Assembly: GCA_015039365.1 (NCBI GenBank)
Contig: WION01000048.1
Span: forward strand, 62,001-126,000
DNA from: Amanita rubescens
Taxonomy: Eukaryota; Basidiomycota; Agaricomycetes; Agaricales; Amanitaceae
Length of the DNA stretch: 64,000 nt
Reading direction: 5' to 3'
In this document: one piece after another, positions 1-64,000 of the stretch
Position numbering within the stretch: the first letter of the stretch is position 1
Layout: each line of letters opens with the position of its first letter
Made by a program: the position numbers and the translations under genes
The notes under the pieces: model-generated
Databases searched by the model: none
What the model was told of the DNA's origin: nothing
The model's input: the letters and a program-made list of their open reading frames with translations, nothing else

Positions 1-373
1 TCTGAGCGGGGGTACCTTCAAACCTGTGTTCGGACATTTGTTCGCATCATCTGCAATAGCCTGAATGTTGCTCAGCGTCATGTGTGCCATTCATATTTCA
101 CTCCCAAAAAAGACCTCCGTATTTCTTTTCCTGTCCATTCTTTCCTCCTCCTCTCAATGTGTCATACTTCCCTTGCCACCTATCTAGCATGGTCCATCTT
201 TTCTTCCGCGGTGCGCCGTCAAATCCAAGTTACGGCATAGACTACGTTACTTACGTCTCCAATTTCAGTTACTTTGCTTCCTCGTCTATCATCTATGGTC
301 ATTTGACAAGTTTAAATGCCTGAAGTACGTCTCTCTACATCCAGACAACATAACTTGCAAACATTTCTGATAG
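1..373. other. upstream region without a supported gene
   Basis: Only short open frames are present and none resembles a protein I recognise. The stretch ends at the ATG chosen for the membrane-protein gene and probably contains its promoter and 5' leader. Pyrimidine-rich tracts around 120-150 fit a fungal promoter, which is inference only. Confidence 0.4.
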
Positions 374-2199
374 ATGGGAAGCTGGAGCATCCTTCTGGCG
401 CGTTCAAACGCGTCATGACAGTCCGTCTTTTTCCCCTACCTACACAGCGGTCTGAACATCATATCACAGTATGCATATCTAACGAGTGTACCATTAATTT
501 GGATATACTCTTTGGGATTCACAATCATCAAGTATCGCGTTGGTTACATTATCCTCCCCGGGAGTGAGACCCTCAATGGTAAGAATCGCAAAATAAATTC
601 CAATTCTTGTCCTCCTCACCATATTGCAAAAGTTTACCCAACACCGTATACTGCCTGGGAGCCAGCCGCAAAAGCCGCAGTATTTCCCCTCATGTTTCTC
701 TTTTCGGTTGCCTGGGGTCTAGAGATGTACGTACTCCACACCATCATGATTCAGTCACACTGAAACGAGGTTAGTGTCACTCATTTGGAAGGTATGCATC
801 CTCGAGAACCACAATCATATGCGAGCTTACGCCTGTTTAGAACTATGCTTCTGGCTCTTCCTACTCAATGCCGGCTCGACACAACGGGACTGGTTCCGAA
901 CATGGTATTTTAGAGTTTGGGTAACGGGGTCTCTCGTGGCTATCTTGGCTATGCCTCTCATCACCATTTTCACGAGGTTGGATCCCCTCGTGGTTAGTGT
1001 TTGAGTAATTGAATTGAAGTGCTTATCTCAAATCTTTCATTCTAGTCCGAGGCATATCTGTTTTTAGTGGGCAGCATTGGAAGCCTGTGTGTCACGTTGT
1101 GTTTCTTGCCTGTTTTGTAAGTCCCATATCTTCGGTATCTTGTGTAGATTCGATGTGACGTCACAAAAAGATGGAAGTTTCCCGTTTTCCTAGATGGTCT
1201 GGTAAGGTGTTACAGCTTTGTATCTGGTTCACCTACTGATTTGAGAATAGAGGAGGGAAGCTGTAGATACCGGGACGATTGTCCGCCTAACCAAGTTTTC
1301 GGAGCTCAACGTAAGTCCCAACATGATTGCCTGCTACAAAGCTGACAGACAAACGGGTTAGCGAATACGCATTCTTTTACGGTTCTTGTTTGTAATCCCA
1401 TTCCTCATTCTTGGAATTGACGGCGTCCGTCATGAACACCCTCTCAATGAGAGTATGAACATCACCGGTACGTTTCACGTAAGGTATCATCTCTCCACTC
1501 TCTTATTGGGATGTGTTAGATGTTCTGGGGATTATTGCTGGCTTTGGATGCGTTGTTTCTTCTGGCATCACTCTAGTGGTAAGTATGTTGTACGTATGCT
1601 TCTATGTCGCATCTAATGATTCCCCGTTTCAATATGATAGATATTCTTCCCACGTTCAATTGAAGGCGAAATCGCCGAGCGCGATGCTGCCCGATCGAGG
1701 AAAATATCGCGCTTAGGAAGTAGGATGAGCGACACGCGCGAGTGGGCAATGAGTGCAATTTCACATGATTCCTTTGTCGTGCCAGATGATCCTGTCCGTG
1801 ATGGAGATGCCTATGTGACTGAATCTCCGATACCAAAAGCTGCCAAGTCTCTTGACGACTTCGATGACCCTTACTCTTACGGCCCACCAAGCTCCACGGA
1901 CAAAACCTGGACGTATGTTGCGTCGGACCCACGCCCCCCGCGCGTGGAAAAATTACCGCCGCTAAGGCCTAACAGAAGAAGAGGTGAAGATGTTGAGTTG
2001 GGAGTGTCGAATCCCTTATCAAATAATGCTCTTGCCGATCGGCGATCGCGCATCCCTATGGATCATATCATTCATAATTGGAGGTCCCCGATTGGTAAGA
2101 TCATTCCCTTTTTAACATCCTTTCTCTTTGGGATTCTCATATTCTGTTCTCCTAGAATTTGGATACAACGCTAGTCGGTTAACTTTCCAGAGGACGTGA
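374..2199 (+). CDS. conserved fungal multi-pass membrane protein
   Basis: I read a gene of about ten exons that begins MGSWSILLARSNA and ends after a long cytosolic tail. Hydrophobic segments recur, for example around HLEELCFWLFLLNAG, LVAILAMPLITIF, YLFLVGSIGSLCVTL, LLRFLFVIPFLILG and IIAGFGCVVSSGITLV, giving at least six membrane spans. Introns with GT-AG ends restore the frame throughout, for example after GLE near 724, and two close introns flank the six-residue exon VTHLEE. The first intron (412-447) would be only 36 bases, so the N-terminus is the weakest part. The tail from about 1725 is polar with many Asp, Pro and Arg. I recognise it as a basidiomycete conserved transmembrane protein of unknown function. 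A receptor role is possible but unsupported. Confidence 0.72.
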
Positions 2200-2391
2200 T
2201 GGAGGAGCAAACTAACTTATTGACTGTTGTACACTCTGTAAACTAGGGTATAATTGCTTGATTAGCAGGCAGCAAATATCTCGTCGATTTCTCCTACAGC
2301 ATGACTGACTCCAACATAATTACACTTGAAGAGGGTATAAAACTGCTACAAGTTATTAACAACAAAAATTAATTAATGTATAGGGGAGATC

Positions 2392-3683
2392 ATGGACTTG
2401 CAACAGTCGTCTGACCTAGGTCAGCCGGGGGATAACAATGACAATCTTATCAGTGACTCTCGGACGCTACATTATCAAGAAATTTTTGAAATCCTCTATT
2501 ACCGCTATGGTTTCGTGCTCAACAAGTCTAGGTCTACGGGAGACGAAGATGCTAACGAGACAACTCATGGCTCTGCAATCCAGAAGCAATGGCAATTGCT
2601 TACCAAAATGATAGCTAGCAACGCTGCGGTAATACCAGACGTAACAGAGCCTATCTCCCTCGCTTTCGCATTCATGACTGCATTCTTTGACAAGGGAGAT
2701 GTACCGAATCCAGAAACACAAAGCACGTGGGATATGAACGCGCAAAGCGCTTGTCCTCTTCGTGAAGTAATGGACAGGTCGTTGTTGAGAATAACGAAAG
2801 ACAGCGAAGGTGGCGATGGCGATGGCGATTCGGATGTGGTATTTTACACCATCAGTTCCAAATCGGACATCACGACGCGTTCCAGGGGAGGCATCAAATG
2901 GGCGCTCATCATCCAGGACTCGACAACAGTGCTAGATATCGTGCGTCGCAATCTCGGGCCAGATATCGAGAGTGTTGTGAACTTCCTCGTTCATTCTGGT
3001 ATACCATTCAATACGGTCGTCGCATCGAATACGTATCCATCGCCACCACGATTGAGGTTGCCGCCACCTGTTGGACTTGGCAAGCGTCTGCGGAGCTGGA
3101 GCCCTGATCCAGAAGACTATAGGGATTATGAAGAGGCACGCGACGATTTCCTTCGCGGACCTTTTGGACGCGCTGCACTGTTGAGAGGCGGTATAATCTG
3201 GCGGCTGTCCAAGGAGATAGTACCCATATATGAAGTTTTCGACGGGCCAACGCAGCTGGCGAATGAATTTGGCCAAGTTGTGTTGACGACTGGAGGAGAT
3301 GATATGATCGATGACAATCTTTCTGACGAGCAGCTAAGCTTGATATCAGGTTTATATTATATCAGTAGGTTATGTCGGTGCTTCCTCGAGGATAATAGCT
3401 CATCTTCTGCATAGATCATGGGTACAGCGTGAAACAAGCATCCTGGTGGCCAAAACATGCAACGTGGAAAGGATGTGGGTTGGACGTGGGCTATTGGTCC
3501 TCCAGTTGCGAAACGTGGTTCCAGAATAGGTTGCGGGCGATAAGAAATGGGACGGCTATCCCGAGGACGGCGAAAGAGTGGAAGAACGCCTTGTCTTACC
3601 AAAAGCAAACGCCAATCGTGATGGATAATGTACGGAAGGCAGCGGACACGTTCTTGCTAGCATACTTCGATCACTCGGTTTAA
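2392..3683 (+). CDS. hypothetical protein, two exons, C-terminal SWWPK-type domain
   Basis: The first exon (2392-3349) is open for 319 codons. A 65-base intron (3350-3414) joins it to 3415-3683, whose product contains ASWWPKHATWKGCG and later KEWKNALSYQKQ. Without splicing the first frame stops at 3414, and the second exon would have no natural start. The combined protein is about 408 residues with no signal peptide or membrane span. The Trp-rich C-terminus followed by a basic helix resembles a multi-copy agaricomycete family of unknown function that I know only from memory. It runs toward the CHY gene on the opposite strand, with 82 bases between the two stop codons. Confidence 0.62.
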
Positions 3684-3765
3684 CAAGGCTGGCGAACATA
3701 TAGGATGTATTAGCGCACACAAACGTGTAAATTGACGGATGGTATCAATATAGGACAAGCCTGGG

Positions 3766-4300
3766 TCATCCAAGACTGATCGAGGCATCTTTTTGAGTGA
3801 AAATCGATCGACTCTGACTGTCCTTCATTCGATCGTCTTTGAGCATCCTGTATTGCACATCGATAACCATCAGCTAAATTCACGAAATATGCACACCTAG
3901 AATCTATTCGCGCATCTTCACCTTCAACGGCTAGCGCAGCCTGTGGCGTCTTTGCATTGATGACCTAACGATGTTTCATCATTCGGCAGTGCACGAATCG
4001 AATGGACCATCTTTGGGAACTACAACTCACATAATGGTTGTCGCAATGAGGGCAATACTCATCGCTTTCCTCGTATTCGCTCATGTCCTTTCTGAATGCT
4101 TTCTTGCACTTCTTGCAGATGAAGGCCATTTCTGCAGGTCTTCTTTAGAAGATGATCTTGTGTTTCGGCGTGACATTCGGCGCAATCAAACCATTGTTTG
4201 CAACAAGGCGCGCGTATTGATACCTGCGCGTTCAGAATATGCTTGCTATGAACATAATCAACGGTATTCTACCACGACCAGAAATCATCACTCACCACAT
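3766..4300 (-). CDS. CHY-type zinc-finger protein, with an apparent one-base frameshift
   Basis: Four exons read on the minus strand. A five-base first exon (4296-4300, ATG TG) is followed by 4031-4245, 3897-3964 and 3766-3847, joined by introns of 50, 66 and 49 bases. The product starts MCKHILNAQVSIRAPCC and carries the Cys/His pairs of a CHY finger (CCKQWFDCAECH, then ICKKCKKAF and EYCPHCDNHYV). It ends in a conserved acidic segment GVEGEDARIDSR-like (here AVEGEDARIDSR). CHY-finger proteins bind zinc; Hot13 uses such a domain in mitochondrial import, but this shorter fungal type is uncharacterised to my knowledge. Between DHLLKKT and EMAFICK the frame is out by one base near 4133-4138, where no int ron fits. 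The C-terminal half is otherwise well kept, so a sequencing indel or a recent mutation are both possible. Confidence 0.78.
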
Positions 4301-6988
4301 CTGACAGTATAAAGAATCGATGTGTTGTCACAGGCCCGGAATTGAACCTGTCACACGAACTTCAATGCACTATTTTCGGTTGCGACAAAGATGTGAGTTA
4401 ATCTTCTGTCATGGTAATGGAATAGACCCCACGACAGGATAATTGAACTTGCGCTTCTGTATAAGGAGCTGGTCAGAAGTGACTCGGCAATTCGACTTGT
4501 TTGTCTGTCGCTTTCTTCAAACCACAGGCGGAGGAAACGCGTCAAGGGCCACTGTATGTGCCACTGATCATCCGCCACTGGTCCGTCATGCTCTGCCCTG
4601 TTTCTGGCATTACGTATTTAACTGGGCTTCGGATCAAGGAATAGATTGGACGGTTTTTACATCGCCGAACGAATTGGTATGGGCTGATGGTGAAGGTTCT
4701 GGTTGGGAACTCGGTGAAAACCAAGACGACTCGGACGACGTAGAAATTCAAGGTGCATTACTTCATCAACAATCTACCTATTTCAAGAATTCGGCTGCAA
4801 CATTATCTTTCCATTCATTTTGGATTTCCTATATCTGCGATCTTCGGTCTGGGATATTTAGCTCATATCGAGCATGGATCTTCTTCACTGGACTTGACAA
4901 TTCAAAAGCAAATAATAGAGCGAGAGGATAATAGACGGAGACTTGGCTTCAGAACTTCAATCATTTTTCATTCCTGGTTCTGCCTCCATGAAAGGGCGGA
5001 TAACTTTGTAATAATAATAAAAGCGAACAAAGGCGACGAAAAAAATCATGTCAAGCAAGAAGAATGCTCAAATCATTTGGACCCAAAAACGGATTTCTTG
5101 ATCAATTAAATATCTGTCTTTCTGTCTGTCCTATAGTAACTCTGAGCAACGGTGCGTCCGTTTATACAAGTTTAAATTGCACTGTACTCTCGAGGACTGT
5201 CAGGCTTCACATTCGCCTGGCACAAAAGGAGCTATTGTCTGCAATTCCCAGAAAATGTTCCAGAAGTTGGTACCCCGATTGAATGGTTTTTCGGGCCAGC
5301 GCCCGGCGTTTGTTGAAATGTCAATAATACCTAGAAAACAGCCGTCGCGCCCATCGGCGTTTGATGTAATTTCCATAGCCTGTCATCTTCAGCGCCCATT
5401 CCAACTCGTACATTGAGACGAGTCGACTAGGGGAACTGCCGTTCGATTCGGGTTCGTTGTAGTCATTCCATGTCCTCCCGGGCGATTATTCAGGGGAAAC
5501 GACTACCTTCTTGTGATACAAGTTTCAAAACAGAAAGCAGACTGCATTGCTCTGGGCGTTACCTCCGGCGGTCTTTCGCTTCATTGGTTAATTACCGGCG
5601 CCCGACGCCATTATTCGATGCTCGTACGGAGGCGAGATGGCTGGTCGCTTCCTACGGGGATTAATACTACCTCAATTGAGTACGTACTTCCCGCTGCCGT
5701 TATGAATAACGACTGTATTCCTCCAAGGGACTAAACTAGTAACTTAATCTATCTTCTGACACGGGACGGTTCGATTTCCCGAATGATAGCGTCCGTTAAG
5801 GTTTCAGCCGACGGAGTCGGCGCTTTCAGCAGACAGTCTGCGCAACTTGATAATTTGTATTATGTCTTGCGGACGAACCAAAATATTTTTTATGTTCTGA
5901 TGATCGTGAAAGGGGATCGAGACCGCTGGTGCAAACGCTGTCCAACCCAATATGGAGCATGGCTTCGCTGTTCTCAAGAGAGCCGACCAAGCCCAAAGCG
6001 ATGCTTGTCATTCGGTTGCACGACCGGCGACAGAAAACTCCCGAACATGGCCCTTGTCTAGAAATAGACGGAATGTATTTTTGCGCGCCCGAATATACCG
6101 AGAGAAGGGAATTAGTCGTCACTGGTCAATGACGAAGAGTTGTCCCCTACTTGCCTTTCACGGTACTATTGCTTCATCTGCCGTCGGGTATGCATGTCTT
6201 TCCCAAGTATTAGTGCGATGTGATAGGTCATGAGATTTTAGGGGCGCCGCGCGTCTCCCGATTTGCGTTCCAACCTTAGATCTACGAAAAACATGAGTGT
6301 ACCATCACAAACTTCTTGGTTTGAGGGTCAGCGGCTGGGTTGCATGGTCATCCACAGCTGTAGCTTCGCTGGCATCCTTCATCGGACGCCTTTAGCTACC
6401 AGCCAGGAGGTTTTCGTCCAGGATGGTAGGGCGGAATATTAAACTCAACGAAGAAACGTGCGGCTTCGCCCGTTTTTAGAAGCAGGATCGCAGTAAATTA
6501 ATCCATTGCATTGTAAGAGACAAGAGTCCAGGTATTATTGTGGAATAATGCACAATTACTTGACATCATTTTAAAATACCAAGACCAGGACCGGTGTTTC
6601 AAGTGTAGATCCGGGTCGGCGTACGGCGTGGTGAGAAGAGCGCGTCGGGGATTTCTGACACGGAAGCGGCCCGGATTTAGTTCAAAGCAATAGGGGAGCC
6701 AGAGCAGTCAACGTTAACAATCAAAGCACCTGGATAGCAGATAATGAGTTTGATAAGTTATAGGGAATCAAACAAATGATCATTTATGCAGAACTGGGCG
6801 CTGATTCGTTCGCTTGAAAATTCCTGAAATATAATTTTGTGAATGAGAGTTTTAAGCCCCAAAGCTTGTAGAGAAATTTGAGGCGGAGAGGTCGGGTTTG
6901 AGAGCGGTGAGGCGCGCGCACTGGTGATGTTGCAACTTGCGTGTGAAGGTCAGTCACAACTTGCTGGTACCTCATACCTTCACGAAAT
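4301..6988. other. 2.7 kb without a recognised gene
   Basis: Two overlapping plus-strand open frames exist at 4443-4931 (162 codons) and 4753-5109. The second contains a hydrophobic stretch FGFPISAIFGLGYLAH, but I cannot assemble a credible spliced product. The remaining frames between 5100 and 6240 are short and have no recognisable motif. The last few hundred bases before 6989 are presumably the promoter of the F-BAR gene. Confidence 0.4.
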
Positions 6989-9900
6989 ATGTCCACCCGG
7001 CGCCAGCCTTCAACAACTTCGCTCTCGAAATACGCAAGAGCCCACTCTCCAATACCACAAAACCGCTCCCTCGATTTCTGTAACGCCTTCTGGGGTCTCA
7101 ACGATGCTGGTGTTGATGTCCTCTTCGCCCGCATGCGCGGCGCAGTGAGGACCATGGACGAGCTCAAGACCTACTGGAAGGAGCGGTCAGTCTCCATCTG
7201 CGCTTCTGTTAGCCCTTCTTCTCTCTTCTGATACAAGTTGTAGCGCTATCATCGAAGAAGATTACGCTAAGCGACTCGCAAAGTTGGCTAAGATGACATT
7301 AGGCAGGGATGAAATTGGGTATGTATTTCTCAGCCGTGGAACCTCTGCATCACTACCTTCAGCCTCTTGGCTGGACCACATGGTTCAGATGGAAATAGAG
7401 TTGATGGTGTTTTCTCCATGCGAAGAGTGCAGAGTCTATGACACCAAATGAACCCGTGCTGACATTACAATGACAGAGAGTTACGCAACTCGCTGGATAC
7501 TTTACGCCTTGAGACCGATAAACAGGCCGGATACCACATGACCCTTGCCCAACAAATAAGAAATGATCTGGAATCTCAAGCGACGATATTTTACAACAAA
7601 CAGACGCATCATAAGAAAGCATACCAATCTGTAATCGAGAAGGAATTTAAAGCCAAGCAGGTCCAGGAGTCATATGTGGTCAAAGCCCGCGACAAATATG
7701 AAGCAGATTGTGTCCGCATCAACTCCTACTCTGCTCAATCGAGTATCATCCAAGGCAGAGAGCTCGAAAAAGTTACTCAAAAACTCGAAAGAGCACAGCA
7801 AACGGTTCAAGCCAATGAACGCGATTTCGCCAACTTTTCAAAGGCGCTTCAGGATACTGTCCAGAAGTGGGAACAAAACTGGAAATCTTTTTGCGATGGC
7901 TGCCAGGATCTAGAAGAACAACGTATTGAATTTATGAAGGATAACATGTGGGCCTATGCTAATGCTGTATCTACTGTCTGTGTTGCCGATGATGAGGTGG
8001 GTGTCATTCTAGTTGGGATCCTCCTCCTTCTGATGGCACTACAGTCTTGTGAGAAGATGCGTCTTGCCCTGGAACTATTGGAACCAGACCGGGATATGGA
8101 GAACTTTGTACGTGACTATGGAACTGGAAATCAAATACCAGATCCACCCCAATTTGTGAATTACAATACCCCAGATGCCATTCCTTCATCTTCATCTAAA
8201 CCCATCACACGACCGGCCCAATACCTTCGCGCTTCTCAGAGGGAGAGGGAATTGCCAAGACAGGCACCTGCACCAGGATGACGAGCCTTTCGTTAATACA
8301 GCCGGCATAGGTGCAGGAGGTGGTTTGAAAAGAGCAGAAACCCAGACTCAGGATCAGACACCCATCAACCGGCAAGGGACTCAGAAGAACGGTTTTTCCC
8401 CTGTGCCTGCCCAGGTCAACGGGACGTCTGCATCGCCTATGGCGTCTTCTCCTGAACCTTTACCTGATCAACTATCTAAAAGACGTTCAATGGCTTATCA
8501 AAATGCAGAACACTCGTCCGCTAGAGCCTCGAGCAAACCTGATCCTCAAGCCGAGCCGATCGATCCGACGGCAGAAACGTTCATCAAGGTTGGGAATTCT
8601 GCATACAAGGTCGATCTAAGCAAGGATCCACAACACGCTGGCCCATCAAGCAGTCGTGCGAGTGCTTCTCTCCCCATGAGGCCAGAGAGCAACATTGATC
8701 CGTTGGCGAGACAGCTGGAGGAACTCAAGATCGCGGTACAGAACTCCGGTAGTGGAAGACGCAATACGGTCGTCAAATCGCCACAAGATGCGAGGCCTGC
8801 GCAGCCCTCACACCGTAAGAGCCTTGAACCGATCGCGGGTTCTTCAGCACTATCTCCGCCAGGATCTAACCCCCCAAACCAGGGGTCAACGCCGAACCGT
8901 GATTACCGCAATTCCGCAGAGTTCGTTGTCGGGGCACACCCATCGGTATCGAGATCTCCCTCTCCCTCTCCAAATGCACCGACGGCGGCGTTTATGGTAC
9001 CTAAATCGGCCAGTCCACATTCGGGGACTGATGTGCAGAGAGTGGTCTCTGAGTACGGGCAATCGTTACCCGGTGAGCGGAGTCGTCCAAACAGCAGGCG
9101 TTCGAGCCACATTCCACAAGGGAGCACGGGTTCCGTGAATCTTGTGCAGCAGGGTCAGAATCTTGCAAGTCCGCCAAGTCAACTTGGGCATGTCGCACAT
9201 GGTGGATCTCGCAGTGCTAGTCCCCAACCTCCGGTATCCAGAGGCCCTAGTCCCGGGCCCAGCAGGAATAGCTACATCGCCCCGCCGCCCCCGCCACCGA
9301 ACATTAACCGTGCTCCGAGCCCGAATAGTGTTGGCATCGCGCTGGATCCCAGCGGAAGGGTGCTTCATGATGATATGGCTCGCTGGTACGAACAGCAGAA
9401 GCAGCAACAGCAACACCCACAGTATCAACAGAGGCCCATGCCGCAGCAACAGCAACAGCAGCAACAGCATAGTACGCCTATTTCCACGGCGCCTCCCAGC
9501 CAGTCAATGATATGGAGACAAAATACTGCCAATAGTCATTCGCCGGTCCCGCCGAGTCCGATACAACCCAATTATGCAAATATGACCCAGGCGGCGCCTG
9601 CCTATCAGCCTCCTGCACCTGCAGCTGCACCTCCTACCCCCCAGGGTTACTTACCATCACAACCGGCCTATAATTCACCTATGACATACCAGCCACCTCC
9701 ACCTGTACATCAAACGTTGCCTCAACAGCAGCCAATGTATCCATACCATGCTGCGAATGGGGTGCAAAGGGGTGGTTCTCTGGGTGGTACGGCGCCTTAC
9801 TATACAAATGGAATGAGTCAGCCTCAAGGCGTCTATGGCGGTGGGCAGATGCATCACCAATCACAGCAGCAGTTTGGTACTCCCCAAAACTCTTATATGG

Positions 9901-10288
9901 ATAACAGGCTAGTGGGGCGGTCACCCTCACCACAACCGCCTCCCATACAAACGATGCCTCCATCTCAGCCGATGTCACAGGTGCTTCCTCACCAGTCGCA
10001 GATGGGGCGGGGCACAGGTCAAACGACCGAGGAAGGCGCTCCAATCCTGTTTTACGGTGAGTTTCATTAATGGTGTTTGAGAGATAATAAGCGGCTGACG
10101 ATTACGTAGTGAAAGCGTTATACGACTATGGAGCGACGATCGAGGAGGAGTTTGATTTCCAAGCTGGAGATATCATTGCTGTGACTGCGACGCCTGAGGA
10201 TGGATGGTGGTCAGGTGAACTGCTAGATGAAGCGAGGAGGCAAAAGGGACGGCATGTATTCCCGAGCAACTTTGTGTGTCTGTTCTGA
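6989..10288 (+). CDS. F-BAR and SH3 protein of the Cdc15/Imp2/Hof1 type
   Basis: Exons 6989-7185, 7244-7318 and 7477-7996, then 8045 onward, encode an N-terminal F-BAR domain: FCNAFWG, then TYWKERAIIEEDYAKRLAKL, and long helices through about residue 300. An intrinsically disordered region of about 600 residues follows, rich in Ser, Pro and Gln, with a poly-Gln run near 9440-9470. After a 53-base intron (10057-10109) comes a C-terminal SH3 domain (VKALYDYGATIEEEFDF, then GWWSGEL and FPSNFV). F-BAR proteins of this type bind curved plasma membrane and scaffold the cytokinetic ring or septum in fungi. Near 8277 the frame of the F-BAR part and that of the disordered part differ by one. Either an intron at 8156-8276 (gtgaat...accag) bridges them, or there is a one-base indel, because the skipped sequence looks coding. 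Confidence 0.9.
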
Positions 10289-10518
10289 GAGGCGACGGAC
10301 ACATGATTTGCGCGCGTGGCGGCTGTACATACATCCATATAGCATTCTAGCTGTTCTTACCCTGAGCCGGATGACGTTTTAAAATGTAATCTAATTGTTG
10401 TTGGCCGGTGCCGCAAGTGAAATCTAAACGTGATATTGATCTTGTCATCCACATCTAAAACAATAAAAAGGCCCTGCGGTTGCTTTCGCCTAACTATTCC
10501 TCGATCCTGCAACCCTTC

Positions 10519-10816
10519 ATGTCGATGCGCGCTACTACCTCGCTTTATGTCCACCCAGAGCTCACTGACTCCGAGGTCTGGGATAAACCTTCATCTTCTG
10601 TCCGTTCAGCCCCCGCACCGGGTCGCATCAGCAAAACTGCTGTTTTCGCTACCGTCGCAACAATTTCGTTGGCCGCTGCATCGGCAATTACAGTTGTTAA
10701 AACTACGGGCATAGGAAAACTTATACGAGAGAGGTGAGCATCGATTAGCTTCTCGGTCGTGGTCGCTGATGACTGACTATATCGTGCACAGTCCATTTGC
10801 CCAGCAGTGGCTATAG
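10519..10816 (+). CDS. small single-span membrane protein
   Basis: Two exons, 10519-10733 and 10792-10816, are joined by a 58-base intron with a gtgagc donor and cacag acceptor. The product of about 79 residues has one hydrophobic helix (AVFATVATISLAAASAITVV) after a polar N-terminus, and ends FAQQWL. I do not recognise the family. The size and single basic-flanked helix would suit a mitochondrial or endoplasmic reticulum membrane protein, but nothing in the sequence decides this. Its stop lies 311 bases from the stop of the oppositely oriented coatomer gene. Confidence 0.55.
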
Positions 10817-11127
10817 TATTTAATATCATACCTCTGCCAGCGCTATATCACCACCGTCATCGCGTCAGGGTCTCATGTATCCCTTGCGAATCCGCCACCT
10901 AAACCCCCCTCATCGGATCTACCACGCCGCATTCGTTTATCTCATCTTTCAGCCTCGTGTATTTTGATTATCACTCTTTTTCAGTCTAGTACCTGTATGC
11001 ATAATTGGCAGCATCACCACATGGCCATTCTCGTGTATGTATTTGTACTCTCTCCCATATTCGTACATGTCATTTTTTTTCATCTTCTTTTGTGCATGGT
11101 TAGGGATATCTAAGTACTTATTATATA

Positions 11128-11795
11128 TCACAACTGTCCTATCCTCTGCTGCATCTTTTCCTTTACGGTCTGATACGCACTCATGATTGTTTGCTCGTTA
11201 ATGACAATCTCTGTCGTATCTGGTCTTGGCCTGCTAACTCGTGATGCGATTGCCGTAGAGTCCGTGTCCACGATGATGCTGGTAGGCTCGGATCAGGCGG
11301 TGCCAAGAAGGAGAAGAAAAGAAGGAGATTCACCCGTTATCCACCGTCTCGTCGAGGCACAGAAGTACAAGATCCAGATTCTCAAGTACGCCTCGCTTTT
11401 CTAGCGAGTTGCGGAGAAGCATGGTAAGTGCTTCGAAGAGCGAGTTGAGTGCGGTAGATAGCATAAGCTCATTCTCTAGCGGGCTGGCGATGAAGTAAAG
11501 GATGAGGTCAAGAGAATGCTTGTACACCGCCAGGTGCGAGTCATAGAGGATGATATCGCCTGTCCGCGCGGTCGTTGTTGTTAGGGCATACATAGCGAGT
11601 CGGAGGACCGTTACCTCCTGATTTCTTGGTCTTTTGCCATAGTCCCTTCTCAAAAGCCTTTTGCTCTTTGACAGATTGGAATTCTTTGGACTCGCCCTGT
11701 GGATGACTCTTTGGGTTGTAGTACTTTGCGAGGACGCGGTGGCCTTCGGAGTCGAGGATGATGAAAGCCTGGATACTGTAGAGGGAAAGGTTCAT
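11128..11795 (-). CDS. RET3: coatomer subunit zeta (COPI)
   Basis: Three exons on the minus strand (11615-11795, 11334-11559 and 11128-11278) are separated by 55-base introns. The product begins [20 protein letters not shown] and continues with [33 protein letters not shown] and the C-terminal [19 protein letters not shown]. This is the complete coatomer zeta family pattern of a longin-like fold, at about 185 residues, the usual length. Zeta is the small partner of gamma-COP in the COPI coat that carries cargo from Golgi to endoplasmic reticulum. An upstream in-frame ATG exists, but the family start is MNL. It shares a 35-base divergent intergenic gap with the NIF3-like gene. Confidence 0.95.
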
Positions 11796-11830
11796 GACTG
11801 GGCGTGACACTGATGTACTACGCGGCTGCC
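11796..11830. promoter_or_regulatory. very short divergent promoter region
   Basis: Only 35 bases separate the start codons of coatomer zeta (minus) and the NIF3-like gene (plus). Transcription start sites probably lie inside the opposite gene's coding region or overlap here. No TATA-like sequence is obvious. Confidence 0.5.
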
Positions 11831-12280
11831 ATGACACGCTTCAAACTTGTATTCTTCTCTCCAAATTATAGTACTCGCGCTATTCTCGAACATTTATTTC
11901 AAAAGTATCCCGCTGAGATAGGCAAAATCGGGGAGTATGAGCAGTGTGCTTTTATCTCACGCGGAACTGGTCAGTCTGAGATGTATTAATGTCCGGGGTG
12001 GTCAGCGCTTCCGCACTGATGTAATACTGGTGTGTTTAGGCCAGTTCAAGGCCACTGCAGCGGCTAATCCGACGTTGGGGACGAAGGGTGTATTAGAAAC
12101 GGTGGAAGAGGATCGAGTCGAGGTCCTTATTAACGACAAGGGTGATGTGAGCAAAGCGATTGAGGAACTCAAAAAGGTTGGTTTGCGAGTTTGCACCTGG
12201 TTAATAGGCCAATGCTCTGTTCACAGGTGCATCCGTACGAAGAGCCAGCTTATGACGTTTATCGCCTAGAAGACGTGTGA
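11831..12280 (+). CDS. NIF3-like C-terminal domain protein
   Basis: Three exons (11831-11969, 12040-12176, 12227-12280) encode about 109 residues. The protein opens [20 protein letters not shown] and contains [34 protein letters not shown] and the C-terminal motif [15 protein letters not shown]. These belong to the small domain found inserted in NIF3/YqfO proteins and as a free-standing fungal protein related to CutA in fold. The biochemical role is not established. Splicing after GTG with a gtcagt donor is needed to reach the QFKAT segment, and a second 50-base intron precedes HPYEE. It is divergent from coatomer zeta and ends 62 bases before the phosphoesterase gene. Confidence 0.88.
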
Positions 12281-12342
12281 TTATTGGGAGCTTTGCGCTT
12301 TAAATAATAGTTGACACGCATCAGCATCTCTCCTGCACCGTC

Positions 12343-15085
12343 ATGGTGTTGTTAAGTGGACTTGCTCTATCCCTGCTCTCGCTCGTCCCGATTACTTATT
12401 CTTGCTCTGGTCATGAACACCAACACCACCAGAGACTGGCTCCCTCGTCTCCATTAACACCTCCCTCGCGTCCTTTGCAGTGGGGAGATGTCAATATCAT
12501 ACATACTACAGACACGCATGGTTGGCTGCTAGGTCATCAGAAACACTCTTTTCCTGAACCCAACTATAGGTGCGCACTCATCTCTACGGTTCTGCGCGTC
12601 GTGTTCATTGCAAATTCACGCGCCAGCGGAGACTTTGGCGACTTTTTCTCGTTCGTGGCTCACATGAAGAAGATTGCCCATGTAAGTCTCGCCAGCCTTA
12701 GCCTTCTGGAGCTATTTAACGCCTTTTAGGAACGTGATGTCGATCTCTTGTTGGTTGACACGGGTGACTTGCATGACGGTGCGTCGTGGGTTTAATTCTA
12801 AGCTGCATGTGTCACGGTGCATATAGGTACCGGCATATCTGATGGATACCCGCCTGGAGGCGTGGATGCTCACGACGTAGGGACGCTTACTTTGATGAAA
12901 CGCTTTTTCTGACGGGTTACCTGACAGTCAAACGAATTCTTCAAGGAACTCCCTTACGATGTCCTCGCAATCGGCAAGTAAGTGCACAGAATCTGAGTCT
13001 TTTTCAGGTTAATGATTGTCGGACCAGTCATGAGTTGTATGTCTATGCGAACACGTTGGACATGTACGTCACCCCCTTTGGATGTTCATGTAAATGTCCT
13101 AATGCCCATTTAGGTACCGAAACTTTGTTCCGCGGTACAAGGGACGATATCTGTCTTCGAACGTGAACATAACCATTACAGACCCGAACGGCAATCCCAT
13201 CAGCGTACCAGTTGGAAGCCGATATCTCAAGTTTCATACCACAAAGTAGGTTCTTTTCGGTTATCCCTTTATTCCATTATAATTTAATTCCATTCAGGGG
13301 TCGACGGGTGACAGCGCTTGGTGTTATCTACGACTTCACCGGTAACGCGCAGAATACAACTGTACAAAAGGTTGAAGATATGGTTAAGGAAAACTGGGTG
13401 AGGATCCTATAACAGTATTGTCATTTTTCGGCTCATGGGGCTAGTTTGCTGAGGCTATCGCAGATGAACCCGACTTTTTCTTACTTACGGGGTGAGCTCA
13501 CTTTTAATTTGACACTGCCAAAGCGAAATTAAGCCATTGCAGTCATATGCCCATTGCAGGAGACAAATGTTGGTCAAGTAGCATTCATAGCAATATCAGG
13601 CGCTTAGTCTCTTCAAGGGCCTTGTGTGTTTAACGCCATCCGTGCGGTCCATCCGCATACCCCCATCCTGATTTTTGGAGGTAAATGGCTCAAATCTGTT
13701 CGAGGTGGTCTCTGATCCATGTATTTTAGGTCATTCACATATCCGTGATTGCAGTGAGCGTCAATATATTATATTATTATATTCGTTTAGTCCTGCCTAG
13801 ATCAGCTTGATGGGCGTTCAATGTCATTGGAGAGTGGCCGCTATATGGAAACAGTTGGTACGATAGCTGTGCCATACTCTTTTTGCACGCGCTAACCCTT
13901 ATTCAGGCTGGATGTGTACGTATCGGTTCTTGTCGTTAATGCGCATCAATTCATCAGAAATCATATGTAGCTGTAAACCTCACCGCACCCGATGTTCGGG
14001 GAAACTTGTCATTCAGTAGGCGATACCTTGACGCTAATCGTGTCACATACGAGGTGATCTGATTATCCCTTTGCGGTACCAACAGTTGTTGATTTATCAT
14101 GACAGTATCATACGTCTCGATCCGATCGTGTGTTTGACACGGCGCAAGGGAAGAGCATAACGAAAGGCTTGCAGGGTTTGTGGGAGAGATTCAATCTCTC
14201 ATACGTATATGGCAACGCTCCTCAAGATTTCACCTTAACCCGGTAAGCGATCGCCTGCATTCGGAGGTAAAAGGGTTAAATGTCGACCAGATCTCCTTAT
14301 CCGTCAAATGCTTCCATATTGTCAGAACTCATCGACAAGGTATCTCGCATATAGCTCTATTCTGCCCCCAGACTAACCCATATGCATACCAGGCACTACC
14401 CTATGTCCTTGCTCTGAACAACACTCGAGCCAGCATACCCAACATCATCATTGTTGGCGCAGGCTCGCAGCGATTCGATATCTTCGCTGGTCAATTTGAT
14501 AGAAATGATCAATTGACCTCGTCCCCTTTCAAGGACAGTTTCTTGTACATCCCCAACGTGAAAGTTTCAGTTGCCACGCAAGTTCTCCCGTATCTGAATA
14601 ACCAGCCGTTGCATAAGAGAGATCTGTACGAGTTAGAGGGGCTATATGGCAAGGGCGACGTGATCCATATCTATAATGCTTGGTTAAAACACATGAACGT
14701 AATGAACTCGCTGGAGGGTCGGGTTAGCGATAACCTAACGCCAGGTTATGTGACTCACGACGTAGGTTCTATCATTTCTGTCTCCCGCCATGCGATTAAT
14801 CGGCTCTTGATTATTCTTAAGTCCTGCCCGGGCGTCGGCGACGATATCCCTCACACGCCTATTCCTTACCATGATACCCCGACCTGCATCGGCACGCCTG
14901 CGCCCAACCTTGCAGACGACGCTACACTCGACCTCGTATTTGATGACTTTTTCTCATCCGACGTGCTTCGTGCCTTGAATACGTTCCAGAAAGAGATGGT
15001 GTATACCAACACTGATGTTAGGAAGTACAGTCCTGTGTTGATAAACGAGGTATGGGGTCTTTATGCGCAGGCGAATTGGAATTAG
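12343..15085 (+). CDS. secreted calcineurin-like phosphoesterase / 5'-nucleotidase
   Basis: I count about 17 exons with introns mostly of 45-60 bases. The N-terminus is a signal peptide (LLSGLALSLLSLVPITYS) followed by a His-rich linker. All metallophosphoesterase motifs are present: DTHGW in exon 1, GDLHDG, GNHEL formed across an intron at about 12978, GHMPIAG and GGHSHIRD. The second half follows the nucleotidase C-terminal domain, with LNNTRASIPNIIIVGAGSQR and CPGVGDDIPHTPIPY. The relative I have in mind is yeast YHR202W, a vacuolar or secreted putative phosphatase. The stretch VGSIISVSRHAI near 14763-14822 is an in-frame intron rather than protein, because homologues run straight from YVTHD to CPGVGDD; its acceptor would be AAG-like. 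Part of the 3' end is duplicated at 16245-16500. Confidence 0.86.
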
Positions 15086-15379
15086 ATGTACTACACGATG
15101 TGATCATAACCCTGCATCAATGCCGAGTCCGAATCATCAATTGCACGCTTGACAACATTCGCTAGTTTCACCTATCAATCTGCTGATCCAGCCATATGAC
15201 TCAAGAGGATACGAGATCAGGAGCTTACGCCCGCAACAGGAATCGGGTTTTTACCAGTAAATTACTGTGGGTCTTCAACCTCAGTATCATCAGGAACACT
15301 ACCCACAGCATTAACTCTGGAATCATCAAGACAAGTACTGGCATAGGTATTCTTCCCTGATGTTTCTAGGGCTTCCCGG

Positions 15380-16166
15380 TTAAGGACGTCCAACTTCGTG
15401 GAATACACTAATTTGTTTGTAGTGGAAATCGCGGTCAAAGACAGACTGAATGTATTCATGCACAGAGCCGCACCTGTATGGAATGTGGGCATGTATTGCA
15501 GATGAACGAAGGAAAAACTCACGGTCCAATGTTGTAAAGACCGAGACTTTCGACAACCCCCTTAGTATATGATATTCAGCTTCTGGGAATCACGTAGTCC
15601 AGGTCAGGCTTACCCTACCATTGGTAACATCCACAAGAGGACATACGGAGCCGTCTGGGCTGATTCCACCAATCAGACTATGAAAGGCCGTTTTTTTCCT
15701 CATCGTATGGATTATCTCTGCGACTTGGCTGGCCATATTATATTTTTCTTCCGCTGGGAGATCCATCCACACTTCGCTCAAACTATCTCCGTCGATATAC
15801 TCCATGACTATAAATTCAGATCCATGTGTGCAGCTATAAGCGTAGATGGCTGGAGTGGGTATGTTGAGATCGGCGATGGCGAGATGACATTTGGATTGAT
15901 TGGAAAGCGCAGGATAAAGGGAAAAGGTCGGTTAGGTTCACCTGTATCAAGGTTAAGAATGTGTATATAATTGTATCCCCCTTCGATAACATCAGTTCCT
16001 TGGACTCTAGAGACGAGCTTCGAGGACAGAATTTCGGCAGGACTTGATACGGAGGCGAAGAAATTCCTAGCTGATTCTGGGATGTTGGCTGGTACATAAT
16101 GGGGGTGACGTGAGTTGAACATGTTAATTCTTTGATTTGGAGGATGTCGTCCTTTGCATAGTTCAC
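15380..16166 (-). pseudogene. decayed APH-family kinase
   Basis: The minus strand starts MNYAKDDILQIKEL, splices to a segment with SSKLVSRVQGTDVIEGGYN, and continues with ILRFPIN, then IPTPAIYAYSCTHGSEFIV, MEYIDGDSLSEVW and NIGP. This is the order of aminoglycoside phosphotransferase-like kinases common in agaricomycetes. Between ILRFPIN and IPTPAIY the frame changes and the usual ESEVATM segment is missing, so a deletion has occurred. The frame then stops at 15380-15382, before the HGD and DWE catalytic motifs expected further on. No active kinase can be made. Its position between two copies of the phosphoesterase 3' end suggests it arrived with, or was trapped by, a local rearrangement. Confidence 0.75.
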
Positions 16167-16244
16167 ATGTTCGATGACTGTGTTATGACCGATTGTCAGT
16201 GAGCAAGAGCAATAAAGGAGACGCGTTATGGTCGCGCGCCTGTC

Positions 16245-16500
16245 TCTTTACTATGATTCAAACACCCCTAACTGCATCAGCACGCCTACGCCCAACCTTC
16301 CAGATGCTGTGATACTTGATCTCGTACTTGACGACTTTTTCTCGTCCGACATGCTTCGTGCCCTGAATACGTTCCAGAAAGAGACGGTGTATAACAATGC
16401 TGATGTTAGGAAGTACAGCCCTGTGTTGGTAAATGAGGTATGAGGTCTTTATGCTCAGATGTGTATGCTATGCGATGTGACCATAACCGTCAAATGCCAG
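16245..16500 (+). pseudogene. duplicated 3' fragment of the phosphoesterase gene
   Basis: This stretch repeats about 255 bases of 14870-15125. The translation NLPDAVILDLVLDDFFSSDM matches NLADDATLDLVFDDFFSSDV of the intact gene, followed by RALNTFQKE and DVRKYSPVLVNEV. The Trp codon of the parent (EVWGLYAQ) is TGA here, and similarity fades after the bases corresponding to the parent's 3' untranslated start. It has no promoter or upstream exons, so it is a dead tandem copy. Confidence 0.85.
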
Positions 16501-16657
16501 TGGCGGTGACGTATTGCTGTTGAGTCCGCCTCACGCGCAAACTTATATGGAAGTTCCCGAGGACCTACCCATACCTATATCAGATTGTTCTTGCGTTCCA
16601 TCCTGGCATCCCTCATATTCTATCCCACTACTTGAAGCTCCTTTTGTTATTCTAGTT

Positions 16658-19354
16658 ATGGCAGATACCCCTACTTCACGCCCGTCAGTGCGTTCATTTG
16701 GCAGTATGTCAAAACACACATCACATTCTCGATTTCCACTACCGGATCTGATTCGCCATTCGTACGCAACAGATGTAGATAGGGGGACTACCGCTTTGCT
16801 CAAGGAACGAGCCAAATGCCCTTATTTTCGTATCCTTATCATAGGAAGGGCCAACTCTGGCAAGACAACGATCCTCGAGAAGGTCTGCGGCGTAGCGAGG
16901 GGAGCGGCGCGCGTTACATATGACCAGGATGGTGTTGAAATTGGAGCCAAATCCGGGAAATCGGGGCCGAGGCTACTTTCACGCGTAAGGCAGAGGTTAG
17001 GAAGGCGGAAGTCGAGCCGGGCGGGGCCATCTCCACCGCAGGTGACGCCCGGCCCGGCGACGTCGTCGATAGAGGTAAATCAATTATAACGGCCTAGTAT
17101 GGTAATTCCGCTAATGTGCAACTCTTCAGCGAGGTGTGCATGATATCGAGCATCAAATCATATATCCTGGAAGCAACTTTATTTTCCACGATTCTCCAGG
17201 ATTTGAATCTGGTGGGAACAAGGAGATAGAGAGTGTCTGGAAATTCATTGAAAAGTGGTCCAATACTGCCGATCCGAGTGAGCAGTTACATGCAATATGG
17301 TATCTATCTTTAGTTTCCGTAAATACGTTGGCTGACCATTCTTTTGCAGGTACTGTATACCCATGGACAGCCCTCGTCCCCTGCTAGATGCAGAACTCCA
17401 GTTCTTTGTAAAGGGCACAGGAAAAGGTAAGTTCCTACATTAATCAAGTCATGGAATATTTGCAAGCATACTGGCTTCTGTCCATGCTCCTATCCCATTA
17501 ACTATAAATCCAAAAAAAATAATACAGTGCACTGATTTTCACAGTTCCTTTAGTGACTATATTCACCAAATTTGATGCTCAAATAATCCAAGAATATGGA
17601 AAATTGGATGATTTGGGAGTTATTGATGATAAGTGGGCACAGGCTAGGAAAAATGCTGAAAAGGTCTATAAGGAAGTTTATGTCTCTAAGGTTCAAGAGA
17701 CTGCACATCCTCCAAAGGGATGTGTGGTATTGGAAGGTGAGAATAACACTTGTTTCTGATTGGGTCAAGAGAAGAAAATATTACTTGGCAGATATGGACC
17801 TACAAGAGACAAATTGTCCTGAATTATCAGAGAAAACTGCTAATGCAATTGATGATCCTAATCTACATCAACTCTTTGTCTCAACACAAATGAACAACCC
17901 TGATCTTTGCATTAAGTCTGCACTTCAGTGAGAATTGCATTTGGAATGCCAACCTAAAATATTGATATATTCCAGGGATATATTGAACAAACATCAACCC
18001 TCATGGCATGAAGTAATTGCCATCATTATTGGGTATTTACCACATTTCTGGGTAAGTTTGCAGAACACTTTGGCATGAGTAGATGTTAAGCCAAGAACAG
18101 ATTCAAAAAGAGGTAGGCTTTATTTCTTTACCAAGAACTAGCAATGGATAATACTGCAATAGAGTGTATGTGTATCAATTTCATGCTTTGTGGCAAACTA
18201 TGATTAAATAGGATGATAAACAGGATGTGGTATGTGGCCTTGTATTTGTTTTTTCAAATCGCTATCATATAATTTCGTGTTAAACAGTATGATACACCAA
18301 ATGTAAGTAATAATAATAATAAATTTTGCAACCAAATCTGATGTGATGAATAACAGTGGGCAAGTGGCAACAAAATCATGTTCTGCACATGCTCTGATTT
18401 TATAATCAACAGATAGTAAGTGATACCCCATTTCTTTCCTGGGTAGATCCATATCATTGTGATCAACAGAATGTGAGTGCTCTTGCCCTTGTTCATGTTA
18501 GGTCTTACTTATTCCTAATAGGAAGTGAGTTTTATCACATCTCCCTGGCAAGTGTATTTGTCCATGCTTTATCCCTTAACCTACAGTATGTAAGTTGCAC
18601 CACATTTTTTTGGATGTTCTTGTTGTATAACATCCCATGGATCACAGGCAGTGAGTACTCATCTGTCAAGTAGTTTCACTGTATCTCATTTACTTACAGG
18701 ATGTGAGTGGTATTCTTTTCATTCAATAACTGCAGATGTTCATAAATTTCAATAGCATGTAAGTGAACACAAATTTCTTCTCTCATTGTATTTTCAATGC
18801 TACAACCATACCCAGCTTGTAAGACACCATTTTACATGTTTCATAGGTTTTCTAATTTTTTCTAGGTGAGCACTGATAGTGACAATGATAAATGTACTAA
18901 CATACATTTTAGATTGTATGTGGCCAGTCCATAGTCCAATGAAGTGTATATTTTCATGCACTCATTATTAGCATCAAGTCCCCCTTCTTTTTGGAGAATA
19001 TACAGACAACTTTTGCATAAATGTGAGTGCATATCTTTATTTCTATGGTACACTTTTGACATTGATGTAACCAGCCAACAGGATGCCAAGTCTTATTTGG
19101 TATTATATCCTGCTTTCTTTACTTTCATGAATTAACATTTCAAAGCAATTATCGTCATTGCCAAACAACCACTGATCAGTGCCATGGTTAAGAAGCCAGC
19201 CACTGGTAGATCACTGACAGAGACTTTAGACCAATTCAAGAGAAAGAGACATGTGGAGAAATTGAAGTCTCAAATTACTTCTACATCTCTGCCCTCTAAT
19301 TCTGGAGAATTGTTAACATTCCTGCATGAACAGATTACCAGCTTCAGTTTCTAA
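16658..19354 (+). CDS. P-loop GTPase, agaricomycete G-domain family, with extreme intron density
   Basis: Exon 1 encodes MADTPTSRPSVRSFG, then the P-loop GRANSGKTTILEKVCG. After a 55-base intron come RGVHDIEHQIIYPG and the G3-like HDSPGFESGG. Later exons give ELQFFVKGTGK, the G4-like VTIFTKFDAQ, CVVLEDMDLQE, and ILNKHQPSWHEVIAIIIGYL. The last exon, from about 19142, encodes IIVIAKQPLISAMVKKP and ends LLTFLHEQITSFSF. These are the nucleotide-binding motifs of a septin/AIG1-like GTPase family expanded in mushrooms, whose function is not known. Between 18052 and 19082 the coding sequence is broken into tiny exons, described separately. I cannot fix the frame through that part: the last exon needs one phase, while the single-codon exons read best in another. 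From about 17400 the gene is nearly devoid of CpG. Confidence 0.7.
18052..19081 (+). other. chain of about 15 short introns separated by 3-base and other tiny exons
   Basis: Introns with GTRAGT-like donors and YAG acceptors follow each other with almost no exon between. Candidate exons are 18101-18112 (12 bases), 18163-18165, 18212-18229, 18288-18302, 18357-18363 (7 bases), then nine 3-base exons: 18413 ATA, 18470 AAT, 18522 GAA, 18587 TAT, 18648 GCA, 18700 GAT, 18756 CAT, 18816 CTT and 18913 ATT. The last leads to a 51-base exon at 18972-19022. Introns are 46-62 bases, except 18819-18912, which is 94 bases and contains an internal tctag/gtgagc junction at 18865/18866. The pattern of AG, three bases, GTRAGT is repeated too regularly for chance. 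Confidence 0.65.
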
Positions 19355-20868
19355 AAGTATGAAGTTCACTCTCTGCATATCACTCATGTCCATTCATATC
19401 TGCCGCAGTTTCCAGCATACACAACTTCCCGAGACTGTCTGATTTGCCTGTTTGAGGCTTCAATTTTTTGTCTCATTGTTGTATAGTATCATGTATAGTA
19501 CATCTAGGGTATATTCCACTTTGCTAGTTCCCTCCTTACCGGTGTCTAGATTCTTGTCAGAATCAAGTTTATTGTGACCTTTTCTATTAGATTCTGTTGA
19601 AGCAGCTATGTACATGTATTAGCATAGTCATAAATAGTACATCTGCAACATGGTATGGGTCTAACACCACTAACGATCTCAAACACGGTGAAGGCTTGTC
19701 CCAGTCCAGCCAGAGCACTGTCTGCGCATACCGCAATGCACCCACACCTCACTGATGCCCCTCTAAATTTCAGCTTTTCAAATTTGTTGAGCCGCATACA
19801 ATTGAGCCGGTTTCCCATTGAAGAAAGAGATGATGCATGTCAATACTTGGAGGACTTTGACGGCTTGCGCTTGGCGAAAGGTTCTACTTTACGATTTTGG
19901 TTGAAGGAGGTTGATTACGAACTCATGGGGGAGAGAGCGGAAACCAATCGCAAGCCTCTCCAATATAGAATTGTTCAACGGTGGCAAAGGACGTGCAAGC
20001 GGTCGAAGCACCTGTATCATATACACTGGACGACGTCTACAACAGGTATGTGGAGATAAAAATCCTTTTCACGCCGGTGTGAAGGCGAAGAATTGTGAGA
20101 CTAGCGGGTCAGCGGGATGAGAGTTCGTCAGGTTAGGCCTGTAGGGAGTTGTGAGGAAGCTGCCATGACTGGTCGTAATGTCCATCTTGAACTTTAGTGA
20201 TCGATATGAATCCCCAAGTGCATGCGAACTGCCGCGATTGAGCTTTCTATACGTGCTAGGAGCAAGGACCGTGGTTGAAGCTGTTCGTGGTGGGCAGTTC
20301 CAACCGGCAAAGCGAATAACGGCGCAGCACAGCCATTTGCAGCACATATGGCTACCGACATGGATCTATAGTTGAGGAATGCCATTAGTACTAGTACGCA
20401 AGCGGTTGAATTGGCGAGACCGTTTGTGCGATCTGATTCAAGACAACAGCTATGCCTATCTCGGTCGCTTGGGCTTCTAGTCCTAGCTCGGCCGTTCGAC
20501 GGCTTCGGAATCGTGGAGTCAGCGGTTTCTGCCTGTGAAATATACCGCAGTGACATAATGTATGTTGAGTCTCCGACATGAATTCAGATGCCACAACGTT
20601 CTGCGAGACTGTCCACCTGGTATATAAACATCGCCATGGAACAGAAGTGAAGATAGTCGCTTGACAGATCTGAGATTCAAGAACAATGGTGTTGTTGCAT
20701 TATTATCGAAGAAAGAAGAAGTTCCCGAGGAAATTATTCCCATGCAGAGTTGCACCCAATTATACACCGCCTCATGTCCTGGCAGAAGCATGTACTTAAC
20801 GGGCAACTCAATGGGCGTCTCTATTCCCCTCTTATCCGCAGCCTCATCTCCAGTGGCGTACCGGTACA
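19355..20868. other. 1.5 kb without a supported gene
   Basis: An open frame of 134 codons at 19655-20059 (plus) and one of 120 codons at 20194-20556 (minus) are the longest. Neither shows a motif or a convincing splice pattern. The first 300 bases are probably the 3' flank of the GTPase gene and share its low CpG content; normal CpG returns near 19650. Confidence 0.4.
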
Positions 20869-21915
20869 ATGACCGTGCAAGATACTAAGTCACCTGTAGC
20901 CTCTCTCAAGACTCAAATCGAGCAGGCTACTCAGGCGATGAGCCTAATCTCAGTACGTCTATCCCAGAAGAGTTTATCACGCGCTTTCTGATGCTTTGTG
21001 GTTCCTTAGAACACTATCAATCAATTTCACGGCAAAATGACTGATGATGGCCAAGGCCTCCATCCGGAGATTCAGATGTACGTCTGACGACATCGCTTTC
21101 ATAATTTTACGTGAAGAACGCTCTTGTTAGGCTTTATGATGAGATGCAAGCACGAGAAATCGACCACGGAACTGAGTTGAGCAACATCGACTGTTCGTCA
21201 TTTCGTTGAACTGTATCAGATAGCGTACCAGCCTAATGTATCTCATCCAGCCTTAGTGGAAAAGTTCGTCAAACAAGGCGTTTATGAAGGTCTTGAAGGA
21301 ATAAGTAAGGAAGAATCTCATGGACTGTGCTGTTGCTGAATCTGGATCTCAGTCAAGCCGGAAATGATTGATGCCATAGTGCAACAACGAGTGGCGGAGG
21401 AATTGAAATCTCACATGTCCCAGAAGCTACTGCAGGAACTGGAGGAAATACACAAGGAGATTGAACAAGTCAAACTTGAACTATATAATTCGTATGTCTC
21501 TTCGCTTGGTACAGTAATCGGATTCTCATATTTTCCTTAGTGAATCTCGTCGTCAAAATGCATCTCTTAAATTCGGTAGCTCTACTAGGGTGGTGTTGAA
21601 TCCGATAAAGAAAACGGATGGTAATGTAAGCAATCATTTTCCTAAAACCCTGGGAGACCTGTCCCGTCTAGATGGTCAGTTTTGCAGAGGATGGAAATTT
21701 CGCGTATAATCTGATCTTAATCAGGGGGTACCGTATCGTTGCTGATGATTGACTATGAAATGTCTTCTCCAGAAGACCCAATGCCCCTAGGCCTGAATCG
21801 ATTTATACAATTCTGTGGTGTAAGGTACCAAAAAGTGTTCTGTTTTCCTGGACCGTCAGTTAAGCATGCTGACGATGTTTTACAGGTAGAGGATCCTGAT
21901 AGCTCACCTGGCTGA
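20869..21915 (+). CDS. coiled-coil protein of unknown function
   Basis: Eight or so exons begin with MTVQDTKSPVASLKTQIEQA, starting at 20869. Introns at 20951, 21079, 21195, 21306, 21493, 21673 and 21823 (approximate donors) give a continuous frame. The middle is a predicted coiled coil (EELKSHMSQKLLQELEEIHK and neighbouring heptads). The C-terminus contains FPKTLGDLSRLDG and LGLNRFIQFCGV, which I associate with a widespread agaricomycete family of unknown role. About 220 residues, no membrane span or signal peptide. It lies 259 bases upstream of NPY1 on the same strand. Confidence 0.68.
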
Positions 21916-22174
21916 TGTATATTTTTCCGTAACGTGTGCTATAGTATTACCAGAAAAAATGTTTTATTTCCAAACCAGCGACCTTGGTTATGACAGGTAT
22001 CCATTATAGTCCCGGCACGCTGACCGGATTATTCCAGTCCCGACACAAGACAAATCCGGCAAGCGGATTACGTTTCCGTGCTCGGCACCCAAAACGGAGA
22101 GCCTACGGTAACGGATTACTCATGCCCGACTCCAATCGTCCTTTATTCCGCTACAATACACTCGCAGTCTCGTT

Positions 22175-23823
22175 ATGAAAGGGTAAGACAGATACTGCCT
22201 CTAGTCTTCTTTGTTTCACGGGAATTGCTTCTAGCCATGTTAATATGTACGGGGGGTCTCCCCTCAACCGTCTCTCTTGGCTCCGACCATCCCACACTTT
22301 CTTGAATACCATTATATCCCAACATACCACTAGATGGCTCTTGTTCAATGGCGGAAAGCCGCTCACCATCCCGGAATCATCCGAAATCTCAAAACCAGCT
22401 ATTGCGTTGTTGACTACGAAGGATATGAGGCCACTACTCGGACCGGAACCCTATTTTGGGCAAGGCAAGGAGCAGGGAGAGATATCACCACAGCCTATTG
22501 AATCGTTGGGTCGTTCACCACTCGACGCAGCGCGACATCATGGCAAACCCGTTGTCTTCCTTGGAGTACTTGAACGGGATGTTGTCAGCTCGCCGCTCCT
22601 CCAGGACATTCTCAAAGAACCCACGCTCGGTGTTTCCGGACTTGGTGGAACGCCCTACTTTGCCATGGAGGTTTCGGACCTAGATCTGTCTGATGAAGAC
22701 ATTGACGGCTTCCTCAAAGGTACTGATCCTGGGCAACAAGGCCTTCAACTGACATGGATGGAGCCGAGGGGTCTTTCTCTCTCACTGGAATTGGAGATGG
22801 CAAGCATTTTCGCCGTGGCTAGGACAATGGTGGATTGGAATTCCAAATCCAAGGCAAGCCGTTTACATGACCAGCATTGTATCCCTAGCCTGACTTTTAA
22901 AGTATTGTCCGGCTTGCGGATCCAAAACATACTCTCAATGGGGCGGATGGAAAATGTCTTGCAGTTCACTGCTGCCTTGGACAGATAATACCAATCGTAA
23001 ACCATGTCTGACTGTGTGAGTGCAATACTGGATTTGTTGCATGATTTGCGAATACTGAGAGATACTTTAGCAAGGGGTTGCATAATTTTACTCACCCACG
23101 CACTGATGGTGTCGCCATCATGGTCACCGTCGATGAAACCGGTGACAAGATACTCTTAGGCAGAGGCGTAGGTGCCTCAGCGTATATGCAATGCCTGGTT
23201 TTTTAATTCCCTTTTTAGAAAAAGTTTGTCGCGAATTTTTATTCCGCGATGGCGGGTTTTATTGAGCCAGGCGAAACTTTTGAAGATGCGGTGAAGAGAG
23301 AAATGTGGGAAGAAGCAGGAGTTGACGTCTACGACATACAATACCACTCCGGGCAGCCTTGGGTATGTCATTTTGTCCTTGAACCAGATATTATTTGACT
23401 GGGATCTTCTAGCCTTTCCCTGCGAACATAATGCTCGGCTTTTACGCCCGCGCAGATTCGAAGCAACCAATACGAATTGATATAGATAACGAATTAATGG
23501 GTTCGTAAACTCTTGACAAAAAATTATAGGCACGAAACTTATCCTCTGCTTTAGACGCTCGCTGGTTCACTCGTGAAGAGGTTCTAGCCATTCTGCACAG
23601 AAAAACCGGTTCATTTCTCTCGAAAAGAGACTATGAAGGAGCAGCGGATAAATCCTTCTTTAATACCATTGCTTCACAATCAACTGCAGTAGAAGAACAA
23701 GTCAAATTTGCTCCAACCACAGCAATTGCGGGTGTTTTGATCGCAGACTGGGCAGAGGGCAAAGTTAGCTTTCCCCCCAAAGAGGATAGTAGTTCAGCCC
23801 ATCGCCTGGCAGGCTATCTATAG
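22175..23823 (+). CDS. NPY1: NADH diphosphatase, NUDIX family
   Basis: An eight-base first exon (22175-22182, MKG) splices over 52 bases to HVNMYGGSPLNRLSWLRPSH. The N-terminal NUDIX-like domain (TRWLLFNGGKPL, LLGPEPYF) is followed by the zinc ribbon CPACGSKTYS...MSC and then the catalytic NUDIX box GFIEPGETFEDAVKREMWEE. The NADH-class signature SGQPWPFPANIM comes next. This is the full domain order of fungal Npy1, which splits NADH and NAD caps into NMNH and AMP, often in peroxisomes. The C-terminus is AHRLAGYL, with no clear SKL-type signal. The intron before CPACG begins with GC (gcaagc) rather than GT; the other introns are GT-AG. Confidence 0.93.
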
Positions 23824-23879
23824 TATATTACTCAGGAATAGTGCAGATATACCAAACAACACACACATATATAATATAA

Positions 23880-23965
23880 ACCCGCAATGATTGGCAATGT
23901 GTAGTGGTACGATAGCCTGCGCAATGACAATAAACAATAGAATATCAAAAAGCTATGACGAAAAG
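23880..23965 (+). repeat. dispersed repeat, first copy
   Basis: About 75 bases around the word gcgcaatgacaataaacaat (about 23918-23937) recur at 44630-44720 with few differences. Both copies sit just past the 3' end of a gene. The copies are in the same orientation and flank the whole LINE and 17 kb element. Confidence 0.75.
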
Positions 23966-24547
23966 CAAGTTTCGTCTGGCAATGGTACCAATTCTTTGCC
24001 ATTGGACAAGAATAAGTGATCGCCAGCGATCCCTCATAAACACCCTGTATTATCATGAATCACCGTGAACGCGTCGTGATCAAAATATTGCTTCTATTGC
24101 TCATTTCATCATGAACCATCGTGATCATCAGTGGACCAAGTTGGAAATGGCGAAGGTGGCAAAGGGGAAGGGAAGGTGTAGGCAATGGAACTGGGTTGTT
24201 CACTGGATTCAGCGTCCGGAGTCTCCGAGCAAGACTGAAAGCACTGGCGCCGCCATCATTGGATGACGTGCACTAGGCGCTAGGCGCAACTTGTCGACTC
24301 GAAACGGCCAGCTCTGCTGCTAAGGGTGCAATTTTCGTTGTCGTGATGCTCTCCTCGCGCGCAACGTTGACGTGTGAGAGTTTGAAGACGCATTCATGCG
24401 CGCTCCGATATTGGCTGGACCTTGCTGGGCCTCAGCCTTATGCCAACTGCAATCTTCATACCTTTTCTCACTCACAAATCGCATGATATTAGACTCAGCG
24501 CTGCTTCGGCACTTTCGTCTATAGTTATCAGTTATTTTTGAAAAAAA

Positions 24548-25316
24548 TTAAAAAAAGGCAGACAGGGGCCTACATGGTCCTCGATCTAAGTCGAGCTGTG
24601 ATCTCCTACCATACCATAGAGGCAGAGTTGTATCTGGACCGACGCAGAAACGCTTGTGATGCCCGGCCCAGTAGGCCCAGAGGCGCTCCCGGCCACGTTC
24701 GGTATAGTACAGGCTTCCGCCAGCCGGGAAAGCAATCGACATCATCTTCGACTCAAGTGTAGCAAGTCGCCGTGAGATTGAAATAATTTCCCTTTCCCCT
24801 AGGTCAAACCATGTGTCGGTGCCTGGTACGGATTCCATAGAGATACACTCGGTCCCAGCCGCGTCGTTCGGCGCAGGCAAGTATATATACGCATCAGGTA
24901 TAGGCAGCCCAAAGGAACGGAGTAAGGCCATGGTAGCCACTGAGCTAACGACAGCAAAGTGCTTAGGAACCGTAGCCGAGTACGGGATGCGCGCCACCGT
25001 TCGGAAGGTACGGTTAAACCCACCCTCGGCTAGTTTTCCAGGCAGACGATGACGATATCATCAAGATTCTGATTGACGGACTCCGCTGCGAGGTTAGACA
25101 TATGCCCCAAGAATACCGTGTATTCAAAACGGTCGCTATGAAGATGCACCATGATAGAGAACGCGTGGGCCAACGGGTCGAGAGTAGTAGGAAATGTGAA
25201 ATAAACGCAGTGGGGAGCAAGGACGGCGCAGAGACAGCCAGACTGGAACTGCCGTTAGGTCGAAGACGAGCCTCGCGCTCCCAAGACAGGGCATGCCAAA
25301 GAGAGAGAGGCCGCAT
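24548..25316 (-). pseudogene. AIM9-like APH kinase pseudogene
   Basis: Read on the minus strand, the segment shows LAAESVNQNLDDIV, KLAEGGFNRTF, ARIPYSATVPKHFAVVSSVA, LPIPDAYIYLPAPNDAAGTE, LGEREIISISRRLA and AFPAGGSLYY, ending near RRSQLDLDRGP. This is the N-terminal half of the fungal AIM9/APH kinase family. A stretch between NRTF and ARIPY is missing, a stop and a frame change lie near 25035, and the C-terminal half with the HGD and DFE motifs is absent. It is a broken copy lying directly beside the LINE insertion point, with no sign of a functional product. Confidence 0.78.
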
Positions 25317-25343
25317 TTTGTAATCCCAATCAGTACGGTCAAT

Positions 25344-25356
25344 GACCGTTAAGGAA
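25344..25356 (+). repeat. LINE target-site duplication, left copy
   Basis: GACCGTTAAGGAA here is repeated exactly at 44420-44432, directly after the LINE poly(A). A 13-base duplication is typical of LINE insertion. Confidence 0.85.
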
Positions 25357-26969
25357 GAGATATCTAGGTTTCTTTTTCGATCCTTTTCTTAAATTTCATC
25401 ATCACGTCAAATACTATACTAACAAAGCGTTCAGTACTATTAGAGCCTGCGGAATGTTAGGAAACTCGCGTCGAGGATTGAGTCCCAGGAACCGCGCTCT
25501 AGCTTACAAGGCAATCACTCTCCCGGTGCTTACATACGGTCTTGCACTTTGGTATGCGGAGGATGGCAGAGGAGTAAAGAAACAGTTGATGGAGATGAAG
25601 AGAGTCCATAACTTCGCTCTGAGATGGATAACAGGCGCTTTTAGAGGATCCCCATCGGGCGCGCTAGAAATGATCGCTCACATCCCCCCCCTGGATGTAT
25701 GGTGCAATCTATGCATTTACGGTTACGCCGCCAGGATCCACACACTCCCAAACAACCACCTGCTTAAAGTCGCCTGGTCATCGGATCTAGTTAAACCCTC
25801 GTCTAGGAGGATAAGGCCCAAAAGACGCCCACGTCATCTCCCGAGCGACAATCCTAACACTAGACTCAGAGCCTTTAGAGGACAAATTAAAGAACAATTT
25901 GACACCTATCACCCCGTCAACAGACCGGGACACAGGGTCGAAGATGTGTATGGAGAAAACATCGAACGCACAAAAATGGACGCTCCAAAGAAAAATAGCG
26001 ATGAGTTTGGCGGGTGGATGAGAGAGTATCGAACGTGGCTCAGAGAGGTGGAAAGCGATGAGGATGCCACTGTCATCTACACTGATGGCGGTTACTGGAA
26101 AGACAAAAGGCGAGGACGAGCTGCCTTCGTCCTGTCTGACCATGGATTATTTGACATTGCGGACACAGCCGACTGCCCGGCAGGCTCCTCTTACGATGCA
26201 GAAATAGTGGCCCTAGGAATGGCGGTTGCGTGGGCGGCTGCAAACAAAGAACGAATCAGACCCAACCTTTGGTTCATTATTGACAACAAAAGCGTCATTC
26301 AAGGCGCCCTGAACATGGACGCACACACCAATCAGATGGAGTCTGTCAGAATAAATCTCCTACTCTTGGACCTCTTTGTGGACAACACCATTCGGTCCCT
26401 TCATTTCGCACACTGCCCATCGCATTCAGGCATTGAAGGCAATGAGAAGGCGGACTCACTCGCTTCCCGCGCACCCCCAGCTACGACGGGACCCTTAATA
26501 TTGAAACAACACTTCACCGACGAGCAAAGGCGCCGCATGAACAACCTCTGGAGAATCAGAGCCAGTTCCCAAGCTTACAGAGGCCGACAATGGCTCGCTG
26601 TCAAATATAATCGAAAGCGCTTCCTACCCATGCTAGGCTCTTCAACGAAGAGAAAGAGATTCTTCTTTGAAATGGCGGATGACGATAGAGAGAGGATGAC
26701 GAGAATTACATATGCGATGACCAACCACGCACCGACAGGAGAACACAACCAAAGAATGTTCCCGGACAAATCAACAGATTGCCCAACGTGCCAACCTGGG
26801 ACTTACCAATCACGCGAGCACATCCTAACACGATGCAGGTATCACTTTTCTTTTCCTTCATTACGCGAATGGACTAACGATCCGAAAAACGACGTATCAC
26901 TTACTAAAATCATCAAAGAAAATCCTACTATATTTTCGTTTACTGATCTTCCCCTCGATGTACCATAGT
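25357..26969 (+). mobile_element. 5'-truncated LINE retrotransposon with RNase H, left part
   Basis: The open frame runs from about 25358 to 26968. It begins inside the reverse transcriptase (RYLGFFFDPFLKFHHHV, then NKAFSTIRACGMLGNS and LAYKAITLPVLTYGLALWY), so the 5' two thirds of the element are missing. A full RNase H domain follows, with IYTDGGYW, DAEIVALGMAVAW, FIIDNKSV and GIEGNEKADSLA supplying the acidic residues. A CCHC-like end has CPTCQPGTYQSREHI and RCRYH. The frame ends with the stop at 26966-26968. The untranslated tail and poly(A) are now at 44242-44419 because a 17 kb element inserted here. The coding part looks undamaged, so the LINE is young, although truncated at birth. Confidence 0.9.
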
Positions 26970-26995
26970 ATGTTGCGCGAAATTGGACCAAACCT
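26970..26995 (+). repeat. left terminal inverted repeat
   Basis: The segment GCGCGAAATTGGACC... continues to CAAACCT, pairing with the inverted sequence at 44207-44233. About 17 of 20 bases match in the core. Confidence 0.75.
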
Positions 26996-27015
26996 AAACA
27001 TTGGGAAAAATTGTG

Positions 27016-27262
27016 CGTGATCATCCATCCCACGCGTGGCCAATTAATGACCACGCGTGGCCACGCGTTATCATGCATGGCCATGCATTATGGTCATTTT
27101 CCCATTTTTTTTGTCCCATGCATGGTAACGAATCCATCCAAAAGTAGTGCGTGGGTCGCACATGATAATTCATTAACCTTCCAAATCCCCAATTTCCCCA
27201 ACTCGTTGCCCACTCGTGGCTAACGCGTTGGCCACCCATCGCCACGCATTACCATGAGATTA
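27016..27262 (+). repeat. left subterminal palindromic array
   Basis: Short palindromic words such as CCACGCGTGGCCA, GCGTTATCATGCATGGC and GGCTAACGCGTTGGCC recur at irregular spacing. The same words in other order occur at 43870-44210. Arrays like this next to transposon ends usually bind the transposase; that role is inferred here. Confidence 0.75.
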
Positions 27263-27485
27263 GATATGTACGTTAAAATACATTGCATTTCACGTAGTTG
27301 CCGCAATTGTAAATACATAATACTATTATAATTGATAACATCTATATGTATAGAATCCTAATACGATAGCAAGAAAGCACTGCGTATAAAAACAACTAGT
27401 ATGTACAGTGAGTCCCCAATGACTCTTCGATAGCAAGATAGCAAGAAGGAGAGCGTGCGGTCAAGGAAACCAATAACAAACGGTC

Positions 27486-28798
27486 CTAGATGCTGTTGGT
27501 ATTGTCTCCATCATCTTCATCATCGGCGTCATAGCCGTCGTCACTCTCGAGGTTATGATAGACGCTACCACTATCGTCTATATCGGCGTCGTAGACGTCA
27601 TTGCGCCCGATGCTTGTGCAGCGCGGAATACTGAACTGCGACGCGTCTGTGTCGGTATCATCTCCATTGGTATCGTAATCGACATCGCCTTCGACGCCGG
27701 AGCTGTTCTCGTATGTGTCGGTCGTATCTGGCGACATAATGTTCTGAGGAACATGTGGGGCAGATAAGTTATTTATGTGTGAAAGAGTTGTGGTGTTGAA
27801 ATCGAGTACGCGGCTGCCAGACGAGGAGAAATGGAAGACAGGCTATGGCACCGTTAGCAAAATGACAGAGAAGGAAAGATTCGATACTCACTGGATAACC
27901 GTTACCGTGATCATTTGTCCCTACAAATCTCCCGCTGCCTTCGGTGTTGAATCTGCCTTCGGCATTGAAATCGAGTATGGGGCCACCAGACGAAGAGGAA
28001 TGGAGCACAGACTATGACCCGTTAGCAGAACGACGGACAACGAAGGATTTTACACTCACCGGAGAGTGATCCACCGTTCTCTCGCCATCTTCCTGTACGA
28101 ATCTTTCCCTGCATTCGGCGTTGAAATCCAGTACGGGCGTACCAGACGAAGAGGAAAGGAGCACACGCTATGACCCGTTAGCAAAACGACGCAGAACGAA
28201 GGATTCGACACTCACCGGAGAACCGTTACCGTAGTCCACCGTTCTCTCGCTACCTTCCTGCGTAGACGCCAGCAGTCTGCGACTGTAAGAAGATTAATAC
28301 ATTGTACGTTGACCCGGGTACTTACTTTTCAGTGTCAAACTTCATTTTGTTGCGGACGGACTTGGTGGTAGTTGAAGACGAGTGCTAAGTAAATAAGTCC
28401 TCGCCGTCATTCAAAGCAAACAAGACCGTACTCACCTTTATAAGCGGTGACTGAACGATTGTGGTGGTGGAGGAAGCAGTCACGTTCTAACACGCTGAAA
28501 GTCAATTCTTGCGGTCAATAGAGCAAATAAGACCGCGCTTACTTTTTTACGGTCTAGCTACGAAACTTTGTAGTGGTGGTGGGTGATCGGTGATGGTAGA
28601 AGTAAAGGACTGTGTTTATTGATTCTCGCGGTCACTGAAGGCAATAGAGCCGTACTCACGTTTTACGGTTGGAGGGATTACTGAAAGATAATAGTTGAAG
28701 TATATCGCGTTCCAATGAGTAAATAGAGCCGTACTCACGTTTGAACGTGGTGTAATGACTGATGTTGCGACTGATAGAAGAATGATAACAACCGACAT
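27486..28798 (-). CDS. element gene with triplicated exons and acidic C-terminus
   Basis: Read on the minus strand, the 3' exons join in phase without stops. First, TASSTTTIVQSPLIK, HSSSTTTKSVRNKMKFDTEN and RLLASTQEGSERTVDYGNGSP. Then three related exons: VLLSSSSGTPVLDFNAE, VLHSSSSGGPILDFNAE and VFHFSSSGSRVLDFNTT. It ends with an Asp-rich tail (YDADIDDSGSVYHNLESDDG) and a stop at 27486-27488. The introns between the repeated exons are themselves related (gtgagt...gctaacgg...catag), so the duplication unit was exon plus intron. The likely start is the ATG at 28796-28798, with a hydrophobic leader VVIILLSVATSV, inside the inner inverted repeat. Exons 1-3 could not be joined in one frame, so the 5' end is uncertain. 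The product might be secreted. No family is recognised. Confidence 0.5.
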
Positions 28799-29110
28799 AA
28801 GAGTTGTTGTTCGCGCGGCCTAGAGTGACGCGTATTTTGAACTGTCGTCCAACTCGCCCTCCTCGAGTCTTCCGTCATGCATTATCTGGATTCTAATACA
28901 TTAATGGTGTCCTTAATGTACTGCTACCACTGAATTACATGGACTTCCTCTTCTCCCCAGCACCTGGTGGTTAGTGATAAATTAAACCACCAGAATGAGA
29001 TCGAATATACCTTTTTTCCTCTGCTCACGCCGATGCCTCCTACTAGTCACTTCGGCGAACGTCGTCGAATCAGCTCAATTGATCATTATTCCCGTGACGT
29101 CACCGAATAC
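28590..29110 (+). repeat. inner inverted repeat, left arm
   Basis: This arm matches 43130-43690 in inverted orientation with moderate divergence, for example the shared words cctcgagtcttccgtcatgc and tagagtgacgcgtattttga. The right arm has about 65 bases more between gtcgtcgaatca and gatcattatt. It includes the 5' end of the element's leftmost gene. Confidence 0.85.
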
Positions 29111-29306
29111 CCCGAACGCATCCACTGCTGATCTCCTAAAAGAGAATAGACACTACCACTCCTTGGGGATGTACGGAGAAACACATATCTATTTGAATTC
29201 ATGTCCCCATTTGAGGTGGGGCGGCTACCCGGGCATCCCGAGCTCCAAAGTTACCTGCGACAACGCGGAAAAAGTGTAACCCCCACGGCCGGGGCCCGTC
29301 TACGGC

Positions 29307-32300
29307 ATGTGCTCGGAGAACCTATCCGAGGAACGGGAAAACATGAAAAAAAAAAAGCCTCTCTCTACGCATCCCTTGCTCCCCTCTCTCATGCCCGCCG
29401 TAAAGCCTTTACCAGAACGCGAGGCATGCGCTTGGCACAACTGCGACTGCCCCTTGGCAATTTTTCCTGGAGTCCGAACCGTCGCTAATAACCCTAACGA
29501 GGGATGCGTCTGCAAGCATCCTTGGTGGATGCACATACCAGCCAGTTCGGCCTCCACAGCATGTGGTGGTTGCCCCTTGAGCCACTGTGGAGGGTATCAT
29601 CCCGCGGTAGGGCTTCGGTGAACTATCAGATACGTCAGTAACTTATGTCTAAGGAAATAGGACGAAGGGCACCGTCGACCTTGTGTCTGTGGCCAGCCGT
29701 ACGGAAGCCACCAGCAGCTTGTCTCGGCTCCATCCGAGCACACAGATGCGGCTGCTGTGGCGCGCGCCCCTCGGGCACACGCGTACACCGATGTCGTTGG
29801 GGCTCCATCCGAGCACGACATAGATGCGGCTACTGTGGCGCGCGCCCCTCCGGCACACGCGTACACCGATGTCATTGGGAGAGTACGGGGGTTTGACACC
29901 TATAGCTCCTCGACCCCCAATCCTCCTCCTTCCACCGTCAACGCCGCCAATCGGGATCGAATCCAGGCAGCTGAGAAACATAGGGGCAGGAATTCCCAAA
30001 ATCGCAACAGAGGGACCCGCCCCCATCAGGAACGACTCGCTGCTGCCGAACACGTTGTTGCAGCCATTGAACTTAATTTCGTAATATGGCCCTTTGTTGT
30101 GCGTCTGCCTCTGTCACGGATTTAGAACCTCTTCACTAACTTCAGATACAGTGTGACATTACCTCTTCGTACGAGGGACATGCGCCGCCCAAACCGAAGT
30201 TCAACGAGCGGAAATTCGGAGCGGTAGTCGATTTGCTATCTAAGCACAACCTGATATTTCCTGTGAATTTGACTCCAGACACGCCAGAACCGTGGAAGGT
30301 AATCGATCGGGTTTTACACGAGCACCTAAGGACGCATGAATTCAAGCTTAAACGTTCAGACAAAGACGATGGCAACACCTTCAATTCATTGGCTTGGGAC
30401 GTCTTGGGTCGTAAAACGAAGGCCCAAGAGAATTTCCAAACCGGATTAGCCGCCCTCGGTAATTTTACGGTCCAATTCTTGAATCGCCAAGCAACGGAGG
30501 TGAAGATAGAGAGTACTGGCCGCAAGGTTTCTTGTGTCTTGCTCGGTATGTGTTTGCCCCGTTGTCCTCAACGTGTCTTCCGCTCAACTCCCGTACTAGC
30601 GCCGACAGAGGGCAACCTCCGCGGTCCCGTCTCTAACCTGGATAGGGACGCGCCCCTCTGTCACCTCGCCCATGCCTGCTTCCCATGGCGTCTACTGGCG
30701 CATTTCAAATGGCTTAATCTCAAAACGAACGTCCAAGGGAGCCGTTGTATTAATAGAGAATGCCCCAACCGTAATTCTCTCCGTCGTCGTCGATCCCCTT
30801 CGACAACGGTAAGGACATTAACGAAACGCCCGTCCCACTTCTGAACCAATCTCAACAGCCTAATGCCCGAAATGTCAGACAGCGTCCAACCAATTCTAAG
30901 GAGGAAACGGATGAAGAAAGGAGTAGCGATGATCGTTCTCCATCTCCTAGAGTAGGTCATGGTTTGAGCCATGATTCCTATTCTCATACCTTCCCCACAG
31001 GCGCCACGCCGTCACTTCGCCAAGCCGGACTATATGGAGGTATCAGATGATGAAGACATGAACGATGATGAAGACGACGATGAAGACGATGGAGACGTCC
31101 CCGCCGAGCTCGCCATGCCTAAAGCAGATATTGAAGAGGAAGAGTTTGAAGAAGACGACGAGGTCCAAATTGTGAACCCTCCTCGCGGTGATGATATGGC
31201 AATTGAGAGGGACGGCCACCTTATAGATGATAGCTTATATGATCCCGTGGAATCCCCGGTTCTGAACAACTTGAGAGCCCTACTCGACAACGACGATGAC
31301 GAGCAGAAACTTCTTCGACTCGACATGAAAACCCTCGAAGCGTGGCAGAACCACCTTCGGGCCCAAAGTGGCCAAGAAACTTTCACCATCCAAGCCCCCA
31401 CTTTCAAGGAGGCCTCGCAGACGTTAATCGATATGGTGAGGGTGTGGAGAATCGAGGTGGACGATAGGAAAAACAAGCCTGCACATTTGACGATGGGGGC
31501 GGGCCCGCACCAATACCAGCCGATACCGCCCGTTGAATGTGAGATCAAGTCCTGGCGAGGGCTTTTGACTCCTCTTCGCCCTTTTGTCTTGTAAGTGGCA
31601 ATGTACCTCGCAGAAACACCCGTTGATGTGGATTCAGAGGTGAAGAAGCCGCCGGCGCGAACGGTGACGGCCCTGCGCAAAGTATCTACCAGGGAGCTTT
31701 GACCATGCGCCTAAACGATTCCAAACGTTGGGTTTCCTTCCAAGGAACATATAGCTCTTTGAACTTCGGTCATCCTCCCGGTCTTCACCCCACCAGAGGA
31801 AAGGTAGAATTCCAGGTAGACGGTTCTTTAACTGCCCTGGTGATGATTCAACTCCTAGTGGAGCCCCACCCGATCAACCCGTTCCTGGTGTACGCCGCTC
31901 TCTTCAATAGCCCTGCGTGCCTTGAATTCCTCTTGCACCCTTATAAAGACTACCACCCCAACCACCTGCTCGCAATGATCCAGGATAAGTCAACACGCGA
32001 CACTTTTGCTGCGGCACTTGTCTTCCCAGTTGGGGAAAAACTCGACCCGGCAAAAATCGCCAAAAATCTAGTCTGCCAACGAGCGGTGGAGAAGGATCTT
32101 TCTCCTGCCGGTCTATTTATGGACCCTCTCGATGAAGCTCAACACAAGAACTTCATGCACCTCATCCTGTCGGACCTGCTCGTTGGAACTGGGAAACCAT
32201 GGGAACATGATCAATTCCTAGCTTTCACCGAGGGACTCCGTATGCATACCTTGATCGGCTCTCTCGTCACTGACGTGGGTTTTGATACACAAAACGACAT

Positions 32301-32887
32301 GTACCTATACGCCTTCAAGCTGGTGTCTACTCTCTGGAACAACAGGATCGAATCCTATTATGACGTCTTCAACCGGATTTCCTTTCGTTACGGGTGTGAA
32401 CGTCAACACGAGCGGGAGGCCAGGCTTTACGCTCAGCTATTTATCATACGTTTCTACCGTTGGATCCGCGGTAAGGGCCATCCACGTCAGCTAGTCGGAA
32501 GCGTCGTGGCGAAGGATAAATACGAAAGCAGTTTGAAATCACCGCACACCACGAGGGCCGAAGTGTTTTGGAAGGCGGTATCTGACATGGTCGTCCTGCC
32601 TCCGAACAAGGACCAAGACGTCACGGTAAGTCGTTGTCCAGGTTCTCTTGCCACCCTTCCCTTGTTAACCCCTGCCTCAGCTACGCCTGAAATATATGCC
32701 GTCACTGCTCCCTTCTCGACACCGAGCGTCTGTGGTGATCCACACTTGCTTCAAAGAGATGTCCATTGTTTTAGATCCGGATGTCAAGAACTTGCTCCTT
32801 GAACCTAACGACAAAGCGCAAACTATCTTTGATCTGTGGTTCCACGTCTTGATGGCCTCTTCGGCGAATGATTATAACGCAATTTAA
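29307..32887 (+). CDS. large element-borne protein with Cys-rich N-terminus, unknown function
   Basis: Exon 1 (from 29307) encodes a Cys/His cluster, CAWHNCDCP, then GCVCKHPWWMH and CGGCPLSHC, which could bind zinc. Exon 2 holds two tandem copies of a 27-residue unit (VARAPRAHAYTDVVGAPSEH and its repeat). Exon 3 has KFGAVVDLLSKHNLIFPVNL. The middle is acidic (SDDEDMNDDEDDDEDDGD). The 3' exons, 31611-32625 and 32682-32887, give RWVSFQGTYSSLNFG, PHPINPFLVYAALF, QHEREARLYAQLFIIRFYRW and a last segment with IFDLWFHVLMASSANDYNAI. That final block matches my memory of a highly multiplied agaricomycete family of unknown function. Splicing between 30540 and 30960 is unresolved. Possible role: a structural or accessory protein of the element. 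Confidence 0.6.
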
Positions 32888-33031
32888 ATTGTTCATACAT
32901 GTAAAATTGTACTTGGCGTCAGTAAACGGCAGAATTAATGAGATGATGCGTTCTCTCACAGTTCCGTATACGATGACTTGAATGCAATACTGAGCTTCTT
33001 CTACTCTACTACGACATAGATTAAGAGCTAT

Positions 33032-35097
33032 TTAGAATAGGTCTCGGCACCACACGAGAGCACATATCCAGACCCTAGTCTTTACGTCCATGTCGTAAGT
33101 ATTCATGTCAAATTCCCTTTGAAGGACAGCGTCCAGTCCGTCCACTTGATCCATAGTCAATGGGCAGTCCGGTGGTTCACACGGCACATCGTTCATCCTG
33201 TCCGGCGCGTAATCGTCGAAGGGATTCTCGCCCCTCTCTTGCAACGCCTGAATGAGATCTTCATCGTCCATATCTTCCCAATCAATACCAAACTGGCCCA
33301 GATCGCGGACGTCCTCCTCTTGTATCCTTATGTCATCCACAGCCATGCGTCTTGCCAACCCAATCATGAACATATCCCGCGGCGCCTGGTTCCTCTGTCC
33401 CTTGAGTCGCATGACGTGTGAATTCCATTGCGCCGTCCATCGCTGGATGTCATCGTTTACGTTGGCAAGGAATAGGTGATGCAACAACCATAGGTGCGCA
33501 GCTGAATCCACTCGCAGTCCGTGTTCCTCTTCCAGAGCTCGGAAGAAGGGTTTCCACTTCGCGATGATGATACGTCCCACTTCTACCCATAACCTTTCAA
33601 TCCGAATGTTGTGCACGGACCTAAATCTCTGTTCAACGCTTGCATTATTCGCTCTCGATTGTCAACGCTTTACCTTCCCCATATGTATGATCCGCGATTT
33701 TCACCTCGTTGCTCCATCATGTATGCGGCCACTCGGACATTTTCCGTTCCATGGTCCCCACGGACTCGACTTGGAAGGCCATTTTTTGTAACAGCCTCTA
33801 CAAAGACGTTTAGAACGGTGGCCGCCCTATTGTTCGTGCTGCATCTTATTCCCGTCACGTAGCGGGATTTACCATCGATAAAGCCGTGAATCACGAATTT
33901 CCATCGAATAAGTTCTGAAAGCCAGTTAGCACGAGCCTGGAGAAACACGAACAAATGCGGACTCACTATGATTTCCATCGTGATGCCACAAGGAATTTAC
34001 TTCTGGGACCGAATACACTCGCCTCTGGATAGGTCGGTTGACGAAGCGGGGTTGCAACCCTCGCACTCTGATCAAAGAGTCCCGTATGCGATCTCGCTGG
34101 ACAGTGAAACCTTGGGATCGGATATCACCCTTGACCGAGATTAGACTGTAGTTGGGGAAGCATTCTAGAATGCTTCCCACTAAGCGATCCAGACCCGCCG
34201 GATCACCTTTGAAGTCAAAACGCGTCGGTCCAGTAGGATGCCACTCCTTGGCTTCAGTCCCATCAGCTCGAACAATGTTCCGGATGACGGGTGGCGCGGG
34301 CTCGGCAAGGCCATAATCAATAAGGCGTCGGCGAACAGTTCGGGCAGAACACCCCACAGCTTTGCCAATGTCGATTAGCGTCATTCCGGCACTCGCGAAT
34401 GACAGAAATTTCTTGTCTATCACGGTACGAGGTCGACCTCCGCGCGGCCGCCCTTCTCTGTGAGCCAATGGCAACGGATCCCTCTCTGCGTCGTCTAGAG
34501 CTGCCGCTATGGATGCATTTAAACTTTCCAGCATCTGTTTAACCGACACTTGTAAAAAATCATATTCGTCTTGTTCCAATAGGTTTCGTGCCTACATGAG
34601 AGCACATGTCTCACATTGTCTCACATTGTACATAAGATGACTCTCACGTACCCGTTCCGCATCAGCAGCAAAAGCGCGTACTTCGTCCAATTGGGCCCGA
34701 AGTCGAGTGACATCTCCATTTTGGATGCGAAGGGAGAGGGCTACGCGTTGAGCTATGTCTTCGTACGCGTTTATCAGAGCATCGGCACGATTCACGACCA
34801 ACCGGGCGTGAGGCGGGTGGCCGACGGCCGCGTTTAAAACTTCGATCATCTGGTTAATATTGGCATGTAGGAATTCATATTCTTCTTGCTCTAATACGTG
34901 TTGCGCCTGCATTGCGTGAGAGTCTCGCATTAAGATAAATTATCTTGACATACCCGTTCGGCGTCTACCGCAAACGCACGTACTTCGTCTAACTGGTCCT
35001 GAAGGCGCACGCCATCTCCTTGATGGATGCGAAGAGAGAGGTGGACGCGTCTGGATAGGTCTTCATATGTCGCTATCAGAGCTTGGGTGGGATCCAT
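33032..35097 (-). CDS. D,D35E integrase/transposase with HTH domain
   Basis: Five exons (34954-35097, 34652-34906, 33967-34591, 33674-33914, 33032-33620) give 617 residues in one frame. The N-terminus holds a repeated helical unit: [19 protein letters not shown] and [19 protein letters not shown], and LEQEEYEFL and [10 protein letters not shown] helix-turn-helix follows ([20 protein letters not shown]). The catalytic core runs from [18 protein letters not shown] through [24 protein letters not shown] and [14 protein letters not shown]. The acidic residues are about D337, D395 and E430, a D,D35E spacing like retroviral and IS3-type integrases. The [14 protein letters not shown] type is known to me from fish and fungal genomes as an rve-like core. 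The gene is intact, so the element may still move. The C-terminus ([13 protein letters not shown]) is acidic. Confidence 0.88.
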
Positions 35098-35191
35098 GAT
35101 AAACTGGACGGGCCGAGGGGACTTCGCTTTCTGGCGGAATTTAAATACACGGAATAATTTTTTTTCAGGTTGTTGCTTTCCTCCCAGCCCT
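35098..35191. promoter_or_regulatory. divergent promoter between integrase and neighbouring element gene
   Basis: Ninety-four bases separate the two start codons. A run of seven T at 35159-35165 and the sequence tttaaatacac near 35140 could serve as core promoter for either direction. Co-expression of both genes is a reasonable inference. Confidence 0.5.
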
Positions 35192-37101
35192 ATGCGACGA
35201 CATTCTAGCCGACAGCGTCGCCCTGCACTCAATCCCGCAGAAAGTCTTATACCTCTTACAGAACGAACCATGCCATCAGTCGGATCCACGGGGCCACCCA
35301 ATGACGCTGCTGTCGCGCCATCCAGTACCCCCATCATGGGCAACGGGGAAGATGGCACTGAAGAACACCTCCCATCACAGGCCCCACCCACAGGTATGTC
35401 TGCAGAAGTGGTTGTCATGCTCAATCCAAATCTGAGAGCTGGATAGGATCCCAGCCGGTCACTAACCACTCCGCCCAAATCCCTCAACGAGTCGGCGAAC
35501 CGAATGACGCCAAAGAATGGAAAGAAAATAAGATATTCTGGTGTGGATCCAGCGATCAACTTTTAGAGAAGACGTTAAAGGAAGCGGTTGAGATGGGAGA
35601 AAAGTTCGATAAGAAGCTTCTAGAGGAGATGCGAGTGCTGGGGATGCCGATCCCCCGTGCGACAGATCGTCCAGCATCGGGTACGAATGCGGTATCTAAT
35701 GGTGAATCCACCAGCCGTGTCCCACGCGCGACAGATCGTCCAGCATCGCGTACAAATGTGGTATCTAATGATGATACCACCGCCAGCCATGATGTCCCGC
35801 CGCCCAATGCTGATACTATATCGGTTCATAACGGGACTTCTGCAGTGACCTCGGCGAACGATCAAACCACTGCCACCACCGCCAGCCATGTCCCGCCGCC
35901 CAATGCTGATACGACATCGGTTCATAACGGGACTTCTGCAGTGACCTCGGCGAACGATCAAACCACTGGTGCCGGTGGTGCCAGCGCTCAACGTAACCAG
36001 GGCGAGCCATGGATCGTAGCCATTGGTCTTCAAAATGTGTCTGGTGAAATCGAACAGGTAGTCGTTTTGTTGCCACTTGGTCATGGCCCTACCGTAGCCA
36101 AGGTCCTGGATTGCCTCCGGGACGAACCCCAAGCCCGTGCTTTGCGTGCACGTTTGTCGCAAATGAAGTCAGATGCTGTCGAAATACGGACTGCAAAGAA
36201 ACCGCTGCATACCGCACAGATCGCCAAGTTTCGAGGCAAATGGGGCGACCAATCGGAATTATTGGGCAAGCTGGCTGATACTCAGCTAATGCGGCAGTTA
36301 GTCCCATGCGACAACTGTCAAGAAAGCGAAGACATACGGGCATTCGTGGGGTCCACCATTCCACGCACCACTCCAATTTTGGTGGTGTATATGTTTGAAC
36401 TTCTATCTGAAGAACCCTCGTACGCCAATCAAATTAGGCGGGCCGGAGAGGGTCAGGATGCGTCGTCCATCAATAATTCCGGCCTAGGCGCTGCCAGTCG
36501 TCTGGAGCCATCGTTCCCAGTCAATGTCGTTTTGACCAAAGAGACAGCGCGTCCTCAATTGACGGACGAAATATCTAAATATCTCGTTGCGATGAAAATC
36601 GAAGAGAACTTGCGGGTATACGAGCACCATGTACTCCAGCAGCCGGGAGTTGGCACGGTGTTTTCCACGATCGTCTTTGCAAGGCTCGTGGAAGCGGCGT
36701 GCGAACGCATAGGGATTCCATACCGCGATCGAGTACCGGTGTACCAGAAAAACCTGGTGAAACATGGAGCTTGGATGGCTTGCGTAGACCAAATCGTGCT
36801 TTTTTATGGTCAGAAATTAGCCTCCTGGGGATACAACGATTCAGCTCCAGCACCCTCCACTTTTGAAAACCACAGATCGTTGCACATGCGCGCCCTCAGA
36901 TGTCTTCGGACGGCCGAGAAAGGGAAGGGAAAAGAAAGCCTGGGAGAAGAGAGTGAAGCCTTATTGCGTTCGCTGAAAGAAATACTCCTTACCCCGCTAG
37001 ACCGGCTCGATGAGGTAGACGCCGTGTTTCCGTCTTTATACAATTTTAATGGCAGCGTTAACAAACTGCTAAAAGCGTTGGGAGGGAAGGCAAAGGAGTA
37101 G
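35192..37101 (+). CDS. element-borne protein with internal repeats, unknown function
   Basis: The proposed start is MRRHSSRQRRPALNPAES at 35192, with a first intron of about 100 bases beginning gtatgt after PPT. From about 35480 the frame is open to 37101: WKENKIFWCGSSDQLLEKTL, then a low-complexity part with tandem copies of RATDRPAS and of PPPNADTISVHNGTSAVTSA. A folded-looking part follows with VVLLPLGHGPTVAKVLDCLR, FRGKWGDQSELLGKL and DEISKYLVAMKIEENLRVYE. It ends FNGSVNKLLKALGGKAKE. No known domain is evident. It is divergent from the integrase, so it may be an accessory subunit for transposition or a regulator, which is inference. Confidence 0.62.
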
Positions 37102-37213
37102 TCAGACAAGCTGGAATAAGCGTCGCAAATTAAATGGCGTACCATTCTAACGAGAAATATACTATATTTTAGCATAGTATCAAACAAAGCTCTATGTCCC
37201 CTGAACTTGGATC

Positions 37214-37630
37214 GTTTTCAGAAAGGAGTAATCCGAACAATGCAATTGCAGCTTACCTGCCCAGCTCCCTGCGCAATACGCCCCAGTAGGAGGCGATCTG
37301 GACGTCGAAGTCACCTGCGCAATGGCGTACCCTCATTGTACGAAAGGGCGTCGCGTCATCAGTTGGATGCCCCCACTAGGAGGCGATCTGGACGCCGACA
37401 TATACCCTATCCGTACGATCGTGTTTTCAGTAAAAAGGAGTAATGCAATTGCAGCTTACCTGACCTGCTCCCAGCGCAATACGCCCCACTAGGAGGCGCT
37501 CTGGACGTCGAAGTCACCTGCGTAATGAAATACCCTCTTGGAACGTGGGGGCGTCATTAGTTGGACGCCCCCACTAGGAGGCAGCCTGGATGCCGACGCC
37601 CGACGTATACCATATCCGGACGATCGTTGA
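37214..37630 (+). repeat. two tandem copies of a ~210-base unit
   Basis: Copy 1 (37214-37422) and copy 2 (37423-37630) both begin near gttttcag...aggagtaat and share caattgcagcttacctg, gacgtcgaagtcacctgcg and atccggacgatcg-like ends. Each copy carries two instances of cccactaggaggcgatctgg, giving four in total. No open frame uses the region. Confidence 0.8.
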
Positions 37631-38440
37631 TACTGGTTTCTATAAATGGACGAGGCGGGCACATTTGCATGATCAATATAACGCTCGTCGAAGTCGCCCT
37701 CAATGCAAAAGAATGTAGAGTCGCCTAGCTCACAATCTCTCTTCTTCGAGCAATGAAACATGGACAGGAAAACACTGCAACATTCATGGTTTACAGGCCG
37801 TCTCTCAACAATCAGTCATTTGACAACCAGCTTCGGATTCGTGATGAGCGTGCTATTCCTCTACAGGAAATGAATGAAGTTCATGACATTGCATTGCTAT
37901 ATACTTTTATTTATTATACAGGAATGTCGTCGGCATCGCGTAGAATACTATGCCCCGTCTGGTACGACGGGGGACGAAAGGAAGGGCATCCGGAGTTTCC
38001 CGTCCTATTTAAGCCACGTCAACGATGCCGTTTGGGTTTGTTGACAGGACCGATTCCCCCGAATATTCTCGGGGATTCTCAACAACCTAACGTAGCCTAA
38101 CGTTAACAGTTTGCGCCCCATCAATGTGCCAACAGCAACGTAACGCGTGTACTTAAGCGAGCGAAAACCTTACGTTTTCTCTTTCGTACTTCCATCAGTA
38201 GCATCGTGTACCGTAGTAGAACGCGTATTATTACACTTGAGCATTCCAGTAGACATCAATAGTAAGTCTTGTCATTTGGCATGAGATAAAGCTTGAGTGG
38301 TCGAGAGCGTTCATGAGTTGACGGCATAAGTCAGATACTGACTGTCCTTTATTTAGAGAAGGACAGAATCGTGAAGGATGAGCGCCCAGGTAACACGCTA
38401 GAGTTTCGCATGCGGAAAAGCTCTGAAGCTTGTTAATAGA
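37631..38440. other. intergenic stretch within the element
   Basis: A 115-codon open frame at 37753-38100 is present but has no recognisable motif and no clear splice partners. The bases before 38441 are probably the promoter of the Spt5-like gene. Confidence 0.35.
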
Positions 38441-41400
38441 ATGACAAACGAACCCACAGTCCGGTGGAGAGAGATAATCGCAAGAAACGAAGGATTGCGG
38501 TACGTACGGGAGGCACTAACGCAGAAGTCCTCACTGATCCATTTCTTAGAAGCCTTTGGCAACCGAATTCCTGGACGTAGAAGCGGCAGACAGTGGATCC
38601 GGAGAAGAGTGGGCAGATTTTGAAGACGAGGGTGAGTTTAAACTATCGAAAAAAGTCATGTTTTTATTGCTCATATTATCTCAGCAATCGGGGACTTCAT
38701 CGACGATAACGTAGGAGAAACGGGGGATTCGGAAGAATCAGAAAGTAGCCAGGATGAAAGCGAAGCTGAGTGTAAGTCGACGGACACGTATTCTGTTCAG
38801 CCCGGGATAACTCATGTTGCATTAGCTGAACCGGGAGTTTACTGGGAGGACTTGCCCAAGGATCATCGCATGTTGGACGTGATTTCAAGCTACGAGGCCA
38901 GGAACGCCGCATCTGAGGCGACCAACGATTCCGCCCCACCAAAGTCGGACGTGGTGGATTCTTTGACAGAGCTTGTAAGCCGAATGCCCATGCCTTCTGA
39001 TCCAGGCGTTTGGAGGGTTCGCATATGGGTGAGCATGTTTTAATCATGGGGAGAGCTACTGTTAACGCGTTGGCGTTGCAGGAAGGTACTGGGGAAGAAA
39101 GCCTCTTTGTCCTCTCGGATCGTCTCAAGGCTCGCCCAAACTTGGCCATTTCGGTATTTTGGCCACCAGGCAGTGGGACCTGGATCTTCGTAGAAGCGAG
39201 TAAACGAGAGAACGTACAAGATCTGTGTAACCACTTGTCCACGATGCCTCACCCGTTGAAAATCGAATTCGTACCCGTCGAAGAACGTGTGCGTTCGCTG
39301 GACTGGCATCATCAACCCACACCCGCTGTGACCTCTCCATCATGGGCTAGACTCAAGAGGAAATGCGAATTGAAGGATCTGCTACGGATAGAGCCACATT
39401 TTGACAAGAGATTAATAAAATACGGAAAGGATCTGGCATACGTGTGCGGATGGTTGACGGAATCGTTGGTCCTGATCTGCCTTGTCCCGCGCTTATTGGT
39501 ACCAATCGATAGCGGCGCTTCTCTCGAACCGAGGCAGGGCGAAGAACATAAACGACCAAGAAAAAAACGCTTGCCCCGACTTTTGCATCCTAAACTGCTT
39601 GGAGATCCACAGGAGGCACTTGACATAATGCACATAATCGAGCCAAACGTGTGGTGGGTTCCGAAGAAAAGATACGAGCTGGAGAGGGTGGTATCTGGCG
39701 TGTACCAGCTAGCTAGACGCGGCTGGAAAAAATGCGTAAGGGGAGGGGACAATTTTATGCCACCTTTCGCATATTATTCTGTTCCTCCAGCAGCCCTGCG
39801 ATCGGCGAGTGTCGTGCCTAAATTAGGGGAACTGAAGTTGTTCGGCGAAGGGATGGCCATCGGAGCGCAGCAGCTAGGCTTCTCGGCTCCACATCCAGAC
39901 TTCTTACGGTGGTCATACGAGAATCATTTCGCCGCACCTCTTGATATGGGCCAGAAAGTGGAGGCTAAATTGATTGGGGGCATGATCCAAGGAGTCATCG
40001 AGGACATTCGCCATGATGAAGTTGTAGTGCGCACGCAAGACACCCGGGAGGAGCATGAAGTCCATCTTCATAGCGTCCGAAGATTCTACGAAGTCGGAGA
40101 CAAAGTCAAGGTCGTCAAATCGGCCCCCGTTGATAGTGAAGGATGGGTAATAGGTGTCCAGGATGATCTGGTAAATGTTTTCGATCGCAGACGGAAGGAA
40201 GAAGTATGAATTTGTGTCGCTGTCCGACGAGTACTGACCTGGGAAAAGTTTCAAGTGAAATCATGGCAACTCATCCCATACGATAGCTTTGAATGGGGTT
40301 TCGAACGGAAGATTCAAATCGGTGAGACGGTGCAGGTAATAGCGCCCATATCGCCATATTACCAACAAAACGGTCGAGTTTGCAACGTCTCCGACAGCCG
40401 TGTCGATGTGGTCGGCCACTTACCGAATACGCAGGTCTGTTCCTGTGTAAAGTGTGTTAGAAAATATCTGACAGCCGGATTACTATAGTTCTCGGTCCCT
40501 TACTGGTTCCTAGAGGTGGATGATGTCGTCAGTCCCGCAGGCGTTCAGCAGCAGCCGCGCCAACCGTGGGCTTCGTATGATCGTTATAAGGAGCTGATCA
40601 ATACGTGGGTCTTTGTCACCGGGAACATTCCCGAGAAAGGGTTATATGGCAGAATACGAGGCCATCTTGGGAATCAGATTATGCGCATCGAAGCGAGATC
40701 GGGAGCACGGATTGTGGATCTACATGTTAATTTCTTGATGAATGCGTAAGTGACTGAAAGAGTATATATATTCATGACGAAACTCATTTAATAATAGAGA
40801 CGACAAGGGTCGGGATCTAGAGACATATTACACTGAACTCTATCCAAAACCAGCTAGGGGGGGATACCGAATCCCCAATTTCATAAGAGTGCCAGAACGG
40901 TCAAGGACGCCAGGAGTTGATGAGCAGATCGACCAATCGGTTGCGGTCGGGGACGTTCTCGATATGCTTTTGCCTAATTCTGAATCCGCGACGGTCGATG
41001 ACCAGGCAGCTGTACCGTCGGTCTCAGAGGAAAACCAGGGTGGGTCTCCTAGCGTGTGATGTATTAACTGGAGCTCATGATGTACAGTTTATGCCGCTGA
41101 CTGGCTGATGAAAGACGGCTTAGTGACCAAGCGAATATGGGCCCACATTCGTAACTCCAACGCGTACCCAAATGGTTTTGCAAGGGGCTACTATGAAGGG
41201 GAGAGGGTCCTGATTTTGTCCGGTGAACGGGAGAACGAAATAGAAGTGAACGTTAAGCAGCGGACAATCATGATCCCATCCAGGTTCTTATGCCCACAGA
41301 TACCGACATCTAGGGGGCAGGACGTAGTTGTTATCAGCGGTGAAAACGTTGGCGAACAATTCCTCACTCGCAAGCAAAAGGAAGATGGCTCTTTTCCACT

Positions 41401-41476
41401 GGGTCGTCGGGGTCACAAAGGGTTACCGATATGCACTGTACAGGCGAGCAAACTGGCGAGATGCGATCCGGTGTAA
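38441..41476 (+). CDS. Spt5-like protein with acidic N-terminus, NGN and KOW domains
   Basis: About nine exons give roughly 880 residues. An acidic start (LATEFLDVEAADSGSGEEW, then IGDFIDDNVGE) recalls the acidic N-terminus of Spt5. An NGN-like domain follows: GVWRVRIWEGTGEESLFVL, then PNLAISVFWPPGSGTWIFVE. The KOW part has SWARLKRK, KYGKDLAYVCGW and ICLVPRLLVP, with further KOW-like segments at VEAKLIGGMIQGVIEDI, FVTGNIPEKGLYGRIRGHL, GYYEGERVLILSG and GQDVVVISG. Introns at 38506, 38632, 38772, 39027, 40204, 40435, 40747 and 41039 (approximate) remove stops and keep frame. Spt5 travels with RNA polymerase II and controls elongation. This copy is divergent and sits inside a transposon; C-terminal repeats for kinase control are not seen. 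It could promote or redirect transcription of the element, which is inference. Confidence 0.78.
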
Positions 41477-41577
41477 TGGATCGAGGACATTTTTAGATCA
41501 GTTATTTACAACCGTGAATCGAGGCGAAGGATATGTGATTAACTGCAATTAACCACTGCGAACGGGTGATCAAGCAA

Positions 41578-41850
41578 ACCGCTGATCGGGAGATCAACGG
41601 AAGAGGGGAGAGGGGCCTTCGATTCCCTATTATTTCGGGCGGCGGAGATCTGGGAAGAGATCTTCCGCAACGAGATACCGGCGGGCGAGCCGTACGCGAC
41701 GAACAAAGGAAGGTGATTACACCCAACCGTTGTGCACCGACGGAGCTAGGTCCGCTGATCGGGAGATCAACGGCAGGGGCCTTCAATTCCTTTTCCTTAT
41801 CATTTTGAGACAAGGCGGATGCTGGAAATAGATCTTGCGCAAAGAGAGAT
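41578..41850 (+). repeat. two imperfect direct repeats of ~175 bases
   Basis: gctgatcgggagatcaacgg occurs at 41580 and again near 41756, each followed by ggggccttc and later by agatctt(c/g)cgcaa. The repeated word contains the near-palindrome gatcgggagatc. Confidence 0.75.
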
Positions 41851-42079
41851 GGACGAGCACAGGAGCTGTAACAGGTGTTGCGAGTCACCGGCCTTCACGG
41901 CGGTCGACCGCATCATTTATTTCACGCCTAGGCAACGCATTAACTGATCACGCGTTTTGACAGAAAGGGATCAGAACACTGCCGGGATGGTAGCGTCCGG
42001 GCCGTGCAACCAATAGCTCGTATACTCTCCTGCTGACGATGGGAACCAATTGAATAGTTTCTACAACAAAGTAACGCTG

Positions 42080-42580
42080 TTATATTGGATCATTTACAGA
42101 AGACGACGCGGCGCCGTTATCCTCAGACGGAGCCGGTGACTCATATGGCACTACAAACCACTGAAACCAGTTGCAAGTATTGTCTTGGCGTAGAGACGGA
42201 CGGCTCACCTTTTTACCCCTTTTTACCAGTTGAACGCCCCTTTGGTGCATATGCAAAGCGTAATGACGGTCGACCATTAAAGAGAATGCATCTTGAACCT
42301 CAATATCCTTGATTGACTGCCATTCCTTGCTCGCCATATGCTGACGTAGATTTTCTGGCAGTGGTTCCAAATCCTCGTCGTGGAGGTCTAAAAAATCAAT
42401 GAAGTAATCGCAACCTGGACAATTCCACACGAAACGGCCGGATGGAATAGAAGGCGGCAGCCAGCAAAACCTCGGAACGCGTTCAACGAGGGCTGGGTTC
42501 GACATCTCGTCGTCAGAATCAGAGTATGAAGGCGTAGATGGTTCAGAAAAGTCAGAATCATCATCCGCGGTATGTGACAC
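42080..42580 (-). CDS. small acidic protein with a Cys2His2-like motif
   Basis: The frame encodes 166 residues: an acidic Ser-rich start (DDDSDFSEPSTPSYSDSDDE), then WNCPGCDYFIDFLDLHDE and, 40 residues on, RHYALHMHQRGV. The C-x2-C and H-x4-H spacing could form a zinc site, and FVWNCPGC resembles small fungal finger proteins I cannot name. A further upstream exon is possible, since the frame is open across the ATG (QDTPTVSHTADD after an acceptor near 42597). It lies between the Spt5-like gene and the inner inverted repeat, pointing toward the former. A DNA- or RNA-binding role is a guess. Confidence 0.5.
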   Translation of the reverse strand: MSHTADDDSDFSEPSTPSYSDSDDEMSNPALVERVPRFCWLPPSIPSGRFVWNCPGCDYFIDFLDLHDEDLEPLPENLRQHMASKEWQSIKDIEVQDAFSLMVDRHYALHMHQRGVQLVKRGKKVSRPSLRQDNTCNWFQWFVVPYESPAPSEDNGAASSSVNDPI

Positions 42581-43129
42581 AGTTGGCGTATCCTGATTAG
42601 AGTCTAACGGTGTGGTGAGGACAAGGCAACATTGTGGTAGGTCAGTTATAGAGAGAATACATACTCGTCATCGTGTAGGATGTGATAATGAGGCGGTTGG
42701 GAAGGTGACATTATTTATCTGATACGGAGGTAGCTCTGGTAAATGAAAAGGCGGGTTATATAAATCTGGTGTGATGGTCGTGATGTCTGATTTCTTTTAG
42801 GCGATCAGAGGTGGAACGACGCTGGGGTTGTCGCATGTGGTTTGACTTGAAGGTTTGAAAGGTATATCACAATCAACGAAGGAACAATTGCTATGTTGTA
42901 TTAATGTAAGTTATGTTAACACTCTCTACGTCGAAGTCTCAGGGTCCTGATACGTTTTCGGGTTCTGGTTCAGGAATAGATTTCCGACTGTGAAGCCTGT
43001 GGATGGGAAAATGATTTCATCACTCAAATTACCATTTGGCTGCTATTGTTAGGAGACGGGATAGGTCCCGGGATGAAGATTTACCGCGCTTTGCCACTGG
43101 TTTCATGATATATGTGATCAAGCTACATT
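42581..43129. other. element interior without a supported gene
   Basis: Only short frames occur, including 43036-43230. This part probably contains the promoter of the minus-strand finger gene. I see nothing else. Confidence 0.35.
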
Positions 43130-43690
43130 GGGCAATGGGTGACGTCACGAGAATAATGATCGGTGTTAGCGATTTGGGTCAAGTGCCAGTTCCATTCGCG
43201 CTCGCCGGCGTTGATATATCGTATTCTTAAGGATGATTGAGTTGATTCGACGACGTTCCCTGAAGTGACTGCATCGCCGTGAGCAGAGGGAAGGTGTGTT
43301 CGATCTCACTCTGCTTATTTAAATTCTCGCTAACCACCAGGGGCTCAGGAGAAGAGGAAGTCCGTGTACTGTTCCGCACACTATAATCTATTAGAATGCA
43401 GATGACTCATGCATGACGGAAGACTCGAGGAGGGTGAGTTGGATGACAGTTCAAAATACGCGTCACTCTAGGCCGCGCGAACCACAACCCTTATTTCGGT
43501 TGGTTATCATTCTGCTATCACTGCTATCAGTCACCACATCAGTATTTACACCACGTTCGAACGTGAGTACGGCTCTATTTACTCATTGGAACGGGAGAAA
43601 CTTCAACTATTATCTTTCAGTAATCCCTGCAACCGCAAAAGGTGAGTACAGTTCTATGATTGTCTTCAAGTGACCGCATCGCGTTGTTAA
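43130..43690 (-). repeat. inner inverted repeat, right arm
   Basis: This is the partner of 28590-29110 in inverted orientation. The arm includes a copy of the leader of the leftmost element gene. Confidence 0.85.
43413..43673 (+). pseudogene. truncated twin of the leftmost element gene's 5' end
   Basis: The plus strand reads RLVIILLSLLSVTTSVFTPR, followed by the same gtgagtac donor and tctttcag acceptor as the left copy. The ATG of the left copy is ATT here (near 43493), and the later exons are absent. It is a by-product of the inverted repeat. Confidence 0.65.
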
Positions 43691-43869
43691 TCGTATATTG
43701 CTACTTCACATAGTGCCTCTATACATAAATACAACTCAAATCAACATTGTAGTATGAAGTAAAAATCGTTGGTTGCTACATAATTAGTATTGTAGCAATG
43801 CGGCGTATACAAAATGGTACTTATATTTACAATAGTTGAGAAACTAACGATGGATTTAATGAGGACAAT

Positions 43870-44210
43870 GATATTGGGCAACGCGTGATTAACGCGTGAT
43901 TGTGGGTGGGCAATGCATAGGCAACGCATGGTGAAATCAGGCTAACGATTATTTTGCAACGACGAGGTGGGAGTTTTAGGAGGGATAATGAATGATCATC
44001 GCGTGATCATTCGTTTGTTTGGATATTAAGGAATGATCATCGCGTGATCATTCGGTTGTTGGGATATTCATCAGGGGTGTATCATGCATGGCAATGCATG
44101 ATCATGCGTGGTAATGCGTGATAACGCATGATAACGCGTGGCCACACGTGGCCACGCGTTGCCAACGAATGACCATGCGTTTGGGGTGTGATCACGCATG
44201 ATCATCAGGT
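43870..44210 (-). repeat. right subterminal palindromic array
   Basis: Repeated words include tgatcatcgcgtgatcatt (twice, near 43993 and 44035), gcatgataacgcgtggcca and cacgtggccacgcgttgcca. They match the left array in content and in distance from the element end. Confidence 0.8.
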
Positions 44211-44233
44211 TTGGCCCATCTTCGCGGAGTAAA
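44207..44233 (-). repeat. right terminal inverted repeat
   Basis: AGGTTTGGCCCATCTTCGCG is the inverted partner of the left end at 26976-26995, followed by gagtaaa and the ACCATAGT duplication. Confidence 0.75.
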
Positions 44234-44241
44234 ACCATAGT

Positions 44242-44419
44242 CCTCTTTTCCTCTATTCGTTTCCCTCTTTTCTACCTAGAAAAATACCACTAAACACATT
44301 AACATGCGCGTAAACGCGCATTACCCCACTATGTGACTTGTGTCACAATGCTTACTTGTATTAGTTTACTCCTTGCTCAAATGAAATCACCTTTATAATT
44401 AAAAAAAAAAAAAAAAAAA
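44242..44419 (+). mobile_element. LINE 3' untranslated region and poly(A), right part
   Basis: After the ACCATAGT duplication the LINE resumes with a non-coding tail of about 160 bases and ends in 19 A residues at 44401-44419. The 13-base target duplication follows at once. Joining 26969 to 44242 restores one uninterrupted LINE end. Confidence 0.85.
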
Positions 44420-44432
44420 GACCGTTAAGGAA
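44420..44432 (+). repeat. LINE target-site duplication, right copy
   Basis: GACCGTTAAGGAA is identical to 25344-25356. Confidence 0.85.
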
Positions 44433-44629
44433 AAGTCAGCCGTCGGTTACGACTTGGTCATCCGGTCATGACTTTTTGGTAACTTGACCACAACACAGCC
44501 ACTGGTTCAACGTAGTGCGCAGCAGTAATCACCGCACGTAACCTCGAGCTCAGGAATACCGTCACCCCCAGATAGAGAAATCGTTATAACAGCATTGAAA
44601 GTGTGATGTTCTACAACATATGTATATAA

Positions 44630-44720
44630 TAGATGAAACCGCTGGCAACGATTAGCAAGATGTAAGTGATACGATAGCATGCGCAATGACAATAAACAAT
44701 AGAATATCCAAAAAAAAGCA
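44630..44720 (+). repeat. dispersed repeat, second copy
   Basis: This copy matches 23880-23965 (gcgcaatgacaataaacaat and flanks). It abuts the 3' end of the minus-strand membrane-protein gene, which stops at 44728. Confidence 0.75.
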
Positions 44721-44727
44721 AGTCTCG

Positions 44728-46498
44728 TCAGTATACTGTCGTGTCTTGTAGCCTCCACCGTCGCAAGGGCCCCCACCACCATACAGAACCGCTATGCGTC
44801 GGTGGGGGCACCGTTGGAGAGCTCGGTGTCGGTTGATTACTCGAACCCTCCTTTTCGGGACCCCAACTTTCTGAGGGCTCGTCGGTCGCCATCGATGCTG
44901 TTCTCGATGCGAGCGTTTCTTCGGATGATGTACTTTTGAGAGAAGCTGGCCTGTTCGGTTGCCTGACACCTTCATTATCTTCATTCCACCCCGCCATTCG
45001 CCATCCAAAGCTACCGAGGCCCCAGCCTCCGATTCTGATGGGATGCCGTCGTCCCAACCCACTGATTCTCCGCACTCGTTCCACTTCTTGTTCACGAGCC
45101 GCTACTAAATGAGCATGTCTCAACGAGGCACACCAGCCAAGTAAAAATCGAGGGAGGATCCGATGATACGGAGATGATATGGTAGTTGCCACTGACGGTG
45201 GACTCTGTGCTTCTGATTCAGCATCGGAGATTTCTGTCGCCACATCAACATTTTCATCTGCTGAAGGTTTAATGCGTCTTTTGCGTCGGCGCCTGTCGGT
45301 TTGTAAACTGGAAGCGTCGACGGCCGTCGTCGATGAGCTGGCCATAACGACGGTAACCGAATCGGAATCATCGTCGTTACCAGAACGACGACCAAATGCT
45401 CCCGTCATATCCTTGATGACCTTCTTGGCGCGTAACCTAGCATTGCGCCGGCGTTCCTTCATCTCTCGTTTTCTCGTTTCGCGCTGTTCTTGCCGTTTTA
45501 GCCTTTCTTCCAGGTCGTGCGTCTCTGAGACGCTCAACAAGCCCCCTCCGCTTCCTGCACCGACCCACCACCACCAGCCGAGGAAACTCTGCCAAAGGAC
45601 GACGGCCCACATGAGGCCAGGTAACCATACGTATTCTGTTGCACGGTCAATGTAAAGGACGTTGAGCGCGGTAGATATGGTGGCAAGCGAAAGGGCTCCA
45701 GAGCCAAAGATCGCAGTGCCGCCGTCTGTGCGCCATGCTTGACCACGATTGACGAAGAAACCCCATATGAAGAGAGCAGTAGTGAACAAGAACGAAAGAG
45801 TCGCATTGCAAATATTGCGGATAATGGATGTTACTATGACGGTCTGCTTGTTCGACCCGATACCTTCGATGGGGATGAGTTGCATGATAGCAGCGGCTAA
45901 AGCTAGCGGTACTAGGAAAGACACGTTAACTCTGTGATACAAAAAGGATAAGGAAAAAGTACCGAGTAGCGCGAAAATAAGCCTGCCTTCCAGCCGAGAT
46001 GGGTAAAGCAGTGTGAGGAAGTGGATGTGCGTTATCTATTACGCAATTTACCACACTAGTGTTTCAAGAAAAGAGCTTGATAGCTACCTGGATAAGCCCT
46101 GAGGTGGAGGCGTTCATAATAAGCCAGGTCACTCTCTCGGCTATGCTCCACTCTGACGTTGTTATGTTGTTTTGAGTGTTCAATGGGGGCACGTTAACAG
46201 CTATGTAGCTCAGCATATAAGGCCATTTTTGACTTTCTGCCGCTGCCGTCGACAGAACGACGTGGATAGTTGCGATGAGAGAGATTGATAATGTGATGAC
46301 TCCGGATAGCTGCAAGACATAATTAACCGGAGCAAGGGGCCAATGGTACTGTGCGGTGAGCGTGAGATGAATAAGCAGTACAACGACGAGGGTTAGGACG
46401 ATTCCGGTCAGGAGAATTTGTACGGGCAGTGATCTGACGAAGGGAGGCCTGTATTGCAAGTAAGGATCATTCGGAAGACTAGAATAGGGTAGGTTCAA
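44728..46498 (-). CDS. fungal membrane protein with basic disordered tail
   Basis: Two exons, 46088-46498 and 44728-46035, are joined by a 52-base intron. The N-terminal half has about seven hydrophobic spans, including LLTGIVLTLVVVLLIHLTL, LSGVITLSISLIATIHVVL, VSFLVPLALAAAIMQLI, ATLSFLFTTALFIWGFF and LPGLMWAVVLWQSFLGWWWW. The second half is charged, with RLKRQEQRETRKREMKERRR, Ser-rich stretches and a C-terminus rich in Pro, Trp and Arg. Total about 572 residues. I recognise no named family; the layout of seven spans plus cytosolic tail resembles the protein at 374-2199 in kind but not in sequence. The start is 237 bases from the LSM4 start, in divergent orientation. Confidence 0.8.
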
Positions 46499-46735
46499 AG
46501 TGGGCGCGCGTCGACGAGAAGAGTAAAACTTGCGCTATCTCATGTTGGAATACGTTTAAAGCATCTCCTAGACCACAAAGGGTGAGTAGCAGCAACAGAC
46601 GGAAGAGGATCATATCATGGGCTTGTTAGAGAGCACACCGCCGCAATGATGCCGTAGTATTTGTCATCGGCTTCTATTGCAAACAAAGATAGCCCATGCT
46701 CGGCATCTAGTACTACTATCTCCACTTTAATCACA

Positions 46736-47326
46736 ATGGTAATGTATCATCCTAGGATTATTTCCAACTGATAGTCATTGATATTAGCTGCCGCTATCAC
46801 TCCTGAATGCAGCGCAGAACAGGCCCATGGTACGTAGCCCATATAATTCCCCTTTCTGGTCTCACTTCTTCCAGTTAGTGGAACTCAAAAACGGAGAAAC
46901 GTTCAATGGTCACCTTGTTAATTGCGACAATTTTATGAATATTACTCTGCGAGAAGTCTACCAAACTAATGCGGATGGCGATCGGTTTTGGAAATTGAAG
47001 GAATGTTACATTAGAGGAAGCACTGTGTGTAGTATCCCGTTCTGTTGCAATTGTTTGATCTGAATGCCGTTTTTACAGATTAAATATCTACGAGTACCAG
47101 AAACTCTTTTGGACAGCGTCAAAGAGGAGCAAAACAGAGCTCGGGAAGCGGGTCGGAGTGCACGTGGAGGACATGTTAGCGGGGGCAAAGGTGGACGAGG
47201 TGGTCCAACTAGAGGAGGTATTTATATCTTCTCATCACTTTGCGCATCTCACTTGTGTCTGCCTCAGGTCGTGGTGGACGTGGAGCTCCAGTACGCGGTG
47301 GGCGCGGGCGCGGGAGGGGTATGTAG
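46736..47326 (+). CDS. LSM4: U6 snRNA-associated Sm-like protein LSm4
   Basis: Five exons. The first coding exon is only the ATG (46736-46738). Then 46788-46829 gives [14 protein letters not shown], 46875-47024 gives [20 protein letters not shown], 47079-47217 gives [20 protein letters not shown], and 47268-47326 gives the RGG-rich end. Sm1 ([20 protein letters not shown]) and Sm2 (YIRGSTIKYLRVP) motifs are intact and the Arg/Gly tail is the usual LSm4 feature. LSm4 is part of the LSm2-8 ring on U6 snRNA and the LSm1-7 ring in mRNA decay, and its RGG tail helps P-body formation. Introns are 45-54 bases, all GT-AG. Confidence 0.95.
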
Positions 47327-47509
47327 CATGTGTTGTTCAATGCATACGAGGACGTAATTAAACTTGGAACTTGACCGCAGCCTAATTAGGTGGCTGTGTG
47401 AATGAATGACATGCACCGCCAGTTGCACAAATGGAGTCGATACCATACTTAACAGGGCTTGTTCCCTGGTCCAGGAGACTCTGGTAGTGCCTGCTCGGAC
47501 GTTGAAAAT

Positions 47510-48325
47510 ATGGCTCGCTATCGCGCTATTTCGTCCGTTGCTGTCTTCTTCCTGCTTGCTGCTTTCATTCTTTTGCTTCTCGTCGCTATCTCACTTCCCA
47601 TTATCAAACCCATTTACATACTCGCACTCCAGACGACAGTTCAAGTACAGGCTACTACTGTTACAACCCAGCTGAGATTTGGCGTATGGGGAGTTTGTGC
47701 AGCAAAGTACGTCGTTTCGTTGTTCTTTTTTTATCTGTAGTTGCTCATAGCAATGATTATAGCGCCTCTGGGAACCAGCAGGCAATTTTGGCCAACTGCG
47801 TTGGTCCACGACTAGGCTATCAGATAACACCTTCACTCACTAGTTCAGTTGGACTATCGGCTCAGGCAACAGAGATCCTGTCAAAGGCGCTTCTCGTTCT
47901 CCTCATCCTGCATCCCGTTGCCGCTGGCCTTGCCCTCATCGCCCTCATCTTCTCCCTATTTCTTCACTCCACTTGCGCCGCCGTCTTTGCCTCGCTGTCT
48001 GCTATCCTTAGCGGATTGGCAGGAGGAATTGTCTTCGCTGCTGACATAGCCGTCGTCATCGTTGCGCGTCAGAAGCTAGCGGCGGTCACGAATTCGCAGT
48101 TTACGGTGATATTCGGAGACGGTGTGTGGATGGTGCTCGCCGCCGTTTGTCTGACATGGGTTGCAATATTCGTGCTATTGGCACGAGCATGTCATTGTTG
48201 CGGGGTGAAAAGGTAACGTCACGATTACTCTTCTAGTTGCCTGCCAAGTCCTCACATGCGTGCAATCCAGGCCTTATGGTGATGACGAGGAATACTATAA
48301 TCCTTACAGATCTTACAGATATTAA
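47510..48325 (+). CDS. PalI/SUR7-like four-span membrane protein
   Basis: Three exons. The first (from 47510) encodes MARYRAISSVAVFFLLAAFI and LRFGVWGVCA. A 44-base intron leads to ASGNQQAILANCVGPRLGY and three more spans (LVLLILHPVAAGLALIALIF, LSAILSGLAGGIVFAADIAV, VWMVLAAVCLTWVAIFVLL). A last short exon encodes PYGDDEEYYNPYRSYRY. The first extracellular loop with a G-x-W-G-x-C motif and the four-span layout are those of the SUR7/PalI family. These act in pH sensing through PalH, in eisosomes or in wall integrity. Total about 238 residues. Which branch of the family it belongs to cannot be told by eye. Confidence 0.85.
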
Positions 48326-48458
48326 AATTATGGTATCTAAGCTCATGTTGCACGATATGTACAATAGATTGAAATGGTGTTATATATCTGATGTCGATGG
48401 ATTTCATTTCAAGGATCATTAACAGTACATACATTGTTATCTTCTAACTCCGAGCTGC

Positions 48459-48828
48459 TCAGTACATCTCGAGACTCATCCCGTCATGAATCTCGTAGTC
48501 CGAAAGAGTTATGTGGTCCTTGTATATCGTGTACCTGTCCCGGTTCAGTCGACACTCACACCCTAGTTTGGGGAATATACATGCCATTTCTTCAGAGTAA
48601 TTTTGGTGTGATCTGAGCCAGTCTGCGCCGCGATAAGCTTCTTGAGGTCTCCGACAGTATCATCTGGGTCACATTTGACGCGAACTGAAAGAAATCAGTC
48701 AGAGTTGGCCAAGTCGATGAGACAATGGCCGACCTTTACGTCCAAGACGATCATTAGCAATAACCTGATGAAATTCTGTTACATCTGCGGTAAAAGTCTC
48801 CTTGACCACATACCTCGATGAGAGCCAT
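48459..48828 (-). CDS. HUB1: ubiquitin-like modifier Hub1 (UBL5)
   Basis: Four exons (48814-48828, 48734-48764, 48585-48684, 48459-48534) encode 73 residues: [20 protein letters not shown], then [37 protein letters not shown] and [11 protein letters not shown]. It ends in a dityrosine-like position (MY) rather than diglycine, as is normal for Hub1. Hub1 binds Snu66 non-covalently and tunes the spliceosome, including use of unusual 5' splice sites. The last intron (48535-48584) must start with GC (gcatgt) to give KKWYTIY, while the other two use GT. It is divergent from TRAPPC11 with 51 bases between starts. Confidence 0.94.
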
Positions 48829-48879
48829 TGTTGGGATTGTATTGCTGACGTAATACCTGCTCCTCATACCCCTAGCGCA
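48829..48879. promoter_or_regulatory. short divergent promoter region
   Basis: Only 51 bases separate the HUB1 and TRAPPC11 start codons, so the two genes must share or overlap their promoters. No clear TATA element is seen. Confidence 0.5.
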
Positions 48880-51800
48880 ATGAATTCGTATCCTCCGGAA
48901 CTGCTGGTGCAGCTTGCACCAGTCATGTTCGTGGCGGGGTTGGCAGCGCAATCTCAAGGTTATTGGAAATTCCTCTGCGTTTCGCTATTCTAACTCGAAA
49001 GATGCAGGGAAACCTCAAGATCCATTCAGCGTTTTGAACCAAAGGCTACACGAAGCTTTCGTCTCTCAACGCAAACCAGCAGTCTGGCAATCAGAACAGA
49101 CAAAAACGTTCCAAGTCGTGATTGTGGACAAGGATGTCCGTTTTCCTCCACGAAAAATCGTTCCTCCTGATGACTCCCATTATCCATCCTCGCATTCTCC
49201 GTTATCGCCTTTGACACCCTCTTCCCCACTTCACCCGGATGGTTTAATTGCACCAATATGGATAAGAAAACACACCACCCTAATACCGTCTGTGTTTGTT
49301 CTTTTCCTTCGCATGTACGAATCGCCACCGCACGAACCGCGTTCTCCGCTTGACGCCCCGGATCACGACCGTGAACGGGAGAAGGAACAAGAAGAGAAAC
49401 GCAAGGACGCGGAACTGGCAGCTGGAATTGCTCAGCGAAAGAAAATCACGAATGATCGAGGAATCAAACTGACTGTCGTTCTAATTGCTAGTCGGCCAAT
49501 GTTAGGTATGTATATCTTTCACTGTAATGTATACCTCAGATACCAAGTCCTTATAGATGATCCGGTGTTGGACGCACGTTTGACTTATATCAGACGGCAG
49601 AGTGGCCTTGATTCCCGAGCAGCGCTGTTCGTTCTTAGCCCTGTGAGCCAAGCAGAGCTCGGTGAATTCATCATTAGGTATGTACATGTATCGCTCCGCT
49701 CACAATGTGAGGCTTACCTTCTGCAACAAGCCTTCAGCAAGCTCTTTACGAACCCGCGATAGACTATTATACTGCCCATTCAAAACGCGTAAGGCGAAAG
49801 AGAAATCGTCACTCTCAAGCAGTCACTTCGTACACTTTACCAACCCCCAGCACCAACATTGCTCGTCCATTGAGACCTGAGGGGTGGACAGTGAGGTATG
49901 AGTACAAAATGGGTTGCTTTGCCGAGTTTAGAGGGGAGAATGACGTTGCTCTCAAGTTAGTTTGTACCTCATTTCGTTTCATCCCTAATACCTTAAATCC
50001 TGATATAGGCATTACCAAGATGCGTACGAAACTCTTGTCATTATGTTCGGATCCACGGTCATCCTTCCACCACGAACAAAAAGGTGGGCTGAGGCAAAAG
50101 TATTATCAGATTGCATCAACCTGAAGGTACGATTGTTCGTTACTTGGATCTTCTATGCGTAATAAGAATGCAAAGATAGCAAAATTGTATCTCTACAACA
50201 ACGAACATGCCTTGGCTCTCTCGCATCGTAGTATGCACATGCGCAAGTTTGGTGATTTCTCTCGAGGGTGGGGTATTGGCGAAGAGACGTTTGAGTACTG
50301 GAGCTGGATGGCACGACAGTAAGCATATGTACACCCACATCTGACGTGTTAAATTAACGTGCATTATCACAGGTACCGCGTATTTGCTGAACTCCTTGAA
50401 CAGGGTTTACGCTCAACACTGGAAATACCTCAGCACAAACCGCCAGCGTTGACAGGCAATGCAAGTTCAGTCGCTGCCGTCGTCCGCGGAAACTCAGCCC
50501 CTTCCCTAGAGATGAACGCTCTGCGCTCGTTAGGCCTTAATCCTAATCATACGCTACAACATCCCGGTTTTTATTACTACATGGCGTCTCGTTGTACCGA
50601 ATTGCGAAGAGAAAAGTTTTATGCAGCGATTGAAGCAGAGGTTCGTTTATGGCCATCGTGCGAGTGATGATTACTGATCCCCGTTGTAGCAGAATCACCA
50701 GCCGATCCTATCTCCAGGGTTTGTGAACGAGAAGAAGGTCCAGCACTATGCAATCATGCTAGAGGTCGGTGATCACATCTTTATCTCCTTGGTCATGAAT
50801 AACATACCGGTTCCTTAGCTCTATACAAAGGCGTACGAGATCTTCAAGAAGTATGCTTCCTCCGGAGGTTCTACTCAAGCTCAAAGCCGCCTTACGCTAT
50901 GGATTGCTTACCGGATAGCACAGACGTATTATGATTCTGGAGAATTCGCCATGGCAGTACGGTGTGTTTACCTGAGAGGATATACGACATTTCCATGCTT
51001 AATAGTCTCTAAAAGTTTCTTTGAACGCATTGCAAAAACCTATCGCAGGGAAAAGTGGAATGATCTGCTACGGCCTCTCTTGGCGACATGGTATGCGTGT
51101 GCTCAACGGCTCGGCGATGTAGAACTCAGTATACGTTTGTTGATTGAGATGATGGGACATGGTAATTCGGAGGTTCACTTTTTTCTGATCTTTCTTGCTT
51201 AATGCGTATCTGGATATGACAGATCCTCCGACATCAAAGGATGCAAGTGCTTTGGAGGAGGATTTTATTCTTGTCCTAAAGGTGCCTCTTGCATTATATT
51301 ACGATGTTCAGGCATTGAAATGTGTCGTAGGGCACCGTTCCAACATCACTGGGGGAGACTCTGGTAGTGGATCCATCCGAAAGCGAACCGATGTGTGCGT
51401 TACGTCTGATGCCTCGTTTTCGTTAACTTAAGCAATTGACTGTTAGTTGACACGAATGTGGTATTCTGGGATGCCGAAGCAGAGGTTGGAATTCCTACTT
51501 CTTTTCAGATTTCCCTCGCTGCATCAACAACTGTTACGTTATCATCCATTCCGTTCTCCTCTTTGGAAATATACCTATCAAAGAACGAGAACCCTGTTTT
51601 AATAAGGCATCTCGCATCCGAGGATGAGTGCACGACGAAGGGGTCTGTCCGGACGATAGACCTTGGCGATGTCTCTCGCTACAGAGAAGCGCCAATTGAA
51701 CTTGAAGCAAACTTGCGTTGGGGGATGGGAGATGTGTTAATTTTTCATGGAACGATCCAATCTGAGGTTCCTTCGTTAATCAAGGTTCGTTCGAGAGTTT

Positions 51801-53549
51801 CGCAATGAACTTGCATTCTCTGAGTCAACAAAACAGGTCGAAGAACTCGTGTTTACTATCACTCGAAACGAGTGGAAGATTCAACTACCACTGGAGCCAT
51901 GTAAAGCTAGACGGGGGCTGAAGCCACCTGCCAAGTGGTTATGTTCCTTCAACCCACCCCGATTTATCTATATGGAACGCGAAGTGTGTTCCTTCATGAC
52001 GTACGTCTATGATACAACTCTTGGACTCCACTAATAGTATTATATTAGCGTCAAGCGCAGGCCACACAACACTCGGTTTTCGTTATCACACCAAGCCCCT
52101 GCTTATCTAGACGAGGAGTATCCAATAGAAATCAATGTAACGAATGATGATACCCGAGAACTGGACATTACTGTAGACATTCTACTATTACCATCCGAAT
52201 ATGATGACTCTGGTGCGTATTTCTTTTCTACTCCCACCTATTTCTGACCAACCATACAAGCGTTGATAAATAATTATATTGTCATGGAAAACGAGCGCTC
52301 TACGAGTTTAATCAAAGGAGTACCTTTTGGTGTCCTCCAACCGGGTGCAAACAGAATTAAAACTCTGTCTTTAATCAGTACGGGACTAGCTGGTGACCGT
52401 GTACTCGACATATCTGCACGCTCGCGGCCGCTGGGTGATCAAGAAGGAAAAATTGAAGGCACAGACGATGAGATGGATCATGATTTAACCGAAATACTCC
52501 ATACTCTCACTGTTCCTGCCGTGGAACCGTTCCGGATAAGTCACGACGTCGTCTACAGACGAAGTACCCAAGAGTGGGTGGGGTTGGCTGATCTGAAGAC
52601 ATTCGATGGGGATTATTGGGATAATAGAGGTGGCGATGCCGTGATAAATGTTCGAATAGAGTGCCCGGGGCCTTGGCCAGTCGAAATCGATGGTGTTGTG
52701 CTGGAGAGAGAGGTACGTATTTTGACAGTAATTTTCATATTGGTCGTTGACGTCTTCCAGCGTGGTCTCGCTGCCAAGATAATAGACTCCGCATTGGAAC
52801 ACGATGTTGATCTGTTCCCTTCGGGTATGAATATTCTTATTGCAAGTTAGAGATTTGATCATACCCCATCAGAGTTTGTTCCTGGCGACGACTTGAGCGA
52901 CGTCTGTCAAATCAGTATTGCGTACCCCTTTGAAAGCGACTTTGAACAGGAAACAATACAAGCGCCTGGTAGACACGTTATACACTGGAGACGGTAATTA
53001 CCTCTTAGTTGGTCTCAAAGTCAGCTCATTTTGGACTACAGAATAACACCGAGTGGTGAAAGGGGTTTGCTGACCGTAACAACGTTCTACCTGCCTATAC
53101 TTCGGCCACCGGCGGATGGCTTGGTTGCTTTGCTCAAGACTCCTTCAATGGCAACGCTGCACGTGCCTATGCAATTGACCTTATTCATACGCAATTATCA
53201 GAGAACCCGATCTGCCAACATCACGGTTCATCTCGAGGCCGAGGGCCAGGATGATTTTGTAGTGGCAGGTCTCCGGAATGGTCGGATACCGATTCTGCTT
53301 CCAGGCACCGAAGAAAAGATAGTTTGGCAGCTGATACCTCTCCAATGCGGATACTTGAAGCTGCCTAATATTAGGGTTGTTGACCGACGGCGGACATTGC
53401 CCCAACCGTCGGGAGAAACCCAATCAGAAGGCGAATCTATTCGGGTCGTTGACTTCCGAACTGACCAACGACGTATTACTGTTTCAGAAACGGGTGGTGT
53501 GCATGTCGAGGAACACAATGTGGATAATACTATTCTTGTATTGCCATAA
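48880..53549 (+). CDS. TRAPP complex subunit 11 (foie gras / gryzun domains)
   Basis: About 17 exons give roughly 1,200 residues. The start MNSYPPELLVQLAPVMFVAG and RPMLDDPVLDARLTYIRRQS-like segment (after removal of an intron at 49506) fit fungal TRAPPC11. The foie gras domain is recognisable in LRPEGWTVRYEYKMGCFAEF, KIAKLYLYNNEHALALSH, FSRGWGIGEETFEYWSWM, HPGFYYYMASRCTELRREKF and LWIAYRIAQTYYDSGEFAMA. The C-terminal beta-rich gryzun region includes FERIAKTYRREKWNDLLRPL nearby and later IVWQLIPLQCGYLKLPNIRV. TRAPPC11 belongs to the TRAPP III-type complex acting in ER-Golgi traffic and autophagy. Introns are about 45-60 bases. No break was noticed. Confidence 0.92.
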
Positions 53550-53683
53550 TAATGGTTGATAGGTAATAATGTTGGTTGAGCTTCTGTGCCATAATGCTGG
53601 GCTGCAAAGGACTTGGTTTCAATTTCAAAGGCTGCATCCCAAACTAAGCTCAATTTATAAGCACCAAAAGCTGATGTTCTTAT

Positions 53684-54929
53684 TGATGTGCAGGCTCTTT
53701 GGCTGGGCTTCTCAAGGCTCATGGCTTGGGCTTCAATCTTTGAAAGCCCTGAGCCTGGGCTTTTGATGGGTGCAGTGGTGGTTGGTTATTAGTGATACTG
53801 TTAACAAATGTAATCTATCTAATAGTTATTTATGGAATCTACTAATGCAACCTTAAAATATTGTTTTGTTAAATTGCTAACAAGATCTAATACCATGGAA
53901 CCATTAACAGCCTTTAATGTTGGAACTTGGCTAACTCATTTACAGTAGTAAGGTGTAGAAAAGGCAAAGAAGTGTAGCAGGGCAGGAAGGTAGTCTGTTG
54001 TATAACTCCATGGTGTGGTGCATTCAGGAGAGAGTGGCTGTGTCACTCTATTATCTTTTATGTATTGGAGTGGCCCAACATATAGCCAGTGAGCTCTGAA
54101 AACATATGGACCATTTACTAGGAAGACAGTCTGTTTTTGGACACAGTGGTACATACATACATTATAAGGAAATCATCCACAAAAAGGAGTGCATCCATGC
54201 CATGGAGGAAGCACAATGCACTGATACCATTGACACATCAATCAGGCATGGCTGCATGTGTTACAAATGTATGTCATGGCCTATCTTTTTTTATCTTATC
54301 ACCTTCGTTATCCCTCCTACGTCATTGTTTGCATATGTGTTCCTTCTGGAACATCCATCGTTTATGCATATGCTATTTCTTTTTATCACATGCATGTCCA
54401 TTATCACATGTAAACCGTTTCATTATCACATGCATTTCTACTTACTATATTTGTGTATATATGTACCTTGTACTATAAAAGACACGCAAATATATGACTA
54501 GACTTCAGTCTAGTTTTAACAGTCAAAATCTGTCTTGTTATCGTCTAAGCTCCCTTGAGGACTTATCTGATAACACTCTTATTCTTTGAACGTTCTTAAG
54601 TGCCGGAACTCCCTTGAGGGACCTACAGTACCTGATAGGCTTGACTTATCAGTGAACGAACAAACATAACAGCATGCCATTGTGAATTAATGCTGCAATT
54701 AGAGAGGAATAGCCTTAAGCATTACAAGGTGCCATGTGTAATTAGAGTAAATGATGCATGATTCTGCTCTCTACAGGCTACAGCTGCTATTCCTACTGAG
54801 CCTGTGACTTGTCACATTGTTCACATGGCTCAAGCCTGGGCTAAGCCCCAGCACTATAGCCGGGCTCAGGCTTGTATTTTGGGAAGCCTGAGCCCTTGAA
54901 AGCTGAGCCCAAGCCAAGTCTGCACATCA
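53684..54929. mobile_element. non-autonomous hAT-like inverted-repeat element
   Basis: The left end TGATGTGCAGGCTC and the right end, inverted, TGATGTGCAGACTTGGCTTG, each lead into runs of GGGCTTRGGC-type repeats (53684-53770 and 54810-54929). These G/C-skewed ends resemble fungal hAT transposons. A clear 8-base duplication is not visible, and no transposase frame remains. Confidence 0.6.
54259..54671 (+). mobile_element. solo LTR, 413 bases
   Basis: The segment begins TGTTACAAATG and ends AACATAACA, so the ends are TGTTA/TAACA inverted. It is flanked by the 5-base duplication GCATG (54254-54258 and 54672-54676). A TATA-like ctataaaag lies at 54472. It contains many CpG sites, unlike its surroundings. 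Confidence 0.82.
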
Positions 54930-57900
54930 CTAGTTGTTCTGGGTCATGTATAGGTAAATATTATAAATCCTTAAATATTAAATAAATAGCTCTTATTACA
55001 TCTCTATTATATATATATATATATAATATTTTTAATTAATTAATTTTTATGTATATGGTATCAATGTGTATCAGAATTTAAGCAATTAAGTTTTTTTCAT
55101 TGAATATCCTATACTAGCTTCAATATTATCTAGTTATGTATAATAATAATTTGAAAATATTTCCTAAATATTTTATACTATTAGAAAGGCATAGTGTTGA
55201 GATGCCTCAAAGTCTGACTCAGAGATGGTGCAGAGTAGAATGGAGTCTAGGAAACTTGTCTGGGACAGATGGAGATGATTAGGGTATGGCAATGTATCAT
55301 GGAGTTAGTCCAGAGTTTCAGTGTCTGCTTGCCCCATCACCCACATGGGGGAATAGAGATCAACCCCAACATGATGATCCCCAAGTACACCCGAGTTTCT
55401 GTTTTGTAACATTTATAGGCTTCTTGTCTCATGCACATTACAACAGGGAACTTTTCAGCTTACAATGGTTAGAATCACTGGAGCTGAAGATGCCTCACTC
55501 AATGGCGGCATTAGCACAGCATGGAAAGAACTCAGAGAAACTGGGAAAAAGGTGTGTTAGTAGTATTGCTTACTTGACTTGAACTTCTGCTGACTTACTT
55601 CAACATGTGACAGCCATTCAAAACCCTCAGTAAAAAATTAATAAGGTTCATTTGAGTAAATTGGTAGTGGATCTAATTGATAGCATGCCACAGCTAACAT
55701 GAAGGGATTGTTTTGGGAGCAGGGGAGGGAGGAGGGGGAGCAAAGGATTAGAGAGGCAGGAGGGGGCAGGAGGGGGCTGTCAGAGGGGGCAGAGGGGATC
55801 AGAAGCAAGCAGAAGAAAGCAGAAGAGAATGGGGAGGGGTGGAATAAGCCAGGGAGAAGCAGAAGGGGTACAGGCAGTACAGATGCTTCAGAATCATGCA
55901 GAGTCAAGCAGAATCAAGGAGATTGTATTTTATACCAGTGCCAAATGTCAAATAATTGTCTAACATCTGTTGAGAAAAGATTTGAACAGAAAGAAGCAGT
56001 TGCAGCCTGGAAAACCCTGTCCCCATTGCATTTTTTCAGGTCCCCCCTGCTTTCCCCCATCCAACAGGTCACAACCAATTTCACATGGGTGATTTCTCAC
56101 AGGGTGTGAGCATGCATGGCACATGTGTATTCAAGTTACATATATAAGTAGGCTATGGGTGCTGTACCTTCCCATCCATTTGCCCTCACAAGCATTGAGG
56201 GTAAACTGGAATCCTGGAATCTATTCATTTCTCCAATGTTCCAAGTTCCCTGCAGAGCAAAATCCAACACAAACAGATCCTGCCCAGCTATAGTACTAGT
56301 GGTACCAGGTGAGGTAGTCAGCCAATTCTCTACTAACTGGCCTGCCATGCCTTGTCAAGCGGCAGCCACCCAGATACCTTTGTAGTGAGGCATTCCCAGC
56401 TTTGGCGAATTGAAACTTGCTTCCACTTGCATGTAGACCATGTGAGGCAAAACCAAGTTGACCACATTGCTCAAGTAGTGTTCAACAGAAAATATTTTTT
56501 TACTATATGATTAGAAAGCACATAGCTGGTTGTTAGTGCTGGTGGTCTGCCATGCATCCCCAACATCAATTTGAAGGATTGTCAGTGGATTGATAACCCC
56601 AGTTCCTTGCAAATCCAAAACTGTTGGGAACCCTTCAGTTGGCTCTGGCTACATGTCAGTAACCCTGCTCTGGGAACCCATCTGAGCTGGAGGATGAGAT
56701 GAATGAAGTGGACAGGTTGTAATGTCATGATGTCCTCATTCCCTTTTCTGTTCCTGTCTTGTATATACTAGTGCCTAGTAGTGATGCAACAGCAACGCAT
56801 TGTGGTACTAATTGTGACTGGGATTCCATATCCTGATTCTCAAGCTCTAACTTGAGATAAAGCCTTCTGTGCTCCTCCTGGTTGTGATTTGGCTCAGTGA
56901 GGGAATTATATGAGGGCCATGAGAATTGGTTGTTGCATGGAAGAGCAGCGAAGATGAAGCAAACCAATAATGCTTTTTATGGAAGATGTGCTATGATATT
57001 TGTTAAGCCCAAGTAGTGCATGAGCTCAGAATTGATTTGTTCAGCTGTGAGATAATGTTAGCATCCCTAAAATTTTCAACCTCAAAATGGAGTCACTCAA
57101 TTCCTGGACAGGATTCTGCCAAATTTTGCAATAGAATCATTTTCCTCTTTGTTAACCATAGGTGCCAAGGAGGATGTAAGCCAGCCATGAGAGCAGCCTT
57201 GTGGTTCTTCATGTATATGACTATCATGATGGACAAAGGAGATCCAGAGTAAGATAGGAACATATGTTTTTTCAGGAAACCATATGGAAGCTGACTGGGG
57301 GGCATGAACATCAAATTTTGTGCCACATTTGAGAAAGCTTAGCAAGTCAATGTTGGCTGTGGCTATGTGGGAATTCAAGAGTGTGCCTACAAGTTCTCTT
57401 GAAGTGATGACCACTGAGTTTGTACTCTGGATGAGTTTCATTGGACATCCTGCAATGATCCCAGTTGTGGCACAAAGCCTAAACATGACTCTGTGAAAAT
57501 GAGAAGATCCATCAGATGGTCCCTGGACCTGATGCACAGACTCCTCTGTGGAATTTCCCCACTGTAGAAGATCATGGAGAAGAAACATACAATCACCAGA
57601 TGAGGCCTACTACTAAGGTAGGGATGACATAACTGTGCAAAGTCATGGTCTAGTGCAACAGGTGACATACAGTATAATGTGTTGAACAGGGAAGTGTTTG
57701 TACTGGGCTAGTGAACACAAGCCTCAGTTATGGTATGAATAACTTGTATTGGGTATGAGTACCTAGTGAACACGACTACAGTACAATTAGTATAGGTCAT
57801 ATATGTATAGATAATATAGGAACTTACGCCTCAGTTATGGTATGAATAACTGAGGCCTAATACTGGAATACCTTCCATATATAGCCATAAGCCAAATATG

Positions 57901-58160
57901 TGCAAACTTGGCCTTAGCCGTATGAGCTTGTACTCCAACACAATGCCTGTCAAAATAATTCTGATGTGTCAACTTTATGCAGGCATGGGCACAAGCCATA
58001 CAAGTTGATGGGACAGTCATTGTCCTTCACTCTGCCAGCAACCATGAGCTCATGTGTCTCTGCCATTGATGCTCTCAGGCACTTTACATTTTGAACATCA
58101 TCATATGTACCATCTGTACATGCTCTGACCCCAGGTATGGGAAACTCCATAGTACTTATA
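54930..58160. other. decayed repeat sequence with uninterpretable open frames
   Basis: The longest frame is 57097-57588 (minus, 163 codons), with neighbours at 56725-56967 and 57950-58150 (minus). A relic of a transposase is possible, but I see no catalytic motif. A G-rich run of AGGAGGGGGC-type sequence occupies 55715-55800, and a short palindrome (cctcagttat...ataactgagg) lies at 57831-57857. Confidence 0.4.
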
Positions 58161-58164
58161 GAGA

Positions 58165-58560
58165 ATGGCAGGGGTATACCCTCGACAATCCCTACAGGCT
58201 ATGGCTCCCATACAATCAATTGCAATGTTGAAATTGATGTAAAACTACAAAAGACAACATAAATATAAGCCATGTCACATGTGAAATCCAGTGTTGCTAA
58301 CCCTCACCCTCTCACATCCTATCACACCCAGCCGCACTCCAGGTAAGTCCAGGAGACTTCCAAACATTGCCAAAGAGATCACCAAAGAGTAGGGAATGGC
58401 AGGGGTAACCTCAAGGTTTTCAGAGCCCAACCTTTACCCTTACCCCCCAAAACCCTCACCCGCTTGGACAGGGGTGGAGGGTTTACCCCTCAAAACCCTA
58501 GGGGTACAGATGGGGTTGCCCAAGGGTACAAGGGTACAAAAATACCCCAGGGTACAAGGT
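58165..58560 (+). repeat. MITE-like copies 1 and 2 (GGCAGGGGTA family)
   Basis: gaatggcaggggta occurs at about 58166 and 58394. The second copy continues with aaaaccctcacccgcttgga and ends near acaaaaataccccagggta. The ends GGGGTA and TACCCC are inverted. Confidence 0.65.
58272..58388 (+). repeat. ~117-base duplicated segment, first copy
   Basis: From ccatgtcacatgtgaaatcc to gatcaccaaagag; the second copy is at 60050-60176 with a few changes (for example cacatctgtatcac). Both are in plus orientation. Confidence 0.8.
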
Positions 58561-59018
58561 TCATCCCTGGACAGTTCAATCATTCACCAACTCTGTGCCT
58601 CACAACACACCCTTTTGATACTTTTGGAAAAATCAAAGATCAGGAGGGAAGGAGATAGACTCACATATGAGTAGTGTTTTAAAGTCTGGTCCAGTTTTTA
58701 CTGCCTTTTTTGGAAAGACTGACTCGACTGGAGTGGTCCCAGGGTGTCCCTGATATAAAAAAGACCAGAACTGGACCACTTAAGACCACTAGACCAGTCC
58801 TTACATTGTTTTCCATGTCCCTATGGCTCCCATACAATCAGTTGCAATGTTAAAATTGATGTGAAACTGCCAGAATCTCTGGGTTCAGAAAAGACTTCTG
58901 ACTTGCTGTCATAGTTGATTAGTATTGCCCACTCCATGGAGGTCTGGTTGACAGACATATCATTGAAGTAGTAGTTGCAAATGATGGAGAAGATGCCGTT
59001 CACACAGCCAAATTTTAG

Positions 59019-59220
59019 GGAATGGCAGGGGTAACCCCAGGGTTTTCAGAACCCAACCCTTACCCTTACCCCCCAAAACCCTCATCCTTGGACAGGGGTG
59101 GAGGGTTTACCCCCCAAAACCCTCACCCTTGGACAGGGGTGGAGGGTTTACCCCTCAAAACCCTAGGGGTACACAAGGGGTTGCCCAAGGGTACAAGGGT
59201 ACAAAAATACCCCAGGGTTT
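59019..59220 (+). repeat. MITE-like copy 3 (GGCAGGGGTA family)
   Basis: This matches 58391-58560, but contains an internal duplication of cttggacaggggtggagggt. It starts at ggaatggcaggggtaacccc and ends aaataccccagggt. Confidence 0.7.
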
Positions 59221-59660
59221 GACCCAAAGGGTTATTAGTAATGGTACTACTTCTTTGTCATACACTGTGATATAGTATGTATCATGATATATACAAGGTG
59301 CTAAAAGTGACCAACCCTCTACTGCTGGTGACATGTTTCCCATTACTAGTACAGTGTGCCCCAACCCTGACAATGGGTGCCTTTTTTACAATCTTTTATG
59401 ACACCTACATATGTATGTGCTCTAAAATTCCTTAAAGTACTGTAAGAGTCCACCCTTTTGTCCAAGGACCAAAAGAGGAGAACTCCTAAAGTAGGATTAA
59501 ATCTGGTCACTGCACAGCCATGTCCAAACCAGTGAAGCATTGGACCGCAAATCTGACAGCAAAATCACCAAGGTGCTGTGGAACCAAATGAGATGCAATA
59601 AGCAAGAATGGACTTTGTGAAATAATGCATGTCCTGTCACATGCATTATCATGTTGCTAG

Positions 59661-59832
59661 AGAATGGCAGGGGTATGGGCAACCACTCACCCTTCATGGA
59701 GGGTTTTTGAGGTCTTTGGTGGCTTTGGTCCCAGGGGTATGAAGGGTTGGTCCTTATAGGGAGGGGTTGGGAGGGGTAGACAGGCTCCAACCCTTACCCC
59801 TACCCTCCACCAAACCCTCCATGAAGGGTGAG
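59661..59832. repeat. hairpin MITE-like element
   Basis: ctcacccttcatggagggtt at 59686-59705 is exactly inverted at 59813-59832 (aaccctccatgaagggtgag). The element begins with the same agaatggcaggggta word as the other copies in this block. Confidence 0.78.
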
Positions 59833-60049
59833 ACTGGCAGTGCCACTGGCACTGCCAGTCTTGACGACCAACAAGCATGGTTCACTGTCCAAGTCCCACA
59901 TGTCAGGGTTGCACATCAAGTCATCAGTGATAATGCCTAAAAGTGGAAGCAGACAATCATAGGGGATATTTGAACCTCTCGAAACATTTGACCCAGAACT
60001 CAAAGGGTTCCAGCTTCATTCCTAGACATAGATAATCAATATAATATAA

Positions 60050-60176
60050 GCCATGTCACATGTGAAACCCAGTGTTGCTAACCCTCACCCTCTCACATCT
60101 GTATCACACCCAGCTGCACTCCAGGTAAGTCCAGGAGACCGCCAAACATTGCCAACAAAGAGATCACCAAAGAGAG
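60050..60176 (+). repeat. ~117-base duplicated segment, second copy
   Basis: Second copy of 58272-58388. Confidence 0.8.
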
Positions 60177-60369
60177 AATGGAGCTGACCCTCACCTTCCC
60201 ACTGCTAAACTATACTACTCCATTGGACCAACTGCACCCTCTCACACCCACCTGCACTCTAGGGAAGCCACATGAAAACCATTTTTGACAATACTAGGAG
60301 ACCACCAAACATAGCCAAAGAGATTCCAAAGAGAGTGCCAAGATCATACACAGCTGGGTGAGTTGCATT

Positions 60370-60735
60370 TGGCAGCCGGCAAAATCCGGGGAAAACACGT
60401 TGCTCATTGTAAAAATTTCGCTACCTATTTTGCAAGCAGCAAAACTTAAATTTTGAATAAGGATTTTGCATGCACTCAAATACAATAGAACTTTTATATT
60501 TTCTTTTATGAAAAACATTACATACCGCATTGCATATTGCCTGACACAAAACACGCATGTTATTATAAATTGCGCTGTGAGAGAGATTCTTCATTTTGCT
60601 TTGGATTTCGCATTTAAGATTTAGGAACATGAAACATATCAAATTTACAAAGGAATTTTGTGGGACGCAAAATGGACAGGAGATTTGTTGTTTTACGTCA
60701 TGAAATATGAATGGCAAAATGCATCGTGCACCGCA
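60370..60735. repeat. cluster of GCAAAAT / ATTTTGC words
   Basis: At least seven instances of gcaaaa or ttttgc lie in 365 bases (for example near 60377, 60428, 60438, 60465, 60595, 60667 and 60716), in both orientations. No open frame or hairpin explains them. Confidence 0.5.
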
Positions 60736-60740
60736 GCGGG

Positions 60741-63700
60741 GCCAGCGCCCGATAGCGTCTACCGGACACACGATCTGCGCCCGCTTAGCGTTTATGGAGC
60801 GGCGTAGTACTACTGGACTAAAGCGTGCTATTGTCCGAGCAGGTAGCTAGGCATAGGCTTGAGGGTGTGGTGACATGTATTCGTGTAGACAAAACAGCTC
60901 GTTAGTGTAAGGATATGTGGCTTACCCCTTCCAGAGTGTGGCATAAGGACACAGTGGTTGCCCCGCGGTACTACTGTGAAAGAAAAAGCGAATAGTCCAG
61001 GGCAAAATGTGGGTGTATTGCTTCCAAGGGCTGGTAGAGGCGATGGCGCGAGGAGAGATACGACCCGCTTGACCAAACAGTCAAGTCCATACGAACGTCA
61101 TTATGAAAAATCTCCTAGATCAACTTTGAGTACGTACCAAAATCACTCGAGGGGCGGATTGTAGTACTGATGAAGAGCTGGAGGACTGACCGAAGTTCAA
61201 AATTACTCTAGCATTGAGCGATCGGCGAACGTGCTTCAAAAGAAAGTAGAGTAAGCGGCCGACAAAAGACGGCAGTTGAAGAGGCACAGTCAAGTCAAGC
61301 TTCAACCAACACGCAGTAGTCTTCAGCGCGCTCGGCCAGTTCCGCAGCGTACGCGAGCACAGTGAAGACCCAAGGTGACTAGGCTGGCAGGTTAGCAATA
61401 TCGGAATGAAGACACTCAATTAAGCGCTTCACTCACCTCGCCAAATCGCAGTTTGACTAACCAGAATAGTAGTACTCAATCCTGCCCTCGGAACAACCCA
61501 AACACTCATATCGTCCCAGTTTATGCTGCATTTCAAGGAACCCTGCCTGTTTGCATGGCCGTATCCGGGCTCATGTTGACTCTGACCAACTCAGCTAGCC
61601 TCTAACTATTGACATTGCTATTCACGCCCGTTTAGCGCCCCTCGCGATTAATGGAACACTCAACGTGATGTCATCCCTAGCGTTCAAGTATACTCCCTTT
61701 CCCGTTCTCACAAGACGAGTTCAACTCGAACAGGTCCGTCTGCGCAGACTCCCTCGGCTCATCGATAACGCAAAATCCGCGTACAATCCTCGCAACCGAC
61801 TGACATGTAGCCTAAGCAGAGCAGGTGCCGGGCTTATATGTTAACCGGGTGCGAGATTGAAGACATTAACAGCGTCAAGTTCATGATGGCGCCTTCAGTC
61901 CGTCTCACCCACTCTTGAACGAATGCATTGACGCATCCCTTAGTTCACTAAGTCCACCGACGACGAGCTATCCTCGAATCCTCTCCCAGTGCAGAAACTG
62001 CCTCGAAATCCGTGGCTTTGATGAGCACCATTTCGAGACATACTCTCTTGAATCTGGAGCGCGTACAGGCCCGTTGGTCGTGTCATAAAAGAGAATCGTG
62101 GGCGCGCTGATGCCCAAACCGCTCGGACAATAGTTGAGCGTATCATTAGAGAACAGTAATATCTAACCAAATTGTTATTCTCCCGAGACAAAGTATGGCT
62201 ATGCTTCAATCACACAACGTGTGATATAAGGAGAGGTCTAAGGATTAAGGTAACGTATCGCGTAGATAAGATTTCTGCGTAGTATCCTAGCAATACGAGA
62301 AGGCAACCCAGCCCAGGTGCCGCAGCATGGACATTATGGATATCACACTGGGTAGGACGTCAGAAACTTCGTTTAAACTCTTGACGAACATCCCTCACCC
62401 CCAATCCCGCCCGTCTACCACCCTGAGAGTGCTCATCCGACCCAGAACTTGAGGATAACCTATCTTCAGGCGCGTTATCAAGGGCCCAGAACAATTCCCA
62501 GAGCCATCCATATCATTCTCAACCATCGTCCACAGCGACCGCAACGAATTCTGTCACTCTCAGTCTTCATGATCGCCTATGCCTCTTCGAATACAATACG
62601 GACCCCATTGCGCCATCGAAATCCTTCAAAGAGTTGCCTTTTAGTCGTCGCCAACTCAGCGCACGCTGGGCTGAGGTTACCACAGACTCACACAGTGAAT
62701 TCTACTTGATGAGCAGCTTCAGTTTCGCATCTCCAGGGAAGGACGACATGGGTGGCAAATAAAAGTGGTTGAGAGTGAATGAGAAATCGACAAAGTGATG
62801 GCTGTTGATCACGATGAGAAGTTTACATTGAGAGCTGAAGAGAAGTGGTGCGGCGCGCCCGAGTGAGCTTATAAGCATTGGGTGATTTCTCTCGCGGGTT
62901 CTAGTTCCATACTCATTGTAGCGTGGTCTTCGAGCGAACGTCCAACGCTGATTATTGTCCACACCAGTCGCGCTGCACCTCTACCACGATCACCTTCACC
63001 GTCCCGGCGTCGAACAACTTCCGCCATTCGAAACAATGGTCAAAAGAATCTTCGCCTACATGTCGCGTTGTTGTGCCCATCGACTCCCAAAATCACAGGA
63101 AAACAAAGCGGTGAAAGCAGTTTGCGCCGCCGTCGATAAATGTCAAGCACTGGAAGAGAAAGGGCTCGCCCGCAGTATAGTCGACTGGGTGATCATGTAC
63201 GTGCCCTGTTTCATCTCACTTCTTTCGAAAAATGACGTTCGCTAGGGGGCCTTCTCACTCTTCTCCTAAAGAAAAACATCATTGGACCGTTCGCGGCCTA
63301 TTGGAAGGTCGAGCCAAGTTAACGATCCACGCGCATACCAACGGCCGACGCGTTCGGTGGTGGCGAAACGGTGGGCGTTTGGCGGGGATCGACTTGAGAA
63401 AACGTTGCCGATTGCTGTATGAGTGTAAGGTTTGAAGACGGGTCGACGGAAAGGGGGGACACAAATACGGGGACACAAAAGAAACGGGGCGGTGGTTGGC
63501 GGGTATGTATTCAATTCAAGCATTGGTTGATTGATTGATAATCTTGAGAGCAAGAAAACCGCGCAACAAGTGATAGACAGGGAGGATCTTGGACAAGCTA
63601 TATATATAATTACTTTCTTGCACACACACTGTATATTGTAGCATTAGATTCTGTATAATTCGTGTATACTGATTCACTAACCTCTCAGCGCTCTCACGAT

Positions 63701-64000
63701 CAGATACCCGAACCCTGCAACTCAATGCAAAGATATTATAGCCAATTGCAGGACTCCCAGGCATGTCTGCTTGAAACACGATGCATAGGCTTGACATGTA
63801 TGGATGACCAGGTGCATCCCGACTGCATTAACAACGCAGATGCGCTGTCTAGTCTACAAGGGGTAGACAAGTAATTGGTCCTGCTTTACGAGTAGGAATC
63901 ATCAAGCAGCTACACTGGTTTGTCAGAGAGCCTGGCGACGGAGGGCTGGTTGCCAGCGGGCGCTGCGAGAGAGAGGTGTCACAACTATGTCACGCTGAGA
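60741..64000. other. 3.3 kb without a supported gene
   Basis: CpG content is normal again. Open frames are short and overlap on both strands; the longest is 63266-63625 (minus, 119 codons), and a group at 62882-63245 overlaps in three frames. None shows a domain, signal peptide or credible exon chain. A partial gene running off the right edge cannot be excluded. Confidence 0.4.

Follow-up and report, generated by a model that had tools for sequence, protein, structure and literature searches.

Positions 26970-44233 of the window, a stretch of 64,000 nt from Amanita rubescens (GCA_015039365.1, contig WION01000048.1, 62,001-126,000 of the forward strand), very probably constitute an autonomous cut-and-paste DNA transposon of 17.26 kb; judged by the sequence, the rve-type (IS3-like) D,D,E integrase that it encodes would be what moves it. 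The segment has a target-site duplication (TSD) and a corresponding empty site, terminal inverted repeats (TIRs) common to copies at different sites, and an intact transposase with its triad, as expected of a DNA transposon. A preliminary description had outlined an element of this size, bordered by an interrupted LINE, and had assigned to it an integrase together with Spt5-like, Cys-rich, repeat-rich and triplicated-exon genes; the size is right, and all five genes are present, as models with predicted splice sites. The features are given below in window coordinates.

26970..44233: DNA transposon, 17,264 bp (start 26969 if the invariant T discussed below is counted)
Left border: ...GTACCATAGT followed by ATGTTGCGCGAAATTGGACCAAACCT
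26962..26969, no strand: left TSD, ACCATAG, plus a T at 26969 that is probably the element's own
26970..26995, + strand: left TIR, ATGTTGCGCGAAATTGGACCAAACCT
27013..27250, no strand: left subterminal RYGCRY-type array, four motifs at exact 10-bp spacing (element positions 84, 94, 104, 114)
27486..28345, - strand: gene A, triplicated exons (repeats D4, D5, D7), predicted 221 aa, 5 exons, without Pfam match
28628..29079, no strand: left arm of the internal inverted repeat, about 81% identical to 43236-43677
29307..32887, + strand: gene B, predicted 1078 aa, 7 exons, with a Cys-rich N-terminal part, an acidic middle and a conserved C-terminal 390 aa
33032..35097, - strand: integrase/transposase, 617 aa from MDPTQ, 5 exons (PF24764, 7.9e-66; PF00665, 2.2e-6, under its cut-off)
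35192..37101, + strand: gene D, repeat-rich, predicted 618 aa, 2 exons, head to head with the integrase
38441..41476, + strand: Spt5-like gene, predicted 864 aa, 8 exons, with NGN-like and KOW-like parts (PF03439, 0.0012-0.0033, below cut-off)
42080..42671, - strand: gene H, predicted 176 aa, without Pfam match
43236..43677, no strand: right arm of the internal inverted repeat, about 0.45 kb, 81% identical to 28628-29079
44084..44199, no strand: right subterminal array, six RYGCRY motifs at exact 10-bp spacing (95-145 counted from the right end), with three others
44207..44233, - strand: right TIR, read from the end TTTACTCCGCGAAGATGGGCCAAACCT
44234..44241, no strand: right TSD, ACCATAG then T
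Right border: AGGTTTGGCCCATCTTCGCGGAGTAAA followed by ACCATAGT

Borders, ends and recent movement

When the two flanks are joined with a single ACCATAGT (428 nt), 17 of the 36 rows among the matches listed run across the junction, the best of them at 99% (C578), and the LINE is unbroken at these places. The window locus accounts for two of the 36 listed rows, which cover 1-269 and 262-428 and show eight bases doubled; it differs from the 17 uninterrupted LINE places by the insert and one 8-base duplication. The insertion sits at the stop codon of the LINE ORF. The duplication itself, first described as eight bases long, is confirmed, but is more fittingly taken as 7 bp with an added T that is part of the element, because ATG is preceded by T in all 21 end pairs (19 hand-chosen, the window and the C9 copy), even where the target carries a different base. 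With this T assigned to the element, TSDs of 6-7 bp and of varied sequence were found in 13 of the 21 end pairs (6 bp in six, 7 bp in seven), the other eight having none of 6 bp or more, and the mismatched-flank control reached 6 bp or more in 3 of 420 comparisons, all three of which pair copies of one subfamily.

The element had also been called an inverted-repeat element, which is correct, but the terminal repeats are short: about 20 imperfect base pairs at the tips are followed by the motif arrays, and the internal repeat is a separate feature. The tips are asymmetric, with TATG on the left and TTTRCTC on the right, and the left terminal 300 bp hold 10 RYGCRY motifs against a window-wide mean of 1.16. 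The pattern CGCGAAN{2,6}GGNCCAAACC has five matches in the whole genome (75.7 Mb), and since every one is an end of the three near-identical copies described below and the control gave 0, the end pattern is not due to chance. Patterns for the ends of the wider family gave 114 left and 58 right matches, compared to 13 and 0 for the reversed patterns. Among 66 matches kept from the 100 listed of the 114 left ones and 56 of the 58 right ones (the 36 dropped rows resembled right-type ends or chance matches), at least 22 facing pairs lie 1.2-27 kb apart, including two with one common right end (C157).

Two further near-identical copies, C164 and C9, lie at other genomic sites, and the flanks differ among the three. 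The C164 copy differs from the window by 14 substitutions in 15,691 bp, and the C9 copy by 7 in 15,603 bp, its last 1,667 bp adding a further substitution and a single gap. These copies, the empty site and an integrase reading frame that is open in all three bear out the mobility, the recent movement and the intact integrase proposed at first. A fixed position without flanking repeats was not seen for the genes of the near clade: both family ends were found at at least 10 of the 32 integrase loci in the genome, and at four of those ten (window, C9, C57 and C223) the flanks carry a duplication of 6-7 bp that matches on the two sides.

The integrase, its partners and its relatives

The integrase has a helix-turn-helix (HTH) followed by an rve core with D338, D395 and E430, a D,D,E triad that is invariant across 18 integrase rows. 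This enzyme may bind, as putative sites, the tips of 20 bp and the subterminal arrays with their 10-bp spacing, and would then excise the element and reinsert it through a staggered cut of 6-7 bp.

Genes B and D had been regarded as cargo, a label that does not fit them because they are present near 27 and 26 of the 32 integrase loci, respectively (within 15 kb; 0.53 and 0.36 expected), gene D always (26 of 26) lying on the strand opposite to the integrase. These loci are 31 of the 32 integrase match rows, the fragment C66:32862 being left out, together with C3, and the rows of the partner genes were merged by hand from 72 to 42 loci and from 41 to 28 loci. Both are conserved companions of the integrase and probably serve the movement of the element or the control of that movement. 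For the C-terminal part of gene B there is no match in the Pfam, NCBIfam or PDB profile searches. By eye, its FW...HTCF resembles a HECT-type ubiquitin ligase, a candidate that was rejected: hhalign against the yeast Rsp5 C-lobe aligned 9 columns with a probability of 0.6%, and Pfam, as a control, calls the Rsp5 C-lobe string HECT at 3.3e-33. Structure prediction for the element was of no use, two single-sequence AlphaFold models having a mean pLDDT of 32.3 and 33.9.

The chances are about even that these elements already fall within a superfamily known to Repbase, IS3EU or one related to it, and that only the accessory genes are new; IS3EU would be the closest name for the element. IS3EU has an IS3-like rve transposase, a TSD of about 6 bp and a TAY start, and HTH_21 is a domain of IS3 transposases. 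The HTH and rve layout agrees with this, and among HTH matches in a Pfam scan of four integrase members, HTH_21 appeared in one of the four at 0.0053, which is only a hint. On the other side, the right end TTTRCTC misfits the TAY rule, and the elements described here differ in their length of 14-18 kb, their four to six genes and the Spt5-like gene. IS3EU is listed among the superfamilies of eukaryotic DNA transposons (PMC4455052). It is conceivable but rather doubtful that these large fungal DNA transposons with several genes form a superfamily apart, marked by an rve integrase, a TSD of 6-7 bp, tips that differ from each other and subterminal arrays phased at 10 bp, and that one of its clades has recruited an Spt5 paralogue of its own as a transcription factor against silencing.

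Ginger1 and Ginger2/TDD are likewise cut-and-paste elements with an rve integrase, and their description gives TSDs of 4-5 bp (CCGG/CCGT, or within RTATAY), TGTNR termini, an H2C2 zinc finger, TIRs of 40-297 bp and a length of about 2.6-7 kb (PMC2836005). In contrast, the elements described here have TSDs of 6-7 bp, TATG/TTTRCTC tips, TIRs of about 20 bp and a length of 14-18 kb, and no zinc-finger family was among the Pfam matches of the four integrase members at E up to 1, so that an identity with Ginger1 or Ginger2 was rejected on TSD length, termini and zinc finger. KDZ (Kyakuja-Dileera-Zisupton) transposons have large multi-gene forms in basidiomycetes and are expanded in the A. rubescens genome, with 126 PF18758 match rows that were merged by hand to 63 loci; at least three KDZ places (C772, C311 and C110) were left out, none of them on contigs with listed integrase or Spt5-like loci. 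Their transposase differs from the one described here: the element has no PF18758 match, and none of the 32 integrase loci has a KDZ match within 15 kb.

The Spt5-like gene of one clade

Sequence profiles support an NGN and KOW homology of the predicted 864-aa protein to the Spt5/NusG family, in line with the initial assignment. A family profile of four sequences matches SPT5 chains in the PDB with an E-value of 9.4e-7, whereas a single sequence gives only 0.11 and does not pass the Pfam cut-off; the top PDB match adds up several stretches, each of them at 0.12 or more when taken singly. Spt5 names are carried by 14 of the 17 PDB profile matches listed, and one is plant RDM3. NGN-like and KOW-like sequence is common to this protein, host SPT5 and plant RDM3/KTF1, from which it differs in being encoded inside a transposon and in the weakness of the match.

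That the genes form one system, as had been suggested, is supported for the near clade. Integrase, B, D and the Spt5-like gene occur in one order, on the same strands and with similar spacing, at 16 of the 18 integrase loci with at least 62% identity, and an Spt5-like ORF lies within 15 kb of 17 of all 32 loci (0.68 expected), whereas 13 of the 14 more distant loci have no Spt5-like gene within that distance. Conversely, 37 of 54 Spt5-like loci (merged by hand from 73 rows) have no integrase within 15 kb, and one of the family ends kept from the listed matches lies within 12 kb at six of these 37 (1.4 expected), so that other repeats may harbour the gene as well. The Spt5-like proteins of the other three subfamilies are 48-51% identical to that of the window, and a piece at C719 is 40% identical. 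In the pair C247/C557, taken from loci that lack the integrase, dN is 0.096 and dS 0.262, a sign of constraint; against the window, dS is 1.7-2.3, near saturation. Some matches contain in-frame stops (one TAG in the C57 type, two stops in C719), which could be introns or decay.

Transposons are known to carry proteases, methylcytosine oxidases and silencing suppressors, and we know of no transposon with an Spt5 paralogue. The gene seems to be an added and maintained component in one clade of the family, and we tentatively propose that its product eases the passage of RNA polymerase II through silenced chromatin of the element itself, by which the long genes would stay expressed. If so, the protein would give direct access to the means by which transposons of fungi evade silencing by their host, and would serve as a natural experiment on the functions that Spt5 cannot do without; the open, recently moved copies make the proposed role testable.

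It is possible, though we doubt it, that the gene is a passenger from a host-derived family spread by several kinds of repeat, captured once by the ancestor of the clade and without a role in the element; the 37 loci away from any integrase found and the absence near 13 of 14 distant integrases fit such a history, but order, strand and spacing are kept at all 16 near-clade loci despite the divergence between subfamilies, dN is low relative to dS, and an association of Spt5-like loci with KDZ transposases was rejected (2 of 54 within 15 kb, 1.35 expected). Improbable is a role in steering integration, with the protein riding RNA polymerase II and bringing the integrase to transcribed or LINE-rich chromatin, as the LINE stop-codon insertion and the homology to a polymerase-bound factor might suggest, since elements in which no Spt5-like gene was detected exist too.

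Maverick/Polinton elements encode a protein-primed DNA polymerase B and capsid genes, and the size and the rve integrase notwithstanding, a virus-like or Maverick/Polinton identity can practically be dismissed, as no polymerase, capsid, ATPase or protease Pfam match was found in the six gene models and nine ORFs, and IMG/VR scans with a few peptide patterns, which are weak evidence, confirmed no relative. Among the small genes of the element, gene A is open in all three copies, and in the C9 copy an LTR-type insertion breaks gene H.

Insertion site and near-identical copies of the element

Two copies of ACCATAGT bracket window positions 26970-44233 as read from the sequence, and the element between them carries the left tip ATGTTGCGCGAAATTGGACCAAACCT and, in inward reading, the right tip TTTACTCCGCGAAGATGGGCCAAACCT. 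The element has inserted with a duplication. When both flanks were fused with one ACCATAGT into an empty-site query of 428 nt and searched in the assembly (75.7 Mb, 786 contigs, the window lying on C418), 17 of the 36 rows among the matches listed ran unbroken over the junction, the best at 99%, and the window locus itself matched in two pieces only, overlapping at query bases 262-269, which are the doubled eight bases. The insertion point coincides with the stop codon that closes a LINE reading frame (25346-26968).

Two more copies, with flanks unlike those of the window, were found on contigs C9 and C164. The C164 copy shows 14 differences from the window over 15,691 positions and ends with its contig at the base equivalent to 42657, and the C9 copy shows 7 over 15,603, with one substitution and one gap in the final 1,667 bp. 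At the site matching 42571, C9 contains a 2.35 kb insert which, because it is bounded by a 5-base repeat and has 333-bp direct terminal repeats, is an LTR-type insertion. Gene H is broken by this insertion in C9 and truncated by the contig end in C164; the integrase, A, B, D and Spt5-like genes have open frames in each of the three. The exact tip pattern CGCGAAN{2,6}GGNCCAAACC has five matches genome-wide, all of them ends of these copies (reversed control, 0). The preliminary description's claim of an interrupted LINE is thus confirmed by the fused flanks and the insertion point, and its suggestion of possible recent mobility is borne out by the empty site together with the copies in other surroundings; we hold the transposon model with high confidence.

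Gene content, integrase and known transposon groups

Six open genes were predicted in the element with a home-made splice model, splice sites included.

Predicted genes of the element
Gene A, minus strand, 221 aa, triplicated exons
Gene B, plus strand, 1078 aa
Integrase, minus strand, 617 aa counted from MDPTQ (the splice model starts farther upstream)
Gene D, plus strand, 618 aa, head to head with the integrase
Spt5-like gene, plus strand, 864 aa
Gene H, minus strand, 176 aa

The A, B, D and H proteins gave no significant match in Pfam. The integrase matches PF24764 at 7.9e-66 and rve at 2.2e-6, the latter yet under the Pfam cut-off. Its residues D338, D395 and E430 are invariant across 18 aligned rows, with 34 residues separating the second D from E, and it is intact, as proposed earlier, being open in three copies with this triad kept. 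It resembles IS3-type transposases in an N-terminal helix-turn-helix and in an HTH_21 match in one of four members tested (0.0053); no H2C2 finger was seen in it.

Among known groups, Ginger is ruled out by TSD (target-site duplication) length, termini and zinc finger, as far as the available part of its definition goes (PMC2836005), KDZ by a different transposase, and Maverick by the lack of Pfam matches to its genes. KDZ transposases are plentiful in this genome (126 match rows for PF18758). IS3EU, which stands in the available part of the Repbase superfamily list (PMC4455052), may include the element. A further curation guide contains none of the names looked for (PMC8969392), and literature on G2E3 and transposons gave nothing relevant among the matches listed, from which no absence from print is claimed.

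Association of the genes and the Spt5-like protein

Within 15 kb of the 32 integrase loci, gene B was found at 27 (expected 0.53), gene D at 26 (0.36) and an Spt5-like ORF at 17 (0.68). Where integrase identity is at least 62%, B, D and the Spt5-like gene are all present in constant order and strand at 16 of 18 loci. Identical copies among these 16 are not independent; the loci sort into a window type (3), a C12 type (2), a C42 type (7) and a C57 type (4), four subfamilies in all. In this near clade the Spt5-like match lies 5.4-6.9 kb from the integrase match, and the exceptions are C157 (stops) and C132 (a piece). At the remaining 14 loci, an Spt5-like ORF lies within 15 kb only at C146, in a different orientation; these include C3, placed there without an integrase score, where an Spt5-like piece lies 20 kb from the integrase, beyond the 15-kb limit, inside family ends 39.9 kb apart. 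From these counts, B and D are part of the family at large, the Spt5-like gene of a single clade. A second integrase clade of 41-48% identity (C27, C66, C76, C103, C146, C201, C223, C771, C784) has B and D in a different arrangement in most members, and an Spt5-like ORF closer than 15 kb at C146 alone.

Against one system counts that at 37 of the 54 Spt5-like loci no integrase was found within 15 kb (e.g., C247:12206, C557:30730, C79:125743). A kept family end lies within 12 kb of six of these 37 (1.4 expected). The 37 may represent members that have suffered deletions, members whose ends have diverged, or some other repeat. The earlier idea that the genes form one system is supported for the near clade; the integrase-less loci and, as regards the Spt5-like gene, the distant 14 other than C146 set limits to it.

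As a single sequence, the Spt5-like protein scored below the Pfam cut-off (0.0012-0.0033) and reached SPT5 in PDB at 0.11. A four-member profile matched SPT5 chain 5oik_Z at 9.4e-7, a sum of individually weak stretches of which the best alone gives 0.12; it spans an NGN-like and then a KOW-like stretch in the correct order, and the 17 PDB sequences listed comprise 14 with Spt5 names, RDM3, and two unrelated ones. The loci C247 and C557 (82% amino-acid identity, dN 0.096, dS 0.262) and the window compared with three relatives (dN about 0.43; dS 1.7-2.3, near saturation) point to selection on this protein, the former value concerning integrase-less loci. In-frame stops in some matches, one TAG in the C57 type and two in C719, may be introns or decay.

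Tentatively, and at less than even odds, the Spt5-like protein would help the element to be transcribed in places silenced by the host. That the gene, 37 times integrase-less and 16 times in fixed company, is a passenger is nearly as probable, and that its product steers integration is improbable.

Family ends and internal repeats

Allowing up to three mismatches, the left-tip pattern has 114 genome matches, some of them right-type ends, against 13 in the control, and the right-tip pattern 58 against 0. Kept ends form 22 facing pairs less than 30 kb apart.

Facing end pairs by size
Four pairs, 14.03-14.05 kb
Four pairs, 17.72-17.74 kb
Window, 17.26 kb
C9, 19.61 kb
Twelve pairs without detected integrase, 1.2-27 kb, two having one end in common

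A T precedes ATG in all 21 end pairs read and is for that reason counted in the element, so the duplication described earlier holds in that eight bases are doubled at the window locus, but their T probably belongs to the element. Counted this way, 13 of the 21 pairs have an exact TSD (6 bases in six, 7 in seven) and eight show none of 6 or more. Shuffling flanks among loci gave a match of at least 6 bases in 3 of 420 combinations, each of 7 bases (C645 left with C223 right, C277 left with C49 right, C318 left with C35 right) and each inside one subfamily of near-identical copies; swapped halves, through assembly misjoins or recombination between copies, thus explain part of the absent TSDs. 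The integrase would cut at the tips and join with a 6-7 base stagger, and B and D would help or regulate.

Short elements of 1.2-4.6 kb with family ends (C473:196250-197464, C599:182883-184256, C13:2072-5323, C650:178909-182137 and others), several with 6-7 bp duplications, are likely non-autonomous derivatives. At C3:40388-80322, gene D and pieces of an integrase and an Spt5-like gene sit between ends 39.9 kb apart; this may be an element enlarged by nested insertions.

The two terminal 300 bp hold 10 and 9 RYGCRY-type motifs (window mean 1.16), in runs with exact 10-bp spacing at both ends, and comparable motifs occur in the aligned ends of related loci; such phased arrays would be expected as candidate transposase-binding sites. 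Away from the tips, 28628-29079 and 43236-43677 form an internal inverted repeat, with arms of roughly 0.45 kb that are 81% identical and separated by 14 kb. Parts of the element's left side that include the triplicated exons and the inverted-repeat arm have counterparts of about 70% identity at C264:27577, C136:48415 and C109:18927, the first with a KDZ match less than 2 kb away.
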